A stretch of 64,000 nucleotides of DNA. Origin: Mycoplasmatota bacterium (GTDB lineage: Bacteria > Bacillota_I > Bacilli_A > Haloplasmatales > Haloplasmataceae). The DNA lies in contig CP074573.1 in NCBI GenBank assembly GCA_018394295.1, positions 1,240,001 to 1,304,000 on the forward strand, written 5' to 3'. Shown here piece by piece: positions 1 to 64,000 of this stretch; the first letter of the stretch is position 1, and each line of letters begins with the position of its first letter. The notes beneath the pieces were generated by a model. The model was not told the DNA's origin and ran no database searches. It saw nothing but the letters and a program-made list of their open reading frames with translations. The position numbers were made by a program, and so were the translations under genes.

Positions 1-2
1 CA

Positions 3-584
3 AAATATGTTTTGTTTGAAATAGTAACTGCTATGCTATTTGTTTATAGTTATTATATGTTTGGATTTTGTGGTGATTTTTTTATTAGTTTATTGCTTAT
101 TAGTTTAATTGTGATAATAAGTGTGTCTGATTTAGAATATATGTTAATAGAGGATAAAGTTATTTTTTTCTTTCTTATTGTGTTTTTGATTCTTCGTATC
201 TTTATAAAATTACCCTCTGATTTTTCGACTTTTGGACTTCCAACTTATGTTGAAAGCCTAATTGGTGGTGCTTTTGGCTTTGGTTTATTGTATTGGATCG
301 CATTTATTGGACGAAAAGTATATAATCAAGAGGTAATGGGTGGCGGAGATATTAAACTATATGGTATAATAGGATTAGTAATAGGTGTTAAAATGACATT
401 TATATCATTATTATTTGCAAGTATACTTGGGACAATTATAGGATTAACTTTAAGTGGTTTAAAAATCATTAAAAGAGATAATCCAATTCCATTTGGACCA
501 TTTATAGGATTAGGGAGTTTATGTACTTATTTTTATGGTTATGATATTCTACATTGGTATCTTAACTTATTTTGGAATATGTAG
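3..584 (+). CDS. Prepilin peptidase (A24 aspartic protease), 5' end cut by window edge
   Basis: Membrane aspartic protease that removes the leader of type IV pilin-like proteins, family PilD/ComC. The reading frame is open to base 3, so the gene starts outside the window; the TTG at 12 is only an internal codon and the segment before it (KYVLFEIVTA) fits the family's pre-helix region. Both catalytic aspartates are visible: the SD of ISVSDLEY (about residue 40 from the TTG) and the GGGD of VMGGGDIKLYG (about residue 113). Several hydrophobic helices follow. The N-terminal cysteine-bearing methylase part is upstream and unseen. The next gene, pilM-like, begins 9 bases after the stop. The ComG prepilins 10 kb away may be its substrates as well; no second peptidase is seen here. 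Confidence 0.93.
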   Translation, partial: KYVLFEIVTAMLFVYSYYMFGFCGDFFISLLLISLIVIISVSDLEYMLIEDKVIFFFLIVFLILRIFIKLPSDFSTFGLPTYVESLIGGAFGFGLLYWIAFIGRKVYNQEVMGGGDIKLYGIIGLVIGVKMTFISLLFASILGTIIGLTLSGLKIIKRDNPIPFGPFIGLGSLCTYFYGYDILHWYLNLFWNM

Positions 585-592
585 GTGAGGCT

Positions 593-1513
593 ATGTTATT
601 TTTTAGAAAAAACATGATTAATTTAATGTTCACTGATAATTATATTAAATTTGCATTAGTGGACGAAAGATCATTGACTGTTCGTAAAATTGGTGAATAT
701 AAGCTTAAAAATGGGATTATCGTCGCTGGAAAAATCATGGATGAAGCATTATTAGTTAAAATACTAGGAACAATATTTAGAAAATATCGATTAACGAGTC
801 CTTTTGTAAAATTAATGGTACCTGATCACAATTTGATTATCAAAAAAATGAACGTACCTAAGTATTTAAAGGGTGATGATTTAAAGAATTATTTGAGACT
901 GGAATTGGAAGAATCACTTCAATCTCTCCCATTTAAAGATCCCATTATTGATGTAGTGGATTATAAATTGGGAAAGAAAAATGAGGAAGAGAAAGAAGTT
1001 GTTATGTTTACAACTTCTAAAGAAATTATGCTTTCTTATTTAAAGGTAGTTCAAAGACACAAAAAAAATGTGGTTGATTCATATATTTCACCACTCATGA
1101 TTAGAAAATTATATTTATTTGGTAAGAAATTGAAAAATAATGATCAAAAATGTACCATGTTTACACAAATTAGAGAAAATACTCATATTTTAACTGTGTT
1201 TGATAACGAAATTCCCATCTTATCATTACGTGATACATTTGAAATCGAAGATTATAATGAAGAATTTTATGTTGATCAAATATTAGATGTGTTAGAAAGA
1301 ATTTGTCACTTCTATCAGTATCAATTTTCTAAAAATAAGGAATCAGTTCAAAAAATAGTAATTTATACTGATATTAGTTTTACCCAAAATCTTCAAGAGT
1401 TAATAAATGAAAAAATGGATATCGAAGTTGAATTAATCAAGGGATTACCTGTTAAAACCTCTATCAATCAAGATTTAATAAGATATTATTTACCAATTTC
1501 AATGAGTTTATAG
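593..1513 (+). CDS. pilM: PilM-like type IV pilus assembly protein
   Basis: Probable cytoplasmic actin-like ATPase of the PilMNO inner-membrane platform. About 306 residues, divergent from proteobacterial PilM, but the N-terminal INLMFTDNYIKFALVD segment, the LRLELEESLQSLPF region and the position directly before PilN- and PilO-like genes support the call. The open frame reaches back to 572, but ATG 593 is preferred because AGGTGA at 583-588 precedes it and it begins just after the peptidase stop. Translation is probably coupled along the operon. The family call rests on context and faint similarity, so it is moderately sure. Confidence 0.75.
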   Translation: MLFFRKNMINLMFTDNYIKFALVDERSLTVRKIGEYKLKNGIIVAGKIMDEALLVKILGTIFRKYRLTSPFVKLMVPDHNLIIKKMNVPKYLKGDDLKNYLRLELEESLQSLPFKDPIIDVVDYKLGKKNEEEKEVVMFTTSKEIMLSYLKVVQRHKKNVVDSYISPLMIRKLYLFGKKLKNNDQKCTMFTQIRENTHILTVFDNEIPILSLRDTFEIEDYNEEFYVDQILDVLERICHFYQYQFSKNKESVQKIVIYTDISFTQNLQELINEKMDIEVELIKGLPVKTSINQDLIRYYLPISMSL

Positions 1514-1525
1514 GCTGGTGAGAAA

Positions 1526-2200
1526 ATGAAAAGAATTCGATCTAGAGGAGTAAATGAAATAAAGGTAAAATTATTACCTGAAAAAGCTAAACGAGATTAT
1601 CTCCTTCGTTTAGTTTCTTCAATCATTGTTTTGTTATTTATCATTATTAATATTTTAGTAGTTTATATACCGCGTACTAATTTAAATATAGTATTAAATG
1701 ATTTAAGAAGCGATAATGCTTCTAGAAATCTTGATGTATTATATTTAGAAAATAAGTATAATTTCTTTTACGAAGATATTTATAATAAAAATGATGGAAC
1801 AATTAAAGATATAATCAATAGTAAATTAGATTTTAATCAAATTATGTTAATGTTTAGTGATACCTCGACTTTTAAAGATTTACATGATAATCTTACAGTT
1901 AGTGAAAGTATTAAACCAGAAAATAATGTTCGGATTAAACCTATCCATAGTTTTATTGAATCTATAGAATATAATGAAGCAGATTTGTCTTTTACTATCG
2001 CTATTCAATTTGATAATGTGGATGACTTAGCATCATATCAATACCAACTTATACGAATTAAGTATGTTTCAAATGTAGTAGTTGGAAATTATACGGTTAT
2101 TCCTTTAGAAGATAGTAGAAGTCGTGTAAAAACAACATTCAAAATCTCATTAGATACTGAAAATATCCATTGCCCGAAAGTGGGTGGTCTAATTGAATAA
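1526..2200 (+). CDS. pilN: PilN-like type IV pilus assembly protein
   Basis: Bitopic membrane protein of 224 residues. The cytoplasmic N-terminus has NEIKVKLLPEKAKR, matching the INLLP-type motif by which PilN docks into PilM. One transmembrane segment follows (about residues 29-49, LVSSIIVLLFIIINILVVYI), then an extracytoplasmic region with the helical then beta-rich character of PilN. Start ATG has GGTGAG four bases upstream. Twelve bases separate it from pilM and it overlaps the PilO-like gene by 8 bases, so the genes form one transcript. Confidence 0.75.
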   Translation: MKRIRSRGVNEIKVKLLPEKAKRDYLLRLVSSIIVLLFIIINILVVYIPRTNLNIVLNDLRSDNASRNLDVLYLENKYNFFYEDIYNKNDGTIKDIINSKLDFNQIMLMFSDTSTFKDLHDNLTVSESIKPENNVRIKPIHSFIESIEYNEADLSFTIAIQFDNVDDLASYQYQLIRIKYVSNVVVGNYTVIPLEDSRSRVKTTFKISLDTENIHCPKVGGLIE

Positions 2201-2783
2201 GAAATTTATATATAGAGTTCTTACTTGGACGGTATTAGTGGTAGTATTAACATTTGTGACAATTTATAATTATCGAATTTTTGTTACTAACTCAGTTAAA
2301 AAAGATATTGAAAAACAAGAAGCTATCAATAAAGAATATGAAGGTAAATATGGTCATATACAATCAGTTATTAATAAAATAGATCAGTACAATGATAAAG
2401 TTTATGATGATAATAAATATGCTGATCTTATTCCTGATTATTATGACAGCAAAGAAATACTTTCTAAATATGTGAATAGACCTATTTTATTATCAAATGC
2501 TGAATTGTTAAGTGTATCGTTATCTGAAGCGATGCCTGCTAATATCAAATGGTCTAATAATTCTAATACAAAAGATATAAAAGGAATTAAAGTTTCAGTT
2601 ACATTTGATATTGAAATAAATAATTTAGATGTTTTTATTAATGAATTACAAACCAGTTTACGTTGTATTTACTTTGGAGATATAAAATACACATTATCAG
2701 GTGAAAATGCACCTGATAATGAAAAAATTAAAGTTAATATGATCTATTTTCTATTCTATCGAGATGTTGAAAAAACCACCTAG
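2193..2783 (+). CDS. pilO: PilO-like type IV pilus assembly protein
   Basis: Protein of 196 residues with one N-terminal membrane helix (about residues 10-30), a coiled-coil-like stretch (NSVKKDIEKQEAINKEYEGKY) and a C-terminal ferredoxin-like-sized domain, the architecture of PilO, the partner of PilN. It starts with TTG inside the end of pilN, with GGTGG at 2184-2188 as ribosome site. The stop codon lies inside the bidirectional hairpin at 2772-2805, so this is the last gene of the pilus operon. Sequence similarity is weak; the call depends on topology and gene order. Confidence 0.65.
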   Translation: MNKKFIYRVLTWTVLVVVLTFVTIYNYRIFVTNSVKKDIEKQEAINKEYEGKYGHIQSVINKIDQYNDKVYDDNKYADLIPDYYDSKEILSKYVNRPILLSNAELLSVSLSEAMPANIKWSNNSNTKDIKGIKVSVTFDIEINNLDVFINELQTSLRCIYFGDIKYTLSGENAPDNEKIKVNMIYFLFYRDVEKTT

Positions 2784-2805
2784 AAATGAAATTCTAGGTG
2801 GTTTT
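2772..2805. terminator. Bidirectional terminator between pilO-like gene and ispG
   Basis: A perfect 14-bp stem (2772-2785 with 2792-2805) with a 6-base loop and A/T runs on both sides. Both converging genes place their stop codons inside the stem, an unusually compact arrangement. Confidence 0.9.
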
Positions 2806-3885
2806 ATTTTTATCATTCAAGGATTTTAGCTCTGTCATTTTAAGGATTTCTTCTTTCAAGACATTCACCATATCTTCTTGGTTTACACGTTTAATGATTT
2901 CTCCCTTTTTAATTAACAATCCCATATTTTTACCACCAGCTATCGCAAGATCAGCTTCTTTAGCTTCTCCTGGGCCATTAACAGCACATCCCATAACAGC
3001 TACTTTGATATCTGAATGAATATTTTGTAGAAATTCTTCGATTTCCCTAGCAATAGGGATTAAATCAAATTGGATACGTCCACAAGTAGGGCAAGAAATA
3101 AGAGTAGGGACATTTTTAATTAAATTAAAGTTTTTTAAAATCTCTTTACAGACTTTGATTTCTTCAACTGGGTCAGCTGACAATGATACTCTAATTGTAT
3201 CTCCGATTCCTTCATTTAATAGGATACCTAATCCTATTGCGCTTTTAATAGTACCTGTAAATGTTGTTCCTGCTTCAGTAATTCCTAAATGAAGGGGGTA
3301 GGGAAATTTTTTCGCTGCTAGTTGATAAGCTTTTATTGCCATTTGTGTATTAGAAGACTTTAAGGATATTATGATATCATGAAAATTAAATTTTTCTAAT
3401 AATTCTACATGATATTGTGCACTGGCTACCATTGCTTCAGGTGTTGGATGTCCATAGGTCTCTAATATATGTTTTTCGATTGAGCCACTGTTTACACCGA
3501 TTCTTATCGGTATTTTTGCTAATTTACAAGCATTAACAACTTCTTTTATTCTTTCTTCATTTCCAATGTTTCCAGGATTAATTCTCACTTTATCAATCCC
3601 ATTTTGTATGGCAATTAGCGCATATTTATAATTAAAGTGAATATCAGCAACTAGTGGTACTTTAATTTTTTCTTTAATTGATTTAATTGCATGAGCATCT
3701 TCTTCGTCAAATACGGCGACTCTGACAATTTCACAACCTGCTTCTTCTAATGCATTAATTTGCTTAACTGTATTTTCTATATCTTTTGTCTTGGTATTTG
3801 TCATACTTTGTATGACAACACTATTCTGTCCACCAATTATAATATTTCCTACTTTTACTGGTCTTGTTTCAGTACGTGTATACAT
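2794..3885 (-). CDS. ispG: 4-hydroxy-3-methylbut-2-en-1-yl diphosphate synthase (flavodoxin type)
   Basis: GcpE/IspG, a [4Fe-4S] enzyme of the MEP isoprenoid pathway converting methylerythritol cyclodiphosphate to HMBPP. 363 residues, the normal bacterial length. The TIM-barrel N-terminal half begins [16 protein letters not shown], and the cluster ligands appear in the C-terminal third as [11 protein letters not shown] and GCAVNGPGE. Transcribed alone, divergent from sodA. ispA and dxs at 18-21 kb belong to the same pathway. In B. subtilis ispG (yqfY) is also close to sodA. Confidence 0.97.
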
Positions 3886-4022
3886 GAAATTAGCACTCCT
3901 TTCTTATTATTTAATTATTATGTGCATATAATAAGTTATGTAGGTATTAAATAAGCATACAAAATTATTATAGCAATAATTAAAATTGTAAGCAAATAAA
4001 ATCTTAATTTAGGAGGAATTTT

Positions 4023-4649
4023 ATGGCTATTTATGAATTACCTAAATTACCTTACGCTTATGATGCATTAGAGCCTTATATCGATAAAGAGACGGTAGAA
4101 ATTCATTATTCTAAGCATCATCAAGCCTATTTAAACAAATTACTAGAGACCCTAGAAGGACATGAGAATCTAGCACAAGGAAAGTCTATTGAAATGGTAT
4201 TATCTGATTTAAGTCAAATACCAGAAGAGATTAGACAAAAGATTATTAATTTTGGTGGAGGTTACGCAAATCATAATATGTATTGGTTTATTCTATCACC
4301 TAATGGTGGAGGAGAGCCAGGTGGTAAATTATTACAAGCCATTAACGATCAATATGGCAATTATGATAATTTTAAAAATGAACTAGGAAAAGCTGCCAAA
4401 GGTGTTTTTGGATCAGGTTGGGCTTGGTTAGTTGTTTGTAATGATAGTAAAAATTTAGAAATCATGACAACACAAAATCAAGATTCTCCATACAGTTTCA
4501 ATAAAACACCATTAATCATAATTGATGTTTGGGAACATGCTTATTATCTTGGTTATCAAAATAGAAGAGCTGATTATGTAGATCGTTTTTTTAATCTATT
4601 GAATTGGGATGAAATTGAACATCGTTATGAGGAAGCAATGAATAAATAA
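4023..4649 (+). CDS. sodA: Superoxide dismutase, Mn/Fe family
   Basis: Cytoplasmic dismutase, 208 residues. Metal ligands are visible at His28, His84, Asp168 and His172 (in DVWEHAYY). The segment NQDSP near residue 152 is the form usual in Mn enzymes, so manganese is more likely than iron. A strong AGGAGG-type site lies 9 bases before the ATG. It is followed by rpmG after 150 bases with its own promoter. Confidence 0.97.
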   Translation: MAIYELPKLPYAYDALEPYIDKETVEIHYSKHHQAYLNKLLETLEGHENLAQGKSIEMVLSDLSQIPEEIRQKIINFGGGYANHNMYWFILSPNGGGEPGGKLLQAINDQYGNYDNFKNELGKAAKGVFGSGWAWLVVCNDSKNLEIMTTQNQDSPYSFNKTPLIIIDVWEHAYYLGYQNRRADYVDRFFNLLNWDEIEHRYEEAMNK

Positions 4650-4715
4650 ACAATTTTATAGAAAATCTTTTACCGTTTATTTATTATTAATCAAGTTTGT
4701 ATACTTAAAAAAGTC

Positions 4716-4743
4716 TTGAAAATTATACAAAAAATGTTATAAT
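4716..4743 (+). promoter_or_regulatory. Sigma-A type promoter for rpmG
   Basis: TTGAAA at 4716-4721, 16-base spacer, TATAAT at 4738-4743; about 56 bases before the rpmG start. Confidence 0.7.
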
Positions 4744-4799
4744 AAAGTAGTTGCAACACAATATATATATTATTCGTATACGAACGGAGGTTAGTCTAA

Positions 4800-4949
4800 A
4801 TGCGTGTAAATTTAACATTAGTATGTACTGAATGTAAGGAACATAACTATATTACAAAAAAAAATAAACGTAATAATTCAGAACGTATAGAATTAAAAAA
4901 ATATTGCTCTAGATGTAATAAACAAACGTTACACAGAGAGAAGAAATAA
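4800..4949 (+). CDS. rpmG: 50S ribosomal protein L33
   Basis: A 49-residue zinc-ribbon type L33: [17 protein letters not shown] at the N-terminus and [16 protein letters not shown] at the end, giving two CxxC pairs. CGGAGG at 4785-4790 precedes the ATG. It is too short for most ORF callers but the family pattern is unmistakable. It has its own promoter and terminator. In B. subtilis rpmGA also lies between sodA and glcK, supporting the synteny. Confidence 0.95.
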
Positions 4950-4952
4950 TAA

Positions 4953-4980
4953 AAACTGACATCGGTCAGTTTTTTTTATA
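4953..4980 (+). terminator. Rho-independent terminator after rpmG
   Basis: Stem AAACTGAC/GTCAGTTT (4953-4960 with 4965-4972), four-base loop, then a T run. Confidence 0.9.
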
Positions 4981-5225
4981 TAAACAAGACTAAAATTATC
5001 AGAAATTTAATGATATTGAAGACGTTTCATCATGGAAATCAATAATTATTCCAAGAGATTATATCCAAATTGAAAATGAGACTAATTGCTTATAAGAATC
5101 TCGTATTATATGAAATAACAAATATACAATACTACAAAATTATTATTTTTTATCTGATTATAAAATGGTTTGTATTTAATAAGATACTAAAAAACTGATA
5201 TTTGTTGAAGTTTAATAAATGATTA
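4981..5225. other. Intergenic stretch without a supported gene
   Basis: Between the rpmG terminator and the glcK promoter. A startless open frame at 4994-5095 reads SSWKSIIIPRDYIQIENE and looks protein-like, but it has no start and no family I recognise; it could be a remnant of a gene lost from this conserved region. Confidence 0.4.
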
Positions 5226-5254
5226 TTAACATAAAATAAAACATATGTTATAAT
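5226..5254 (+). promoter_or_regulatory. Sigma-A type promoter for glcK
   Basis: TTAACA at 5226-5231, 17-base spacer, TATAAT at 5249-5254, 36 bases before the glcK start codon. Confidence 0.7.
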
Positions 5255-5289
5255 ATTAATGGATTTTTAGGTAACAATAGGAGGATAAT

Positions 5290-6228
5290 ATGAAGAAATA
5301 TTTGTACGGTGTTGACTTAGGAGGTACTACAGTTAAAATCGGTTTCTTTTCTATTGAAGGTGATTTAATAGAAAAATTTGAAATAAGAACTAATACTGAA
5401 AACAGTGGTCAAATGATTTTAAGTGATATCGCTAAAGCTATAGAAACACATTTGGAAAAAAATAATATTGATAAATCATTAGTAAATGGTGTAGGAATTG
5501 GCGTTCCTGGTCCTGTTTCTAATGGAGTTGTAAATCGTTGTGTAAACTTAGGTTGGGATGTTGTTAATGTAAAAGCTGACCTAGAGGCACTTACCAATAT
5601 AAAAGTAGGCGTTAGTAATGATGCTAATGTTGCCGGATTAGGTGAATTATGGCAAGGTGGAGGAAGTGGATATTCTAATTTAATCTTTCTCACATTAGGT
5701 ACTGGTGTTGGTGGTGCTGTTGTTTATGACAATCAAGTGATTGATGGTCATATAGGAGCAGGTGGTGAAATCGGTCATGCCCCAACCATTGATAGTCCTT
5801 TTTTATGTAATTGTGGTAAAGTTGGATGTTTAGAAACTGTCGTATCAGCTACTGGTGTAGTAAGAGTTGCCAATAAGTTATTGAGTGAGAAATCGATAGA
5901 TTCAATGTTAAGAAATAATAAATCTTTAAGTGCGAAAATGGTTTTCGATGCTGCTAAGAAAAATGATCAACTTGCTATTGAAACACTAGAAATATTTGGT
6001 AGAAACTTAGGATTTGTATGCGCAGTACTTGCAGTTACAACGAATCCTCAAGCTTTTGTTTTTGGTGGTGGGGTGTCAAATGCTGGACAAATAATTATTG
6101 ATTATGTAAAAAAATATTTTGACCAATATGCATTTTATGGTGTTAAAGATCACACAGAATTTAAATTAGCTAAATTGGGTAATAAAGCTGGGATTTATGG
6201 AGCTGCCTTTTTAGCGAAACAATTATAG
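5290..6228 (+). CDS. glcK: Glucokinase, ROK family
   Basis: ATP-dependent glucose kinase of the ROK family, 312 residues. The phosphate-binding loop is GVDLGGTTVKIGFF (residues 7-20), the sugar/zinc region is HIGAGGEIGH followed by CNCGKVGCLE with cysteines at 173, 175 and 180. The C-terminal GGGVSNAG matches the adenosine motif. AGGAGG-like site directly upstream. The metallo-hydrolase gene starts 7 bases after its stop, so the two are co-transcribed. B. subtilis has glcK at the same relative position. Confidence 0.93.
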   Translation: MKKYLYGVDLGGTTVKIGFFSIEGDLIEKFEIRTNTENSGQMILSDIAKAIETHLEKNNIDKSLVNGVGIGVPGPVSNGVVNRCVNLGWDVVNVKADLEALTNIKVGVSNDANVAGLGELWQGGGSGYSNLIFLTLGTGVGGAVVYDNQVIDGHIGAGGEIGHAPTIDSPFLCNCGKVGCLETVVSATGVVRVANKLLSEKSIDSMLRNNKSLSAKMVFDAAKKNDQLAIETLEIFGRNLGFVCAVLAVTTNPQAFVFGGGVSNAGQIIIDYVKKYFDQYAFYGVKDHTEFKLAKLGNKAGIYGAAFLAKQL

Positions 6229-6235
6229 GTGTATT

Positions 6236-6865
6236 ATGAGAGTTGAAATTATTTCTAGTAATTTTTTACAAGTGAACACTTATTTATTAGTTCAAGATAA
6301 TAATTGTTTATTAATTGATCCAGGTAGTAATACGAAACAAATATTAAAAATAATTGATAAAAATCATCTTAATGTTTTAGCTGTTGTATTAACGCATGCT
6401 CATTTTGATCACTTCATGTCATGTAATGAAATTAATCAATTATTTGATGTACCGATTTATATTCATTCAAAAGGAATAGAATTATTGTATGATGCTACAA
6501 AAAATGTTTCTGATTACGTCCCTGGTATGACACCATTAGTTTTAAACCAAAACATTTTAGTTAAAAAGATTAATGAAGAAACAAAAGATATTGAAGGGTT
6601 TAAATTGAATATATTTCATGTACCTGGACATAGTCCAGATAGTATCTGTTTATATTTTAAAGATGATAAATTGGTCTTTACTGGGGATGCATTATTTAAA
6701 TTAGGTGTAGGAAGAACTGATTTTTATTATGGTAATGAAAAACAATTATATACCAATATAAAAAATAAGCTCTTTAAATTACCTGAAGATACAATTGTCT
6801 ATCCTGGCCATGGTGAACATACAACAATTGGTTTTGAAAGAAAAAATAATCTCTATATCCGATAA
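6236..6865 (+). CDS. MBL-fold hydrolase, YqgX / glyoxalase II-like
   Basis: Metallo-beta-lactamase fold hydrolase, 209 residues. The metal motif THAHFDHF is at about residues 53-60, with a further ligand at HVPGHSPDS, the aspartate in FTGDALF and the C-terminal PGHGEHTT. This is the full zinc set of glyoxalase II-like enzymes, but it lacks the longer C-terminal substrate domain of true glyoxalase II. The B. subtilis counterpart in the same place, between glcK and comG, is yqgX. Substrate unknown. Confidence 0.88.
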   Translation: MRVEIISSNFLQVNTYLLVQDNNCLLIDPGSNTKQILKIIDKNHLNVLAVVLTHAHFDHFMSCNEINQLFDVPIYIHSKGIELLYDATKNVSDYVPGMTPLVLNQNILVKKINEETKDIEGFKLNIFHVPGHSPDSICLYFKDDKLVFTGDALFKLGVGRTDFYYGNEKQLYTNIKNKLFKLPEDTIVYPGHGEHTTIGFERKNNLYIR

Positions 6866-6870
6866 TTTAC

Positions 6871-8385
6871 AAAGAGTAGTTTTTGAACTTATACCTGTCA
6901 AGTAGACAGAAACAAAAAAGTTAATATATTAATATTTTATGCTGCTAGTAGATGGCTTCTGTATTGCGCAGGGGCCATCTTTTTTAATGTCCATTGATAA
7001 CGCTTATGATTATAATAATTCATATAATCATTTAATATAAACCTCAATGATTTAATATCAGTAGCATCATAATACTCACACTCGTCTTTGAAATGTCCAA
7101 AAAATGTCTCCATTTTTGCGTTATCTAGACAATTACCTTTACGTGACATAGATTGAATAATATTTAATTCCTTTAGTTTATTTACATACATTGAATTAGT
7201 ATAATGTAAACCCTGGTCTGAATGGATTAAGGTATTTTTTAGATTTTCTTCTCCATATCTTTCAACAAGTTGATTAATTACATCTAACGATAAATCTAGA
7301 CTTAGATTTTGAGATACTTTCCAAGCTACAATTTCACGTGTACAAAGATCCTTAATTACAGATAAATAATATCGATAACCATTAAAAATTAAGTATGTGA
7401 TATCAGTCGCGAATACTGTACCAGGTTCATCAACATCAAAATTTCTATCTAATACATTTTCAAATGTATGATGATTTTTATATGAGTCTTTTAAATGTTT
7501 ATAGGGATCTTTAATCCTTACTGTAGAACGTATACCATTCTTTTTCATTAAACGATAAACTTTTTTAGGGTTCATTACTACACCTAAATCATTTCTTAGA
7601 TGCATTGTAATTCTTTGATATCCAAATTCTTTATTTTTTACCCACAAATCACTTATTAATTTAAAATCTGATTTGTCTTGTAACTCTCTTTGTCTTCTCT
7701 TGTTAGCAGATTTAATCCATTTATAATAACCAGATCTTGATACATTAAAATATTTACATAATGTTTGTATTGGTACATTAATTTTAGTTTTTAAATCATC
7801 GATAAATTGAAATACTAATTGAGTTGGAACATATTTATTTTCTTTTATTTTCACCTTCCTTCCTTGCCATAATTGCTTTTTTAATGCTTCAATCTCCTGC
7901 CTTTGCGCTTCTATTATTTTCTCCTGTATTAATACTTTTTCATCAGCTGTTATTGCTTCTTTCTTTGGTCTTCCTGATTTACCATTTATATTACGACCTC
8001 TTGATTCATTAAAAAATGATTCTTTTCCCTTTTCTTCATATTGTTTAGTCCAGTTTGTTATGTAAGTATTACTTTTAGGTTCTTTATAGGGTAATCCATG
8101 ACTTTCAAATATTTCTCTTATAGATACTCCCTTTTTCTTTAACTCAACTGCTTTAATTTTAAATTCAGGTGCATATTGGATTGTCTTACCAACTTTCCTA
8201 ACATAGGGATTCTTTTCTAATTCATCTCTATGTTTTTTTATATAATCTTTAATTCTTAATTTCTTCTTCATTAGTACATCTCCCTTAGTTATCTAAATTT
8301 ATTATAAAATAAAATACCTACATAGCCAACACCTTTTTATTTAGTGTCTACTATATAGGTATAATATCATTTTGCTACTCTTTTT
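6871..8385 (-). mobile_element. IS3-family insertion sequence between yqgX-like gene and comGA
   Basis: Element of about 1.5 kb carrying one transposase. Its ends are imperfect inverted repeats of about 37 bases: the left end begins AAAGAGTAG at 6871 and the right end, read on the minus strand from 8383, begins AAAGAGTAG too; both then share TTATACCT and GTAGACA. Exact outer borders and target duplication are unclear because the flanks are A/T runs. It split the yqgX-comGA interval and now lies about 100 bases upstream of comGA. Confidence 0.85.
6937..8271 (-). CDS. IS3-family transposase, OrfA and OrfB in one frame
   Basis: DDE transposase of 444 residues. N-terminal helix-turn-helix region (about residues 25-90, YAPEFKIKAVELKKKGVSIREIF), coiled segment (EKIIEAQRQEIEALKKQLW), then the integrase core. 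Catalytic residues: D in FATDITYL, D in LIHSDQGLHY, E in NAKMETFFGHFK. In most IS3 relatives the two halves are joined by -1 frameshifting; here they are continuous. GGGAG ribosome site 8 bases before the ATG. Appears intact and potentially active. Confidence 0.95.
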   Translation of the reverse strand: MKKKLRIKDYIKKHRDELEKNPYVRKVGKTIQYAPEFKIKAVELKKKGVSIREIFESHGLPYKEPKSNTYITNWTKQYEEKGKESFFNESRGRNINGKSGRPKKEAITADEKVLIQEKIIEAQRQEIEALKKQLWQGRKVKIKENKYVPTQLVFQFIDDLKTKINVPIQTLCKYFNVSRSGYYKWIKSANKRRQRELQDKSDFKLISDLWVKNKEFGYQRITMHLRNDLGVVMNPKKVYRLMKKNGIRSTVRIKDPYKHLKDSYKNHHTFENVLDRNFDVDEPGTVFATDITYLIFNGYRYYLSVIKDLCTREIVAWKVSQNLSLDLSLDVINQLVERYGEENLKNTLIHSDQGLHYTNSMYVNKLKELNIIQSMSRKGNCLDNAKMETFFGHFKDECEYYDATDIKSLRFILNDYMNYYNHKRYQWTLKKMAPAQYRSHLLAA

Positions 8386-8491
8386 TTTTGTTTTAACTAA
8401 TTTCTAATAATGTTTATTATTTTTAAAATACATTACAAAAATAAACTTTTTTGGCGTAAATAAACACGAGGACATGGGAGGGGGATAAAAA
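8386..8491 (+). promoter_or_regulatory. comGA upstream region
   Basis: Only about 100 bases separate the IS end from comGA, so the promoter is either in this AT-rich strip or in the element. A match to half of a ComK box (AAAA-N5-TTTT) lies at 8437-8452, but such matches are common in DNA this AT-rich. GGGAGGGGG at 8476-8484 is a strong ribosome site. Confidence 0.35.
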
Positions 8492-9460
8492 ATTGATTTT
8501 GACCATTTTCTTAAAGAAATAATTCATTATGCTTTAAAAAGAAAAGCAAGTGATATTCATTTTTTAAGTGATAATGAAAAATGTTTAGTAAAATTACGAG
8601 TTGATGATCGTTTAAAATTGTTTAAAGAAATTAAACAAGAATATTATAAAAGACTGATTACTTATATAAAGTATAAAAGTCACATGAATTTAAATGTATC
8701 GAGAAGTCCTCAATCAAGTGCTTTAAATCTATCAATACATGATGAACTGATGCGCATTCGGGTATCCACGTTACCATCATATAATAGTGAAAGTGTCGTA
8801 TTAAGAATCAATCATCACTTTGAAGATAGTGTAGACAAATTACTATTGTTTAGTGAGAAAGCAAGTATTTTCACTAATTGTTTTAAACAATCTAATGGGT
8901 TAATTTTAATTACAGGTCCTACATGCTCTGGAAAAACAACTTTAACCTATAGTTTATTAAATTACTTAAAAAAACAAGGTTTATCAATTGTCACGATAGA
9001 AGACCCAGTAGAACAATACAAACAAGGTTTTGTTCAACTTCAAGTTAATGAAAGTGCTGGTGTTAACTATGATAGTGGAGTAAAAGAAATATTACGTCAT
9101 GATCCTGATGTTATATTAATTGGTGAAATCAGGGACCATCACACAGCAAAAAGCGCAATTAGAGCCAGCTTAACAGGGCATCTAGTAATTAGTACGATGC
9201 ATGCAACGAATGCACTAAAGGCTTTATATCGTCTCTTAGAGCTTGGTTTATCAAGACTTGATCTTGAACAAAGCTTATTATTAGTCTCGAATCAACGATT
9301 AACTGTCTATAAAAATAGTAAGAAGATTATCTTCGAATATTTAACTCAAGATAAAATGGTTGAAGCACTTAATCATATTAAAAATGGTAATAACTTTTCC
9401 TATCAAAAAATCGATGATTATTTAGTAAAGTTAGATGATTATAAGGTGATTAAAAAATGA
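8492..9460 (+). CDS. comGA: Competence pseudopilus ATPase ComGA
   Basis: Secretion-type traffic ATPase powering the DNA-uptake pseudopilus. The conserved frame extends upstream of ATG 8618: IDFDHFLKEIIHYALKRKAS followed by DIHFL is typical ComGA N-terminus. No ATG, GTG or TTG exists in frame after the TAA at 8486-8488; the only sensible start is ATT at 8492, seven bases after GGGAGGGGG. Length would be 322 residues, near the usual 350. Walker A GPTCSGKTTL, Walker B DPDVILIGEIRD, and the His box STMHATNALKALYRL are present. Overlaps comGB by 4 bases. A sequencing or mutational change of an original ATG is the alternative explanation. Confidence 0.92.
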   Translation: MDFDHFLKEIIHYALKRKASDIHFLSDNEKCLVKLRVDDRLKLFKEIKQEYYKRLITYIKYKSHMNLNVSRSPQSSALNLSIHDELMRIRVSTLPSYNSESVVLRINHHFEDSVDKLLLFSEKASIFTNCFKQSNGLILITGPTCSGKTTLTYSLLNYLKKQGLSIVTIEDPVEQYKQGFVQLQVNESAGVNYDSGVKEILRHDPDVILIGEIRDHHTAKSAIRASLTGHLVISTMHATNALKALYRLLELGLSRLDLEQSLLLVSNQRLTVYKNSKKIIFEYLTQDKMVEALNHIKNGNNFSYQKIDDYLVKLDDYKVIKK

Positions 9461-10386
9461 ATTGTGAGAAGCAATATTTGCTAATTAGAATATTAAATCG
9501 TTTACTAACTAAAGGATATTCTTTATTAGAGGCAATCGAAATGATGAAAAATATTGATACAAAAATAACTAGACAAATGAAAGAAATGTTAGAAACAGGG
9601 AATTTATTGTCCACTGTTTTTAAAAGATTAAAGTTTAAACGATTTGTGTATGAAACCATTCAAGTAGGTGAAAGAAGTAACAAGTTGAATGAAGTTATAA
9701 CTTTAATAGAAGGACACTTTGATTTTTATTTGAAGTTTAAAAAACAAATTAATAAGGTTTTATTATATCCATTGATATTATTTATCTTTGCCCTTATTTG
9801 TTTTGAAATGATTAGAATTAATTTATATCCTGTCATTAAAACCTTACTTGGTGATTATGCAATTGGACAAAATGATTTATTAATTTTTCTTTCTTTCAAT
9901 CTATTAAAGTGTATCGCTTTATTTTTATTTGTTATATCATTAATTTGTAAATTTTATAACAGTCTATCTAATCTATTGCCATTAATGAAAATCTATCGAT
10001 CGTTAACCTTATCAAAACATTTAGAAGTATTATTAATGTGTGGTAATAGTTTAGAAGAGGCTTTAATTATTCTTAAAAATAGTTTTAATCCTATAACCTA
10101 TCGTCTTGATACATTTGAATTATCCTTATTAGATGATAAAAAAGTTGGTAGTTTTTGTCCTTATCCCTTAGCTTTTATACAGTATTTTAAATTAGGGATG
10201 AAGAGTAATGATATAATTGGTGCTTTACAAGATTATGTATATATCTATGATGAAATTCTATTTGACAAGTTAACTAAAATAACTTACTATGTTCAATTTA
10301 GTTTATTCTCACTATTATCTATTAATATCTTTTTAATCTATTATATTGTGATGATTCCCATGCTTCAAATCTCAAATAAAATATAA
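9457..10386 (+). CDS. comGB: Competence pseudopilus membrane platform protein ComGB
   Basis: GspF/PilC-type polytopic platform protein, 309 residues, slightly shorter than B. subtilis ComGB. Two copies of the cytoplasmic helical domain are visible, the first ending before the hydrophobic segment VLLYPLILFIFALICFEMI (about residues 103-123), with another membrane segment near residue 145 and one at the C-terminus (SLFSLLSINIFLIYYIVMIP). Starts within the last codons of comGA (ATGA overlap) with AAGGTGAT upstream. Confidence 0.92.
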   Translation: MNCEKQYLLIRILNRLLTKGYSLLEAIEMMKNIDTKITRQMKEMLETGNLLSTVFKRLKFKRFVYETIQVGERSNKLNEVITLIEGHFDFYLKFKKQINKVLLYPLILFIFALICFEMIRINLYPVIKTLLGDYAIGQNDLLIFLSFNLLKCIALFLFVISLICKFYNSLSNLLPLMKIYRSLTLSKHLEVLLMCGNSLEEALIILKNSFNPITYRLDTFELSLLDDKKVGSFCPYPLAFIQYFKLGMKSNDIIGALQDYVYIYDEILFDKLTKITYYVQFSLFSLLSINIFLIYYIVMIPMLQISNKI

Positions 10387-10397
10387 AGGGGAGTAGG

Positions 10398-10706
10398 ATG
10401 AATAAAAGAGGATTTACCTTAACAGAATTAATGATTGTTTTGATTATCATTTCAGGGTTGATGTATTTAGTGATACCTAATATCACATCAACAAAGAGTA
10501 GTTTAGATAATAAAACCTGTAAGGCATATATTGAATTAGTAAATACACAAATTCAAGCCTATAGAATTGATAATGATGAACTACCAATTGGTTTACAAAC
10601 ATTAGTGGATGAGAAATACATTAAAAGTGATACGTGTCCTGATGGGTCGATCATTAAATATGAAAATGGTGTTGCTTCAATTCAAGAAACGGAAACGACT
10701 CCATGA
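10398..10706 (+). CDS. comGC: Major competence pseudopilin ComGC
   Basis: Prepilin of 102 residues. Class III leader MNKRG is cleaved before FTLTELMIVLIIISGLMYLV, with the glutamate at +5 of the mature protein as usual. Two cysteines (KTCKAY and SDTCPDG) could form the intramolecular disulfide known in ComGC. Strong GGGGAG site upstream. Overlaps comGD by 4 bases. Confidence 0.95.
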   Translation: MNKRGFTLTELMIVLIIISGLMYLVIPNITSTKSSLDNKTCKAYIELVNTQIQAYRIDNDELPIGLQTLVDEKYIKSDTCPDGSIIKYENGVASIQETETTP

Positions 10707-11113
10707 ATCGTAAAGGAAGTTATTTATTAGAAGTGGTGGTATCAATCACAATCATCACTTCCTTTTTATTATTTATTCCTATGGTAAATAAGAGTAGTTG
10801 TGAGGTAAAAAAGGATTATTTTATAGAAACATTAAGAAGTGATATTCAGTATGGATTGAGTTATACGATGACACATTGTACTTTAATTAATGTTTATTTT
10901 ATATCAGATCAAAATTATTATGTGATGGTTGATGGAAATTTAGATCGAGTTCTTAAACGTAATTATGATAATACATTCAGTTTATATGCCAGTAGAATTC
11001 AAATTACACATGGATATGTGCTTAAAACAGTGATTCTATCGATAAGTTGTGAAAATACCTCTTATCAAATAATAATAAATGAAAAGAGTGGAATGATTGA
11101 TGAATCGTCGTAA
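10703..11113 (+). CDS. comGD: Minor competence pseudopilin ComGD
   Basis: 136 residues with prepilin leader MNRKG followed by SYLLEVVVSITIITSFLLFI, retaining Glu+5. The remainder is poorly conserved beta-rich sequence as in ComGD. Start overlaps the comGC stop. Position third in the comG operon gives the assignment. Confidence 0.85.
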   Translation: MNRKGSYLLEVVVSITIITSFLLFIPMVNKSSCEVKKDYFIETLRSDIQYGLSYTMTHCTLINVYFISDQNYYVMVDGNLDRVLKRNYDNTFSLYASRIQITHGYVLKTVILSISCENTSYQIIINEKSGMIDESS

Positions 11114-11399
11114 AAATGCCTATATTTTTTATGAGCTTTTGATATGTTTTATCCTCTTTACAACTTTAATCTATTTCATAATAGTTCCAGTTAGTCGATT
11201 GAATATAAATTATGAAAATCAAAAATTAACCTATCGTATGAAACAAACATTATATTTAAATGTTGTGTTACTTGAAGATGGTGAAACATTAACTTGTAGT
11301 GATACTTATGATTTAAAAAAAGAAGATGAATTTTTATGTATTGAGTGGTGGGACTTTAATAATGAAAAAAGATGTTATTGTGAAAAAGTCTGGCTTTAG
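11100..11399 (+). CDS. comGE: Minor competence pseudopilin ComGE
   Basis: About 100 residues, MNRRKNAYIFYELLICFILFTTLIYFI: a prepilin-like N-terminus with Glu at the expected place, though Asn precedes the likely cleavage site instead of Gly. Start could be TTG 11097 or ATG 11100; ATG preferred. Overlaps comGD by 14 bases and comGF by 38. Assigned mainly by order. Confidence 0.75.
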   Translation: MNRRKNAYIFYELLICFILFTTLIYFIIVPVSRLNINYENQKLTYRMKQTLYLNVVLLEDGETLTCSDTYDLKKEDEFLCIEWWDFNNEKRCYCEKVWL

Positions 11400-11793
11400 C
11401 TGTCTTGAAATGATTTATTGTTTATTTATATTTATTAATTTATTTGTTTTATGTTGTCAAATAATTTATAATATAAATACTAATCTTAAAGTAGAAGAAA
11501 AAAAAAGAGTTTTAACTTATGAAACAGTTGCCTTAAGAATAGAAAATCATCTAAAAGAAGTAAGTGATTATGAAATAGGAGAAGATTATTTTTATTATTA
11601 TTATCGAAACCATTTATATTATTACGCTGTAATTAACAATTACTTAATCTTAAAAATTGACTCTGTTAGATATAATATTATCGAGCATGTAATGAAAATT
11701 TCTTTCCATTATAATCAGTATTTTCTTAAAATAACTATTACAGATATTTATCATAATACCTATTATATTGAGGTGATTTTATATGATAAATAA
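11362..11793 (+). CDS. comGF: Minor competence pseudopilin ComGF
   Basis: About 143 residues from ATG 11362, chosen because GGTGGGA at 11346-11352 precedes it and the resulting leader MKKDVIVKKSG directly precedes the pilin motif FSCLEMIYCLFIFINLFVL. A longer frame reaches back to 11326. The gene starts inside comGE in another frame, dense packing typical of comG operons. Confidence 0.8.
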   Translation: MKKDVIVKKSGFSCLEMIYCLFIFINLFVLCCQIIYNINTNLKVEEKKRVLTYETVALRIENHLKEVSDYEIGEDYFYYYYRNHLYYYAVINNYLILKIDSVRYNIIEHVMKISFHYNQYFLKITITDIYHNTYYIEVILYDK

Positions 11794-12160
11794 GAGAGGT
11801 TTTTTCTTACCTTATACCTTTTTCCTATTAATAACTGTGTTAAATATGGTCATATTTGTCGTATTATGTAATTTAAATACGAATAATTACTATAATGAGA
11901 AAAATAATTATTATCACACTTTTATTTTAGAAGAACGTGCGAAAAGACATATTGAAGAGAAAATCACTTTAAATCAAGTGAATCATAATGAATCTGAGTT
12001 ACTTTATTATGATGAAGATTTTATTTATTTAACCTATCAATATGATTCTACCTATCAATTATGGAAGATTAGCATGCGAATCAAATATAAGAATATCGAT
12101 GAATACGGGACGATTTATTATTATTTAGAAACAAAAAAAATAATTTTAGAAATTCGTTAA
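11783..12160 (+). CDS. comGG: Minor pseudopilin-like ComGG
   Basis: 125 residues, MINKRGFFLPYTFFLLITVLNMVIFVV: KRG before a hydrophobic segment, but without Glu at +5, as is common in ComGG. Overlaps comGF by 11 bases and ends 11 bases before aroK. Last of the seven com genes. Confidence 0.8.
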   Translation: MINKRGFFLPYTFFLLITVLNMVIFVVLCNLNTNNYYNEKNNYYHTFILEERAKRHIEEKITLNQVNHNESELLYYDEDFIYLTYQYDSTYQLWKISMRIKYKNIDEYGTIYYYLETKKIILEIR

Positions 12161-12171
12161 AGGAGAAAAAT

Positions 12172-12678
12172 ATGATCATTTACTTAATAGGAATGATGGG
12201 AAGTGGTAAAAGTTCAGTTGGTAAACATTTAGCTTCTCAATTAAAATATAACTTTGTTGATACAGATTGTTTAATTGAAGAGAAACTCAATTTGAAAGTT
12301 CATGATATTATCAACCAGTTTGGAATTGAATATTTTCGTCAAATAGAAAATCAAGTTTTAAGAGAAATTCAATTAGATTTAAATACCGTTATCGCAACAG
12401 GTGGTGGGATTATCTTAAACCAAGATAATATCAATTTTATGAAGAATAATGGGATTACAATATATCTTAAAACAAGCATTAATGAATTAGAAAAACGACT
12501 AACGAATCCGGAAATGAAAAAGCGACCCTTATTAAAAAAAAATTCTTTATATGATATCTTTGAAGTTCGAAAAGAATTGTATGATAAGGCAAGTGAGTTA
12601 ACCATTAATTGTGACAATTTAAGTATAGAAACAATTTGTGAACAAATTAGGTCAGAATTAAAAAATAGGTTGTGTTAG
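12172..12678 (+). CDS. aroK: Shikimate kinase
   Basis: P-loop kinase of the shikimate pathway, 168 residues. Walker A GMMGSGKSSVGK at residues 7-18; shikimate-binding DTDCLIEE and the ATGGGIILN motif near residue 77; lid segment KRPLL. AAGGAG site close upstream. Read through from comG and terminated by the hairpin at 12703-12736. aroQ of the same pathway lies at 14.1 kb. Confidence 0.95.
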   Translation: MIIYLIGMMGSGKSSVGKHLASQLKYNFVDTDCLIEEKLNLKVHDIINQFGIEYFRQIENQVLREIQLDLNTVIATGGGIILNQDNINFMKNNGITIYLKTSINELEKRLTNPEMKKRPLLKKNSLYDIFEVRKELYDKASELTINCDNLSIETICEQIRSELKNRLC

Positions 12679-12702
12679 GGATAATGGTTGATACAATTTA
12701 TA

Positions 12703-12736
12703 AAATAAAGGAACTCTTGATGAGTTCCTTTATTTT
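12703..12736. terminator. Bidirectional terminator between aroK and flavodoxin-like gene
   Basis: Fourteen-bp stem AAATAAAGGAACTC / GAGTTCCTTTATTT with a five-base loop. Confidence 0.9.
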
Positions 12737-12770
12737 ATATTTACTAGTTTTTTTAACTTAATGATACGAA

Positions 12771-13346
12771 TTATTTTACAAGTAACCTTCTTGCAAATAT
12801 TCTTGCACCGTTTTTTGCATCCTCTGTTTGAAATGATGCTAGATTGTCCTCATCTTGAACAGAATACATACCCATATATTCTAGATTAGAATGCTCACAT
12901 AACCTTTTAATACCGGTTTCGAAAGGACCTGCACCATATTCTGCATCATATCCATGGGTAGCTATTATTGCCACTTTTTTACCTTCCCATAAAGAACCTT
13001 TAGCACTACCATAATACTTATTAAGTCCATAATGTCGATCAAGTAAAGCTTTCATAGGTGCTGTACAATACCATGAATAGATCGGTGTAGCAAAAACAAC
13101 ACAATCACTCGCAATTATTTTTTCCATAATTTCTAATACATCATCTTGTTGTATGCAGCCATATTTATCACTGACATTCTGACAAGCATAGCATCCTCTA
13201 CAAGGTAAAATGTTTTTTTGTGACAAAGGGATGTAGGTAACGTCAGCTTTATTATTTTTAAGCTCATTTAAAAATGGTTTTAACAATTCGGCTGTATTTC
13301 CATTTAATCTAGGACTCGCCATCAATACACAAAAATTCAATTGCAT
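12771..13346 (-). CDS. Flavodoxin-family NAD(P)H-dependent FMN reductase, iron-sulfur flavoprotein-like
   Basis: 191 residues with the flavodoxin-like fold of the multimeric WrbA/ISF group. FMN phosphate loop MASPRLNGNTAEL at residues 9-21; cysteine cluster CRGCYACQNVSDKYGC (about residues 49-64), resembling the cluster region of iron-sulfur flavoproteins or a redox pair; ATPIYSWYCTAPMKALLDR flavin motif near residue 87. Single gene with AGGAGA upstream. Physiological substrate unknown. It is not part of the conserved Bacillus order, so it may be a later insertion. Confidence 0.88.
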   Translation of the reverse strand: MQLNFCVLMASPRLNGNTAELLKPFLNELKNNKADVTYIPLSQKNILPCRGCYACQNVSDKYGCIQQDDVLEIMEKIIASDCVVFATPIYSWYCTAPMKALLDRHYGLNKYYGSAKGSLWEGKKVAIIATHGYDAEYGAGPFETGIKRLCEHSNLEYMGMYSVQDEDNLASFQTEDAKNGARIFARRLLVK

Positions 13347-13479
13347 TATCTCCTCTCTTAATAATTAGTGTTTCTCTATCATACATTATTTCTCTCTTTT
13401 TAATCAAAAATATTTACACAAAATCTGATGTTCTTATTATTAAACTTATTTAAACAAATAACGAGTTATCAATGGATAT

Positions 13480-13520
13480 TAAAAAAGATGACTCCTGCAA
13501 CACTGACCAGAAGACATCTT
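13480..13520 (-). terminator. Terminator of the rhodanese gene
   Basis: On the minus strand, stem AAGATGTCT / AGTCATCTT with one mismatch, about 18-base loop, followed by six T. Confidence 0.6.
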
Positions 13521-13539
13521 CAAGTATAATATATCTTTT

Positions 13540-13563
13540 TTTCTGTCTACTTGACAGGTATAA
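13540..13563. mobile_element. Solitary end of the IS3-family element
   Basis: Twenty-four bases here are the exact reverse complement of 6889-6912 in the left terminal repeat of the IS at 6871-8385; similarity continues outward to about 13585. No transposase sequence adjoins it. It sits between the rhodanese stop and its terminator and is best read as the scar of a second, deleted copy. Confidence 0.8.
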
Positions 13564-13583
13564 CTTTAATTTGTCTACGCTTT

Positions 13584-13961
13584 TTATTTTAAAGGACCAT
13601 TCCAATTTTTTAATCCGTTTTTCAGTTGATACACTTCAACATAACCTTTTGATCGTAAATAAACGGCAGCACGATTACTACGACTACCACTTGCACAGTA
13701 TAAATAAATAGGAAGATCTTTTCTTAATTTTTGATATTCACGGGCAATCATCTGAATACTAATATTTCTTGCACCGTTAATATGACCAGATTTAAACTCT
13801 TGTTTCGAGCGTACATCCACTAATTGTCCTTTACGCATATTTTTCTTAAATTCTTCTGTTTCTAATTTAATACTCGCTTTTTTTGCTTGAAAGAAGGAAA
13901 AAATAAATATACCAAAAATAAAAGCGGCTAATCCAACTAAAGTATATGTCAACCAATTCAT
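13584..13961 (-). CDS. Membrane-anchored rhodanese-domain protein, YqhL-like
   Basis: 125 residues: one N-terminal membrane helix (LVGLAAFIFGIFIFSFF), then a single rhodanese domain with active-site loop CASGSRS near the C-terminus and the conserved LVDVRSKQEFKSGHINGA. It may carry sulfane sulfur at the membrane. ATG 13961 is chosen over 13967 because GGAGGC at 13969-13974 is well spaced only from the former. B. subtilis yqhL occupies the matching place between comG and aroQ. Confidence 0.9.
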   Translation of the reverse strand: MNWLTYTLVGLAAFIFGIFIFSFFQAKKASIKLETEEFKKNMRKGQLVDVRSKQEFKSGHINGARNISIQMIAREYQKLRKDLPIYLYCASGSRSNRAAVYLRSKGYVEVYQLKNGLKNWNGPLK

Positions 13962-14115
13962 TAACATCGCCTCCAGATAAAATTATATCATAAAATTTAA
14001 ATAAAATCACAATTAATTTTCTTTATTAACTGATATTATATATGTAAAGGGAAAAATGCTTTTATTTAACATTAATTTATTGTAAAATTGAAATAAGCAA
14101 AATACGGAGGATTAT

Positions 14116-14547
14116 ATGAAAATCAAAATAATAAATGGCGTTAATTTAAATATGTTAGGAATACGCGATGTAGATATTTATGGAAAAAGAACTTATAAAG
14201 ACTTAGCGAAAATGATTTTTGATTTTAGTTTAGAAAATCAACTTGAATGTGATTGTTTTGTCAGTAATTTTGAAGGTGAAATAGTTGAAGCAATACATGA
14301 TACGTATTTAAATAAATATGATGCTTTAATTATTAATCCTGGGGCTTTTACGCATTATTCTTATGCGATAAGAGATGCATTACAAATATTAACATGCTTA
14401 AAAATAGAGGTCCATATTTCTGATATTAACCATCGTGAAGCATTTCGTAAAAACAATGTGATAAAAGATGTATGTGATAGTTCAATTATAGGAAAAGGGC
14501 TAGATGGATATATTGAAGCGATAAAATATATTTTGAAAAATAGATAA
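14116..14547 (+). CDS. aroQ: 3-dehydroquinate dehydratase, type II
   Basis: 143 residues, type II dehydroquinase of the shikimate pathway. Motifs: NGVNLNMLGIRDVDIYG (lid loop with catalytic Arg and Tyr), SNFEGEIVEAIHD, INPGAFTHYSYAIRDAL, EVHISDINHREAFR with the catalytic His. Two departures from the usual consensus, NGPN to NGVN and HLSN to HISD, are mild. CGGAGG site upstream. Followed by efp with its own promoter. Confidence 0.94.
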   Translation: MKIKIINGVNLNMLGIRDVDIYGKRTYKDLAKMIFDFSLENQLECDCFVSNFEGEIVEAIHDTYLNKYDALIINPGAFTHYSYAIRDALQILTCLKIEVHISDINHREAFRKNNVIKDVCDSSIIGKGLDGYIEAIKYILKNR

Positions 14548-14551
14548 AAGA

Positions 14552-14580
14552 TAGACAAATAATGAAATTTTTTATATAAT
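14552..14580 (+). promoter_or_regulatory. Sigma-A type promoter for efp
   Basis: TAGACA at 14552-14557, 17-base spacer, TATAAT at 14575-14580, 36 bases before the efp ATG. Confidence 0.75.
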
Positions 14581-14615
14581 ATGAATGTTAATGAAATTAT
14601 GGAGGTTAATTATTT

Positions 14616-15176
14616 ATGATATCATGTAGTGATTTAAGAACAGGCATGACAATTGAGCATGAGAAAAATATTTTTTCTGTTTTAGAATATCAACATGTTA
14701 AATCAGCTCGTAGTGCTGCTTTTGTTCGATTAAAATTAAGAAATTTACGTTCAGGAAGTGTTGTTGACTTAACTGTTAACTCTTCAGAAAAATTTAAACC
14801 CGCTCATATAGAAAAACATTCAATGCAGTATTTATACAACAGTGGTGATTTCTATATTTTTATGAATAATGAGACGTATGATCAAATAGAAATTCCAGCA
14901 AGCAACTTAAAAAACGAAACTAAATTTTTATATGAAGGTCTTGAAGTTAAAGTCATCATGTTTGATGTTGAAGTAATCGGGATTGAATTACCTGATAAAG
15001 TCGTTTTAGAAATAGTTGAGTGTGAACCAGCTATCAAAGGCGATACAGCTCAAAATGCGACTAAAAATGCAGTTGTTCAAACTGGTTTAGCCATTCAAGT
15101 ACCATTATTTATTGAAAATGGAGAACGTGTTATCATCTCAACAGCTGATGGTAAATATGTTTCTCGTGCAAAATAA
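14616..15176 (+). CDS. efp: Elongation factor P
   Basis: Translation factor that rescues ribosomes stalled at polyproline, 186 residues with KOW-like domain I and two OB domains (C-terminus GDTAQNATKNAVVQTG and GKYVSRAK). The tip loop that reaches the peptidyl-transferase centre reads VKSARSAAFVR instead of the VKPGKGAAFVR usual in Bacillota, putting arginine (residue 32, codon 14709-14711) where a modified lysine is expected. Strong GGAGG site. Monocistronic with promoter and terminator. Confidence 0.96.
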   Translation: MISCSDLRTGMTIEHEKNIFSVLEYQHVKSARSAAFVRLKLRNLRSGSVVDLTVNSSEKFKPAHIEKHSMQYLYNSGDFYIFMNNETYDQIEIPASNLKNETKFLYEGLEVKVIMFDVEVIGIELPDKVVLEIVECEPAIKGDTAQNATKNAVVQTGLAIQVPLFIENGERVIISTADGKYVSRAK

Positions 15177-15180
15177 CATA

Positions 15181-15209
15181 AAAAACCTATTTTTTAATAG
15201 GTTTTTTTA
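15181..15209 (+). terminator. Terminator after efp
   Basis: Stem AAAAACCTATT / AATAGGTTTTT with four-base loop and T run. Confidence 0.9.
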
Positions 15210-15497
15210 AATGATTCTTTGATTGTTAATTTTTTTACTAAATCTATCTATTTTTAAAAAAAATTATCAATTTTAGTTATTTTTTTACTTTTTGTTTCAT
15301 TATATTAGTAATAGCCTATGTAATAAATAGTACTAGTGTAAAATAATTTGTTTAAAGTTATTTTCATTTCTAATGAAAAAAAGAATTTTTCATAGCGAGA
15401 ATTCAAATTTTTTTGAAGAAAGTGTAAATATTAGTATTATTTTCAACTTAAAAATCATATTTTTTAATAAAGATAATTTGAGGAGGTTATTATTTTT
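15210..15497. other. Intergenic region where spoIIIAA-AG would be expected
   Basis: AT-rich, no open frame of note; contains the spoIIIAH leader and a GAGGAGG ribosome site at its right end. No recognisable remnant of spoIIIAA-AG. Confidence 0.6.
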
Positions 15498-15995
15498 ATG
15501 AAACCACAAGGTAAAGTTACTATTTTTATGGTAGTGATGATAGTGATGCTATCAATATACTACTTTATGCTTCCTGATAACAAAAACGTTGATGTAGGAA
15601 CAACTACTACAGATCAAACTGATGTAACAATAAATAAATCTGCAGAGTATGAACAATTACGTGCAGAATTAAATGAAAGTCGACAAACAATGATTACAAC
15701 CCTACAAGGTGTTTTAGCATCAACAAATGTTACAGTAGAAGACAAGAATGTTGCAATTGAAAGCATTCAAAGGATTCAAACGCTTGTTCAAAACGAAGGT
15801 ATCTTAGAAACACAAATTGCTAATCTTGGATACGATGATGTATTTGTTCTAGCGAATGATACAGAAGTAAAAGTATCAGTGTATGTCGATAATTTAACGA
15901 TTGAAGAAGTGAATCAGATCATATTAATGTCTAAAAGCCAATTTGGTCCAACCGCTGATGTCATCGTACAATACACAATAATTGATGTAAATTAA
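15498..15995 (+). CDS. spoIIIAH: SpoIIIAH-like stage III sporulation protein
   Basis: 165 residues: short N-terminus, one membrane helix (VTIFMVVMIVMLSIYYFML, about residues 7-25), then an acidic/threonine linker, a helical segment (YEQLRAELNESRQTMITTLQ) and a ring-building-motif-like C-terminus ending SQFGPTADVIVQYTIID. This is the architecture of SpoIIIAH, the mother-cell half of the channel bound by forespore SpoIIQ. It lies between efp and asp23, as in Bacillus, but the other seven spoIIIA genes are absent here. Somewhat shorter than the B. subtilis protein (about 218). Confidence 0.82.
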   Translation: MKPQGKVTIFMVVMIVMLSIYYFMLPDNKNVDVGTTTTDQTDVTINKSAEYEQLRAELNESRQTMITTLQGVLASTNVTVEDKNVAIESIQRIQTLVQNEGILETQIANLGYDDVFVLANDTEVKVSVYVDNLTIEEVNQIILMSKSQFGPTADVIVQYTIIDVN

Positions 15996-16014
15996 ACAAA
16001 TATTAAAGAGAAAC

Positions 16015-16044
16015 TTGCATTAACTCCGCAGGATGATATATAAT
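16015..16044 (+). promoter_or_regulatory. Sigma-A type promoter for asp23
   Basis: TTGCAT at 16015-16020, 18-base spacer, TATAAT at 16039-16044. Confidence 0.55.
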
Positions 16045-16069
16045 AATATTGAAAGCAGGAGGGATACTA

Positions 16070-16435
16070 ATGGAAGTAAAGTATATTCAATTAGATATAA
16101 ATAACCAACCCAAATACGGTGATATAAATGTAAATCTTCAAGTATTAGAAGTCATATCATCAAATTCAGCCTTAGAAGTAGAAGGCGTAGCATCTATGCA
16201 TGACAAGATAACTAAAGTTGTCACAGATGCTTTTAACCGAAACCATCGTAGTGGAGTTAATGCAGAAATTATTAAAAATGGCATCGTGATTGATCTTTAT
16301 ATTGATGTTAAATATGGAGAATCAATCCATAAAGTTGGGAAAAAAGTTCAAGAAAATGTTAAACAATCAATTTATAATATGACATTGCTTGAAGTATCCC
16401 GAATTTATGTTCATGTAGTAAATATTAATTTTTAA
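16070..16435 (+). CDS. Asp23/Gls24 family protein, YqhY-like
   Basis: 121 residues of the Asp23/DUF322 family: GDINVNLQVLEVISSNSALEVEGVASM at the start and the repeating IDLYIDVKYGESIHKVGKKVQENVKQ core. Members are abundant envelope-associated or fatty-acid-metabolism related proteins; YqhY of B. subtilis lies at the same place beside nusB. ATG 16070 chosen because AGGAGGG at 16055-16061 is well spaced; the TTG at 16049 overlaps that site. Confidence 0.9.
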   Translation: MEVKYIQLDINNQPKYGDINVNLQVLEVISSNSALEVEGVASMHDKITKVVTDAFNRNHRSGVNAEIIKNGIVIDLYIDVKYGESIHKVGKKVQENVKQSIYNMTLLEVSRIYVHVVNINF

Positions 16436-16460
16436 ACCACTAGACATAGTGGTTTTTTAT
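16434..16460 (+). terminator. Terminator after asp23
   Basis: Stem AAACCACTA / TAGTGGTTT, loop GACA, then T run; overlaps the stop codon. Confidence 0.9.
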
Positions 16461-16471
16461 TTTCTATTATT

Positions 16472-16481
16472 GTGATATAAT
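16472..16481 (+). promoter_or_regulatory. Extended -10 promoter for nusB operon
   Basis: TGA immediately before TATAAT (16476-16481), 34 bases upstream of nusB; no good -35. Confidence 0.5.
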
Positions 16482-16514
16482 AATAATGATATTTTTTAGA
16501 ATATAGGTGAAATA

Positions 16515-16925
16515 ATGAATCGTAAAAAAGAACGTGAAATTATCGTTTTATCTTTATATAGTATGGAACTATCAGATAACGATATAAATGAAACAGTCCA
16601 TTACATTTTAGAACAAAATAAAATCAAACAAGAAGCAACTGATTATATTTATGATAGTATTAATGGGGTATTAGAAAACAAAGAGAAAATTGATGAGATT
16701 ATCGCAAATAACTTAGAAAACTATAAAATAGAACGTTTATCGTATATTGATTTATCAATCATTCGCTTTGCAACTTATGAGTTATTATACATTGAGGATA
16801 TTCATCATGCAGTCATCATCAATGAAGCGGTAGAAATAACAAAAAAATACAGTGATTTAGGGGATCATAAAGCCTCTGCGTTTAACAATCGAGTGATGGA
16901 TAATATTAGGTTAAGTATTAAATAA
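16515..16925 (+). CDS. nusB: Transcription antitermination factor NusB
   Basis: All-helical RNA-binding factor for rRNA antitermination, 136 residues. Starts RKKEREIIVLSLYSMEL and has the conserved YKIERLSYIDLSIIRFATYELLY and VIINEAVEITKKYSDLGDHKASAFNNRVMD segments of the family. First gene of the nusB-xseA-xseB-ispA-dxs-tlyA-recN run. In Bacillus folD sits between nusB and xseA; it is missing here. Confidence 0.95.
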   Translation: MNRKKEREIIVLSLYSMELSDNDINETVHYILEQNKIKQEATDYIYDSINGVLENKEKIDEIIANNLENYKIERLSYIDLSIIRFATYELLYIEDIHHAVIINEAVEITKKYSDLGDHKASAFNNRVMDNIRLSIK

Positions 16926-16942
16926 AGAAAGTGGTAGATAAA

Positions 16943-18220
16943 ATGAAACAACCTTTAACAGTATCTGCGTTAAATAAATATTTAAAATATTGTTTTGACC
17001 ATGATCAAAATTTACAAAATATCTACCTAAAAGGTGAAATTTCTAATTTTAAACATCATAGTAGAGGTCATTACTACTTTACATTAAAAGATGAGTCTTC
17101 CCAAATAAGTACCATGATGTTTTCTAAACATACTAGTAAGGTTCAATTTAAATGTGAAGATGGGATGAAAGTTATCGTTGAAGGATATGTTTCTTTATAT
17201 TTACAAGGTGGATCTTATCAAATTTATGTCACAAACATCATCTTAGATGGGTTAGGTGACCTTTATGTGCGATTTGAACAATTAAAAGAAAAACTGTTAA
17301 AGGAAGGACTCTTTGATTCGAGTAATAAATTACCTCTTCCCAAATTTCCAAATAAAATTGGGGTTATAACATCTGATACTGGAGCTGCAATCCGAGATAT
17401 TATAACGACAATTGAGAGACGTTATCCATTATGTGAAGTGGTTGTCTTCCCAACACTTGTTCAAGGAGAGTATGCTAAAGATGATATTGTTCGCTCGATA
17501 AATAAAGCGAATCATTATCCTGGCATCGATTTAATCATCTTAGGACGAGGTGGTGGTTCTATTGAGGATTTATGGTGTTTTAATGAAGAAGTAGTTGCTT
17601 ATGCGATTTATCATTCTAAAATACCAATTATTTCTGCGGTAGGACATGAAACAGATTTTACTATTAGTGATTATGTTAGTGATTTACGTGCTGCAACACC
17701 AACTGCTGCTAGTGAATTAGCAGTGCCTAACAAAGAAGAGTTACTAAATTATCTATCTCAAACTAAAAAACGAATGAGTCATATCATGAATAATTTAGTT
17801 AAAAATCGCAATCAAATTTTAAATAAATTAGGAAATAGTTATGTGTTTATTAATCCTAGTCGATTATATGAACAAAATTATTATAAATTAGATAAGTTAT
17901 ATGCTAATTTAGAAAAAAGTAATCCACTTTCCTTTTTATCGAATCAAAATCAAAAATTAGAAGCTTATAAAGATAAGTTAGATTATTCTTTTGATAAAAA
18001 TTATCAACGATTAAATAATCAGTTTCTTCAACTGATTAGCAAATTAGAACTCGTTAATCCATTGAGTCTTCTACAAAAAGGATATTCTATGGTTAAAAAA
18101 GAAAATAAACCTATTAGTAGTATTAAAGAACTGAAAATAGAAGATTTATTAAATATTTATTTAAAAGATGGTATCATTCATTGTGAAGTTAAAGATAAAG
18201 AGGTGAAGCGTTATGACTGA
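16943..18220 (+). CDS. xseA: Exodeoxyribonuclease VII large subunit
   Basis: About 425 residues. N-terminal OB fold (NIYLKGEISNFKHHSRGHYYFTLKD), catalytic region with IGVITSDTGAAIRDI, RRYPLCEVVVFPTLVQGE, ILGRGGGSIEDLWCFNEE and SAVGHETDFTISDYVSDLRAATPTAASE, then coiled-coil and C-terminal QKGYSMVKKE barrel segment. Degrades single-stranded DNA with XseB. GTG 16931 is an alternative start; ATG 16943 matches family N-termini better. Overlaps xseB by 8 bases. Confidence 0.96.
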   Translation: MKQPLTVSALNKYLKYCFDHDQNLQNIYLKGEISNFKHHSRGHYYFTLKDESSQISTMMFSKHTSKVQFKCEDGMKVIVEGYVSLYLQGGSYQIYVTNIILDGLGDLYVRFEQLKEKLLKEGLFDSSNKLPLPKFPNKIGVITSDTGAAIRDIITTIERRYPLCEVVVFPTLVQGEYAKDDIVRSINKANHYPGIDLIILGRGGGSIEDLWCFNEEVVAYAIYHSKIPIISAVGHETDFTISDYVSDLRAATPTAASELAVPNKEELLNYLSQTKKRMSHIMNNLVKNRNQILNKLGNSYVFINPSRLYEQNYYKLDKLYANLEKSNPLSFLSNQNQKLEAYKDKLDYSFDKNYQRLNNQFLQLISKLELVNPLSLLQKGYSMVKKENKPISSIKELKIEDLLNIYLKDGIIHCEVKDKEVKRYD

Positions 18221-18410
18221 TATGACCTTTGAACAAGCCATGTTAGAATTAGAAGAAGTTGTTAAAAAATTAGAATCAGGTTCAGCAAATTTGGATGAAA
18301 GTATTACACTATATCAACGTGGTTTAAAATTATATGGTTTTTGTTATCAAAAATTACAAGAAGCAGAGAAGTTAGTAGTTAAAATAAATGGTGAGAATAC
18401 AGGAGAATAA
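18213..18410 (+). CDS. xseB: Exodeoxyribonuclease VII small subunit
   Basis: 65 residues, MTFEQAMLELEEVVKKLESGSANLDESITLYQRGLKL: the two-helix hairpin of XseB. GAGGTGA site upstream and coupling to xseA by overlap. Ends just before the ispA start. Confidence 0.95.
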   Translation: MTDMTFEQAMLELEEVVKKLESGSANLDESITLYQRGLKLYGFCYQKLQEAEKLVVKINGENTGE

Positions 18411-18411
18411 A

Positions 18412-19290
18412 ATGAATTTAGAAAAATTTAGAAATCATTATTTAAAAAAAGTCGATGAAATAAGTGTAGCTTACATTAACACTTTAAATTTAGCGGATAT
18501 TTTAAAAGAATCCATTTTATACTCTTACACAGCAGGAGGGAAAAGAATTAGACCCTTATTACTACTAGCAACATTAAATGCTTTTAACGTCGATGTTTTA
18601 AAAGGTATTCATACAGCTTCTGCTTTAGAATTTATTCATACTTCTTCTTTAATTCATGATGATTTACCAGCAATGGATAACGATGACTATAGAAGAGGGA
18701 AATTAACCAATCATAAAGTATATGGAGAGGCAACTGCTGTTTTAGCTGGTGATGCCTTACTTATAAATGCTCTTCAACTGATAACAAGAGATCAATCATT
18801 ACCTGATAATATAAAGATATCTCTTATTGAGACATTAACAACATGTAGTGGAGCAAACGGAATGATTGGTGGTCAACAATTAGATATTGAAAATGAAGAT
18901 AGAGTGTTAGATTTAGAGATGTTAAAAAAAATAGATCAGCATAAAACGGGAAAATTGTTAGAATTCGCTCTTGTTGGAGGGGGAATTATTGCCAATCAAA
19001 AAAAGACAGTATTATCTATTCTTAAAGAAGCAAGTTATCATATTGGAATTGCTTTTCAGATTAAAGATGATATTTTAGATGTCATTGGTAATAAAACTAT
19101 AATTGGGAAACCTATTAATAGTGATGAAAAAAACAACAAATATACCTATGTTCGTTTATTAGGATTAGAACAATCAAAACAACATTTACAAGATCATTAT
19201 GAAAAAGCGTTAAATCTAATTCATCATTTAAATATAAATTCCCATTTAATTGAGGAAATATTTAAACTAATTATCGAGAGAGATAAGTAA
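18412..19290 (+). CDS. ispA: Polyprenyl (farnesyl/geranyl) diphosphate synthase
   Basis: Trans-isoprenyl diphosphate synthase, 292 residues. First aspartate-rich motif LIHDDLPAMDNDDYRRGK at about residues 80-97, second QIKDDILDVIG near residue 220, plus GGKRIRPLL for IPP binding. Length and the short-chain determinant region suit farnesyl-type products. ATG 18412 chosen over 18388 because CAGGAG precedes it. Downstream dxs supplies the pathway's precursor. Confidence 0.94.
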   Translation: MNLEKFRNHYLKKVDEISVAYINTLNLADILKESILYSYTAGGKRIRPLLLLATLNAFNVDVLKGIHTASALEFIHTSSLIHDDLPAMDNDDYRRGKLTNHKVYGEATAVLAGDALLINALQLITRDQSLPDNIKISLIETLTTCSGANGMIGGQQLDIENEDRVLDLEMLKKIDQHKTGKLLEFALVGGGIIANQKKTVLSILKEASYHIGIAFQIKDDILDVIGNKTIIGKPINSDEKNNKYTYVRLLGLEQSKQHLQDHYEKALNLIHHLNINSHLIEEIFKLIIERDK

Positions 19291-19311
19291 ACTAAGGGAA
19301 GAAGTGATAAG

Positions 19312-21186
19312 ATGCAGAAATTGTATGACATTAAAGACCCTAAATTTTTATCAACTATGTCAATTGAGCAATTAGAACAATTATGTGCTGAAATTCGTAC
19401 TTTTTTGATCGAAAGTGTTTCTAAAACCGGTGGTCATTTAGGACCTAATTTAGGTGTAGTAGAATTAAGCGTTGCCCTACATAAAGTTTTTAATAGCCCT
19501 TATGATAAATTTATATTTGATGTTGGACATCAAGCCTATACCCATAAAATCTTAACTGGAAGAGCTAAATATTTTGATACCTTACGAAAATATAATGGTT
19601 TAAGTGGTTTTCCTAAAATGAGTGAAAGTGAGCATGATGTTTGGGAAACAGGTCATAGTTCAACTTCAATATCGGCTGCTGCTGGATTTGTCTATGCAAG
19701 AGATTATTTAAAAGAAAAATATCATGTTTTAGCTGTTATTGGAGATGGCTCATTAACTGGAGGCATGGCTTTTGAAGCTCTTAATCATTTAGGTCAAGCT
19801 AATAAGAAAATAATTGTGATTTTAAATGATAATAAAATGTCCATATCACAAAATGTCGGTGCAATGACAAATATGTTGAATCGAATGCGTTTAAGTCGTA
19901 AGTATAATAAAGCAAAAAAAATTTATTTAAATGTGATTAATAAAGAAAAACACATGTTTAGTTTAGCTAAAAGAATTCGAGATGGGATTAAATCATTTTT
20001 CTTACAAACAAATATTTTTGAAGAAATGGGTTTTGAATATTATGGTCCTATAGATGGTCATGATTTACCTACTTTAGTTCATACGTTTAATAATGTTAAA
20101 GCAATCGATAAACCAGTTTTAATACATGCCATTACTAAAAAAGGTAAGGGATATTCTTATGCTGAAGAAGATATTGAAGGTTTATGGCATGGTGTATCTC
20201 CTTTTGACATTATAACTGGTAAATCTATCGCTTCTAAGAAAGAAAACTTAAAAAGTTGGAGTAATATTATAAGTGAAGGGGTTACACGTTTAGCTGAAGA
20301 AGACAGTCGCATTGTGGTGATAACACCAGCGATGAAAAATGGTTCAGGGCTTAAAGTATTTGAAGATGCATTTCCTGATCGTTTAATTGATGTAGGTATT
20401 GCTGAGGAACATGCCATTACCTTTGCAGGTGGTTTAGCAAGTAACCATATGAAACCCTATGTTGCGATTTATTCAACCTTTTTACAAAGAGCTTATGATC
20501 AAGTGAATCATGATTTAGCACGACAAAACTTACCAGTTGTTATTGGAATTGATCGTGCTGGTTTAGTGGATGGCGATGGTAGTACACATCAAGGTATTTT
20601 TGATATTTCTTTTTTACGTCATATCCCAAATACAATAATTATGATGCCAAAAGACCCTAAAGAAGCTTATGATTTACTATATACTGCTTTTGAAAGTAAA
20701 AAATTAACATTTCTTCGCTATCCAAGAGGAAATGCAAGTGTTGAAGAATTAACAGATCACATCTTCCAGCCTATAAAAATTGGTACTTGGACAAAAGAAC
20801 GTGAAGGGAATGATTTGATTTTTATATCTTACGGCCCAAGCGTTTCTTATATAAAAGAAATATGTGATAAAAATGAATTGAATGCGAAAATAATTAATGC
20901 TCGATTTATAAAACCTATAGATGAAGACATGTTAAGTGCTTTACTAAAGGAAAATAAACCAATCATTATCTTTGAAGAATCGATTAAAGTTGGTGGGTTA
21001 AATAGTGCTATATTAGAATTTGCTCAAAAACATCAATTTAACACGACTCAAATTTATAGTTTAGCGATTGATGATCAATTTGTTGAACAGGGTGATAAAG
21101 CACTTATTTTTAAAGATTTACACCTAGATGAAGCATCTATATTAAAATTTATTGAACAAATACAAGGTGAAATGTACGATGAATAA
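19312..21186 (+). CDS. dxs: 1-deoxy-D-xylulose-5-phosphate synthase
   Basis: Thiamine-diphosphate enzyme starting the MEP pathway from pyruvate and glyceraldehyde 3-phosphate; 624 residues. Motifs: GGHLGPNLGVVELSVALH, DVGHQAYTHKILTGR, the ThDP motif GDGSLTGGMAFEALNHLG with NDN, and the central VDVGIAEEHAITFAGGLA pyrimidine-domain glutamate. Third transketolase-like domain follows. Follows ispA as in Bacillus; overlaps tlyA by 8 bases. Confidence 0.97.
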   Translation: MQKLYDIKDPKFLSTMSIEQLEQLCAEIRTFLIESVSKTGGHLGPNLGVVELSVALHKVFNSPYDKFIFDVGHQAYTHKILTGRAKYFDTLRKYNGLSGFPKMSESEHDVWETGHSSTSISAAAGFVYARDYLKEKYHVLAVIGDGSLTGGMAFEALNHLGQANKKIIVILNDNKMSISQNVGAMTNMLNRMRLSRKYNKAKKIYLNVINKEKHMFSLAKRIRDGIKSFFLQTNIFEEMGFEYYGPIDGHDLPTLVHTFNNVKAIDKPVLIHAITKKGKGYSYAEEDIEGLWHGVSPFDIITGKSIASKKENLKSWSNIISEGVTRLAEEDSRIVVITPAMKNGSGLKVFEDAFPDRLIDVGIAEEHAITFAGGLASNHMKPYVAIYSTFLQRAYDQVNHDLARQNLPVVIGIDRAGLVDGDGSTHQGIFDISFLRHIPNTIIMMPKDPKEAYDLLYTAFESKKLTFLRYPRGNASVEELTDHIFQPIKIGTWTKEREGNDLIFISYGPSVSYIKEICDKNELNAKIINARFIKPIDEDMLSALLKENKPIIIFEESIKVGGLNSAILEFAQKHQFNTTQIYSLAIDDQFVEQGDKALIFKDLHLDEASILKFIEQIQGEMYDE

Positions 21187-21979
21187 AGAGCGAATTGATG
21201 TTTTATTAGTTGAAAGAGGATTTTTTGAAACAAGAGAAAAAGCAAAAAGAAATATTATGGCTGGTCTTGTTTTTGTTAATAATGAAAAAATTGATAAACC
21301 AGGTGAAAAAGTGGATGTCACAAAAGAAATTATTGTTAAAGGAAATGTTTGTCCATATGTTTCACGTGGTGGTTATAAATTAGAAAAAGCTTTACAAGCA
21401 TTTGATATTGATATTAAAAATAAAATAATGCTTGATATTGGTGCCTCAACTGGTGGTTTTACCGACTGTGCGCTTCAAAATGGTGTTAAACTTGTTTATG
21501 CTGTTGATGTGGGTTACAATCAACTTGATTGGAAGATGCGCTCACATAAACAAGTAATTAGTATAGAACGATGTAATTTTCGTTATGCTACAACTGAATT
21601 ATTTACAAAAGGTCTACCTGAATTTGCATCTATTGATGTTTCATTTATCTCATTAAGATTAATTTTACCTGTATTAAAAACAATACTGGTAGAAAATGGA
21701 GAGGTTGTTGCATTAATTAAACCTCAATTTGAAGCAGGAAAAGCTCTAGTAGGAAAAAAAGGAATTGTAAGAGATAAATCAGTCCATTTAGCTGTTATAA
21801 ACGAAATTATTGATTTTTGTGAATTAATTCATTTTGAAGTATTAAATCTTACCTTTTCACCTATAAAAGGGACCGAAGGAAATATAGAATTTTTACTACA
21901 TTTAAAAAATAATGAAACTTTAGAAAAAAATAAAATCAATATTGAAAAAGTTGTTAATTTAGCGCATGAATTAAAATAG
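21179..21979 (+). CDS. tlyA: TlyA-family rRNA (cytidine-2'-O-)-methyltransferase
   Basis: 266 residues: N-terminal S4 RNA-binding domain (ERIDVLLVERGFFETREKAKRNIMAG) and a Rossmann FtsJ-like domain (MLDIGASTGGFTDCALQNGVKLVYAVDVG, DVSFISL, LIKPQFEAG). Methylates rRNA in characterised members; often labelled hemolysin. ATG 21179 preferred over 21152 because AAGGTGA at 21165-21171 precedes it. In Bacillus argR follows; here recN follows directly. Confidence 0.94.
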   Translation: MNKERIDVLLVERGFFETREKAKRNIMAGLVFVNNEKIDKPGEKVDVTKEIIVKGNVCPYVSRGGYKLEKALQAFDIDIKNKIMLDIGASTGGFTDCALQNGVKLVYAVDVGYNQLDWKMRSHKQVISIERCNFRYATTELFTKGLPEFASIDVSFISLRLILPVLKTILVENGEVVALIKPQFEAGKALVGKKGIVRDKSVHLAVINEIIDFCELIHFEVLNLTFSPIKGTEGNIEFLLHLKNNETLEKNKINIEKVVNLAHELK

Positions 21980-21991
21980 TGGGTGATAAAT

Positions 21992-23680
21992 ATGTTATCG
22001 CAGTTAAAAATTAAAAATTTTGCGATTATCGATGATTTAACGATTTCATTTGATGAGCAAATGACTGTATTAACGGGGGAAACAGGTTCAGGAAAATCAA
22101 TTATAATATATGCAATTAGTTTGTTGTTAGGAGAACGTGCATCAAATGACATGATTCGATTTGATAAGGAAAAAGCGATAGTTGAAGGTTTATTTTATTA
22201 TGAAAATTCAAAAATCGATCAAATTTTATCTGATTTTGGAATTGATTATGAAGATCAAATGTTAATTATCATTCGTGAAATCTCTAAAAATGGTCGGAAT
22301 GTATGTAGACTAAATGGTAATTTAGTTACAGTTAATCAATTAAAAAAGATTAGTGGATTTTTAGTCGATGTTCATGTTCAACATGATACACAACGATTGA
22401 TTAACACAAATAATTATCTGTATTTAATTGATTCATTTTGTGATGAGGGTTTTTCAATCACGTTAACATCCTATCAACAAGAATTAAGAACCTATTTAGG
22501 TATCCTTAAAAAATATAATGATTTAATTAAAGAAAATGCCTTGAATCAAGAAAAATTAGATTTTTATCAATATCAACAAAATGAATTTAAACAAGCAAAT
22601 ATTAGTTTAGTTGAATATCAACAATTAAATGAAAAAAGAAATCAATTCGTAAATTATGATAAAATTTTTGAAAATCTAAATACAGCACATGAAAAATTAA
22701 ATGAAAATAAAATTTTAGAAAATATATATCATTGCGCAAATCACTTAAGTAAAATAGCTCAAATAAGCACAAAATATAATGAGATGAGTGAAAATTTACG
22801 TGCCATTTATTATCAATTAGATGATTTATCAAGTGTTTTATCTACTGAAATACAAGTACTTGATTATAATCCAAATGCATTAGATCAAATTGAATCTCGC
22901 TTAAATGTATATTCTACATTAAAACGAAAATACAAGATGGAAATTGATGATTTAATTGACTATCAAGAAAATTTAAAAGAAAAAATGGAAAATATTGAAA
23001 ATTTTGATATTATTTTAAATTCATTACAGGAACAATTAAAAAGTCAATATCAGATTACTTTATCGCATGCACTGAAATTAAGAGAAAAAAGACAAAAAGT
23101 TGCAGAAGAGATAAAAACGCACTTAATAAACCATTTAAATGATTTAAAATTATTAAATACAACCTTTAATATTTTGTTTAATTATATAAACTTAGAGGAA
23201 AATGATTATTTAAATCCTAAAATTTTTAATGAGAACGGTATAGATACAATTGATTTTCATGTATCATTTAATTTAGGTGAACCTGCTAAACCTTTATCAA
23301 AAGTAGCATCAGGTGGTGAATTATCACGATTTATGTTAGGGTTAAAAACAATACTAACTGAGAAACAAAAATTATCTACCATTGTATTTGATGAAATTGA
23401 TACTGGTGTTTCAGGAATTACTGCTAGTGCAATTGCTCAAAAAATTAAATCAATTTCCAATAATACCCAAGTTTTATGTATTTCACATTTACCTCAAGTA
23501 GCTTCAATTAGTGATCATCATTTATATATATCTAAAATAGAAGAAAACAATAGAACACATACAAACGTTAAATTATTGAATAAAGACGAACGAATTATGG
23601 AAATAGCGAAGATGATTGCTGGTGATGACATAAATGAAGTCGTCATAAATAACGCTAAGAATTTATTAAAGATAGAATAA
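21992..23680 (+). CDS. recN: DNA repair protein RecN
   Basis: SMC-like ATPase for double-strand break repair, 562 residues. Walker A TGETGSGKSI near residue 30, central coiled coil (about 160-380), ABC signature ASGGELSRFMLGLK near 440, Walker B STIVFDEIDTGVSG, and CISHLPQVAS H-loop. ATG 21992 has GGGTGAT well spaced upstream; GTG 21983 is the alternative. A 190-base AT-rich gap follows before spoIVB. Confidence 0.96.
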   Translation: MLSQLKIKNFAIIDDLTISFDEQMTVLTGETGSGKSIIIYAISLLLGERASNDMIRFDKEKAIVEGLFYYENSKIDQILSDFGIDYEDQMLIIIREISKNGRNVCRLNGNLVTVNQLKKISGFLVDVHVQHDTQRLINTNNYLYLIDSFCDEGFSITLTSYQQELRTYLGILKKYNDLIKENALNQEKLDFYQYQQNEFKQANISLVEYQQLNEKRNQFVNYDKIFENLNTAHEKLNENKILENIYHCANHLSKIAQISTKYNEMSENLRAIYYQLDDLSSVLSTEIQVLDYNPNALDQIESRLNVYSTLKRKYKMEIDDLIDYQENLKEKMENIENFDIILNSLQEQLKSQYQITLSHALKLREKRQKVAEEIKTHLINHLNDLKLLNTTFNILFNYINLEENDYLNPKIFNENGIDTIDFHVSFNLGEPAKPLSKVASGGELSRFMLGLKTILTEKQKLSTIVFDEIDTGVSGITASAIAQKIKSISNNTQVLCISHLPQVASISDHHLYISKIEENNRTHTNVKLLNKDERIMEIAKMIAGDDINEVVINNAKNLLKIE

Positions 23681-23873
23681 ATTAACAATAAATTTTAAAA
23701 AAATAAAATTTTATTGTTAAAAATTAAATAATATGACAAAATATATATTAATAAATATAAATTTATATATAAAATAAAGTTTCTTTACTTCCATTAATTA
23801 TTGCCATGAAAGCTTAATATAATTTTGAAAAAGGACAAACAATATAAATGTAGCTTGTAAGGAATTGAGGTGA

Positions 23874-24923
23874 ATGGATATTAATGTAAAGAAATATTTT
23901 ATTACCATTCTATTTACCATAATTTTATCTTTTTTCTTTAATATCGATGTTTATGGGAGCCAAACCATTAAAGCTGAAGATATTTATTTAATTCCAGGTG
24001 GGGAGACAATTGGAATTGAACTTCAAACTAATGTTATTGTAGTAGATACATATAATGTGCGAAATAATCAAAAAACGATTAATCCAGCAAAGGATGCTGG
24101 AATTCAATCAGGCGATATGATTTTATATATTGATGGAAAAAAAATCAATAATATAGAAGATATCAAAAGTGAGCTAGCTAAGTATAAAAATATTCATGAT
24201 CGACAGATGAATATTATTATAAAGCGAAATAATAAACTCTTAAGTAAAAAAATGTATCCAACTAGAACAAATAATAATGTAATTAGTTTAGGTATTTATT
24301 TACGGGATAATATTATGGGAATAGGAACTCTAACTTTTATTTATGATGATACTAATTTTGGCGCATTAGGTCATCAAATTCAGGATAAAAATATTCCTGA
24401 TATGCAATTATATAAAACAAATGGTCATATAAAAAAAGCAGAAGTAACTAGTATAAACAAGAGTATACGTGGAAATCCTGGAGAAAAAAGAGCAACTTTT
24501 GATAAAAAAAGTATAGGGACAATTAATACCAATTCAATAACTGGTATATATGGGAAAGTAGATAAAAATTCATTTAAAAACAAAAAGAAATTGAAAATTG
24601 CAACTCAAGACAAAATTCAACTAGGACATGCAAAAATATTAACAGTCATTAATAAACACAAAGTAGAAGCATTTGATGTCAAAATAATTGAGACATTTAA
24701 GCAAAATCAAAAAGATATCAAAGGGATAAAACTTAAAATTACTGATGAACGTTTGTTAAATAAAACAGGCGGAATAATACAAGGAATGAGCGGAAGTCCA
24801 ATTATTCAAAATAATCGAATTATTGGCGCAGTTACGCATGTATTAGTTGATGATACGACAATAGGTTATGGAGTTTATATTGAATTTATGTTAGAAGATA
24901 TGGGAATTGATATTCAAGATTAG
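23874..24923 (+). CDS. spoIVB: SpoIVB peptidase (S55), sporulation checkpoint protease
   Basis: Forespore-secreted serine protease that triggers pro-SigmaK processing; 349 residues. N-terminal signal/anchor helix (YFITILFTIILSFFFNIDVYG), PDZ domain (about 65-130: AKDAGIQSGDMILYIDGKKI), then S55 catalytic domain with GALGHQI (His) and GGIIQGMSGSPIIQNNRIIGA (Ser), ending VDDTTIGYGVYIEFML. GAGGTGA directly abuts ATG 23874, unusually close; GGAAT slightly further back may serve. Followed by spo0A, as in Bacillus and most spore formers. Confidence 0.93.
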   Translation: MDINVKKYFITILFTIILSFFFNIDVYGSQTIKAEDIYLIPGGETIGIELQTNVIVVDTYNVRNNQKTINPAKDAGIQSGDMILYIDGKKINNIEDIKSELAKYKNIHDRQMNIIIKRNNKLLSKKMYPTRTNNNVISLGIYLRDNIMGIGTLTFIYDDTNFGALGHQIQDKNIPDMQLYKTNGHIKKAEVTSINKSIRGNPGEKRATFDKKSIGTINTNSITGIYGKVDKNSFKNKKKLKIATQDKIQLGHAKILTVINKHKVEAFDVKIIETFKQNQKDIKGIKLKITDERLLNKTGGIIQGMSGSPIIQNNRIIGAVTHVLVDDTTIGYGVYIEFMLEDMGIDIQD

Positions 24924-24931
24924 TACTTATT

Positions 24932-24993
24932 TTCGACAAAATCGACTCTAGATTATCAATTAAATCATATTAATACAATAAAAATATGTCGAA
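24932..24993. promoter_or_regulatory. Two Spo0A boxes upstream of spo0A
   Basis: TTCGACA at 24932-24938 (0A box on the minus strand) and TGTCGAA at 24987-24993, both exact matches to the Spo0A consensus TGTCGAA, 49 bases apart. They suggest autoregulation. Confidence 0.75.
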
Positions 24994-25016
24994 AAGCTTA
25001 TTATATATATAAAATA

Positions 25017-25044
25017 AGCGGAAATCAATAAATATTTATTGAAC
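25017..25044 (+). promoter_or_regulatory. Candidate sigma-H promoter for spo0A
   Basis: AGCGGAAAT (25017-25025), 14-base spacer, TGAAC (25040-25044), close to the RWAGGAxxT-N14-HGAAT pattern of sigma-H. A TATAAT at 25049-25054 without good -35 is an alternative. Confidence 0.45.
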
Positions 25045-25115
25045 TTGCTATAATATGTATTTTATAATTAGTTTGTAAGCTTTTTTGATATATTTTAGAG
25101 GGGGATTGTATAAAG

Positions 25116-25910
25116 ATGTCAGAGATTAAGGTTTTTATTACCGATGATAGTAGAGAACATGTTACGATGATGAGAGAAATTATAAATCTTCAGGATAACA
25201 TGGAAATCATTGGATGCACGTATGATGGAGTGAGTTTACTAGAGAAATTAAAAACTACTGAGGTCGATGTTCTACTTCTAGACATAGTAATGCCTAATTT
25301 TGATGGGATTCAAGTTTTACAGAAATTAACTAGTGATAACTACTATAAACGTCCGAAACATATTATTGTTTTCTCAGCGTTTAATCAAGAATCATTATTA
25401 GTTAAATCATCTGAATTAGGTGCAGATTACTTCGTTATGAAACCATTTAATGTAAATCATATTATCGATTTGATAAATGATTTAGGAAATTCAGCTGAAT
25501 CAACAAAGAAATCAAAAAATAAAAGTGTTTTTGCGATTCAAAGTGAAGTTCCAACTGATTTAAATTCTGAAATTACAGCTATCTTACATGAAATTGGTGT
25601 TCCTGCCCATATTAAAGGGTATTTATACTTAAGAGAATCAATATCTATGGTATATAGTAATATTGAAATCTTAGGATCAATCACAAAGGTGTTATATCCT
25701 GAAGTTGCTAAAAAGTATCGGACAACCTCTTCTAGAGTAGAACGGGCAATTAGACATGCAATTGAAGTAGCTTGGAACCGTGGTAATATTGATGCTATTA
25801 GTTCTATATTTAGTTATACGGTGAGTTTAGCAAAATCAAAACCGACCAATTCAGAATTTATTGCTATGATAGCAGATCGCTTACGATTGGAACATCGTAA
25901 AGCATCATAA
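25116..25910 (+). CDS. spo0A: Sporulation master response regulator Spo0A
   Basis: 264 residues. Receiver domain with Asp10/Asp11, phospho-acceptor Asp56 (LLLDIVMP), Ser87 and Lys109 (VMKPF). The DNA-binding effector domain from about residue 150 has the hallmark [24 protein letters not shown] and [24 protein letters not shown] recognition region. Start has GAGGGGG upstream. Followed by a bidirectional terminator. Confidence 0.98.
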
Positions 25911-25916
25911 TAAACA

Positions 25917-25950
25917 AAAAAAATACTACACATTATGTGTAGTATTTTTT
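25917..25950. terminator. Bidirectional terminator after spo0A
   Basis: Stem AAAAAATACTACACA / TGTGTAGTATTTTTT with three-base loop. Confidence 0.9.
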
Positions 25951-26144
25951 TAGATTAATCTAACTAACCATGCAACTAATCCCGCTACAGGAACGCCCAC
26001 AAATGCTAAAATCATTAAAATAATGATGAATTTTGTAAATTTTGAATGGTTTAAGTTATTATCTCGGCGTTTCATAGTCAAAGCGCTATTTTTATTAACA
26101 GACGAAGATGCTTGTCCGGGTTTTTTATTTGTTTTCTTTGCCAT
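25950..26144 (-). CDS. Small single-span membrane protein, DUF4044-like
   Basis: 64 residues: basic soluble N-terminus (MAKKTNKKPGQASSS, NKNSALTMKRR) and one C-terminal helix (FIIILMILAFVGVPVAGLVAW). Resembles the small basic tail-anchored proteins seen in Firmicutes near cell-division or translation genes, but I cannot give a function. ATG 26144 preferred because AGGTGA lies 7 bases upstream; the GTG at 26153 is less likely. Convergent with spo0A. Confidence 0.7.
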   Translation of the reverse strand: MAKKTNKKPGQASSSVNKNSALTMKRRDNNLNHSKFTKFIIILMILAFVGVPVAGLVAWLVRLI

Positions 26145-26233
26145 TGTTTTCACCTCAATTTTAAAATGTTATAATATTAGTATGTCCTTCTTTATTATAA
26201 TATAAAATAAAGTAAATTAAAAGGGGTGAAAGT

Positions 26234-27421
26234 ATGAAAAGTAATGTAAAAATCATATTTCACATTGATATGAATGCTTTCTTTATTTCATGTGAACTCA
26301 TTAATCATCCTGAATTAAAGAATAAACCATTAGCGATTGCTGGTAAAGCAGCGATTTATAATAAAGGTGTTGTTGTAACTGCTAGTTATGAAGCACGTAA
26401 ATATGGTGTCAAAGCAGCTATGCCAGTATTTGAAGCAAGAAGATTATGTCCACATATTTTATGTATCCCTTCAAATATGGCACTTTATCGGGAAAACTCA
26501 AGAAAATTTATCTGTTTTTTACAACGTTATTCAAAATATATTGAAGTTGCTTCTATAGATGAGGCATATTTAGATGTTACAGAACGTTGTCAAAACATCC
26601 ATCCAATAACCCTAGCGAAAGAAATTCAACAAAAATTAGTAGATGAGTATCAATTACCTACGAGTATTGGAATTGCGACTAATAAATTTTTAGCTAAAAT
26701 GGCTTCAGATATGAAAAAACCAATGGGAATTACTGTGTTAAGAAATAAGGAAATAAAAGAAAAATTATGGCCTTTACCAATTGGTGACATGTATGGAATT
26801 GGTAAAAAAACTGCACCTAAACTTATTAGTAAAGGCATTAAAACAATAGGAGAATTAGTTAAAGAAGAAAATAAAGATACAGTAAAAGAAATTCTAGGGA
26901 ATCAATATACTCATTTTTATCAAAATGCCTTAGGTTATGGTAATAATGTCGTTGACCCTGAAAGGTATGCAGACAATAAAAGTATAGGAAATTCATCAAC
27001 GTATCGTGAAAATATTGTACATGAAAGGATAGCTTACAAGCATTTAAGAGAATTAACAGAAAGTGTTGTTAAACGTTTAAATAAGCATCGTTATTTAACC
27101 AAAACTATTACAGTTCAAATTAAATATGTAGATTTTAAATCTTATACAAAAAGTAAAACAATAAGTAATTATACTGATGAATTTCATGTGATATATAATA
27201 TTATTATCGATTTATTTGATGTATTATGGAATAAATCTCCGATTCGTTTATTAGGTGTAAGTACTTCCCATCTTATTGAGAAAAAAGTTATGAATAAGCA
27301 ATTAAGTTTATTTAATTATGAACACTTTGCTGAAGATGAACAAATTGTTAAGTTAATGAATAAAATCAACCGAAAATATGGTGACAATACAATAAAAAAA
27401 GGAAATAAATTAAAGAAATGA
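26234..27421 (+). CDS. dinB: DNA polymerase IV (Y family)
   Basis: Translesion polymerase, 395 residues. Catalytic carboxylates in HIDMNAFFISCE (residue about 12) and SIDEAYLDV; KAAMPVFEARRLCP; helix-hairpin-helix GIGKKTAPKLISKGIKTIGEL; little-finger domain; C-terminal clamp-binding peptide QLSLFNYE. Complete. In B. subtilis a Pol IV gene (yqjH, polY1) also lies a few genes after spo0A. Confidence 0.95.
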   Translation: MKSNVKIIFHIDMNAFFISCELINHPELKNKPLAIAGKAAIYNKGVVVTASYEARKYGVKAAMPVFEARRLCPHILCIPSNMALYRENSRKFICFLQRYSKYIEVASIDEAYLDVTERCQNIHPITLAKEIQQKLVDEYQLPTSIGIATNKFLAKMASDMKKPMGITVLRNKEIKEKLWPLPIGDMYGIGKKTAPKLISKGIKTIGELVKEENKDTVKEILGNQYTHFYQNALGYGNNVVDPERYADNKSIGNSSTYRENIVHERIAYKHLRELTESVVKRLNKHRYLTKTITVQIKYVDFKSYTKSKTISNYTDEFHVIYNIIIDLFDVLWNKSPIRLLGVSTSHLIEKKVMNKQLSLFNYEHFAEDEQIVKLMNKINRKYGDNTIKKGNKLKK

Positions 27422-27430
27422 GGATAAAAA

Positions 27431-28180
27431 ATGCGATATACCGTAATAACCGGTGCTTCAAGTGGTATTGGTAAGGAATTAGCTTACATATATGCAAAAC
27501 ATGGCCATCATTTAATTTTAATCGCAAGAAGGGTAAATATACTAGTTGAATTAAAAAAAGAATTAGAGGCGATGTATGACGTTTTGATTGAATGTATCTC
27601 TTGTGACTTAAATGAATTAGACAATGTACAAAATATATTTGAAAAAATTAACCAAACTTATGAAATCAATTGTTTAATTAATAATGCAGGACTTTCTTAT
27701 TTTGAATATGTAGAAGATTTATCTTTAAAAAACATCCAGGAACAAACAAATGTCAATGTTATTTCTCCCATACTAGGGACTAGAATTTTATTAAGCAATA
27801 TATTGCGAAATAAAGGCTCTGTAATAAATATTTGCTCTGTCTTGAGTTATTTACCTAACTTAAAATCAAGCGTATATACAGCCTCTAAATACGCTCTCTA
27901 TGGTTTTTCAAATACATTAAGATTAGAATATCCTAAACTTCATGTATTAACCGTCCATCCAATTACAGTAAAGACGAACTTTTTTAAAGATCCTAGCTAT
28001 CTATCACAAGTTAAAAAAGTTATTGAACCAAAAACGGTTGCTTATAAAACCTATCGTTATCATGTAAAAAAGAAAAGAAAATGTGATATTCCTAGGTCAG
28101 TTAGTTTATTAAATATTCTTTATCATTTTTTTCCAAGGATATTCGATTATTTAAATCGTCGATTTTTTTCTAATAAATAA
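27431..28180 (+). CDS. Short-chain dehydrogenase/reductase, YqjQ-like
   Basis: Classical SDR of 249 residues: cofactor loop TGASSGIGKELA at residues 7-18, NNAG at about 83, catalytic Ser in ICSVLSY and YTASKYALYGFS (Tyr and Lys). The C-terminal tail is basic. Ten bases after dinB, so likely co-transcribed; B. subtilis yqjQ lies next to polY1 in the same way. Substrate unknown. Confidence 0.9.
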   Translation: MRYTVITGASSGIGKELAYIYAKHGHHLILIARRVNILVELKKELEAMYDVLIECISCDLNELDNVQNIFEKINQTYEINCLINNAGLSYFEYVEDLSLKNIQEQTNVNVISPILGTRILLSNILRNKGSVINICSVLSYLPNLKSSVYTASKYALYGFSNTLRLEYPKLHVLTVHPITVKTNFFKDPSYLSQVKKVIEPKTVAYKTYRYHVKKKRKCDIPRSVSLLNILYHFFPRIFDYLNRRFFSNK

Positions 28181-28267
28181 ATAATTTCATAATAATTTGT
28201 CCATTGAATTCGTATAATTTACTATATAATTTTTAATTATAATTTATTATTTGATGAGGCGAATATT

Positions 28268-28924
28268 ATGAGGCATGGAGTTAATAAGTATTATTCATAT
28301 AATCAAAAAGATCAATCCTATCAAAAAAAGATAGTTAATAAAAGTGTACCCTATTATCTTTTTACAGTAATTTTATTTATTGTAGGTTTTATTTCTGGTA
28401 ATGTGGTTTGTTATGATTTAAATAATCAAAAATTATTATCTGTAATTAATCCTGTTAAAGATACCATAGAAGTATTATCAGTTGAAAAATCATTATCATT
28501 GCTCATCAAAAGTTTTTTTACCCATTTTACCTATATTTTTATAATATGGTTTCTATCTTTAACAATAATTGGTATAATATTGGTAATGTTTATCATTTTC
28601 TTTGTTGGATTTATGTATGGTGTTGTTATAAGTAGTTTTACTTATCAGTTAGGTTTTCAAGGTCTATTGATTGGTTTTTTTTATACATTTCCGCAAAATG
28701 TAATTTTAATTCCATTATTAATTTATATTTCAAGTCATTCAATCAGATTATCGTTAGCGATATTTAAAAATTTCTTTCAGAGTAGTAGCCGTAAGTATTT
28801 AAAAGACTTACTCAATCAATATTACAATCAACTCTTTTTTGCGACTGGAATATTGATTATTTATGCTTTAATCATGAGTATTTTTGGTAATGTATTTACA
28901 AATATTTTAAAATCTTTAATATAA
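28268..28924 (+). CDS. spoIIM: Stage II sporulation protein M
   Basis: Polytopic membrane protein, 218 residues, with five hydrophobic segments (starting YLFTVILFIVGFISGNVV) and the family core FVGFMYGVVISSFTYQLGFQGLLIGFFYTFPQNVILIPLL. Part of the DMP peptidoglycan-remodelling complex in engulfment. The neighbours fur, xerD and deoB follow in the order known from Bacillus. Confidence 0.92.
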   Translation: MRHGVNKYYSYNQKDQSYQKKIVNKSVPYYLFTVILFIVGFISGNVVCYDLNNQKLLSVINPVKDTIEVLSVEKSLSLLIKSFFTHFTYIFIIWFLSLTIIGIILVMFIIFFVGFMYGVVISSFTYQLGFQGLLIGFFYTFPQNVILIPLLIYISSHSIRLSLAIFKNFFQSSSRKYLKDLLNQYYNQLFFATGILIIYALIMSIFGNVFTNILKSLI

Positions 28925-28936
28925 AGAGGTGATTCC

Positions 28937-29395
28937 ATGATTTTAGTTCAACAAGAACTTAATAAATATCTTCGTAAAATTAAAGAACATCATGCTAAAA
29001 TAACACCACAGCGTATAGAAATTCTTAATATATTTTTAAATAATAAAGATGATCATTTTACCGCAGAAGATATATTAAGAAAATTAAATGAATCTAAAAC
29101 TGGACAAGCAACTGTTTATAGAACACTAGAACTATTTTGTTCAGCAGGAATATTAAAGAAAGTTAATTTTAAAAATGAAGAATTTGCACGATATGATTTA
29201 CTTGATTTAGATGAAAAACATTTTCATCATCATTTAGTATGCAATAACTGCGGAAAGGTGATTGAAATAAGTGATGATTTACTTGATCACATTGAAAACA
29301 AAGTTCAAACAGACTATCATTTTCAAATAATGAATCATGAATTAATATTAAGTGGGATTTGTCAAGAGTGTCAAACGAGTGATAACAATGAATAA
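28937..29395 (+). CDS. fur: Ferric uptake regulator family repressor
   Basis: 152 residues. N-terminal winged helix (ITPQRIEILNIFLNNKDDHFTAEDILRKL, TGQATVYRTLELF), metal site HFHHHLVCNNCGKVIEI with the first CxxC, second CxxC in SGICQECQ. Could be Fur, Zur or PerR; position between spoIIM and xerD favours Fur. Overlaps xerD by 8 bases. Confidence 0.93.
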   Translation: MILVQQELNKYLRKIKEHHAKITPQRIEILNIFLNNKDDHFTAEDILRKLNESKTGQATVYRTLELFCSAGILKKVNFKNEEFARYDLLDLDEKHFHHHLVCNNCGKVIEISDDLLDHIENKVQTDYHFQIMNHELILSGICQECQTSDNNE

Positions 29396-30323
29396 TAATA
29401 TAGATTATTTAATTGATGAATTTAATCATTATTTACTAATCGAAAGAGGATTAAGTCAAAATACAATCACTTCATATAATAACGATATTATACAGTATAG
29501 TGATTATTTAAAAGTGACTGATATTAACTTAATAAAAAGAGAACATATTATTGAATTTCTAAATCATTTACATGACTTAAATTTAAAACCAAAATCAATT
29601 GCGAGAAAAATATCAGCGATTAAAATGTTTCATAAATTTTTATTTTTAAATAATTATATTACTGAAAATGTATCGTTTTTTATCGAACAACCCAAACTAG
29701 AAAAGAGTTTACCTGAAGTATTATCAACACAAGAAATAGATGCATTATTAAATAGTTTTACAGAAGAAACCGCTATTGATTTAAGAAATAAAACGATGGT
29801 TGAATTAATGTATTCTACTGGACTTCGCGTCAGTGAACTAGTAAACTTAAATATAGAAGATATACATCTATCAATGGGTTTTTTGAAATGTCGAGGAAAA
29901 GGTAATAAGGAAAGAATTATACCGATTGGTGAAATCGCAATTAAATTATTAGAGAAATATTTAAATAGTGCTAGAAATAAATTAAATATTCACTATGATA
30001 ACCAAATTTTATTCTTAAACCAAAATGGTTTAAGAATATCTAGGTATGTGTTTTGGAAATTATTAAAAACACAGGCAAATAAAATTAACTTAACAAGAAA
30101 CTTATCACCACATAAATTAAGACATTCATTTGCGACACATTTATTAGAAAATCAAGTTGATATACGATATATCCAAGAATTATTAGGGCACAGTGATATT
30201 TCAACAACACAAATTTACACCCATGTAAATAGTAAACGGTTAAATGATGTGATAAGAGACTTTCATCCACGAAAAAATATCCATACCTTAAATCAAACAG
30301 AAGTAAAAGGAGCTAAAAAATGA
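29388..30323 (+). CDS. xerD: Tyrosine recombinase XerD
   Basis: Chromosome-dimer recombinase, 311 residues. SAM-like N-terminal domain, then catalytic R in [38 protein letters not shown] with nucleophile Tyr; ends RDFHPR as XerD. ATG 29388 chosen since GAGTGAT is suitably spaced; the frame reaches 29352. Synteny equals B. subtilis ripX. Confidence 0.94.
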
Positions 30324-31498
30324 AATTTAAACGTACTTTTTTAATAGTATTAGATTCGCTTGGTTGTGGAGCGATGGAAGATGCACAAGAATACGGTGAT
30401 GAAGGTAGTAACACCATTAAACATATCTCAGAACAAATGACACTTAATCTACCTTATATGCAAAAATTAGGTTATGGAAATATAACCGAGATTAAAAATG
30501 TACCAAAAACAGAAGAACCTATGGGATATTTTACAAAAATGGAAGAGAAATCAGTAGGAAAGGATACCATGACAGGGCATTGGGAGTTTATGGGACTTCA
30601 TGTCACAGAACCCTTTCAAACATTCACTGATACAGGATTTCCTAAAGCATTAATTGATGAATTAGAAAGAAAAACAGGAAGAAAAGTGATTGGGAACAAA
30701 GCTGCATCTGGTACAGAGATATTAGTAGAACTTGGCGAAGAACAAATGAAAACAGGTGATTTAATTGTTTATACTTCTGCCGATTCTGTATTACAAATAG
30801 CCGCTCATGAAGAAATTGTCCCTCTTGACGAATTATATCGAATATGTGAGATTGCCCGTGAAATGACTTTATCAGATGAATGGAAGGTAGGAAGAATAAT
30901 CGCTAGACCTTTTATTGGTACTGATAAAGCAAATTTCAAGCGTACACCTAATCGTCATGATTATGCTTTAAAACCTTTTGGTAAAACTGTACTAAACTAT
31001 CTACAAGAAAATAATTATGATGTGATATCCATCGGTAAGATTAAAGATATCTATGATGGAGAAGGGATTACACAAGCCTACAAATCAAAATCAAATACAA
31101 ATGGTTGTGAAATCTTACTAGAGCAAATTAAGAAAGATTTTACAGGTATTTGTTTTATGAACTTAGTTGATTTTGACGCTTTATATGGACACAGAAGAAA
31201 TCCAATCGGCTATGGCGAAGCAATAAATGAATTTGATACTTATTTAGGTAAAATGCTTAATCAGTTAAAGGAAGATGATTTATTAATCTTAACAGCCGAT
31301 CATGGTAATGATCCTATTCACCATGGAACTGACCACACAAGAGAATATGTACCACTTTTAGTCTACAGTAAAAAATTAAAAACACCGAAAGCTTTATCAA
31401 TTAGAACATCGTTTGCTGATATTGGCGCAACAATCGCTGAAAATTATCAAGTCCAAAATGGTCAAATAGGAAAAAGCTTCTTAAATGATTTACAATAA
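30320..31498 (+). CDS. deoB: Phosphopentomutase
   Basis: Alkaline-phosphatase-superfamily mutase interconverting ribose/deoxyribose 1- and 5-phosphates, 392 residues. Metal and catalytic motifs [12 protein letters not shown], the active Thr region [13 protein letters not shown], and [20 protein letters not shown]. Overlaps xerD by 4 bases; in B. subtilis drm follows ripX likewise, then punA, which is not here. Confidence 0.97.
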
Positions 31499-31510
31499 TT
31501 TATGACATAT

Positions 31511-31546
31511 AAAACAAGATTGATTATCATCTTGTTTTATTTTTTA
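31511..31546 (+). terminator. Terminator after deoB
   Basis: Stem AAAACAAGAT / ATCTTGTTTT with eight-base loop and T-rich tail. Confidence 0.88.
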
Positions 31547-31567
31547 TTTAACTAAACATCAATGTTA

Positions 31568-31596
31568 TTTACATCTTTGTAAAATTCATGTAAAAT
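31568..31596 (+). promoter_or_regulatory. Sigma-A type promoter for SNF2 helicase gene
   Basis: TTTACA at 31568-31573, 17-base spacer, TAAAAT at 31591-31596; AGGAGG follows before ATG 31619. Confidence 0.6.
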
Positions 31597-31618
31597 AATA
31601 AGAATGAGGAGGTATTAA

Positions 31619-34600
31619 ATGAATATAAAACAAATTAAACAACAAGCATCAAATCAAATCACATTTGAACGTGGTGTTGATTATTATGAAAATGGACATG
31701 TACAAAATTACCATATGAATGTCTCTAAAAATATAACCTTAGATGCCCAAGTGATTGGAAGTCTAAATAATATTTATCAAGTAAGAGCAGAATTTAATGA
31801 ATATAACGAATTAGAAGAATATAATTGTCAATGTCAAGCATTTAATACCTACAAAGGCTGTTGTAAACACATTATCGCCTTATTACTTCATTATTATTAT
31901 GATATTGACCATAAACCAACTCATTTTGGTCAATCAGTTACCAAAACAGACAGAATTGCAGCTAAAATGATTACCAATTACACGAATAAAAGTATTAATG
32001 AAGTCGTTTCAGATACTTCTTTTCAAAAAGTGCACTTAATTCCACAATTGGATATTGATTATAAAGGTAAATTACGAATGAGTTTTACGATTGGTCATGT
32101 AAGACCTTATGTATTACGTAGCTTATCAAAGTTCTATCATGATATGAATGAGCATAATATTACAGAATATGGGAAAAATTTAACGTTTTATCATGATATT
32201 AAACATTTTTCAGAAGACTCACAGGCTTTAGTAAAGTTTGTTTTAAATGTATATTTTGAATCACATTATTATCAGTTAGAATCAAATTATTACAGACCAA
32301 GAAATGATGATCGTTTTTTAACGATATCACCAAGTGCTTTAGATAAATTTTTTGAAATTTATATCAATAAAAATATAAATTTTTCAGAAAATGGGAAGCA
32401 AACACAGGTTACTTTTGTTGATACAAAACCAAATATTACTTTGTCAATCAAACCAGTTGAGGATGCTTTTGACCTATCGATTAATTTTAAAGAAGCATTG
32501 ATATTAAATGGTGAATCATATCAATATATTTTAATTGATCATTTACTTTACCGTTTAAATGAGAATTTTACTGAAAAGGTCGGTCCTTTACTTCAAGCTT
32601 TAAGAGAAAAAGGAGCTTCACTCATTATTAGTCGTCAAGATATGCCCACATTTTGTATAAATGTCTTAAATGAAATAAGAAATCATATAACAATTAATGC
32701 TGATGAAAATATATTAAGCGAATTTGAACCTACGCCTTTAGTATCAAAATTATATATAGATTTGGATGAAGAACATATTGTGTCAGCAAAATTAAAATTT
32801 ATATATGGTGATTATGAATTTGATGCTTTTGATGAAAGAAGAGGAGACATTTATCGAAATGTAAAGGAAGAACTAATCGCTAAAAACATGGTTAAAAAAT
32901 ATTTTGAAATAGAGTACAAAGAAAAAGCACAATTTCAAATATATGAGAATGAAATGATTTATCATCTTTATGTAGAAGGAATTGAAGAATTATCTAAATA
33001 TATGCAAATATATGTTTCTGATCAATTTAAATCACTTGTAAGAAAGTCACCAAGTATTAAAATTGGTGTAAATGTAAATCATCATTTATTAGATATTGAT
33101 ATTGATACATCCGAATTTCCGATGAATGAGTTAATGGATATTTTACAAGCCTATAAACGAAATAAAAAATATTTTCGCTTAAAAGATGGTTCATTTATCC
33201 ATTTAGAAGATAATTCATTATCAGAACTCGCTCAAATTACCGATGGTCTTGATTTATCAATTGAAGATTTGGAAAATCAAAATGTTACAGTTCCTAAATA
33301 TCGTGCATTATTCTTAGACAATATGTTAAAAAATAGTGAGTTTATTAAATCTGAACGTGATAATTACTTTAAAGAAATTGTTCGTGATGTGAAAGATGTA
33401 GATGATACAGCTTTTATAATTCCAGATACATTAAAAGATATTTTAAGAAACTATCAAAAAACAGGATTTCGTTGGTTAAAAACAATGAGTTATTATGGAT
33501 TTGGTGGCATCTTAGCTGATGATATGGGATTGGGTAAAACGATTCAAATTATATCATTAATTCAATCCTATTTAAATGAAACACCTAATTCAATTCCCAC
33601 TTTGGTTGTATGTCCGGCTTCATTAGTACTAAATTGGGAAGTAGAATTAAATCATTTTGCTCCTCAAATAAAAGTATTAACAATCATTGGCTCTATCGAT
33701 GCTAGGAAAGATATTATTAAAAGAATTGATCAATATGAAGTCATACTTACCTCATATGATTACTTAAAACGGGATATTGACTTATATATAGATAAAAAAT
33801 TTATGTTTCATATTATCGATGAAGCACAATATATAAAAAACCATCATACCTTAAATGCTCGTTCTGTTAAGCAAATAAAAAGTCAATGTCGTTTTGCATT
33901 GACTGGAACACCAATTGAAAACAATCTAGCGGAAATCTGGTCTATTTTTGATTTTATTATGCCTGGTTATTTATATTCTTATCGAAAGTTTAATCAAAAT
34001 TATGAAATCCCAATTGTAAAAGAAGAAAATAAAAAAGTTTTATGTAATTTAAAGAAATTAATAACACCTTTTGTTATTAGAAGATTAAAAAAGGATGTCT
34101 TAAAAGAATTACCAGATAAGACTGAAACAACGATGTATGCCTATCTAGAAGGAGAACAAAAAAAGTTATATCTAGCCAATGTTGCTTTGATAAAAAAAGA
34201 AGTCAATGAAAAAATACAATCTGGTTTTAATAAAAATAAGTTGATGATTTTATCAATGTTAACCCGTTTACGACAATTATGCTGTGATCCTAGTTTATAC
34301 TATGATGATTATCATGGTGAGAGTGCAAAATTGAAAATGTGTCTACAACTAATCGACACTTCAATTGAATCTGGACATAAAATATTGTTATTTTCTCAGT
34401 TTACCTCTATGTTAGCGATTATTAAAAACAAGTTAATTGAAAAAGGAATTTCATTTTACTTATTAGAAGGTGCGACTAAAAAAGAAGAACGAAAACGTTT
34501 GGTCGATCATTTTAATGCAGATGATACCAATGTATTTTTAATATCATTAAAGGCTGGGGGGACTGGTTTAAATTTAACCAGTGCTGATGTTGTCATTCAT

Positions 34601-34831
34601 TATGATCCTTGGTGGAATATTAGTGCTCAAAATCAAGCAACAGATAGAACCCATCGAATTGGTCAAAAAGAAAATGTCCAGGTATATAAATTAATTGCGA
34701 AAAATACCATTGAAGAGAAGATACTCAAACTGCAAGAATCAAAACTTAGATTAGCTGATTCAATTATTGTCGAAGATGATGGTATTATAACCAAAATGTC
34801 TGAAAAAGATATTTTGGAATTATTTGACTGA
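31619..34831 (+). CDS. SWIM zinc-finger SNF2-family helicase
   Basis: 1070 residues. N-terminal SWIM finger with Cys70, Cys72, Cys82 and His84 (CQC...CKH), long SNF2-associated region to about 600, then the ATPase: Walker A DDMGLGKT near 635, DEAQ box near 733, LTGTPIENNLAEIWS, and helicase C domain with GGTGLNLTSADVVIHYDPWWN and TDRTHRIGQ. Probably a double-stranded DNA translocase acting on protein-DNA or RNA polymerase complexes; the precise role is unknown. The stop codon lies in its terminator hairpin. Confidence 0.93.
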   Translation: MNIKQIKQQASNQITFERGVDYYENGHVQNYHMNVSKNITLDAQVIGSLNNIYQVRAEFNEYNELEEYNCQCQAFNTYKGCCKHIIALLLHYYYDIDHKPTHFGQSVTKTDRIAAKMITNYTNKSINEVVSDTSFQKVHLIPQLDIDYKGKLRMSFTIGHVRPYVLRSLSKFYHDMNEHNITEYGKNLTFYHDIKHFSEDSQALVKFVLNVYFESHYYQLESNYYRPRNDDRFLTISPSALDKFFEIYINKNINFSENGKQTQVTFVDTKPNITLSIKPVEDAFDLSINFKEALILNGESYQYILIDHLLYRLNENFTEKVGPLLQALREKGASLIISRQDMPTFCINVLNEIRNHITINADENILSEFEPTPLVSKLYIDLDEEHIVSAKLKFIYGDYEFDAFDERRGDIYRNVKEELIAKNMVKKYFEIEYKEKAQFQIYENEMIYHLYVEGIEELSKYMQIYVSDQFKSLVRKSPSIKIGVNVNHHLLDIDIDTSEFPMNELMDILQAYKRNKKYFRLKDGSFIHLEDNSLSELAQITDGLDLSIEDLENQNVTVPKYRALFLDNMLKNSEFIKSERDNYFKEIVRDVKDVDDTAFIIPDTLKDILRNYQKTGFRWLKTMSYYGFGGILADDMGLGKTIQIISLIQSYLNETPNSIPTLVVCPASLVLNWEVELNHFAPQIKVLTIIGSIDARKDIIKRIDQYEVILTSYDYLKRDIDLYIDKKFMFHIIDEAQYIKNHHTLNARSVKQIKSQCRFALTGTPIENNLAEIWSIFDFIMPGYLYSYRKFNQNYEIPIVKEENKKVLCNLKKLITPFVIRRLKKDVLKELPDKTETTMYAYLEGEQKKLYLANVALIKKEVNEKIQSGFNKNKLMILSMLTRLRQLCCDPSLYYDDYHGESAKLKMCLQLIDTSIESGHKILLFSQFTSMLAIIKNKLIEKGISFYLLEGATKKEERKRLVDHFNADDTNVFLISLKAGGTGLNLTSADVVIHYDPWWNISAQNQATDRTHRIGQKENVQVYKLIAKNTIEEKILKLQESKLRLADSIIVEDDGIITKMSEKDILELFD

Positions 34832-34851
34832 GCCGAAAGGCTCTTTTTTTC
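34830..34851 (+). terminator. Terminator after SNF2 helicase gene
   Basis: Stem GAGCC / GGCTC with GAAA loop and seven T; the stop codon TGA is in the stem. Confidence 0.92.
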
Positions 34852-34852
34852 A

Positions 34853-34881
34853 TGGATAATTATATTGATTTATGATATAAT
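34853..34881 (+). promoter_or_regulatory. Promoter for MATE transporter gene
   Basis: TGGATA at 34853-34858, 17-base spacer, TATAAT at 34876-34881. Confidence 0.5.
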
Positions 34882-34914
34882 GGTACGATGTTGTATAGAA
34901 TAGTAGGTGATATG

Positions 34915-36279
34915 ATGTTTAAAAAATATTCTTTTTCTAAAAATTCTCTTTTTTATCATGGATTAATTCGATTAGCGATTCCGATGGCCATGACAGCTTT
35001 ACTTGGTTCATTATTGAATATGGTAGATACCTTTATGATTAGTAAATTGGGAGGAACAGCTGTAGCTGCTGTTGGTACGAGTAACAAAGTCTTTTTTCTA
35101 ATGATCGTTACATTATATGGGGTTTATAGTGGATTTGGTGTTTTTGTCTCACAATATTGGGGTAAAAAAGATATAAAACGACTTCAATCGGTATATATGC
35201 TTGCTCTAATAACGGGTATATTTATATCAGTAATAATAACCCTTCTATGTTTAGTTATTCCAAAAGAAATTTTATCCCTTTTTTCAGATGATCCAGAAGT
35301 TCTAACGTTAGGTGTTACTTACCTAAGAATCACTAGTTTCACATTTATAATATCAGCGATCGGATTTAGTTTTGAAATGGTTTCAAGAGCTACTGAAAAA
35401 GTCATGCTTCCTTTTTTTGTTTCTGGTATTGGTGTTATTGTTAATTCACTATTAAATTATGTTTTAATATTTGGGAAATTAGGTTTTGAAGAAATGGGAG
35501 TTGAAGGGGCTGCAATAGCAACGCTTATATCTCGTTCTTTACAGTTAATCATATATTTATTTTATATATTTATCACAAAACATCCTGTATTATTTATAAA
35601 AATAAAGAATTTTGTTTATGAACCTCAATTGTTTAAAAAAATATATTTAAAAACTATACCTGTAGTTGGTAATGAGTTCTTTTGGGCGCTAGGGATTATC
35701 TCAATCTTTGCTGCTTATGGACAAAAAGGAACAGATGCATTAGCGTCAATGCAGTTATTTGATACAATTGTTGCATTGTTAACTGTATTTACAATGGGAA
35801 TTGCTAATTCAAGTGCCATTATGATTGGTAAAAAAATAGGAGAAAAGAAAATAGATGAAGCAAAATGGTATGCTAAGTTATTTTTATATAACTCAGTTCG
35901 CTTTGGTTTTTTAACCTCACTTGTATTAATTGCTTTTATTCCACTTGTTCCTATAATATTTAACACTCAAGGAGAAGCAATTATTTATAATATACAAAAT
36001 TGTCTTCTTGTTTTTGCAGGATATATGCCTTTTAATCTATTAGCTGCTACATTTATTGTTGGTATCTTAAGAAGTGGAGGAGATACAAAAGCAGCTTTTA
36101 TATTTGAGGTTTCAACCTTATGGGGATACGCTGTACCAATGGCCTTTCTATTGGTTCTTTTCACTCCATTATCTATCCCTATTATATACTTAATTATTAC
36201 TTTTGAATTAGTGATAAAAGTTGTTTTTTGTTATATTCGTTATAAATCAGGAAAGTATTTACATAATTTAGTTCATTAA
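34915..36279 (+). CDS. MATE family efflux transporter
   Basis: Twelve-helix multidrug/metabolite exporter, about 454 residues, with two homologous halves (LIRLAIPMAMTALLGSLLNMVDTFMISKLGG and the later TIPVVGNEFFWALGIISIFAAYG). ATG 34915 is the best-spaced start after AGGTGA at 34905-34910; ATG 34912 adjoins it. Ion-coupled substrate export is inferred from the family; no substrate can be named. Confidence 0.93.
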   Translation: MFKKYSFSKNSLFYHGLIRLAIPMAMTALLGSLLNMVDTFMISKLGGTAVAAVGTSNKVFFLMIVTLYGVYSGFGVFVSQYWGKKDIKRLQSVYMLALITGIFISVIITLLCLVIPKEILSLFSDDPEVLTLGVTYLRITSFTFIISAIGFSFEMVSRATEKVMLPFFVSGIGVIVNSLLNYVLIFGKLGFEEMGVEGAAIATLISRSLQLIIYLFYIFITKHPVLFIKIKNFVYEPQLFKKIYLKTIPVVGNEFFWALGIISIFAAYGQKGTDALASMQLFDTIVALLTVFTMGIANSSAIMIGKKIGEKKIDEAKWYAKLFLYNSVRFGFLTSLVLIAFIPLVPIIFNTQGEAIIYNIQNCLLVFAGYMPFNLLAATFIVGILRSGGDTKAAFIFEVSTLWGYAVPMAFLLVLFTPLSIPIIYLIITFELVIKVVFCYIRYKSGKYLHNLVH

Positions 36280-36305
36280 TAATAACTCAATAATTTCAAT
36301 CATTT

Positions 36306-36330
36306 AGGATGCTTATGCATCCTTTTTTTA
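36306..36330 (+). terminator. Terminator after MATE gene
   Basis: Stem AGGATGC / GCATCCT, loop TTAT, T run. Confidence 0.9.
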
Positions 36331-36413
36331 TGTTATAACTTTCTTTCGGTTCACAATTTATTGTTAAACATATTCATAATTACATTTTGGTTTAATTTAT
36401 ACTGGTAAATGAA

Positions 36414-36420
36414 TGTCGAA
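36414..36420 (+). promoter_or_regulatory. Exact Spo0A box upstream of dps
   Basis: TGTCGAA, 124 bases before the dps start. A single box can occur by chance. Confidence 0.35.
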
Positions 36421-36543
36421 TAAGGTATTAACTAATTAATCAATTTCACAGTCTACAAATAATTACATCATTAATAGAGGGAATAAATAATAGTTAGCAA
36501 CTTAAGAAGATTATTGTCATATATTGTAAAAGGAGGGGTAAAA

Positions 36544-36975
36544 ATGGATGAAAAAAACTTGAAAAAGTATTTTGCTGATCTAAATACAGTGCTTTATAAT
36601 ATTTTAAATTTTCATTGGAATGTAACAGGAGGATTATTTATAACACTTCACAGATTATATCAGGAGCAATATGAATTTTTATTTGATAGTATTGATCAAC
36701 TAGCAGAAATATTTAAAGCAAAAGGAATATACCCATTAACTTGTTTACGAGAAATCTATGATCTAGCTGATATTAAAACAATGGAATCAAAAGATTATAC
36801 TGCCAGAGAAACAATAGAAAGTGAAATAGAGCAATTTGAACTTTTAAATAAAAAATCTATTTCACTAGCTGATGCTGCCAATGAAGAAGGGGATTTAACA
36901 CTTGTTGATTACTTTACAGATCAATCTAATTTCTTTAATAAACAATTATACTTTTTACGACAATTTATTAAGTAA
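36544..36975 (+). CDS. dps: Dps-family DNA-protection ferritin
   Basis: 143 residues, four-helix ferritin-like. Ferroxidase residues are in NILNFHWNVTG (His) and FDSIDQLAEIFKAKG (Asp/Glu). Forms dodecamers that store iron and protect DNA in characterised relatives. ATG 36544 is preceded by AAGGAGGGG; the frame from 36514 overlaps that site and is rejected. Stands alone. Confidence 0.9.
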   Translation: MDEKNLKKYFADLNTVLYNILNFHWNVTGGLFITLHRLYQEQYEFLFDSIDQLAEIFKAKGIYPLTCLREIYDLADIKTMESKDYTARETIESEIEQFELLNKKSISLADAANEEGDLTLVDYFTDQSNFFNKQLYFLRQFIK

Positions 36976-37223
36976 TATATATACTCATAATTCTATAATT
37001 ATTTAATAGATTATATGACTATATTTATACCTTAGAATATTGTCGATATTTAATATTTAAAACTTGGTATTTTGACAATATTTGATAACATTAAATGTAT
37101 TCATTACTTTTATAATATAAATCATAAAAAGTTTACCTATACTATATTGTCGATGTTTGTCACTATTAAACAATATAGTTAATAATGTAAGAAATAATGG
37201 TAATATATCACAATTATTTATCT

Positions 37224-37257
37224 AAAATACATCATAACAATCATTATGGTGTATTTT
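37224..37257. terminator. Stem-loop, possible terminator
   Basis: Fourteen-bp stem AAAATACATCATAA / TTATGGTGTATTTT (one G-T pair), six-base loop, T/A runs on the arms. It lies 250 bases past dps with no intervening gene, so its transcript is unclear. Confidence 0.5.
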
Positions 37258-37344
37258 ACTGTGTTATTTTATGAAAATAATTGTATAATAGTAACAATAT
37301 ATTAAATTCTATTGTTTAGTAATAATAAAATACATAATTCTTGA

Positions 37345-37482
<138 letters not shown>

Positions 37483-37642
37483 ATGCTCTATTCCAATCAT
37501 TTGATAATGAGATCAAAAATGTTTGTATTTTTTTGCTTACCCACTCTACTCTACATATTCGACATTATTTTTGAAAGATTAATACTTAGAATTATTAGTT
37601 GTTTTTAAAGTAGCGTTATAAAAAGTACTTTAATAACATGTA

Positions 37643-37683
37643 AAAAAGCACTGATAGTTTATAGTGAACTAAAAGTGCTTTTT
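37643..37683 (-). terminator. Terminator of the pot operon
   Basis: Stem AAAAAGCACT / AGTGCTTTTT (37643-37652 with 37674-37683) with a secondary inner stem; A/T tails on both sides. Confidence 0.8.
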
Positions 37684-37716
37684 ATCGATTTTATTTTCTG
37701 ATTAAATTGAAAAGTA

Positions 37717-38886
37717 TTAGTAACTTTTTTTCTTTCTTGAATATAAGAAATATCCTCCTACTCCAACAATTACAACAATTCCAATTATTAATGGAATAAT
37801 ATAATTTGTTTTTGGTGCGAGAACTTCAGACCAAACTTTATCATACTCATTGATAAAATCACCTGGATCTCTAAATACTTCTGTTTGAACATCTCCACCT
37901 AAGATATCAATAATCCCTTCAGGATTATAGGCTATATTACTTGCCCAATCTTCTGTTTTTACTGTATTGAATACAGATTCAACTGGAGATGAGTACATAA
38001 CATATTCTGTGTTTTTAGTGGCTATTTCAGGTTTACACATAAAGTTAATGAATTCATGTGCTAAATCAACATGTTGACTTGTTTTAGGAATAACCATTGA
38101 ATCAATCCAGAAATTAGTTCCTTCTTTAGGAATAGCATAAGCCATATTTTCATTCTCACTCATGATAAAAGATGCATCCCCTGAGTACACAACAGCTAGT
38201 GCTGCTTCCCCACTAATCATTTGTTGAATGACAGAATCAGTCACATATGAATAAACAAGTGGTTTTTGTTCAATTAATTTATTTTTAGCTTCCTCTAAAT
38301 CATCTTTATTGGTTGTATTCATTGATTTACCTAAAAGTTTTAAGGCAACCATTAAAGAATCGCGTTGACTATCATACATGAAGATATCTTTTTTATAATC
38401 TTCATCCCATAAGATAGACCATGAATCTACAGGCTTATTTACTTTGGTTGTGTCATACAAAATACCAACTGTTCCCCAAAAATAAGGGATTGTGTATTTA
38501 TTATTAGGATCAAATACCTTTGATTTTTCATAATACTCATCTGATATTTCGTTACGATTTGGCATTTTATCTGGGTCTAATTCAACTAAAAGATCTTCTT
38601 TAATTAGTTTTTCAATCATATAGTCTGAAGGAATAACTACATCATATTTTGCATCTCCAGTTGTTAATTTTGTGTACATTGATTCATTAGAATCAAATGT
38701 TTCATAATTTACATTTACATTAGGAAATGCTGTTTCAAATTCTGTTATTACCTCTTCATCAATATACTCTCCCCAATTAAATACATTTAAAGTGATCGTG
38801 TCTTCAGCGTTAACGCTATTGTTGGGAGTAACTAAGATAATGAAAAATAACATAATTAATACTAAACTACTAATAATTTTTTTCAT
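37717..38886 (-). CDS. potD: Polyamine ABC transporter substrate-binding protein, C-terminally membrane anchored
   Basis: Spermidine/putrescine-binding protein, 389 residues. Mature part starts ITLNVFNWGEYIDEEVITEFETAFP, typical PotD. N-terminal signal (KKIISSLVLIMLFFIILVTP) lacks a lipobox cysteine. Instead a C-terminal helix (YIIPLIIGIVVIVGVGGYFLY) with tail SRKKKSY probably fixes it in the membrane. Last gene of the minus-strand pot operon, one base after potC. Confidence 0.93.
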   Translation of the reverse strand: MKKIISSLVLIMLFFIILVTPNNSVNAEDTITLNVFNWGEYIDEEVITEFETAFPNVNVNYETFDSNESMYTKLTTGDAKYDVVIPSDYMIEKLIKEDLLVELDPDKMPNRNEISDEYYEKSKVFDPNNKYTIPYFWGTVGILYDTTKVNKPVDSWSILWDEDYKKDIFMYDSQRDSLMVALKLLGKSMNTTNKDDLEEAKNKLIEQKPLVYSYVTDSVIQQMISGEAALAVVYSGDASFIMSENENMAYAIPKEGTNFWIDSMVIPKTSQHVDLAHEFINFMCKPEIATKNTEYVMYSSPVESVFNTVKTEDWASNIAYNPEGIIDILGGDVQTEVFRDPGDFINEYDKVWSEVLAPKTNYIIPLIIGIVVIVGVGGYFLYSRKKKSY

Positions 38887-38887
38887 T

Positions 38888-39670
38888 TTAAAACCTCTCT
38901 TTTTTATTTTTATAACTTATTCTATTTACGAAAAAGACGAATAAAACAATACATGCGACCATTAGACTTGCTAATGCATTAACAGTTGGTCTGATTGGTT
39001 TTTTTGCCATATTATAGATTTCAATTGATAGATTTGTAACACCGTTCGATGTGTTAAAATAACTAATTACAAAATCATCGATTGACATCGTAAAAGCGAT
39101 TAAAGCCCCTGCAACGATTCCAGGCATGATTTCAGGAATAATCACTTTTCGAATTGCTTGAAGTGGTGTTGCCCCTAAATCAGTTGCTGCATCTAACATG
39201 TTTGGGTCTAACGCATTTAACCTTGGTAGTATGGTCAAAATTACAAAAGGTGTACTAAACATAATATGGGCAAGTACCATCGTAGAAAAACCACGTGGAA
39301 TCCCTAATGAAACATATAAAATCATTAATGAAACTGCTGTTACTATATCAGGATTAATTACTGGAAAATAATTTATATTTAAGACAGTTTCTTTTATCTT
39401 TTTTGAAGTTTTGTAAATCCCTAATGCAGATATGGTACCCAGTATAGTTGAAACAGTGGTTGATATAATTGCACAAACTATGGTATAAACAAATGCATCT
39501 TGGATTTTTTCGTTATTAAATAATTCAATATACCACTTTAAAGAGAAACCACTCCACTTCCCCATTGAATCTGCTTCATTAAATGAGTAAAATACTAAAA
39601 CAAAGATAGGGGCATAGAGAAATAAAAACATAAATATTAAATACATTACATGACGTGTTTTTATTACCAT
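38888..39670 (-). CDS. potC: Polyamine ABC transporter permease PotC
   Basis: 260 residues, six membrane spans, with the permease loop DAATDLGATPLQAIRKVIIPEIMPGI (EAA motif) that contacts the ATPase. Starts [30 protein letters not shown] as in PotC. Overlaps the potB stop by 7 bases. Confidence 0.93.
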   Translation of the reverse strand: MVIKTRHVMYLIFMFLFLYAPIFVLVFYSFNEADSMGKWSGFSLKWYIELFNNEKIQDAFVYTIVCAIISTTVSTILGTISALGIYKTSKKIKETVLNINYFPVINPDIVTAVSLMILYVSLGIPRGFSTMVLAHIMFSTPFVILTILPRLNALDPNMLDAATDLGATPLQAIRKVIIPEIMPGIVAGALIAFTMSIDDFVISYFNTSNGVTNLSIEIYNMAKKPIRPTVNALASLMVACIVLFVFFVNRISYKNKKERF

Positions 39671-40512
39671 GGAAGGGTACCCCCTCCCTTAGATTTATAT
39701 TCATCAGATTTTTTCATAAACTTCATTGATAATATTATTATAATCATCAAGATAACTGAAATTGCAGAACCGAAATTCCAATTTCCTAATAAGAAAAATT
39801 GTTTTTCTATTAAATTACCAATTAATATATAATCTCCTCCACCTAGAAGACGTGGAATGGCAAATGAGCTGACAGCTGGCAAAAATACCATAATAATTCC
39901 AGTAACCACTCCAGGAATAGATAGCGGAAATATAATTTTTAAGAAAATTTCTTTTGTACTTGCTCCTAAATCACTTGCAGCCTCAATTAAATCATCATCA
40001 ATTTTTATGAGCGTTGTATAGATAGGAAGTACCATAAAAGGAATAAAATTATAAACCATACCTATTAGTACTGCAGCATCTGTGTAAAGTATCCCATTAA
40101 ATGTAACTCCAATTAAACTAAATAAATAATTTAATATTCCACTTCTACCTAATATAATCTGCCAAGCATAGGTTCTAAGTAACATATTAATCCACATTGG
40201 TAAAATGAAAAATAAAATAAGCACATTTTGCATCCTAATATGAATTTTTGATATAATCCATGCAACAGGAAATCCAAATAATAAGCATAATACAGTGGTT
40301 TGAACAGCAAGTAAAATGGATTTAGATAATATATTAAAATTAGTTGAACTAAAAAATGCAATATAATGATCTAATGTAAATTTAAATGTTGCAGAACTTC
40401 CACCTTTATTTGATGTGATACTATATAGAAAAACCAAAAAGAATGGAACAACAATCATAATAAAAATCCATAAAAGATAAGGATATGCTAGTCTTTTAAG
40501 TGATTGATTCAT
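39664..40512 (-). CDS. potB: Polyamine ABC transporter permease PotB
   Basis: 282 residues, six spans, EAA loop [27 protein letters not shown]-terminus [27 protein letters not shown]. Overlaps potA by 17 bases, indicating translational coupling. Confidence 0.93.
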
Positions 40513-41602
40513 CCTGTATTACACCCACTTCCATAACATGAATATCTTCAGGCTCTACAGTTAAGCCAACAATATCACCAATCGAGGCTGGTTTAGTCGT
40601 ATGAATTACATATTCTTTTCCATTTACAATAACACATATTTCATAATGAACACCTTTAAAAATAATTGAATCAACTACTCCAATCATAGGAGCATTATCT
40701 TTTTTGATTATTTTTAAATCCTCAGGTCGTATAACAACCTCTACAGGTTCATTATAATGGAAGCCTCTATCAACACAATCGAAAATATAATCTTCAAATT
40801 TTACTTTATAATCCTCAATCATAATTCCTGATATAATATTACTCTCACCTATAAAATCAGCTACAAAACGATTTTTAGGTTCATTATAAATATCTGTTGG
40901 AGAGCCTATTTGTTGAATTAAACCATTATTTAAAACTACAATAGTATCACTCATTGTTAGTGCCTCTTCTTGATCATGTGTTACATAGATAAAGGTAATA
41001 CCAATTTTCTTTTGCATTTCTTTTAATTCATACTGCATATCTTGACGTAGTTTTAAATCTAGTGCTGCAAGTGGTTCATCTAAAAGTAAAACTTTTGGTT
41101 CATTAACTAAAGCACGTGCAATTGCCACCCGTTGTTGTTGGCCACCGGATAATCGTTTAACATTTCGATGTTCAAAATTTTCTAGTTTAACGAGCTTTAA
41201 CATTTGTTTTACTCTTTGAACAATTTCATTTTCCTTCATTTTTTTAAGTCTTAATCCGAAGGCAATATTTTCAAATACATTTAAGTGTGGAAATAATGCA
41301 TACTTTTGAAATACGGTATTAATATGTCTCTTGTTCGGTTCTATATGTATTATTGATTTATTATTAAATAATATATCTCCTGTTGTTGGAGTTTCAAATC
41401 CAGCAATCATTCTTAAAATTGTTGTCTTACCACAACCAGAAGGTCCTAATAATGTCACAAATTCATTTTCTTTAATTGATAAATTAATCTCTTTTAGCAC
41501 TATCTCTCCATCAAACTCTTTAGATAGGTTTTTTATATCAATTAAAGATTGATTTGAACTAGATATTTTTTGATGATTGTTGCTAATTTTGTTATTAATC
41601 AT
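40496..41602 (-). CDS. potA: Polyamine ABC transporter ATPase PotA
   Basis: 368 residues. Walker [13 protein letters not shown] loop [22 protein letters not shown], signature [15 protein letters not shown], Walker [14 protein letters not shown] loop [10 protein letters not shown]-terminal TOBE domain (about 280-360). An extra polar N-terminal tail of about 20 residues ([17 protein letters not shown]) precedes the ATPase. Second gene of the operon. Confidence 0.95.
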
Positions 41603-41617
41603 TCTGATCCTCCTATT

Positions 41618-42157
41618 TTAAAAAGTAGGTGGGGTCGTAACCCATAAAACTTTAGATACTTTTTTAGCTTTATTTTTGATATAATGTTCTCTATTAGGGA
41701 AAAAGTAAAATGATTCTCCTGCCTTAACTAATAACTTTCTTTTCCCATGGATTAACTCGATTTCTCCCTCTAAAACATATCCAAATTCTTCCCCTGGATG
41801 TGGGGTATGTTTATAAGAGAGGCCACCAGGTTCTAGTTCGATTAAAATCGGTTCCATCTCATTTTTTTGAGCGTTTGGGATAACCCAATGTATTTTTATC
41901 TTATGATCTTCATCATGTTTAATTGAAATATCTTCGTTTTTAAATACAATTTTTTCATCATCTTCTTCAGCGAAAAAGTCGCCTAATGTTGTCCCTAATG
42001 CTTCTAAAATATCATGAAGAGTTGTGATAGAAGGTGATGTCATTTCTCTTTCGAGTTGAGAAATAAATCCTTTGGTTAATTCACAACGGTCCGCTAATTC
42101 TTCTTGAGTTAAACCATTTTCCATTCTCAGACGTTTAATTTTTGACCCAATATTCAT
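41618..42157 (-). CDS. XRE-family regulator with cupin sensor domain
   Basis: 179 residues: HTH_3 (IGSKIKRLRMENGLTQEELADRCELTKGFISQLER) and C-terminal cupin (GGLSYKHTPHPGEEFGYVLEGEIELIHG). PuuR-like regulators of this build commonly head potABCD operons and are likely to sense polyamines. First gene of the operon; inverted repeats and a consensus promoter upstream suggest autoregulation. Confidence 0.92.
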   Translation of the reverse strand: MNIGSKIKRLRMENGLTQEELADRCELTKGFISQLEREMTSPSITTLHDILEALGTTLGDFFAEEDDEKIVFKNEDISIKHDEDHKIKIHWVIPNAQKNEMEPILIELEPGGLSYKHTPHPGEEFGYVLEGEIELIHGKRKLLVKAGESFYFFPNREHYIKNKAKKVSKVLWVTTPPTF

Positions 42158-42189
42158 GATTATTCATCCTTCCTAAAGTATTACTAGTA

Positions 42190-42204
42190 TAAACTTAAAG
42201 TTTA
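42190..42204. promoter_or_regulatory. Inverted repeat operator downstream of pot promoter
   Basis: TAAACT-TAA-AGTTTA, 6-bp arms, placed between the -10 and the start of the cupin-HTH gene. Confidence 0.6.
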
Positions 42205-42224
42205 GTTTTTATAAACATTTATAA

Positions 42225-42253
42225 ATTATAAATAATTTTATACTATTTGTCAA
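42225..42253 (-). promoter_or_regulatory. Consensus sigma-A promoter of the pot operon
   Basis: On the minus strand TTGACA (42248-42253), exactly 17 bases, TATAAT (42225-42230). Both hexamers are perfect. Confidence 0.9.
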
Positions 42254-42255
42254 TA

Positions 42256-42298
42256 TAAACTCCCAATTTTTTACCAAAAAGTTTACTAAAATTAAACT
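42256..42298. promoter_or_regulatory. Further TAAACT/AGTTTA repeats upstream of the pot promoter
   Basis: TAAACT at 42256-42261, AGTTTA at 42280-42285 and TAAACT at 42293-42298; the last two form an inverted repeat with a 7-base centre. Confidence 0.5.
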
Positions 42299-42384
42299 CT
42301 AAAGTAAGTATTACTTCAATAATCATTTGATATTAGAATAATTTATCTTGGTTAAACGATTTCAATAATGTCTATAGAAATAAT

Positions 42385-42413
42385 AAAAAAGTGAGTTAAA
42401 TTTAACCCACTTC
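42385..42413 (-). terminator. Terminator of the methyltransferase gene
   Basis: Minus-strand stem AAGTGGGTTAAA / TTTAACTCACTT followed by a T run (A run at 42385-42390 on the plus strand). Confidence 0.75.
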
Positions 42414-42486
42414 GATGTATAATTAATCAATTCTACTATTTGTTATCACTCATATTAGTTTTTCACTTTTTGGAAGGAAAGTTATA

Positions 42487-43248
42487 TCATTGAAAGCATT
42501 TCCTTCCAACATAGATGTACATATTTATACTAAAAAAGTACTCACCCGTTTGGTTTAATAGTAGCATTTCATCATAAAATCTTTCATATTCATCTTTAGT
42601 AATTAAGTTGTCTTTTATTAAATCTTTAAAGCCTTTAATCATTCCATAGCCATAATTTCCTTTTTCAAATTCTGAATTAGTTAGAACATAGGTAAAAATA
42701 GAACCTTTAAAAAGTTTAGTCTTATTAAATTCTCCTAACAATCTTCTTCCCATCCAAGAGTCAACTGAACCCATCCAGTCTTGCTGATTATCAGCATAAG
42801 CAGTCACAATTTTCCTAATTAGTTTTTTATCTTTTCCATTTATTATTATTGAATCCCAGTCGAAATGACCAAAAACAACAATACCCTCTTCTTTTAAGAC
42901 TCGATTAACTTCTTTTAAGAACGATTCTTTTATCTCAATACATTCTAATAAATTCAATGAATATACTAAATCAAAATAATTATCCTTAAATGGTAGTTTT
43001 CTTGATACATCAGCAACTAAATAGTGAATATTACTATTATCTTTAGAAACTTCTTTTGCTTTTTCAATAAATCGTTCACTAATATCTATCCCATATAATT
43101 CAGATTCTTTGGTTGATATTTTTTTTGCCAAATTTCTTAAGTCTAATCCATCTTTACATCCTAAATCCAACACTGAGTTAACTTTGTCAAAATCAATCAA
43201 AGAATAAATAAATTCCCGCATTTCTAAATTATCTTTACCAAATATCAT
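42487..43248 (-). CDS. Class I SAM-dependent methyltransferase
   Basis: 253 residues. SAM motif I VNSVLDLGCKDGLDLRNLA (residues about 22-40), acidic loop YGIDISERFIEKAKE, motif IV-like LVYSLNLLECIEIKESFLKEVNRVLKEEGIVVFGHFDWDS as in Methyltransf_11. Substrate cannot be told; the C-terminal half is not a domain I know. GGAGG-like site upstream. Followed by its own terminator. Confidence 0.88.
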   Translation of the reverse strand: MIFGKDNLEMREFIYSLIDFDKVNSVLDLGCKDGLDLRNLAKKISTKESELYGIDISERFIEKAKEVSKDNSNIHYLVADVSRKLPFKDNYFDLVYSLNLLECIEIKESFLKEVNRVLKEEGIVVFGHFDWDSIIINGKDKKLIRKIVTAYADNQQDWMGSVDSWMGRRLLGEFNKTKLFKGSIFTYVLTNSEFEKGNYGYGMIKGFKDLIKDNLITKDEYERFYDEMLLLNQTGEYFFSINMYIYVGRKCFQ

Positions 43249-43270
43249 TGATATCCCCTCCTAAAAAATA

Positions 43271-43495
43271 TTAATCTTCTTGACACTTTGTTATTTTTTT
43301 AATCTCTTTAATTTCTAATAAAATAATGAACAGTAATGGAACGATTGCTATATCAAAATAATCAAGAAACTCTGTTACACTCGAAGGTGAAATACCAACG
43401 GAAAAGTCACTGAACATTTCAGAAAATACAATATAGACAGTAAACCAGATTAGTAAATTTTTAATTATAGATAATATGTTTCGTTTTTCATTCAT
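43271..43495 (-). CDS. Small membrane protein of unknown function
   Basis: 74 residues with two hydrophobic segments (LLIWFTVYIVFSEMF and IAIVPLLFIILLEI) joined by a serine/acidic loop. No family recognised. It lies 22 bases upstream of the methyltransferase gene and 14 bases downstream of the GLUG protein gene, all on the minus strand, so the three are probably one transcript. Confidence 0.6.
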   Translation of the reverse strand: MNEKRNILSIIKNLLIWFTVYIVFSEMFSDFSVGISPSSVTEFLDYFDIAIVPLLFIILLEIKEIKKITKCQED

Positions 43496-43509
43496 AACTT
43501 AGATTCATC

Positions 43510-44832
43510 CTAATTATTTTTAATCAGTTTATATAATGGTTGATTTTCTTTATTTTGTAAAATAGGTAGATATCCTTTTTCTAGTACACTGAAATCCCAA
43601 ATGTTTTCATCATAATAAAGAGTATTAATATACCAATTTTTATCTAATAGCTGTTCCTCATCAATAATACTATCACTAGGGATTTCATAATTTTCAATTG
43701 TTTTACCTTCATAAATATACATAACTCCTACTTGACGATAATTTTCTCCATATACATTTCCTAACATGAAACTTAAATGTGATGTTGTATGACTTGAAAG
43801 TATTCCAATATATTCGGAAGCATGTATATCTCCTAGGACAAAACTATAACGAATTTGTCCCACATCACGACCAACTATTCCACCAACATACATATTTCCA
43901 GTTACAGTAGCGTTACTATAACTATTTGTTATAATACTCTTTAATCCAGATGAATATCCTACAATTCCCCCAATTTGAATATTGCCACTCACTGTGCCCA
44001 GCGCATAGGACTTTGTTATTGTGGTAGCACTTCTACCAGAAATTCCCCCTACTTCGTCATAACCTTCTACACTACCAGAAAATGATGAAAATTCAATTAT
44101 CCCATTATTAAATCCTACTATACCACCAACTTGATTATTGGCTTTTATATCTCCTGATACATCGACATTCATTACTTTACCATAATTTACTTTTGCGACA
44201 GTTCCAATGGTATTTAAATCAGTTTCAATAAGGGAATCCTCAAAATCAATATTTTGAACAACACCATTTTTACCAATACAATATAGTAATGGTTGATTTA
44301 AATTAGTAATTTTATATCCATTACCATCTAATATCCCTTCAAATTTTGACGACTTATTACATTGACTGAAATTACTAAATTCATTGATACCCGTGAAATC
44401 TAAATCATTGGTTAAATAATACTTACCATCTAAATTATTATATATTTTATAGAAATCTCTTACTGTACTTATTATTTTAATACTATGTTGTTCATAATAG
44501 GCTGCCCCAAATGGAATAAATGAGGAGACTAGAAAGAAAGCTAATAAAACACTTTTTTTCTTAAATATTTTAACATTAAGCGTAGTCATCTTTCCTTTCT
44601 TTTCTTCAGGATTAGATATACTAATATCAATTTTTTTCTTATTTTCTTCATTTCGGATTTTTATATTATGTAATACTTTTAGTAAAATAATAAAAATAAC
44701 TAATTGAAATATAATTGATATAATTATTGATACAACAAAAAATCTATTATTATAATAGATAGTTAATAAAAATGTAGCTATTATTTGTAAAAAATATATG
44801 CTGGTCAATGTTTTTTCTGAATTATTAATCAT
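43510..44832 (-). CDS. Membrane-anchored GLUG-repeat protein
   Basis: 440 residues. Two hydrophobic helices near the N-terminus (SIYFLQIIATFLLTIYY; FVVSIIISIIFQLVIFIILL), a charged stretch (EENKKKIDISISNPEEKKGK), a third helix near residue 95, then an extracytoplasmic beta-helix-like region with GLUG motifs: VGGIVGFNNGIIEFSSFSG, VGGISGRSATTI, IGGIVGYSSG, VGGIVGRDVGQI (about 210-340). Such repeats are known from surface adhesins and IgA-protease-like proteins. No LPXTG; anchoring is through the N-terminal helices. Function unknown. Confidence 0.75.
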   Translation of the reverse strand: MINNSEKTLTSIYFLQIIATFLLTIYYNNRFFVVSIIISIIFQLVIFIILLKVLHNIKIRNEENKKKIDISISNPEEKKGKMTTLNVKIFKKKSVLLAFFLVSSFIPFGAAYYEQHSIKIISTVRDFYKIYNNLDGKYYLTNDLDFTGINEFSNFSQCNKSSKFEGILDGNGYKITNLNQPLLYCIGKNGVVQNIDFEDSLIETDLNTIGTVAKVNYGKVMNVDVSGDIKANNQVGGIVGFNNGIIEFSSFSGSVEGYDEVGGISGRSATTITKSYALGTVSGNIQIGGIVGYSSGLKSIITNSYSNATVTGNMYVGGIVGRDVGQIRYSFVLGDIHASEYIGILSSHTTSHLSFMLGNVYGENYRQVGVMYIYEGKTIENYEIPSDSIIDEEQLLDKNWYINTLYYDENIWDFSVLEKGYLPILQNKENQPLYKLIKNN

Positions 44833-45013
44833 TTTCCCCCCTAAAATATTTTATTAAATATATGATTATGAGTTAAATTATCCATGCCTAAATGGATTAC
44901 TTGAACTTCAATCAAAAGATATAGGATTTATTTATACTATACTATTTATCTAATTTTATAACAACTAATTCTCTTATTCTTATCCCTATTTTTTCTATTT
45001 ATATAACTAAACA

Positions 45014-45050
45014 TAAAAAGCACGTTCTAAACAGTTAATAGTACGTGCTT
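45014..45050 (-). terminator. Terminator of the five-gene operon ending at 45102
   Basis: Stem AAGCACGT / ACGTGCTT (45018-45025 with 45043-45050), T run on the minus strand. Confidence 0.75.
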
Positions 45051-45101
45051 ACATGTCATATGAATAATTGTAAAACAGAGTTTTTATACTCATTTTCTTG
45101 T

Positions 45102-45290
45102 TTATGATTTAGATTCTCGTTTGTTTCTTATTAATAGATCAATTACACTCCCTATAATAATCCCGATTACTGCACCAATTATAAGAGCTAAAGGGATATT
45201 TAATTTAAATACAATTGATGCTAATAAACCCATTGCCGAACAAAATACTAAAATTAATCCTACAAAAACGTATGAATCTTTTTTATACAT
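45102..45290 (-). CDS. Small two-helix membrane protein
   Basis: 62 residues, YVFVGLILVFCSAMGLLASIVF and LALIIGAVIGIIIGSVIDLLI, the second helix glycine-zipper-like; basic tail RNKRESKS. AAAGGT ribosome site 9 bases upstream of the ATG. It begins 17 bases after the SF1-like ATPase stop and closes that operon. No function can be assigned. Confidence 0.7.
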   Translation of the reverse strand: MYKKDSYVFVGLILVFCSAMGLLASIVFKLNIPLALIIGAVIGIIIGSVIDLLIRNKRESKS

Positions 45291-45307
45291 AATACCATAC
45301 CTTTCTT

Positions 45308-47104
45308 TTATTTACTTGGAATATCAACTACTCGAATAAACTCATTGTTGACATTTTTAAAGGTTAAGTAATGATGACTGTCAAAGATAACTATATTTGT
45401 TAAATCTTGACCATTTTTTAATATATAACTAATCACATCATTATCTATATTATTATCCAATATTTTAACTCCAATTTTATGATAATCTACATCAATTAAA
45501 ATATCAAAAATAGGATGTGTTTTTAAATCTTCTAATTTATATCCATAATACTTACATAAATTATCTTTAATAAATGCGATAAAATCACTAATTCGATATA
45601 CATTTAGAGTTGATTTAATTTCAAATTTTGAACCAATATCAAAAACAAATTTATTATAATCTATAAGAGAAGGCAATAATAAATGGGATGGTTCAGATAT
45701 AGATGAATTGATGATTAAAAAATCAGTTGCATTCGCTAATGCTATATAGAAATTAATCGCATCTTCGAAATTTTTATTGATATTTATAATTTTATTAATT
45801 GGACCTGTACATAATTTTTTATTGTCTGCATCGTAAATAATAACCACTTTAAACTCACAATTTGTAATATCCTTTTTATGAACAAAAGTAATCGCATCTA
45901 CTTCTCTCATTCCTACATGATCATAAATATCATGTACCTTAATATTATTCATTTTACATTGGTTTCTCATATATTCTAAATTATCCATATCAGTAAACAT
46001 GACTAATATATCCTTTAATGAATAATTCATATTACTAATTAATAAATCTAAGCGATCAAAGAAGACTTCGCGTTTTTCATCTGCTCGTTTATTGTAATAG
46101 TAGGTCAATACAGATTTAAAATCGTTACGATTAGATTTTGAACGATAGGTTAACTTAGGATTAATTAATTCATTATTTGTTAAATTTGTTTCAATTATAC
46201 TAAAAACATTTTTGCTATTTCGATAATTTATATCTAATATAACAGATTGTTGAATACTTTTAAATAATAAACTGCTCTTAAAATTCTTATATCGATCTTT
46301 TGATTTTAGTTCATCTAAAGTCATATAACATGAATATTCTTCGTCTTTTTGCTGATATAAATAATAGATAATATCTAATTCAATTTTCGAAAAATCTTGT
46401 ATATCATCAAGAAATACATGAGTAAATGTCATAGCTAACTCATTATTCTCATGTTGATGATAGATTAAACGTAAAAAACTTTGATAAAATGTTTGCTTAT
46501 CAAAAAAATCACCACTTAAAGCACTACTTAAATAATCATTATAAATTTGCCAAATACCTTGCTTTTCTCTGAATGATAAAAGTCCTTTTTTTATTGATCT
46601 TCGTGGAATCAATAAATAATGCTTTAATTCTTGTTTTAAGGTTTCATCTAATTCTTTGTTACTCTTGAAACATATATTAGATTGAATATAATTAATTTCA
46701 TCTAAGACAAAATCAACAGTAAAATCAAAATTATCATTACCAAGTTGGTAATTTTTCACTAGTTCATCAATCAATAATTTTTTATCATCATTATTAATAG
46801 TATTTTGAAACAGTGGTAGGTCTATTCTTTTCAAATACTTGTAAATTAGTTCATTCATTGTATAAACATTTAACATATTGTATTTAGATGAGAGTAAAAA
46901 GTATTGATTTAATAAAATTTGTTTTTTAAGTTCATCATTAACGATAAAAATAGTATCATTTTGCGAAACTTTATGTTTTTTCAAAAGCGACTCATATTTT
47001 TTTAATAATACAGTTGTTTTTCCTACACCAGAATACCCTTCAATTAGTAAATTAAATCCTAAGGGAGCTTTCAAAACTTCCATTTGATTTTTGTTTAAAT
47101 CCAT
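45308..47104 (-). CDS. Divergent UvrD/Rep-like SF1 ATPase, probably without helicase activity
   Basis: 598 residues. N-terminal Q-motif region (LNKNQMEVLKAP), Walker A IEGYSGVGKTTVLL at residues 21-34, motif II as FLDDIQD near 232 (DDIQ instead of DEAQ), motif IV ILDINYRNSKNVF near 286. The place of motif VI reads YIALANATDFLII near 450 where active helicases have V(A/G)xTRA(K/R): the arginine finger is missing. The C-terminal 140 residues are of no recognised domain. Possibly a nucleotide-binding regulator or nuclease-associated protein; function unknown. Confidence 0.75.
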   Translation of the reverse strand: MDLNKNQMEVLKAPLGFNLLIEGYSGVGKTTVLLKKYESLLKKHKVSQNDTIFIVNDELKKQILLNQYFLLSSKYNMLNVYTMNELIYKYLKRIDLPLFQNTINNDDKKLLIDELVKNYQLGNDNFDFTVDFVLDEINYIQSNICFKSNKELDETLKQELKHYLLIPRRSIKKGLLSFREKQGIWQIYNDYLSSALSGDFFDKQTFYQSFLRLIYHQHENNELAMTFTHVFLDDIQDFSKIELDIIYYLYQQKDEEYSCYMTLDELKSKDRYKNFKSSLLFKSIQQSVILDINYRNSKNVFSIIETNLTNNELINPKLTYRSKSNRNDFKSVLTYYYNKRADEKREVFFDRLDLLISNMNYSLKDILVMFTDMDNLEYMRNQCKMNNIKVHDIYDHVGMREVDAITFVHKKDITNCEFKVVIIYDADNKKLCTGPINKIININKNFEDAINFYIALANATDFLIINSSISEPSHLLLPSLIDYNKFVFDIGSKFEIKSTLNVYRISDFIAFIKDNLCKYYGYKLEDLKTHPIFDILIDVDYHKIGVKILDNNIDNDVISYILKNGQDLTNIVIFDSHHYLTFKNVNNEFIRVVDIPSK

Positions 47105-47125
47105 TTACCTCACCCTCTTTTTAAT

Positions 47126-47884
47126 TTATATAGTGGTGACTACATTCAAACCACTTGATAAAGCTATTTCTCTAGCATATTTTTCAAAATTATCATTTAA
47201 TAGTTTAGGATCATGACAATCAGAATTGACAATCACTTTTACTTGATATTCTTTTATGATATCCCAAAAAGGTTTATACGGATAAGGATATCTGTATTTT
47301 CCTGCAATATTCGTTTTACCCCTTCTAAATCCATTCGCGTTAAATTCTAAAATAAAATCTTCTTCTAAGCAAACTTCTGCAAGTTTTCGCGTATATTCTT
47401 CTGCTAAATCATTAAAATGATAAGAAAATGCAAATAAATCAGGGTGTGCAGCGAAAGCAAATAAATGTGATTTAATTCCTTTAATTAGTGTTTCAAAATA
47501 CCCAGCTAACATTTCATCATTACGAATAAAAAATCCGCAATGTTTATTCCCTTTATATATATAATCATGGGTGGCTAATATCATATAATCCAACTTACGC
47601 TTTAATTCTTGATAATAATCAATAAATTCATCATAATACTCAATTTCAAGTCCTGCTTTGATTTGAATTTTATCGTGATATTTTTTTTGACACTGATTTA
47701 TTTCTTCTAGATAGATAGCTAACTCATTCATTAGCATTCTATCATTATAATATTTTGGCATGGGAGCATGGTCAGAAATACCAATAATATCGTACTTTTC
47801 AGCGATAGCTTTTTTGACGTAATCTTCAACATTGCCACAAGCATGTCGGCAAAAATGATGGTGTGTGTGATAATTAGTTAACAT
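47126..47884 (-). CDS. PHP-domain phosphoesterase, histidinol-phosphatase type
   Basis: 252 residues of the HisK/HisJ PHP family. Metal ligands: NYHTHHHFCRHA at residues 4-15, GISDHAPM, GLEIEYYDE, ATHDY, AHPDLFAF and NSDCHDP near the end. No histidine biosynthesis genes adjoin, so the real substrate may differ. 21 bases before the SF1-like gene and 14 after the MFS gene on the same strand, so one operon. Confidence 0.88.
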   Translation of the reverse strand: MLTNYHTHHHFCRHACGNVEDYVKKAIAEKYDIIGISDHAPMPKYYNDRMLMNELAIYLEEINQCQKKYHDKIQIKAGLEIEYYDEFIDYYQELKRKLDYMILATHDYIYKGNKHCGFFIRNDEMLAGYFETLIKGIKSHLFAFAAHPDLFAFSYHFNDLAEEYTRKLAEVCLEEDFILEFNANGFRRGKTNIAGKYRYPYPYKPFWDIIKEYQVKVIVNSDCHDPKLLNDNFEKYAREIALSSGLNVVTTI

Positions 47885-47898
47885 GTCTACAACTCCAT

Positions 47899-49068
47899 TT
47901 ATACTGTTTTTGCTTTAAAATCATAATTTTTTAATAATATGATAATTAAAATGATGTTTAAAATATGTATAGATAAAAATAATAAAAAGATATTTTGTAC
48001 CCCACTATCTATAATCAACCCTGTTAAATAAGTGATAAAAGCGGTTGATACCGCAACAATAGCACTTAATAAGGAATAAGCAGTTGCTAATACTTTTGTT
48101 CTTACATTTTCTGAAGTGAATTGTATAAGCATTGGATAACTCAAGCTATATGTTAATCCATGTACCGAAGCTAACATAAGTATCATGATGTAGTTTGGAA
48201 AAAGGAAGAACATCAAATAACGAAATACATTCATTATATTAATAATAAGAAATATTTTTTTAAGTGAATATATCCGATATAAATATTTTGTTAAGTAAAG
48301 CATCGGTACTTCAATAATAACAGATAAAAAGATGGCTAATGCATTATATTGATTACTTCCTGCAATATTTTCTAAATAAGTACTCATATATGGAAGATTA
48401 GAATCATTCACTCCATAGGTAATCCCTACTAATATCGTAATAATAATAAAATATTTATTATTAAACAATATCGGTAGATCATTTTTAATATTCATTTTTT
48501 CTTTTTCATTTTCTTTATAGTTAACATCGTCACTAACGATGATGATAATAAATACGATTAAGAAGAAAATACCACTTAATATAAAGATTATTTCGTGTCC
48601 ATAAAGGTTTGCATAAAAATAACCAATGATGGCAGAAATCGCAAAACCTAATGACCCACCTACTCTAATCGTTCCATAATTAACCTGTCTTTCTTTACAC
48701 ACATTAATTAGTATTTCATCGTATAAAGCAAATATTGGTGCACGAAATGTCATAAATAAAGCGATGATAAGAAAAAACAAAATATATGTTTTAATAAATG
48801 TTAATAAGGAAATAAGAACTGCACTAAATAAGACTGCAATCATTAAGGAACGTTTTGGTGATTTAATTTTGTCTGTTACAATTCCCCATATCGGTAATGT
48901 TAAGATAGGAACAATTGTGGTAATGGCCATCAAAGTTCCAATTTGTATTGAGGAAATTTTCAAATCATTTTTCAAATAACTCGTCAATACTGGGAAATAG
49001 GAACCTAAAGCTAGTCCAATAAATAGATAGGCTATAAAATACTTAATGATGCTTACAACTTTAATCAT
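47899..49068 (-). CDS. MFS transporter, sugar/nucleoside-symporter-like
   Basis: 389 residues, about 12 hydrophobic segments in two halves. The loop WGIVTDKIKSPKRSLM between helices 2 and 3 is the MFS A motif. Resembles the MFS_1-like/NupG group. Nine bases after the Fic-like gene. Substrate unknown. Confidence 0.88.
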   Translation of the reverse strand: MIKVVSIIKYFIAYLFIGLALGSYFPVLTSYLKNDLKISSIQIGTLMAITTIVPILTLPIWGIVTDKIKSPKRSLMIAVLFSAVLISLLTFIKTYILFFLIIALFMTFRAPIFALYDEILINVCKERQVNYGTIRVGGSLGFAISAIIGYFYANLYGHEIIFILSGIFFLIVFIIIIVSDDVNYKENEKEKMNIKNDLPILFNNKYFIIITILVGITYGVNDSNLPYMSTYLENIAGSNQYNALAIFLSVIIEVPMLYLTKYLYRIYSLKKIFLIINIMNVFRYLMFFLFPNYIMILMLASVHGLTYSLSYPMLIQFTSENVRTKVLATAYSLLSAIVAVSTAFITYLTGLIIDSGVQNIFLLFLSIHILNIILIIILLKNYDFKAKTV

Positions 49069-49077
49069 GTGTACTCC

Positions 49078-50082
49078 TTAGAATGATTGATATTTACTAT
49101 GTTTAATTTTTCGCCATTTTGCAGAGCGTCCTTTTCCTGTTGGCTCTATAATTCCCCTTTCTCTTAAGTTCTTAAGTGATCGGTTTATTGTCGAATCACT
49201 TATATATGGATTATACTTTCTGATGTCCTCTTTAGTAAAGAGATTATTGAAACTATATACAATTTGTTCAACTAATTCCTCCTTACTATATTGTTTATCA
49301 CTTTGAAAGTTTTTACATAACTTTTCGAAATTTTCATACATTTTATTTAAAACATTGATAATAAATATAGTAAAGAAATGATATTGAGGTAATCCAATCC
49401 CCCAATTCATTGATGATTTATTAACAGCTTCAATATATTTATCTTCTTCATCAAATATTGTACTAAAGAAACTAACATAATCAACAATTTTATATCCATA
49501 TTGTTTTAATAATAACATGAGTAAAATAATGCCAATAAATTCATTATACTGGTCAAACACGCGTAAATTGATGAAATCAATAGTGAAGGCACAAAATAAA
49601 GTGATCAGTTCACATTCATTTTCACTTACTAATTGATTAAATTGTGTCACTAAATTATCCAATTCACTTTTCTTTTCGAGTCGATTTCTTTTTCTTTCAA
49701 TACTTGAATTAGGATCAAACTCACGAAAGATGAATTCTTGTATTTCAATAATACCATTTGTAGAAAGTTTCCAATTTGATTCAGCTTTATGCATAATTTG
49801 AAAGAATTTTAGAAAATTAGCAATTAATTTTTCTTTTCGATTGGTTGGTGTAAGACCTTGTTGTGTTAGTAATTTATATTTTTGATTTGATAAATCAATA
49901 TGCAATAAATATCCTGAAAACTCAGAATCAGTTTCAATCACATTTTGCTTTATCACTTTACTATCATTTTTAATTAAAGATAAGTAATAAAGTTCATTTC
50001 CTTTATTTTCATATGATTTAGTTAATTGTGTAATTAATTGTGGTGCAAATGGCGTTGTTTTTATATTCGGAAAATAATACAT
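49078..50082 (-). CDS. Degenerate Fic-like protein with C-terminal winged helix
   Basis: 334 residues. Residues about 150-250 follow the Fic fold: helix, then LRVFDQYNEFIGIILLMLLLKQYG where active Fic enzymes have (I/V)HPFxDGNGRxGRLL, then YVSFFSTIFDEEDKYIEAV. Histidine, GNG and the arginine are all replaced, so AMP transfer is unlikely. C-terminus (about 290-326) is a winged helix, ISDSTINRSLKNLRERGIIEPTGKGRSAKWRKI, as in Fic-HTH proteins. First gene of a five-gene operon; it may be its regulator. GAAGGGGGG ribosome site. Confidence 0.75.
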   Translation of the reverse strand: MYYFPNIKTTPFAPQLITQLTKSYENKGNELYYLSLIKNDSKVIKQNVIETDSEFSGYLLHIDLSNQKYKLLTQQGLTPTNRKEKLIANFLKFFQIMHKAESNWKLSTNGIIEIQEFIFREFDPNSSIERKRNRLEKKSELDNLVTQFNQLVSENECELITLFCAFTIDFINLRVFDQYNEFIGIILLMLLLKQYGYKIVDYVSFFSTIFDEEDKYIEAVNKSSMNWGIGLPQYHFFTIFIINVLNKMYENFEKLCKNFQSDKQYSKEELVEQIVYSFNNLFTKEDIRKYNPYISDSTINRSLKNLRERGIIEPTGKGRSAKWRKIKHSKYQSF

Positions 50083-50130
50083 ATCTTATCCCCCCTTCTG
50101 CTTTAATATAATTATATATCAAATAAATAA

Positions 50131-50173
50131 AAATGGAAATATTTATTTATAAAAAAATTAAATATTTCCATTT
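50131..50173. terminator. Long hairpin, terminator of the gene at 50231
   Basis: Perfect 15-bp stem (50131-50145 with 50159-50173), 13-base AT loop; lies between two minus-strand transcripts. Confidence 0.7.
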
Positions 50174-50230
50174 AAATATATTCATTTTGATAAAAATGAT
50201 TAAAATAAACGATAAAACTCGACATATTAT

Positions 50231-50578
50231 TTATAGAGCAATAGAAAATCCATTTAAAATGAAGAATAAAACTGAGAATCCAACTAGATATAACACACAA
50301 TTAAAAGCTAATTTAATTGGTCCTTTAATAATTCCCTTAATATCTCCACTGATAATATCTAAACCTAAAAATAATAAAATCACAAATGTGAGTTGTTTTA
50401 AAGCATCAAGTTTTAATAAATCGCCCAATTTAAACTTATCTTGAAGACCAGCTGGGAAATATGCAGTAAGCTTGTCTGAAATAACACCAACATTTTCTGC
50501 AGTAAAAATATTTGAACCAAATCTTTGTAAAATTACAACAGTTAATGCGAACCAAATGATTTTTAATATCGCCTTCAT
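50231..50578 (-). CDS. Membrane protein of unknown function
   Basis: 115 residues with an N-terminal helix (ILKIIWFALTVVILQRF), a middle soluble part (VGVISDKLTAYFPAGLQDKFKLGDLLKLD) and two further helices. GGGGGAAAG site upstream. Follows parC by 78 bases. No family recognised. Confidence 0.65.
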   Translation of the reverse strand: MKAILKIIWFALTVVILQRFGSNIFTAENVGVISDKLTAYFPAGLQDKFKLGDLLKLDALKQLTFVILLFLGLDIISGDIKGIIKGPIKLAFNCVLYLVGFSVLFFILNGFSIAL

Positions 50579-50655
50579 TTGCTTCTTTCCCCCTTAATTT
50601 ATCATATTCTCATAAATTATATAATAATTTACAAAATAAGTCAAATATTGGTAAA

Positions 50656-53175
50656 TTAATTTTTAAATAATTCTAATTGTTCGTATTCTTTTTTATCGAT
50701 TTTATTACTTATTTGTTCTTTTTTTATCAATTTATCACTAAAAACATTAGTTAAATTAGTTGTAATTTCAACGAGGTTGGATAATTGCACCTTCCCCTTA
50801 AATTCTTCGAATAATTTCCCATTACTGATAATTTCTGAATAAGAATTTAAATGATTTACAAAAGTTAAGTAAGAACCATCTTTTTCAACCACAAATGGTT
50901 CATCTTTTTTTAGGAACGCTGAACCAATATACTGATGACTATTTTTCTTTAGTGGTTTTAATGTCATACTACCACGGTTAGTTCTTACAGAAAATGAAAT
51001 TTCTTGTTGTTTAATTTTTTTAATATTACCTCTATTAGTTAATAATATTAACTCATAATGATTATTATAAATATAATTAAATGATACAACTTCATCATCT
51101 GTTTTTAAGTTTATACTTTTCACTCCTGCAGCCTTTAACTTATTGACTGGTATTTGATCTTCATTGTATTTGTTTAAATATCCAAATTTAGTAACAATAA
51201 CTACCTCTCGATTTTTATTATCAGATAAATAAGCATTAACTAATTCATCATCGTCATGTTTAAATGATATGGAAGTAAAACTTTTGTTATTACGAGTTGT
51301 TTCAAATTCAGAAAGTGGACTTCGTTTAATGAAACCTTGTTTAGTTGCCAACACAATATATTGGTTTTTTCTAAACTCTTTCACAACAATTACTTTAACA
51401 ATATGTTCATCAGGGTCTATCCTTATTAAATCATTAATATGTTGTTTAAAGTCTGTATTTTTAATAATATCAATTTGATGAACATGTAAAAAGATGTAAT
51501 TTCCTTTATTCGTAAAAAGTAATACTTTATCTAAGGTATTCACTAGTAAATTGGCTATAATATAATCTTTTGCTGTGATGCTGGCATTTTTAATCGTCAT
51601 CTCATTCGTTTTACATTTAAAAGTCCTAATATAACCTTGTTTAGTTATGTTTAACACGACATCTTCTGATTTAATCATTTTCGTTTGATCGATATGAATA
51701 TCTTCAACTTCATTTTGAATTTCTGTCATACGAGGATTTGCATATAATTTCTGAATTTGTTTTAATTCACTAATAATAACTTTTACTAATTTATTTTCAA
51801 AATTTAATATTTCTAATAATTCATTGATATAGGATGTTAGGTGTCTTGCTTCTTCCTCTAAAGTTTCAATATCTGTTGTTGTTAAACGATATAATTGTAA
51901 TGTAACAATTGCCTCAGCCTGTTCATCACTAAAATCAAATTGTTCAATGATATTCTCTTTAGCGTTTACTTTATTCTTAGAATGTCTGATGGTATAAATC
52001 ACTTGGTCTAAAATCGAAACCATTTTAATAAGACCTTCTAATATATGTAATCTTTTTCTTGATTTACTTAATTCATAATTAGAACGGTTAATGACTACTT
52101 CTTTTTGGTGTTCAATATAAGCATCTAATATATTTAATAAGCCTAATTGTTTTGGATGTTTATTGTGAATCATAACCATATTAAAATTATAGTTAACTTT
52201 TAGGTTTGTGTTTTTTAATAGGTACTTTATAATGAATTCTCGATTCGCTTCTTTTTTGCAATCAATCACAATACGTAACCCATCTTTATCAGATTCATCA
52301 CGACATTCATCTAGGCCATCTAATTTTTTATTTAAACGAATATCTTCTATTTTTTTCAGTAGATTAGCTTTATTAACTTCATAAGGAATTTCAGTAATTA
52401 TTATTTGATTTTTTTTCTCTGCAAAATAATATTTACAACGAACGACTATTTTTCCTCTTCCTGTTTCATAGGCAGTTTTTATCCCATCTATTCCTTGAAC
52501 AATTCCTCCAGTAGGGAAATCAGGACCTCCAATAATATTCATAATTTCTTCCAATGAGCAGAGGGGGTGTTTTAAACGGTAAATGGTCCCTGAAATAACT
52601 TCATCTAAATTATGAGGAGGAATTTCTGTTGCGTATCCAGCGGATATTCCTTGTGAACCATTGACTAAAATATTAGGAAATCTTGATGGTAACACCGTTG
52701 GTTCAGAATCAGTATCATCAAAATTCAATGCAAAATCAACCGTATATTTATCAATATCTCGTGTTAATTCTTCAGCTATTTTTGATAATCTTGCCTCAGT
52801 ATAACGCATAGCTGCTGGAGGATCATTATCGATACTACCATTATTTCCATGCATATCAACTAGACGTTCTCTCATTTTCCAATCTTGACTCAAACGTACC
52901 ATCGCTTCATAAACCGATGAATCTCCATGAGGATGATAATTACCAATAACATTCCCAACTGTTTTAGCTGATTTTCGGTAAGGTTTATTGCTTAGATTTT
53001 TTTCTTTATACATTGAATATAATATTCTTCTTTGAACAGGTTTTAATCCATCACGAACATCGGGTAAGGCTCTTTCTTGGATAATATATTTTGAATAACG
53101 AGCAAATCGATCAGATAATACTGATTCGATATTCTCATCAATAATTTTATTTATTTCTTCCATTTTTTTGGCCAT
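50656..53175 (-). CDS. parC: DNA topoisomerase IV subunit A
   Basis: 839 residues. Breakage-reunion domain with NVIGNYHPHGDSSVYEAMVRLSQDWKMR (quinolone-determining region; Ser and Glu at the usual sites, wild type) and catalytic Tyr in AAMRYTEARL. The C-terminal pinwheel lacks a GyrA box QRRGGKG, supporting ParC over GyrA. Its ATG overlaps the parE stop (TAATG), so translation is coupled. Confidence 0.96.
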   Translation of the reverse strand: MAKKMEEINKIIDENIESVLSDRFARYSKYIIQERALPDVRDGLKPVQRRILYSMYKEKNLSNKPYRKSAKTVGNVIGNYHPHGDSSVYEAMVRLSQDWKMRERLVDMHGNNGSIDNDPPAAMRYTEARLSKIAEELTRDIDKYTVDFALNFDDTDSEPTVLPSRFPNILVNGSQGISAGYATEIPPHNLDEVISGTIYRLKHPLCSLEEIMNIIGGPDFPTGGIVQGIDGIKTAYETGRGKIVVRCKYYFAEKKNQIIITEIPYEVNKANLLKKIEDIRLNKKLDGLDECRDESDKDGLRIVIDCKKEANREFIIKYLLKNTNLKVNYNFNMVMIHNKHPKQLGLLNILDAYIEHQKEVVINRSNYELSKSRKRLHILEGLIKMVSILDQVIYTIRHSKNKVNAKENIIEQFDFSDEQAEAIVTLQLYRLTTTDIETLEEEARHLTSYINELLEILNFENKLVKVIISELKQIQKLYANPRMTEIQNEVEDIHIDQTKMIKSEDVVLNITKQGYIRTFKCKTNEMTIKNASITAKDYIIANLLVNTLDKVLLFTNKGNYIFLHVHQIDIIKNTDFKQHINDLIRIDPDEHIVKVIVVKEFRKNQYIVLATKQGFIKRSPLSEFETTRNNKSFTSISFKHDDDELVNAYLSDNKNREVVIVTKFGYLNKYNEDQIPVNKLKAAGVKSINLKTDDEVVSFNYIYNNHYELILLTNRGNIKKIKQQEISFSVRTNRGSMTLKPLKKNSHQYIGSAFLKKDEPFVVEKDGSYLTFVNHLNSYSEIISNGKLFEEFKGKVQLSNLVEITTNLTNVFSDKLIKKEQISNKIDKKEYEQLELFKN

Positions 53176-55097
53176 TATTTTCTCTCCTCAATACCAAAAT
53201 TGTCTTCAAGTGTGAAGGATACATTATGATCAATCCAATCACGTCGCTGTTCAACCTGATCTCCCATCAATATAGTAAAGAAATGATCAGCTTCAATCGC
53301 ATCTTCGATATTGACTCTAACTAACGTTCTTGTTTCAGGATTCATAGTGGTTTCCCATAACTGATCAGCATTCATTTCACCTAATCCCTTAAAACGTTGT
53401 ATGGTGTAATTTCCTCTGGTTTTTTTCGTCTTTTCACTTAATTCTTCATCACTATAGGCATAATCGATATTACTTTTTTTACTGATTTTATAAAGCGGTG
53501 GTAAAGCAATATAGATTTTTTTATTTTCAATTAATGGTGTCATAAATCTAAAGAAAAAGGTTAGTAATAATATTTGTATATGTGCTCCATCGGTATCAGC
53601 ATCCGTCATAATGATGATTTTATCATAATTAATCTTTTTAATATTAAAATCAGCACCAAAACCTGCACCAATTGTATTAATTAATGCATTGATTTCTTCA
53701 TTTTTAAGTATTTCATCAATTTTAGCTTTTTCAGAATTAATTACTTTACCACGTAATGGCAGAATGGCTTGATATTTTTTATTTCTACCTTGTTTAGCAC
53801 TTCCACCTGCAGATATTCCTTCTACAATAAACAATTCACTTTTTCTTCGGTCTTTCGTTTGGGCTGGTGTTAATTTACCATTTAGATTCATATTCGTTTT
53901 AACTTTTTTTCCTAAACGTGCAATCTCACGTGCCTTTCTTGCTGCTTCACGAGCATGTGCTGCTTTTAAGGCTTTTGAAACAATACTGTCTAAAACATCA
54001 GGATTTTTCGTAAAATAAAAAGTAAGTTCATCTGATAAGGTACTTTCAACTGCAGTCCGTGCTTCAGGTGTTCCTAATTTGCTTTTAGTTTGTCCTTCAA
54101 ATTGTAGTAAATCTTCAGGAATTCGAACAGAGATAATGCAGGTTAATCCTTCTCTTATGTCAGTCCCTTCTAAGTTCTTATCTTTATCTTTTAAGAATCC
54201 GCTTTTTCTGGCTAACTCATTAATTACCTTTGTCATAATCGATTTGGCACCGACTTCATGTGTCCCACCATCTTTTGTTCTAACATTATTAACAAATGAT
54301 AAAAAATTCTCAGAATAAGAATCGATATATTGAAATGCATATTCGATTTCTATATTATTACTACTACCAGAAATAAAAGCAACATCATGAAAGGTGTTTT
54401 TATCGACATTTAAGTATTCTACAAATGCTTCTAACCCTTTTTCATAATGGTAGGTTTCAGTACGACCAGTTCTCTTATCATTTAAGGTGATTTTTAATCC
54501 TTTTAATAAAAAAGCTGACTCGCGAAATCTTTCTTCTAAAATTTCAAATTTAAATTTCGTGGTAGAAAAAACTTTAGAATCAGGTTTAAATTTTACGGTT
54601 GTTCCTGTTTTATTCGTTCTACCGGTTTCTTTTAATGGTGATATGACTTTACCACCTTTTGAAAATTTTTGGACAAATACTTTATTATCACGGCGTATTT
54701 CTACCTCTAAATATTCAGATAAGGCATTAACAACACTAGCACCAACACCGTGTAGACCACCTGCAGTCTTATAACTATTCCCATCAAATTTTCCACCAGC
54801 ATGTAAAACAGTATAAATCACTTCTGGGGTAGGCTTTCCTGTTTTATGCATTCCTGTTGGGACTCCACGTCCAAAATCTTGAACCTCAATACTATTATCA
54901 TTAAAAATGGTGACATTTATTTCATTACCATATCCTTGAATTGCTTCATCAATGGCATTGTCAACGATTTCAGTAACTAAATGATGTAGTCCACGATAAT
55001 CAGTGGAACCTATATACATCCCAGGACGTTTTCGAACGGCTTCTAACCCTTCTAATACCTGTATAGATTCTTCATTGTATTTTAAATTCTTTGGCAT
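53175..55097 (-). CDS. parE: DNA topoisomerase IV subunit B
   Basis: 640 residues from ATG 55097, chosen because GGGTGAAAG precedes it and MPKNLKYNEESIQVLEGLEAVRKRPGMYIGS is the normal start. GHKL ATPase motifs EIVDNAIDEA and DFGRGVPTG, GGLHGVGASVVNALS; TOPRIM FIVEGISAGGSAKQGR and MTDADTDGAHI; ending QRFKGLGEMNADQLWETTMNP. Forms topoisomerase IV with ParC. Divergent from plsY. Confidence 0.96.
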   Translation of the reverse strand: MPKNLKYNEESIQVLEGLEAVRKRPGMYIGSTDYRGLHHLVTEIVDNAIDEAIQGYGNEINVTIFNDNSIEVQDFGRGVPTGMHKTGKPTPEVIYTVLHAGGKFDGNSYKTAGGLHGVGASVVNALSEYLEVEIRRDNKVFVQKFSKGGKVISPLKETGRTNKTGTTVKFKPDSKVFSTTKFKFEILEERFRESAFLLKGLKITLNDKRTGRTETYHYEKGLEAFVEYLNVDKNTFHDVAFISGSSNNIEIEYAFQYIDSYSENFLSFVNNVRTKDGGTHEVGAKSIMTKVINELARKSGFLKDKDKNLEGTDIREGLTCIISVRIPEDLLQFEGQTKSKLGTPEARTAVESTLSDELTFYFTKNPDVLDSIVSKALKAAHAREAARKAREIARLGKKVKTNMNLNGKLTPAQTKDRRKSELFIVEGISAGGSAKQGRNKKYQAILPLRGKVINSEKAKIDEILKNEEINALINTIGAGFGADFNIKKINYDKIIIMTDADTDGAHIQILLLTFFFRFMTPLIENKKIYIALPPLYKISKKSNIDYAYSDEELSEKTKKTRGNYTIQRFKGLGEMNADQLWETTMNPETRTLVRVNIEDAIEADHFFTILMGDQVEQRRDWIDHNVSFTLEDNFGIEERK

Positions 55098-55204
55098 TTC
55101 TTTCACCCTTTCAAGTACATACACTCCTATTATAAATGATTTTGCCATAATTTTGAATATAAATTAACAAAAACTACTAACTCTATGCAAAAGATAAGGT
55201 TTTA

Positions 55205-55213
55205 TGGTATAAT
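55205..55213 (+). promoter_or_regulatory. Extended -10 promoter for plsY
   Basis: TGG followed by TATAAT (55208-55213), 26 bases before the TTG start. Its position rules out starts upstream of it. Confidence 0.6.
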
Positions 55214-55238
55214 GCTTAAAGTAAGGACGGTGTTAACA

Positions 55239-55862
55239 TTGAACATTTATAATGAATTAATATACCTTTTAATATGTTATTTAATCGGTTCAATTCCATC
55301 AGGGCTTATTGTTGGAAAATTATCTAGAAATGTTGATATAAGAAATCATGGAAGTGGAAATTTAGGTGGAACAAACGCCATTCGTGTTTTAGGAAAAACA
55401 CTGGGAGGTATTGTTGTCTTATTAGATGTAATGAAAGGTGTTACTTCCGTATTTTTGGCTTATTACATTTTCCAAACTGATATTCCTACTATTATGTTTG
55501 GTATAACTGCTGTTGTCGGTCACGTGTTTCCGATATTTGCAAAATTCCGAGGTGGTAAAGCGGTTGCTACAAGTGCTGGTGTACTAATATTTTCATCTCC
55601 AATTATTTTATTTATAGGACTTGCAGCTTTTATCATAACATTAGTTATATCAAGATATGTTTCTTTATCATCAACATTAGCAGCTATTATAATCTTTCTA
55701 TCATCAATAATTTCCTACATATACCAGGATGAACCATTTTTCAAATATTTTTATTCTGACATCTATTTAGTAATAACAATTGGTATCTTTTTATTATTTA
55801 TCCTATGGAGACATATTCCAAACTATAAGCGTTTATTTAATAAAACAGAACGCAGAATATAA
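55239..55862 (+). CDS. plsY: Acyl-phosphate:glycerol-3-phosphate acyltransferase
   Basis: Polytopic enzyme making lysophosphatidate, about 207 residues. Motifs: YLIGSIPSGLIVGK, the acyl-binding HGSGNLGGTNAIRVLG, and the later GHVFPIFAKFRGGKAVATSAG. Start taken as TTG 55239 with GGACGGTG upstream; earlier ATGs (55185, 55212) lie at or before the promoter. Usual length about 200, fitting this start. Divergent from parE as in many Bacilli. Confidence 0.93.
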   Translation: MNIYNELIYLLICYLIGSIPSGLIVGKLSRNVDIRNHGSGNLGGTNAIRVLGKTLGGIVVLLDVMKGVTSVFLAYYIFQTDIPTIMFGITAVVGHVFPIFAKFRGGKAVATSAGVLIFSSPIILFIGLAAFIITLVISRYVSLSSTLAAIIIFLSSIISYIYQDEPFFKYFYSDIYLVITIGIFLLFILWRHIPNYKRLFNKTERRI

Positions 55863-55875
55863 TTATAGTAAGAAT

Positions 55876-55930
55876 GATCTATAAAATGAATTGGGACAAA
55901 CACCCTATCACCATTTTATAGGTCTTTTTA
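55876..55930 (+). terminator. Terminator after plsY
   Basis: Thirteen-bp stem (55876-55888 with 55912-55924, one G-T pair), inner GGG/CCC pairing, then T run. Confidence 0.8.
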
Positions 55931-56005
55931 TTATGTACATAACTTTTTAAAAAAATAATTGACATAAAAAGGATACTTAATTAGAAAAATATATTCAAAT
56001 TAATA

Positions 56006-57193
56006 AATTATTTCGCTAAATTCAATTTAAGTGTTGATATTTTTTTATTGTTACATCTATGATGTAATAAGTCACTTTATAATGAAATTATAAAGTGAGG
56101 TAATTAGAATGATAAATAAAATAGATTTAATTAATGAATTAAATAAACTATCTATAAAGAATTATGAAGATGTTTTTAGTTTCATTATGTCTTTCAATAA
56201 CCCTATAGAATCTAAAAGCGATATTTGTTTGAATTGTCCACATTGTGGTTCAGTTGAGTTTGTTAAAAATGGAAAAACAAACAAAGGAATTCAAAGATAC
56301 ATTTGTCGCGAGTGTAATAAATCATTTTGTGATACATCTAACACTCTTCTTTATAGAAGTAGATGTACTGAAGATATATGGTTAAAATTTATTGATTGTG
56401 AAATATCAGGATTATCTTTAAAAGAAACTGCTTATTATAATAATTTAAGTGTCACAACTTGTTTTTATATGCGACATAAGCTTTATAAAGCAATCAGAAA
56501 CTTAAAGATGAAAGAAACTTTATCTAGTAAAGTTGAATTAGATTGTATTTATACAAAGATAAATCTTAAAGGAACCAAACCATCAAATATGCCTAGACAT
56601 AGTAAAAAGAGAGGTAATACATCTGCATATTCAGGTATATCTCATCACAAAGTATGTATTGTCGCTGCAATCGATGAAAATGATAATATGTTGCTTGAGA
56701 TAGCTGGAGTTGGATCGGAATCAATGGAAAAATACACTAAATATACCGATAAATTTATGGATACAACTTTAATTATTTCTGACAGTAAACCATGTATTCA
56801 ACAATTTGCGAATAATTTAGGTGTTAAGAATGATAAAGTTCCTGTGATAGCTAATAAAAAACGTTATACTACTAATCTAGGTAATAGTTTAGGTGATATT
56901 AATCAATTGGCTACCGGGATTACTAAGATTATAAAAAATAGTCATGGTGTATCTATAAGACATTTACAAGATTACTTATCATTTTACCTATATAAAAAAC
57001 AATTACATTATAGAACTAATCGAAAAGATCATGCAAATATAATGTATAACTTATTAAAATACAATCATCATTTATCTAATAAGGATACGTTAAATTTTGA
57101 TTATCCAATATCTTTAAAAGATGCTTATTATGAATATCGATATGGGATTTTTGCATAATCATCAACACTTAAATTGAAAAGAACGAATTATTT
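56006..57193 (+). mobile_element. IS1595-like insertion sequence with 8-bp target duplication
   Basis: Element 56014-57185 (1172 bp) flanked by AATTATTT at 56006-56013 and 57186-57193. Terminal inverted repeats of 25 bases (56014-56038 and 57161-57185) match at 21 positions, with an identical inner core TTCAATTTAAGTGTTGAT. Eight-bp duplications are usual for IS1595. One intact transposase inside. Confidence 0.93.
56109..57158 (+). CDS. IS1595-family transposase
   Basis: 349 residues. N-terminal zinc ribbon (CPHCGSVEFVKNGKTNKGIQRYICRECNKSF), helix-turn-helix (SLKETAYYNNLSVTTCFYMRHK), then an ISXO2-like catalytic domain: first Asp in KVELDCIYTKINLKG, second in LIISDSKPCIQQ, then RHLQDYLSFYL where the family has the HLQxYLnEF segment. 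GAGGT ribosome site. Appears complete. The E of the usual VDETY is C here and YLNEF is YLSFY, so it is a divergent member. Confidence 0.88.
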   Translation: MINKIDLINELNKLSIKNYEDVFSFIMSFNNPIESKSDICLNCPHCGSVEFVKNGKTNKGIQRYICRECNKSFCDTSNTLLYRSRCTEDIWLKFIDCEISGLSLKETAYYNNLSVTTCFYMRHKLYKAIRNLKMKETLSSKVELDCIYTKINLKGTKPSNMPRHSKKRGNTSAYSGISHHKVCIVAAIDENDNMLLEIAGVGSESMEKYTKYTDKFMDTTLIISDSKPCIQQFANNLGVKNDKVPVIANKKRYTTNLGNSLGDINQLATGITKIIKNSHGVSIRHLQDYLSFYLYKKQLHYRTNRKDHANIMYNLLKYNHHLSNKDTLNFDYPISLKDAYYEYRYGIFA

Positions 57194-57301
57194 AAAAAAT
57201 AAATAAAATTTTGGTTTTCAAGAAGTCCTGTTTTTTTGGGTAAAAAATAAAATTTTTCCTTAAAAAATAAACGAATGTACTAACTTTTTCTGTTTTTTTT
57301 T

Positions 57302-57310
57302 CATATGATA
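57302..57310 (+). promoter_or_regulatory. Sporulation-type -10 element of the first YjcZ-like gene
   Basis: CATATGATA, 40 bases before the ATG; fits CATAnnnTA of mother-cell sigma-K type promoters. Shared with the next two genes. Confidence 0.45.
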
Positions 57311-57341
57311 CTATGGATGTTAGGTGAAAGGAGGCTTTCTT

Positions 57342-57449
57342 ATGGAAGGTGCAGGTTACGGTTATGGTTATGGTTACGCAATTGTATTAGTTCTATTTAT
57401 TTTATTAGCTATCATTGGATGTGCATGCTACTCAGGATGGGGATGCTAA
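57342..57449 (+). CDS. YjcZ-family tiny sporulation membrane protein, copy 1
   Basis: 35 residues: Gly/Tyr repeats (MEGAGYGYGYGY), helix AIVLVLFILLAIIG, then cysteine-rich end CACYSGWGC. The core matches the tiny single-helix YjcZ/tiny_TM_bacill peptides of spores. AAAGGAGG site 7 bases upstream. Unlike classical YjcZ, the C-terminus carries three cysteines. First of three similar genes. Confidence 0.85.
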   Translation: MEGAGYGYGYGYAIVLVLFILLAIIGCACYSGWGC

Positions 57450-57851
57450 TTAAACTCTGAATATTCTCTTACATAACTAACAAATGAATTCAATTAGATA
57501 AATAGAATTCCTCCGTTTCGTTTATCTAAATTTTAATAATAATTTATGAATTTATCGTTTTGAAGATGAAGTTAACGATTTAGTTTTTATAACTAATAAC
57601 AAAAAGCAATAAAACAATACCAATAATTTTTAAGTTGATGTGATAATAAATGGTTCTTGTAATCACAAGAACCATTTTTTATATTTTTAAACTTTTTAAT
57701 TAATCCATATTTAATATAAAACATAATATATATCAAGCCTTAAATCCTCAAGAATATCCTGACTTATCATCATAAGATTACTGATTTAATCAGTAATCTT
57801 AATTAATTAAAGATAAATTTTATTTTAATAAAAATTAGTTACATCAGGCTA
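57450..57851. other. Gap between YjcZ-like copies 1 and 2
   Basis: No gene seen. Holds a terminator (57648-57683) and a 27-base odd-centred palindrome at 57774-57800 (arms AAGATTACTGATT / AATCAGTAATCTT). Nothing else recognised. Confidence 0.6.
57648..57683 (+). terminator. Terminator after YjcZ-like copy 1
   Basis: Stem AAATGGTTCTTGT / ACAAGAACCATTT with AATC loop and T run. Confidence 0.88.
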
Positions 57852-57887
57852 TTTCACTATAAAATAATATAATTGATACATATAATA
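57852..57887 (+). promoter_or_regulatory. Candidate sporulation promoter of YjcZ-like copy 2
   Basis: TTTCAC (57852-57857), 21 bases, CATATAATA (57879-57887), 37 bases from CATA to ATG. Same layout as copy 3. Confidence 0.5.
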
Positions 57888-57915
57888 TATTAATAAAACC
57901 GAAAGGATGATCTGA

Positions 57916-58002
57916 ATGTCTGGTGGATATTGTTATAATTTATTTAGTATTGTTTTAGTATTATTTATCTTACTAGCGATTATAGGATGTACTTGCTGCT
58001 AG
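57916..58002 (+). CDS. YjcZ-family tiny sporulation membrane protein, copy 2
   Basis: 28 residues, MSGGYCYNLFSIVLVLFILL followed by AIIGCTCC. Same helix as copies 1 and 3; the Gly/Tyr head is shorter and the tail ends CTCC. GAAAGGATGAT site upstream. Its own terminator follows. Confidence 0.82.
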   Translation: MSGGYCYNLFSIVLVLFILLAIIGCTCC

Positions 58003-58024
58003 TAAAAAAATTCAAATGATGAGT

Positions 58025-58056
58025 AGGAACTACTGTTAAGAGTAGTTCTTTTTTAT
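58025..58056 (+). terminator. Terminator after YjcZ-like copy 2
   Basis: Stem AGGAACTACT / AGTAGTTCTT (one G-T) and T run. Confidence 0.85.
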
Positions 58057-58114
58057 CTAGGTATATGTATAAGATAAAGACTTAATTTTCATAAAATAAA
58101 CAAATAATAAACGA

Positions 58115-58150
58115 TTTCACTATAAAGAATTAACACTACTACATATTATA
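58115..58150 (+). promoter_or_regulatory. Candidate sporulation promoter of YjcZ-like copy 3
   Basis: TTTCAC (58115-58120), 21 bases, CATATTATA (58142-58150), 37 bases from CATA to ATG. TTTCACTATAAA is shared word for word with copy 2. Confidence 0.5.
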
Positions 58151-58178
58151 AAGTGACCTAGTAGAAAGGGGGATTACT

Positions 58179-58298
58179 ATGGCTAACGGTATTGCTGGAG
58201 GATATGGATATGGAAATACATATGCAATTGTTTTAGTATTATTTATCTTACTTGCTATTATTGGATGTGTTTGTTATTCTGGCTTTAGTTGCTGCTAA
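58179..58298 (+). CDS. YjcZ-family tiny sporulation membrane protein, copy 3
   Basis: 39 residues: MANGIAGGYGYGNTYA head, helix IVLVLFILLAIIG identical to copies 1 and 2, tail CVCYSGFSCC with four cysteines. AAAGGGGG site upstream. Ends at a hairpin shared with the convergent FMN-binding gene. Confidence 0.85.
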   Translation: MANGIAGGYGYGNTYAIVLVLFILLAIIGCVCYSGFSCC

Positions 58299-58308
58299 TA
58301 ATTCCAAA

Positions 58309-58336
58309 AAAACTACCGTTAAAGCGGTAGTTTTTT
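58309..58336. terminator. Bidirectional terminator
   Basis: Stem AAAACTACCG / CGGTAGTTTT, six-base loop, T run; between copy 3 and the FMN-binding gene. Confidence 0.88.
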
Positions 58337-58348
58337 AGTATAATTATT

Positions 58349-58741
58349 TTAATCTTCATCTAATGCGTCTTCAATCGCTTTTAAATAAGCATTACAACTA
58401 ATAGTCGCTTCAGAAACACCATCTACTTCTAATGATTGTTCTTCTATTACTTGATCAAATAATTCATTTGATACTTCATCTCGTTTAAATGTCATATCAT
58501 CAATAATTCTTATTTCAATAATTTTATGATTTTCAATTATAACTTCAATCTTATTAGACCATCTATAACCATTAAACTCACCCTTATATGTTCCATCTTC
58601 AATATTATCTAACACAATCGGATTTATCTCTAAATTCAATACTTCTTTATTTCCATGTAATAAATAAATGAATCCTCCTGCTACTACTAATACAAAAATA
58701 CCAAATATAATACTTAAGGTAATAATTATTTTTTTTAGCAT
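58349..58741 (-). CDS. FMN-binding domain membrane protein
   Basis: 130 residues: one N-terminal helix (IIITLSIIFGIFVLVVAGGFIYLL) and an extracytoplasmic FMN-binding domain (DGTYKGEFNGYRWSNKIEVIIENHKIIEI). The motif DGVSEATIS near residue 108 fits the Dxx(S/T)xA(S/T) site where ApbE-type transferases attach FMN covalently. ATG 58741 is used since GGGGG is six bases upstream. Overlap arrangement shows co-transcription with the flavodoxin gene. Confidence 0.85.
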   Translation of the reverse strand: MLKKIIITLSIIFGIFVLVVAGGFIYLLHGNKEVLNLEINPIVLDNIEDGTYKGEFNGYRWSNKIEVIIENHKIIEIRIIDDMTFKRDEVSNELFDQVIEEQSLEVDGVSEATISCNAYLKAIEDALDED

Positions 58742-58742
58742 C

Positions 58743-59258
58743 CTATTCCCCCTTATCTTCATTCATTAATGAAGCAAAATTATGTATTGCTTCATGTTTT
58801 AAAAAACTACCATTTTTGTTCTCATCTAATATAGGAAAATCTTTATCTGCTTTACTCACCATTCTTGTAACTAAGCGATCTAAAAATTTCATTTTCTTAT
58901 AATAAATTTCTCCACCAAAATAATCTTTAACCACTGCATGATTTAGTAAATCTTCTCCAAATACAGTGTTTATTTGATCAATCGCTATATCACCTTTTCG
59001 TGAACAACAAGTAAATAAACCTAGCTTTTTGGTAAGTAATTCATTTAAATGAGTAGAAATAAAAGTTTTTACTTCTTTTTGAATTTGTCCTATATAAATA
59101 GAACCACCGATAATAACATTTTCATAGGGATTTAAATCAGGAATCTCCTCTGTCATTAAATTACATAAATCGATTTCCCCATTTAACTCATTTTTTAATA
59201 ATTGACCACACTTTTCTGTACTTCCATACCTTGTTCCATAAATAATTAAAGTTTTCAT
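58743..59258 (-). CDS. Flavodoxin-domain protein, HemG/Flavodoxin_5-like
   Basis: 171 residues. FMN loop IIYGTRYGSTEKCG at residues 5-18; VIIGGSIYIGQIQKEVKTFI; CCSRKGD. This type includes menaquinone-dependent protoporphyrinogen oxidase, though no haem genes adjoin. Its start overlaps the tetR stop by 4 bases. With the FMN-binding protein it suggests electron transfer across the membrane, inferred only. Confidence 0.85.
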   Translation of the reverse strand: MKTLIIYGTRYGSTEKCGQLLKNELNGEIDLCNLMTEEIPDLNPYENVIIGGSIYIGQIQKEVKTFISTHLNELLTKKLGLFTCCSRKGDIAIDQINTVFGEDLLNHAVVKDYFGGEIYYKKMKFLDRLVTRMVSKADKDFPILDENKNGSFLKHEAIHNFASLMNEDKGE

Positions 59259-59884
59259 ACACTTCCTCCTTCTTTTTTTAATAATCCATTAAATAGGATT
59301 TCAAAATGTTTTTGAATTAGTTTTTCCTTTTGATCATTTCCGATTTTGTTTTCAATAATTAAGCGAATCACAAGACCAAACGCTGATGACCAAACAATTT
59401 GAGCTGTTAATTCCGCATCATTATCTTGAAATTGACCCTCATCTATTCCCCTTTGAATGATTTCTGTTAATAAACTCATCGTCTTACTTCTTTTTGAAAT
59501 TCCTTTTTCTAAAACAGTTGTTTTTTCTATAATATTGGGATCATTACTTAACATAAAAGCTTTATATTCTTCGGGATAGTCTAGGACTGCATTAATATAT
59601 GCTTGAAAAATACTTTTTATTTCCATTAAAGGATCATTAACATCTCTTTTAGTTTTAGATATCGCGGATAAAATTTTCATATACCCATCTTTAGCTAAGG
59701 TTTCAATGATTTCATTCTTATCCTTAAAATAATGATAAATAATCCCGGGAGAATAATCTAATTCATTCGTAATTTTACGAATTGACAAATGCTCTACCCC
59801 TTTTTCAGTAATAATCTTTTTAGCAATATTCAGTATTTTGTTTCTTATTTCCTCTTGTTTTTTTAGTTGCCTTTCTCGACTCAT
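59255..59884 (-). CDS. TetR-family repressor
   Basis: 209 residues. N-terminal HTH: IRNKILNIAKKIITEKGVEHLSIRKITNELDYSPGIIYHYFKDKNEIIETL; helical ligand domain follows. ATG 59884 has GGAG six bases upstream; the frame to 59896 runs into the operator. First gene of the tetR-flavodoxin-FMN-binding operon, which it probably represses. Confidence 0.92.
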   Translation of the reverse strand: MSRERQLKKQEEIRNKILNIAKKIITEKGVEHLSIRKITNELDYSPGIIYHYFKDKNEIIETLAKDGYMKILSAISKTKRDVNDPLMEIKSIFQAYINAVLDYPEEYKAFMLSNDPNIIEKTTVLEKGISKRSKTMSLLTEIIQRGIDEGQFQDNDAELTAQIVWSSAFGLVIRLIIENKIGNDQKEKLIQKHFEILFNGLLKKEGGSV

Positions 59885-59894
59885 TACACACTCC

Positions 59895-59929
59895 ATTAAA
59901 CATTATTTAATTATTGAACACTGTTTAAT
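59895..59929. promoter_or_regulatory. Two tandem 17-bp near-palindromic operators before tetR
   Basis: ATTAAACATTATTTAAT (59895-59911) and ATTGAACACTGTTTAAT (59913-59929), each palindromic with one mismatch pair, separated by one base. They lie at the expected transcription start, just after a minus-strand TTGATT-N17-TAAAAT promoter (59931-59959). Confidence 0.7.
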
Positions 59930-60185
59930 TTTATACTATAATATAAAAAAAATCAATAGATATTTACAAAATATAAAAAAAAGTTGGTTAATATTTCCAA
60001 CTTTTAGAATAGATATCATATCTATTTTAAAAAATAGAAATTATTGAATATATATTAGGTTACAATAAATAGTCATTTTACTTTAATTTTTACTTCATGT
60101 TTAGAACCAATATTAATCTAAAAATGTTTAATCTCAGTATAATTCAATTGATTTACCTCTGGTGTTAAATAATAAACTTTTGAAT

Positions 60186-60209
60186 TATGTTATCATATAT
60201 GATAACATA
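60186..60209. promoter_or_regulatory. Perfect 24-bp palindrome, likely toxin-antitoxin operator
   Basis: Perfectly self-complementary from 60186 to 60209 with core TTATCATATATGATAA. It lies 42 bases before the toxin remnant and fits an autoregulatory HigA-type operator. Confidence 0.65.
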
Positions 60210-60250
60210 TACATATGAAAGTTGGATATACAATAATTGGAGGTGCGTGA

Positions 60251-60385
60251 GAGGAATATGAAATAGAATAATATCAAAAAGAGAATGGCGATGTCCTGGT
60301 AAAGGATTTTTTATTATCACTTAATCCTAAGATGAGAGCAAAAAAATATAAATCTGATTATGAAAGAAGGTGTCGCGATGAGTAA
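60251..60385 (+). pseudogene. HigB/RelE-like toxin remnant
   Basis: Frame reads EEYEIE, stop (TAA 60269-60271), YQKENGDVLVKDFLLSLNPK, MRAKKYKSDYERRCRDE, stop at 60383-60385 overlapping the antitoxin start. The first part matches the N-terminus of phage-Gp49/HigB toxins (YEIExYxxENGxxPVxDFLxSL) and the second looks like their C-terminal (AKKYKxDYERR) end; about 60 middle residues are missing. No start codon is left. Inactive. Confidence 0.75.
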
Positions 60386-60662
60386 ATCAGGTATAAAATT
60401 TGATGACTTTAAAGATCAAATGAGGAAAGATGAAGAATTTAAAGATGAATATGAAAAACTAGAACCTCGTTATGAGATTATATCTCAGATTATTGAAGCT
60501 AGAAATCAACAGAAAATTACTCAGGAAGAATTGGCTTTACGAGTTGGGACCCAAAAGTCAAATATTTCAAGATTTGAAAGTGGATCATATAATCCATCAT
60601 TAGATTTTCTAATTAAGATTGCTAAAGAACTAGGTAAAGAAGTGCATATAGAACTTAAGTAA
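60378..60662 (+). CDS. XRE-family HigA-type antitoxin
   Basis: 94 residues from ATG 60378 (GAAGGTG upstream). N-terminal acidic helix region (FDDFKDQMRKDEEFKDEYEKLEPRYEIISQI) and HTH_3 (NQQKITQEELALRVGTQKSNISRFESGSYNPSLDFLIKIAKELGKEV). Typical HigA build. Intact although its toxin is broken; may still bind the palindrome upstream. Confidence 0.9.
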   Translation: MSKSGIKFDDFKDQMRKDEEFKDEYEKLEPRYEIISQIIEARNQQKITQEELALRVGTQKSNISRFESGSYNPSLDFLIKIAKELGKEVHIELK

Positions 60663-60702
60663 CTTAACAAGATACTAAAAAAATGAGTGTCTTGTTAAGT
60701 TA
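60660..60702 (+). terminator. Terminator after the antitoxin gene
   Basis: Thirteen-bp perfect stem (60660-60672 with 60690-60702) beginning at the stop codon. Confidence 0.75.
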
Positions 60703-60725
60703 TTTATAAACCATTCATTAAATGT

Positions 60726-60756
60726 AAAAAAGACAACTCAATTTGAGATGTCTTCT
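60726..60756 (-). terminator. Terminator of glpFK
   Basis: Minus-strand stem AAGACATCTCA / TGAGTTGTCTT (one mismatch) followed by T run; 80 bases after the glpK stop. Confidence 0.75.
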
Positions 60757-60764
60757 TTATTGTT

Positions 60765-60800
60765 GGGCTTTAGGATGTTTTATTTTTAAAGCCCTTTTTT
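60765..60800 (+). terminator. Second plus-oriented terminator
   Basis: Stem GGGCTTTA / TAAAGCCC with 14-base loop, then six T; would stop read-through from the antitoxin side into glpK. Confidence 0.7.
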
Positions 60801-60838
60801 ATATTTTACTTTATTGTTTTCATTCTTTACTTCTAGGT

Positions 60839-62347
<1,509 letters not shown>

Positions 62348-62392
62348 TTACTAGATTATATATATTTTTTTATAAAAATAATTATTATTGTA

Positions 62393-63097
62393 TTATGCAA
62401 AAAATCCTAAGTATAAAAGTGCTGCTAATGAACCACCAATGATAGGTCCAACGACAGGAATCCATGCATATTTCCAATTTGAGTTTCCTTTATTTGGAAT
62501 TGGTAAAATAAAATGAGCAATTCTTGGTCCTAAATCCCGTGCTGGATTAATTGCGTAACCTGTAGTTCCACCTAAACTTAATCCGATTGATACAATCAAA
62601 AATCCTACTGCTAATGCGCCTAAACCAGCAGACATTTCCTGTAATCCCATCACAAGTATTACTAATACTAAAACAAATGTTCCTACTATTTCACTAAATA
62701 AGTTGAAGAATGTTCCTTTTATTGCAGGTCCTGTAGAAAATACACCTAAAACTGAATCTGAATCCTTTGTTTCCTCAAAATGTTGATAATAGTAAATTGC
62801 GACAATTGTTGCACCTATAAATGCACCAATCATTTGAGCAACGATATATAAAGCAACCTTACTCCAAGCAAATTTATTAGCTATCGCCAATCCAATTGTT
62901 ACCGCAGGGTTCAAATGAGCTCCAGAGATATGACCTGTTAAGTATACCGCCATTGCTACCGCAAATCCCCATCCTAATGTTATTACAATCCAACCTGATC
63001 CTTCTGCTTTACTTTTTTTAAGTACCACACCAGCTACAACGCCACCTCCAAGTAAAATTAAAAGCGCTGTACCAATTACTTCAGCAAAAAATTCCAT
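62393..63097 (-). CDS. glpF: Glycerol uptake facilitator (aquaglyceroporin)
   Basis: MIP channel, 234 residues, six spans. NPA boxes [11 protein letters not shown] and [14 protein letters not shown]; the Asp after NPAR marks glycerol rather than water channels. GGAGG site 7 bases upstream. First gene of glpFK, behind a leader of about 140 bases and a cre-controlled promoter. Confidence 0.95.
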
Positions 63098-63156
63098 TAT
63101 GTAATCCTCCTGATTCTATAATTGAAATGTAAATATTAGTTGGGCCCTAAGAATAA

Positions 63157-63201
63157 TAAAAAAAATCAAAACGCGTCCCATCAAAATAAGGGTCTGGTTT
63201 T
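63157..63201 (-). terminator. Leader attenuator upstream of glpF
   Basis: On the minus strand AAAACCAGACCC ... GGGACGCGTTTT (arms 63197-63201/63168-63172 and CCC/GGG inside) then eight T. Position in the leader resembles the terminator controlled by the GlpP antiterminator in B. subtilis. Confidence 0.55.
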
Positions 63202-63245
63202 GGTTTTTCTCTATTTCTCTCACCTAATATTAACTTTCTGAAACG

Positions 63246-63274
63246 AGTATAACATCTCGGGAAAACGTTTACAA
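63246..63274 (-). promoter_or_regulatory. glpFK promoter
   Basis: Minus-strand TTGTAA (63269-63274), 17 bases, TATACT (63246-63251) with TGT before it. Confidence 0.75.
63260..63273 (-). promoter_or_regulatory. cre site (CcpA) overlapping the glpFK -35
   Basis: TGTAAACGTTTTCC on the minus strand fits TGWAANCGNTNWCA except the last base; it covers the -35 hexamer, a position for catabolite repression. Confidence 0.75.
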
Positions 63275-63300
63275 TCCTTAGTGAAATTGTTCACATATAT

Positions 63301-64000
63301 TTCTCTTGACTTTTATGTTTTATTATTATATAGCTAGATAATAATAAAATTGGTAATATATAACAATGCATTATTTTCGGATATTTCTCGCGAATTTTCA
63401 GTAAAAACACTAAAAGAAGAACATATATTTCCTTCTTAATATTTTACAATATTTTTCATAAATGATATGAAATATTGACTTTAAATATTACTTTTTTACT
63501 GAAAGAGGAATTCTTATCAGACGCTACTGAAAATGTCGTGTATTCTATAGGTATACTTTATGTATATAATTCACTTTTCCTAATGAGTTTGTAATCATCA
63601 TACACCTCATTATTAAGTTTAATTAGTTATTAGATATATAACAGCTTTTTTAACTTCTTTAAAAAATCAAAAATCTTTTAATAATATGTGAATTGGTCTA
63701 GATGCAAAATTACCAACTCATTACAGTAAAAATTCATACATAAATCTTTTTTTATTATTTGGTTTATTGTCTAAGTTCTAATTAATTATTATCCTAACAT
63801 ATATACCATATTTTACCATAAATTAAAAAATATCGATATATTTTGTAAATAATTCTTAGTTAAGTTTAACATGATGAATTAGTGAATTAAGTGATATATC
63901 TAGAATCAATATAAAGGAGAAAAAATTGTGAACGACTTAAAATAGATTATTTAAGTGTGACAAGATGACTGGTTATAAATATAAATCACACATGATATAA
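63301..64000. other. Gene-free right end of window
   Basis: Very AT-rich, no open frame I can support on either strand. AAAGGAG at 63914-63920 is followed by GTG with only five codons before a stop. May be the far upstream region of a gene beyond the window. Confidence 0.5.

Follow-up and report, generated by a model that had tools for sequence, protein, structure and literature searches.

The elongation factor P (EF-P) encoded in the window, the 64,000-nucleotide stretch of DNA analysed here, carries the residues K-S-A-R-S at positions 29-33, and Arg32 takes the tip position of the loop. Comparison among relatives shows that one clade of Haloplasmataceae has the arginine tip throughout, derived from K-P-G-K-G, so that it is not the oddity of a single genome. 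By analogy with other arginine-tipped EF-Ps, we think it fairly likely that this protein, functional, vertically inherited and the only EF-P of the cell, works with Arg32 unmodified. A modified tip is commonly regarded as necessary for EF-P to be active. With K-P-G-K-G and K-S-A-R-S at the same syntenic gene in one family, Haloplasmataceae provide a natural experiment, and the pair of loops offers a means to tell if a loop with bare arginine is enough or another modification exists.

The efp Gene and Its Surroundings

The gene and its neighbours are placed in the window as follows.

13584..13967, minus strand: rhodanese-domain protein, a conserved neighbour
14116..14547, plus strand: aroQ, type II 3-dehydroquinate dehydratase, the upstream neighbour, with synteny also in the K-P-G-K-G genome G002
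14552..14580, plus strand: promoter-like TAGACA-17-TATAAT just upstream of efp, a consensus match only (11/12)
14616..15176, plus strand: efp, encoding an elongation factor P of 186 aa and present in a single copy, assigned from the ORF translation and family models
15498..15995, plus strand: SpoIIIAH-like protein, downstream neighbour
16049..16435, plus strand: Asp23-family protein, downstream neighbour
16515..16925, plus strand: nusB, downstream neighbour

The product of 14616-15176 is a complete canonical EF-P. It scores 240.4 bits against the NCBIfam profile TIGR00038, for which the cut-off is 185.8. The three domains that make up EF-P in Pfam, the KOW-like PF08207, the OB domain PF01132 and the C-terminal PF09285, are each over their cut-offs. 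The two models for EfpL, in contrast, stay far under their cut-offs on the window EF-P (NF003392, 144.3 versus 216; TIGR02178, 122.3 versus 264.05). A profile search of the whole source genome gives a single EF-P match. Indeed, each of the eight genomes sampled from the order has exactly one match, so there is no lysine-type backup.

Between efp and spoIIIAH (15177-15497), the window contains no ORF of at least 80 aa. In B. subtilis this interval is occupied by spoIIIAA to AG, and in the source genome the spoIIIA operon may have been split or may have kept only spoIIIAH. Elsewhere in the window (9457-12160), a run of ORFs, judged by eye, resembles a competence or type II secretion pilus, with a membrane protein and short proteins whose N-termini are prepilin-like.

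Alignment and Predicted Structure of the Tip Loop

Two features define the loop.

14694..14726, plus strand: beta3-omega-beta4 loop and flanks, H27-V-K-S-A-R-S-A-A-F-V37; the canonical form is HVKPGKGxAFV
14709..14711, plus strand: Arg32 codon CGT, the tip residue, equivalent to Lys32 in B. subtilis EF-P

The first-pass annotation had described a K-S-A-R-S tip with Arg32 in an otherwise Bacillota-like EF-P, and the description is borne out by gap-free alignments, the family models and an AlphaFold2 model. HVKSARS lies over HVKPGKG with no gap in the alignment to the closest solved EF-P, from Bacillota (6rji/6rk3), and the loop alignment to 21 relatives is likewise gap-free, with the remaining conserved EF-P residues kept. 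In the AlphaFold2 model (mean pLDDT 89.4), the strands 18-28 and 36-43 enclose a seven-residue loop (29-35) with Arg32 in the middle. Alignment and model alike thus put Arg32, and no lysine, at the tip position. The concern that the loop might be misaligned, voiced together with the original observation, is removed by these alignments, with which the model agrees.

The K-S-A-R-S Loop within Haloplasmataceae

The order sample comprises eight genomes from six genera, all of one family, Haloplasmataceae; the loci L002, L003 and L004 are judged to belong to the genomes G005, G007 and G006, respectively, and are counted once each. The named relatives of the locus are Inordinaticella fortuita (85% identity), Haloplasma contractile B5_bin.1 (83%) and a Haloplasmataceae MAG (76%). 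The alignment across neighbouring lineages that had been proposed as a check reveals K-S-A-R-S in seven of the eight genomes, which represent five of the six genera, and K-P-G-K-G in the eighth. The codons of the loop vary silently, with CGT, CGA or AGA for Arg32 and TCA, TCT or AGT for Ser30. A loop that is shared by seven of eight genomes through differing synonymous codons excludes an assembly error, the other fault that had been considered for the arginine. The independent genomes concur with the ungapped alignments and with the structure model; nothing was found in favour of a misaligned loop or an assembly error, and either is next to impossible.

The eighth genome, G002, has K-P-G-K-G at the same syntenic efp, with rhodanese, aroQ, spoIIIAH and asp23 as neighbours. 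In a quick tree calculated with the loop removed, G002 falls outside the K-S-A-R-S clade. When the eight genomes were constrained to one clade, the log-likelihood was 9.44 higher (p-AU 0.686), and a one-clade history for the eight genomes is no worse a fit to the EF-P data than the free tree. The simplest history is a single rewrite from K-P-G-K-G to K-S-A-R-S inside Haloplasmataceae.

A gene for a modifying enzyme beside efp was considered and rejected: of rhodanese, aroQ, spoIIIAH, asp23, nusB and xseA, whichever could be reached at a given locus recur both in the K-S-A-R-S genomes and in the K-P-G-K-G relative, with nothing new among them. In L004, from a Haloplasmataceae MAG, efp and spoIIIAH are separated by about 3 kb of additional sequence (2588-5636); on the plus frames, this interval has no ORF of at least 90 aa before spoIIIAH.

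Known Modification Enzymes and EF-P Types

The window EF-P is the same protein as the lysine-type EF-P of Bacillota, represented by B. subtilis with 5-aminopentanol on Lys32, having the same length and family models and aligning gap-free to 6rji; it differs in having S30, A31, R32 and S33 where the lysine type has P30, G31, K32 and G33. The Lys32 of the P-G-K-G loop, to which 5-aminopentanol is attached, is therefore missing here, and YmfI is not found over its cut-off. Similarly, the tip lysine of the beta-lysylated EpmA type is replaced by arginine, and EpmA is not found over its cut-off.

The first-pass annotation had suggested a genome search for earP, ymfI and epmA. YmfI (NF047420, cut-off 238) and EpmA (TIGR00462) are absent over their cut-offs in all eight genomes of the order, with one and two of the 14 control genomes, respectively, over them. 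EarP (PF10093) is unmatched in the eight order genomes and in the 395 Bacilli genomes; none of the 14 controls matched either, so this search has no positive control, and EarP is likely to be absent. Matches to the YmfI model that came near the cut-off, at 215 to 230 bits in seven of the eight genomes, were discarded as FabG, located within fabD-fabG-fabF, and the best score in the eighth genome, G006, is 168.7. The best matches to the EpmA model are frames of 503-520 aa and are probably LysS. G002, which has K32, is likewise without YmfI or EpmA over the cut-offs and without an EarP match, so the absence of the known enzymes does not by itself explain the switch of the loop.

The tip arginine and the lack of proline at position 30 are shared with the EarP-type EF-Ps of Pseudomonas, Neisseria and others, which carry rhamnosyl-Arg32, and this likeness (PMC6544042) would favour rhamnosylation of Arg32, whether the enzyme is a diverged EarP or a different glycosyltransferase. 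However, all seven K-S-A-R-S genomes have Ala31 and not the Gly31 of the P. putida substrate, and Ser33 stands where P. putida has Asn33. In P. putida EF-P, G31 is described as crucial for function, and G31A and S30P reduced in vitro rhamnosylation to <1% of the wild-type rate, although EarP overproduction in vivo still modified such variants (PMC6544042). A loop with Ser30 and Ala31 is therefore not an EarP-type loop. EarP itself is reported from about 10% of bacteria, namely Beta- and some Gammaproteobacteria, certain Fusobacteria, Planctomycetes and Spirochetes (PMC5615199). Given these residues, and the lack of an EarP match in any order or Bacilli genome, albeit with unmatched controls, we regard rhamnosylation as very unlikely.

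EfpL (YeiP) also has an arginine at the tip, and that arginine is shown to be unmodified in PMC11611912. The EfpL loop is longer, however, and EfpL occurs as a paralog alongside a normal EF-P, whereas here there is a single copy that scores under the EfpL cut-offs. The arginine-type EF-P of Mollicutes, as in Mycoplasma Syn3.0 (MMSYN1_0391), shares the tip arginine in a cell recorded as having no EarP-like enzyme, and a glycosyltransferase is assumed for it in that report (PMC4993169). An arginine-type EF-P in the absence of EarP is thus already known from that source, and K-S-A-R-S is not unique. The Mollicutes loops differ from K-S-A-R-S, with TGR, QGR and TAM among them, and fall elsewhere in the EF-P tree; in small-genome Bacilli, too, we read Arg and Met loops of this kind. 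By title and abstract, none of the open-licence papers retrieved concerns Haloplasma EF-P.

Continued Need for EF-P

If the gene were decaying, or the role of EF-P lost, the loop could drift without function, and the loss of EF-P in B. subtilis is indeed reported to cause no severe growth defect (PMC5885033). Against decay, residues 29-33 are identical in seven genomes despite synonymous codon change, and the other conserved EF-P residues are kept, as is the PPP motif of valine-tRNA ligase. The motif, PPPNVTG, is encoded in seven of the eight genomes (six of the seven with K-S-A-R-S), the miss being G006, which is 85% complete. It was read in translation in five genomes, and in the source genome the model score (897.3 bits) identifies the PPPNVTG protein as valine-tRNA ligase.

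We also counted PP pairs against within-protein shuffling, using sampled stretches and simple ORF calling in three K-S-A-R-S and three P-G-K-G genomes. There were 62 pairs seen and 91 expected in the former and 88 seen and 130 expected in the latter, an equal depletion (p = 1.0). For strong-stall motifs, which we took to be PP with P, D, G, W, E or N after it, or with D or A before it, the counts were 13 seen and 34.9 expected versus 30 seen and 53.5 expected (p = 0.27). A lower number of PP pairs in the source genome, which would have hinted at a weak EF-P, was apparent at first look only and vanished after composition correction. With the PPP motif of valine-tRNA ligase kept, and PP content unchanged for composition, work remains for EF-P. 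There is no sign that the lineage escapes the need for EF-P, and decay of the gene or loss of its role is extremely unlikely.

Possible Action of an Unmodified Arg32

An EF-P with a bare arginine tip would enter the E site beside a proline-stalled P-site tRNA, as usual. The guanidinium of Arg32, presented on a proline-free loop, would then reach the CCA end and stabilise it directly, as proposed for Arg33 of EfpL, and no lysylation, aminopentanolylation or rhamnosylation would be needed. EfpL Arg33 was found unmodified by mass spectrometry and has a modelled contact with the CCA end (PMC11611912). In B. subtilis EF-P, K32R is reported to abolish modification and to suppress the swarming defect of ymfI (PMC5885033). 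Furthermore, of the 1166 EF-Ps surveyed in PMC6544042, 81.11% have Lys at the tip and 14.75% have Arg, with proline at position 30 nearly absent in the arginine types. Since arginine-type EF-Ps (14.75%) are commoner than EarP (about 10%), Arg33 of EfpL is unmodified and K32R is functional, the unmodified reading is better supported than a new kind of modification.

There are also observations that weigh against a bare arginine. E. coli EF-P with K34R has only about 20% of wild-type activity, G33A or P32S abolish activity, and the P. putida protein is inhibitory when unmodified, as given in PMC6544042. With K34R weak and the unmodified P. putida protein inhibitory, there are loops in which a bare arginine does not work. 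In addition, an enzyme of a new family would escape profile searches.

Such an undiscovered enzyme, unrelated to EarP and recognising a K-[ST]-A-R loop, may modify Arg32; this is the main rival to the unmodified reading, although we think it the less likely of the two. EpmA- and EarP-type EF-Ps need their modifications, and more than 50% of bacteria are stated to encode no known EF-P-modifying enzyme (PMC6544042); the rewritten positions are, moreover, fixed across five genera. On the other side, the efp neighbours tested in K-S-A-R-S genomes are those of the K-P-G-K-G relative, with no new gene, and both the unmodified arginine of EfpL (PMC11611912) and the function of K32R in B. subtilis swarming (PMC5885033) argue that an arginine tip can do without a modification.

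Loop Variation across Bacilli

An EF-P match is present in 383 of 395 genomes of the class Bacilli. We read the loops of 122 EF-Ps, a set that is not random: the window, two named loci and 119 loci from the Bacilli survey, the last consisting of 29 of the 30 best (the window being counted apart), 30 of the 37 matches that came from 35 genomes with weak scores, and 60 hand-chosen, mostly one per genus. Residues 30-32 are PGK in 74, TAM in 15, SAR in 8, TAR in 7, TGR in 5, QGR in 5, SAN in 3, TAK in 2, SGR in 2 and TKR in 1, this single row having a gap in its alignment. Residue 32 of the 48 non-PGK loops is Arg in 28, Met in 15, Asn in 3 and Lys in 2. All 74 loops with Pro30 have Lys32, and 46 of the 48 without Pro30 are also without Lys32. 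Pro30 and Lys32 are thereby shown to be tied, the loss of one going with the loss of the other, in agreement with the near absence of that proline from arginine types described in PMC6544042. Their joint loss shows which loop positions must change together.

In a quick tree of 92 rows, calculated with the loop removed and with a maximum of four PGK rows per family, changes between PGK and other loops take seven steps, at least three of which are forced by starred branches. On this quick tree, a single origin of all non-PGK loops was rejected. The K-S-A-R-S Haloplasmataceae form one clade (99) within the PGK part of this tree, apart from the large TAM/TAR/TGR/QGR set, and Bacilli have departed from PGK in several ways, of which K-S-A-R-S is one. 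The first-pass annotation had proposed that the protein either works unmodified or has an unrecognised arginine modification. This was the right pair of options, with no EarP match (nor one in the controls) and no YmfI or EpmA over the cut-offs; what changes is the frame, as the loop is clade-wide and one departure among several, and the unmodified option is favoured.

The pattern V-K-x-x-R-x-x-x-F-V-R occurs in 45 of the 395 Bacilli genomes. Among the efp places listed, it lies at efp only in the seven K-S-A-R-S Haloplasmataceae, and the other matches look like chance.

L208, from genome G072 of another Bacilli family (f9), also carries a K-S-A-R-S loop, but with other residues around it (LHSKSARSAAVIN). 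One clade for the eight SAR rows is not rejected (p 0.333), and convergence between the K-S-A-R-S loops of f1 and L208 is possible. The recurrence of the loop would speak for modification of Arg32 by a new enzyme, though with the single SAR clade not rejected. More broadly, Bacilli may have repeatedly swapped the P-G-K tip for K-[ST]-A-x, where x is Arg, Asn, Met or Lys, together with an undiscovered EF-P activation. The Arg and Asn forms would then have a new side-chain modification made by a new enzyme, and Haloplasma K-S-A-R-S would be the cleanest recent case; this proposal is speculative, and we doubt that it holds.

Several further loops were seen in the survey. L106 and L110 (f16) and L221 (f14) have KSANS, with an Asn tip in an otherwise canonical HV...FVR, and there are PGKG relatives in the same families. 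L204 and L223 (f22) have KTAKS, in which Lys32 is kept and Pro30 and Gly31 are lost, and such loops are possible intermediates. Finally, some genomes of the class have two EF-P matches, namely G105 and G318 (f13) and other genomes of f13, f19 and f21, and the EF-P copies read in G105 and G318 have KQGRL loops.

Follow-up and report, generated by a model that had tools for sequence, protein, structure and literature searches.

Tandem cysteine-tailed YjcZ-family genes in a Haloplasmataceae genome and their proposed role in sporulation

Can three very small open reading frames, lying one after another in the genome of a member of the Haloplasmataceae, be genuine genes, and what might the cysteines at the ends of their products be doing? 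YjcZ peptides are named among those annotated membrane proteins of ≤50 aa that occur frequently (PMC11796252), and their function has been stated to be unclear (PMC12756439). Work on B. subtilis placed yjcZ in the sigma-K regulon (PMC517825), and three YjcZ genes of Priestia megaterium were among the most up-regulated, alongside cotE and ssp genes (PMC12756439).

Results and Discussion

Identity of the three genes

A sequence-only reading of the 64-kb window (the whole stretch of DNA analyzed) had described three tiny tandem YjcZ-like genes with cysteine-rich tails, and its coordinates, lengths and sequences all proved correct (Table 1). The products of genes 1, 2, and 3 (MEGAGYGYGYGYAIVLVLFILLAIIGCACYSGWGC; MSGGYCYNLFSIVLVLFILLAIIGCTCC; MANGIAGGYGYGNTYAIVLVLFILLAIIGCVCYSGFSCC, respectively) contain an identical IVLVLFILLAIIGC and are built alike, with a Gly/Tyr-rich head, a single hydrophobic helix (IVLVLFILLAIIG) and a short Cys tail. 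Each gene starts with ATG and has its own Shine-Dalgarno sequence upstream. The proposed family membership was borne out by two curated profiles, whose cut-offs all three peptides exceed: Pfam PF09680 (YjcZ_2; E = 1.8e-8, 5.3e-7, and 2.4e-7; 34.2, 29.6, and 30.7 bits for genes 1, 2, and 3; cut-off 21 bits) and NCBIfam TIGR01732 (tiny_TM_bacill, labelled “YjcZ family sporulation protein”; 26.5, 22.4, and 27.2 bits; cut-off 21.35 bits). The size of 28–39 aa, the one hydrophobic helix, the Gly-rich head and the presence of several paralogues are also those of YjcZ proteins. The three genes are genuine, conserved members of this family (PF09680/TIGR01732). That most annotation pipelines miss genes this small was an overstatement, as an NCBI model exists and one B. 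cereus annotation names five YjcZ copies (PMC8313275). Scans of the window for Rfam families and tRNAs returned nothing, and a plasmid search gave no match.

Table 1. Positions, within the window, of the three genes and of their promoter-like and terminator-like elements
Feature	Position	Strand	Product or sequence	Basis
Mother-cell sigma-like -10 box of gene 1	57302..57310	+	CATATGATA	
YjcZ-family gene 1	57342..57449	+	35 aa, tail CACYSGWGC	Pfam and NCBIfam profile matches, orthologues
Terminator-like stem-loop, about 200 nt past gene 1	57648..57677	+		
-10-like box of gene 2	57879..57887	+	CATATAATA	
YjcZ-family gene 2	57916..58002	+	28 aa, tail CTCC	Pfam and NCBIfam profile matches
Terminator-like stem-loop after gene 2	58025..58050	+		
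-10-like box of gene 3	58142..58150	+	CATATTATA	
YjcZ-family gene 3	58179..58298	+	39 aa, tail CVCYSGFSCC	Profile matches, syntenic orthologues in G001/G004

Orthologues and duplication history

Orthologues of gene 1 adjoin plsY in a congeneric genome (G001) and in two genomes from other genera (G003 and G004), and the ribosome-binding site context is identical in the orthologues of these three genomes. Between gene 1 and its G001 orthologue there are 9 synonymous differences over 24.7 sites and 1 non-synonymous over 80.3 sites, and between the G001 and G003 orthologues 12 and 0; in the pairs with G004 a difference in head length distorts the substitution counts. Gene 1 is, judging by these counts, under strong purifying selection. 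The three gene-to-gene comparisons of the shared core gave 9, 8, and 4 synonymous vs. 1, 2, and 2 non-synonymous differences. For gene 3, syntenic orthologues occur in G001 and G004, and constraint is weaker than on gene 1. Gene 2 probably arose by recent local duplication of gene 3, since G001, the nearest relative, lacks an orthologue of it at the corresponding position and since gene 2 resembles gene 3 in both upstream and coding sequence. The arrays of G001 and G004 have three genes each, including the two orthologues of genes 1 and 3, and two genes are visible at a contig end in G003; the array therefore varies between relatives. Conservation of the reading frames in relatives, on which the sequence-only reading had let its proposal depend, was thus found for genes 1 and 3, but in G001 not for gene 2.

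An IS1595-like transposase (Zn_ribbon_InsA, weak DDE_Tnp_IS1595) is found between plsY and gene 1, at 56109–57158. The arrangement suggests a recent insertion immediately before gene 1, because in G001 (L055) only about 150 nt, with no transposase, separate plsY from the gene 1 orthologue.

Copy number and cysteine tails

The sequence-only reading had suggested looking for further copies, and a search with the family profile found ten YjcZ copies over the cut-off in the genome. Copy number ranges from 1 to 13 per genome in 16 of the 40 relatives. A DNA pattern for the helix had no match anywhere in the genome, probably owing to codon divergence. Four of the copies form a cluster at C1:962292–963106 (within C1:962277–963175, L051:4278–5176), in which heads are Cys-rich (GCCEPTYCCC) and one member lacks tail Cys; similar clusters occur in G001 (L056), G003 (L065), and G004 (L069). 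Ten additional matches in G000:C1 (31-aa open frames, e.g., 307839–307871 and 3194655–3194687) fell below the cut-off with identical 12-bit scores and were not counted as YjcZ; they are probably copies of one repeated element. The genome also carries several MreB copies, as would be in keeping with Haloplasma.

In an alignment of 38 proteins nine helix columns were invariant and both cysteines of a C-x-C motif were at least 90% conserved. The set of 62 distinct Haloplasmataceae proteins includes 57 with tail Cys and 56 with a C-x-C after the helix, and Cys makes up 25% of the tail residues vs. 5% of those of the head. Four of the five without tail Cys have one head type (e.g., GRGYLFALLLVLFILLVIIGKTN) and look orthologous. 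Outside the Haloplasmataceae, 42 proteins were compared, 27 of them with tail Cys, 18 with C-x-C and 15 with no tail Cys at all, so the cysteines are not essential to the basic role of the family. The Cys tail is a clade trait of the Haloplasmataceae and no oddity of this locus. The claim that terminal cysteines are atypical survives at most relative to Bacillus: they are near-universal in the Haloplasmataceae and occur as well in Paenibacillus, Brevibacillus, and Aneurinibacillus.

The YjcZ proteins of these last three genera (L078, L079, L080, L084, and L085) have the same helix followed by C-x-C (e.g., IIACACWW, IIGCSCDDC), although their heads are less Gly/Tyr-repetitive. Those of family f11 genomes (L031, L034, L050, and L096) share the helix, the tandem copies and the Cys-rich tails, but their heads are longer and contain Cys and their Gly/Cys tails are much longer. 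With the family at large, B. subtilis YjcZ included, the peptides have in common the Gly/Tyr-rich head, the one hydrophobic helix with an LVLFILL core, a length of mostly 25–60 aa, several paralogues per genome and the link to sporulation; what differs here is the near-universal C-x-C of the Haloplasmataceae and the ten copies in this one genome, B. subtilis YjcZ being compared by description only. SscA, a small coat assembly protein of B. subtilis, is a possible relative.

Promoter-like boxes

The motif CATANNNTA is a -10 box common to mother-cell sigma factors. Of the 49 Haloplasmataceae copies, 40 have it in the 110 nt upstream, vs. 4.1 expected (first-order Markov control, mean 4.1, maximum 10). 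At -34 to -46 from the start it was found in 36 of these 49 vs. 5 of 97 control long ORFs from the same loci (p = 5e-18, a generous value because the copies are paralogues and some of the controls are operon-internal). Upstream of the box of gene 1 there is an AC at 17 nt (AC-N17-CATATGATA), which is the sigma-K promoter arrangement. In genes 2 and 3 the AC is 21 nt upstream of the -10-like box, with no clean fit to sigma-E or sigma-K spacing, and across the set the -35 region is weakly conserved (A[AC]TA about 20–23 nt before CATA). For these two reasons, the spacing in genes 2 and 3 and the preference of the set, we take the promoters to be of mother-cell type and make no choice between sigma-E and sigma-K. 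A CATA box precedes cotE (at about -40) and cotZ (at about -30) in this genome and there is no -10-like box upstream of its spoIVA, so that the motif is uncalibrated on known targets here. The stem-loops after genes 1 and 2 fit separate transcripts; a possible third (AAAACTACCGTTAAAGCGGTAGTTTTTT) after gene 3 was seen by eye and is absent from the scan output.

Link to sporulation

The window itself contains spo0A, spoIVB, spoIIM, and spoIIIAH. The genome encodes SpoIVA, CotE, two sigma-E/K-like factors, and a 154-residue protein of the CotZ family that contains 19 Cys. All 16 YjcZ-positive genomes among the 40 relatives have SpoIVA. Across 295 genomes of the phylum, 29 have both YjcZ and SpoIVA (that is, 29 of the 31 YjcZ-positive ones), 2 YjcZ only, 9 SpoIVA only, and 255 neither (p = 6e-30, which overstates independence because the genomes are kin). 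In G167, one of the two YjcZ-only exceptions, the match is interrupted by a stop. Since nine SpoIVA-positive genomes have no YjcZ match, the family cannot be a general requirement for sporulation. The tie to sporulation that had been suggested thus found support in the profile families, the co-occurrence with SpoIVA and the enrichment of the promoter-like box.

Two side observations concern the sporulation genes themselves. Four genomes of family f21 (G122, G242, G295, and G303) have SpoIVA and no YjcZ match; by this lack of match, YjcZ would be lost, replaced or too divergent in them. The gene for SpoIIIAH (15177–15995) follows efp immediately, leaving no space for spoIIIAA-AG, and neither SpoIIIAA nor SpoIIIAE gave a credible match when the eight Haloplasmataceae genomes, of which all eight have SpoIVA and seven have CotE, were searched with profiles. 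This lineage may have a reduced or highly divergent SpoIIIA channel.

Proposed role and alternatives

The region contains many random ORFs of similar size, and the three frames could be of the same kind; we consider the probability of this practically nil in view of the family scores, the synonymous-biased divergence, the conserved ribosome-binding site and the synteny, which refute it for genes 1 and 3, the case for gene 2 being made by its family score and the paralogue comparison. They could also be small membrane toxins of type I toxin-antitoxin systems, which they resemble in size, in the single helix and in tandem duplication. We have rejected this reading as highly improbable, given the curated match to YjcZ, the almost complete confinement of YjcZ to spore formers, the promoter box of mother-cell type and the empty Rfam scan.

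The main rival, because Cys-less members of the family exist, is that these are spore membrane peptides working through the helix, in membrane remodelling or anchoring, with tail cysteines that are incidental or serve only in metal or lipid binding. SpoVM, a tiny membrane-bound coat anchor, is a broad parallel. The helix is the most conserved part (the nine invariant columns), members without tail Cys retain it, and head and tail vary greatly in length. However, a C-x-C that is nearly invariant in the Haloplasmataceae would be unlikely if it were incidental, and we give this explanation only a minor share of the probability.

Our preferred reading, which we regard as likely, is that the genes encode mother-cell sporulation peptides with one helix, at the outer forespore membrane or the base of the coat, whose cysteines could form cross-links or bind metal. 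Beyond the observed family membership, conservation, promoter-like box, association with spore formers and tail conservation, we infer a spore location, a topology, expression in spores and a cysteine chemistry, as follows. The three genes would be transcribed separately in the mother cell during sporulation and the peptides would insert into the outer forespore membrane or a hydrophobic coat base, with head and tail serving as small interaction patches. As the spore matures, the C-x-C at the helix exit and the extra cysteines would form disulfides, between peptides or between peptide and coat, or would bind metal. That a Cys pair at the exit of a helix anchored in the membrane or coat base could be cross-linked in the spore is proposed by analogy with the disulfide-linked lattices of unrelated Cys-rich spore proteins: the spore envelopes of Bacillus and Clostridium are built by disulfide cross-linking of such proteins (PMC7333573). 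The self-assembling exosporium proteins CsxA, ExsY, and CotY offer a possible functional parallel in this respect, but they have no sequence relation to the YjcZ peptides, are far larger and form a two-dimensional lattice.

Significance

It is conceivable, if rather doubtful, that the expanded Cys-tailed YjcZ set of the Haloplasmataceae forms a layer of the spore near the membrane that is thiol-linked or metal-bound; in the literature we found no structural layer role of this kind for any YjcZ protein. The kind of system is itself already known, and what is new here is the clade-wide Cys tail together with the large copy number. The tie between YjcZ and sporulation is extended to a lineage adjoining the wall-less Bacilli (PMC10868615), and the near-constant C-x-C right after the helix in one clade provides a concrete, mutable handle on YjcZ function.
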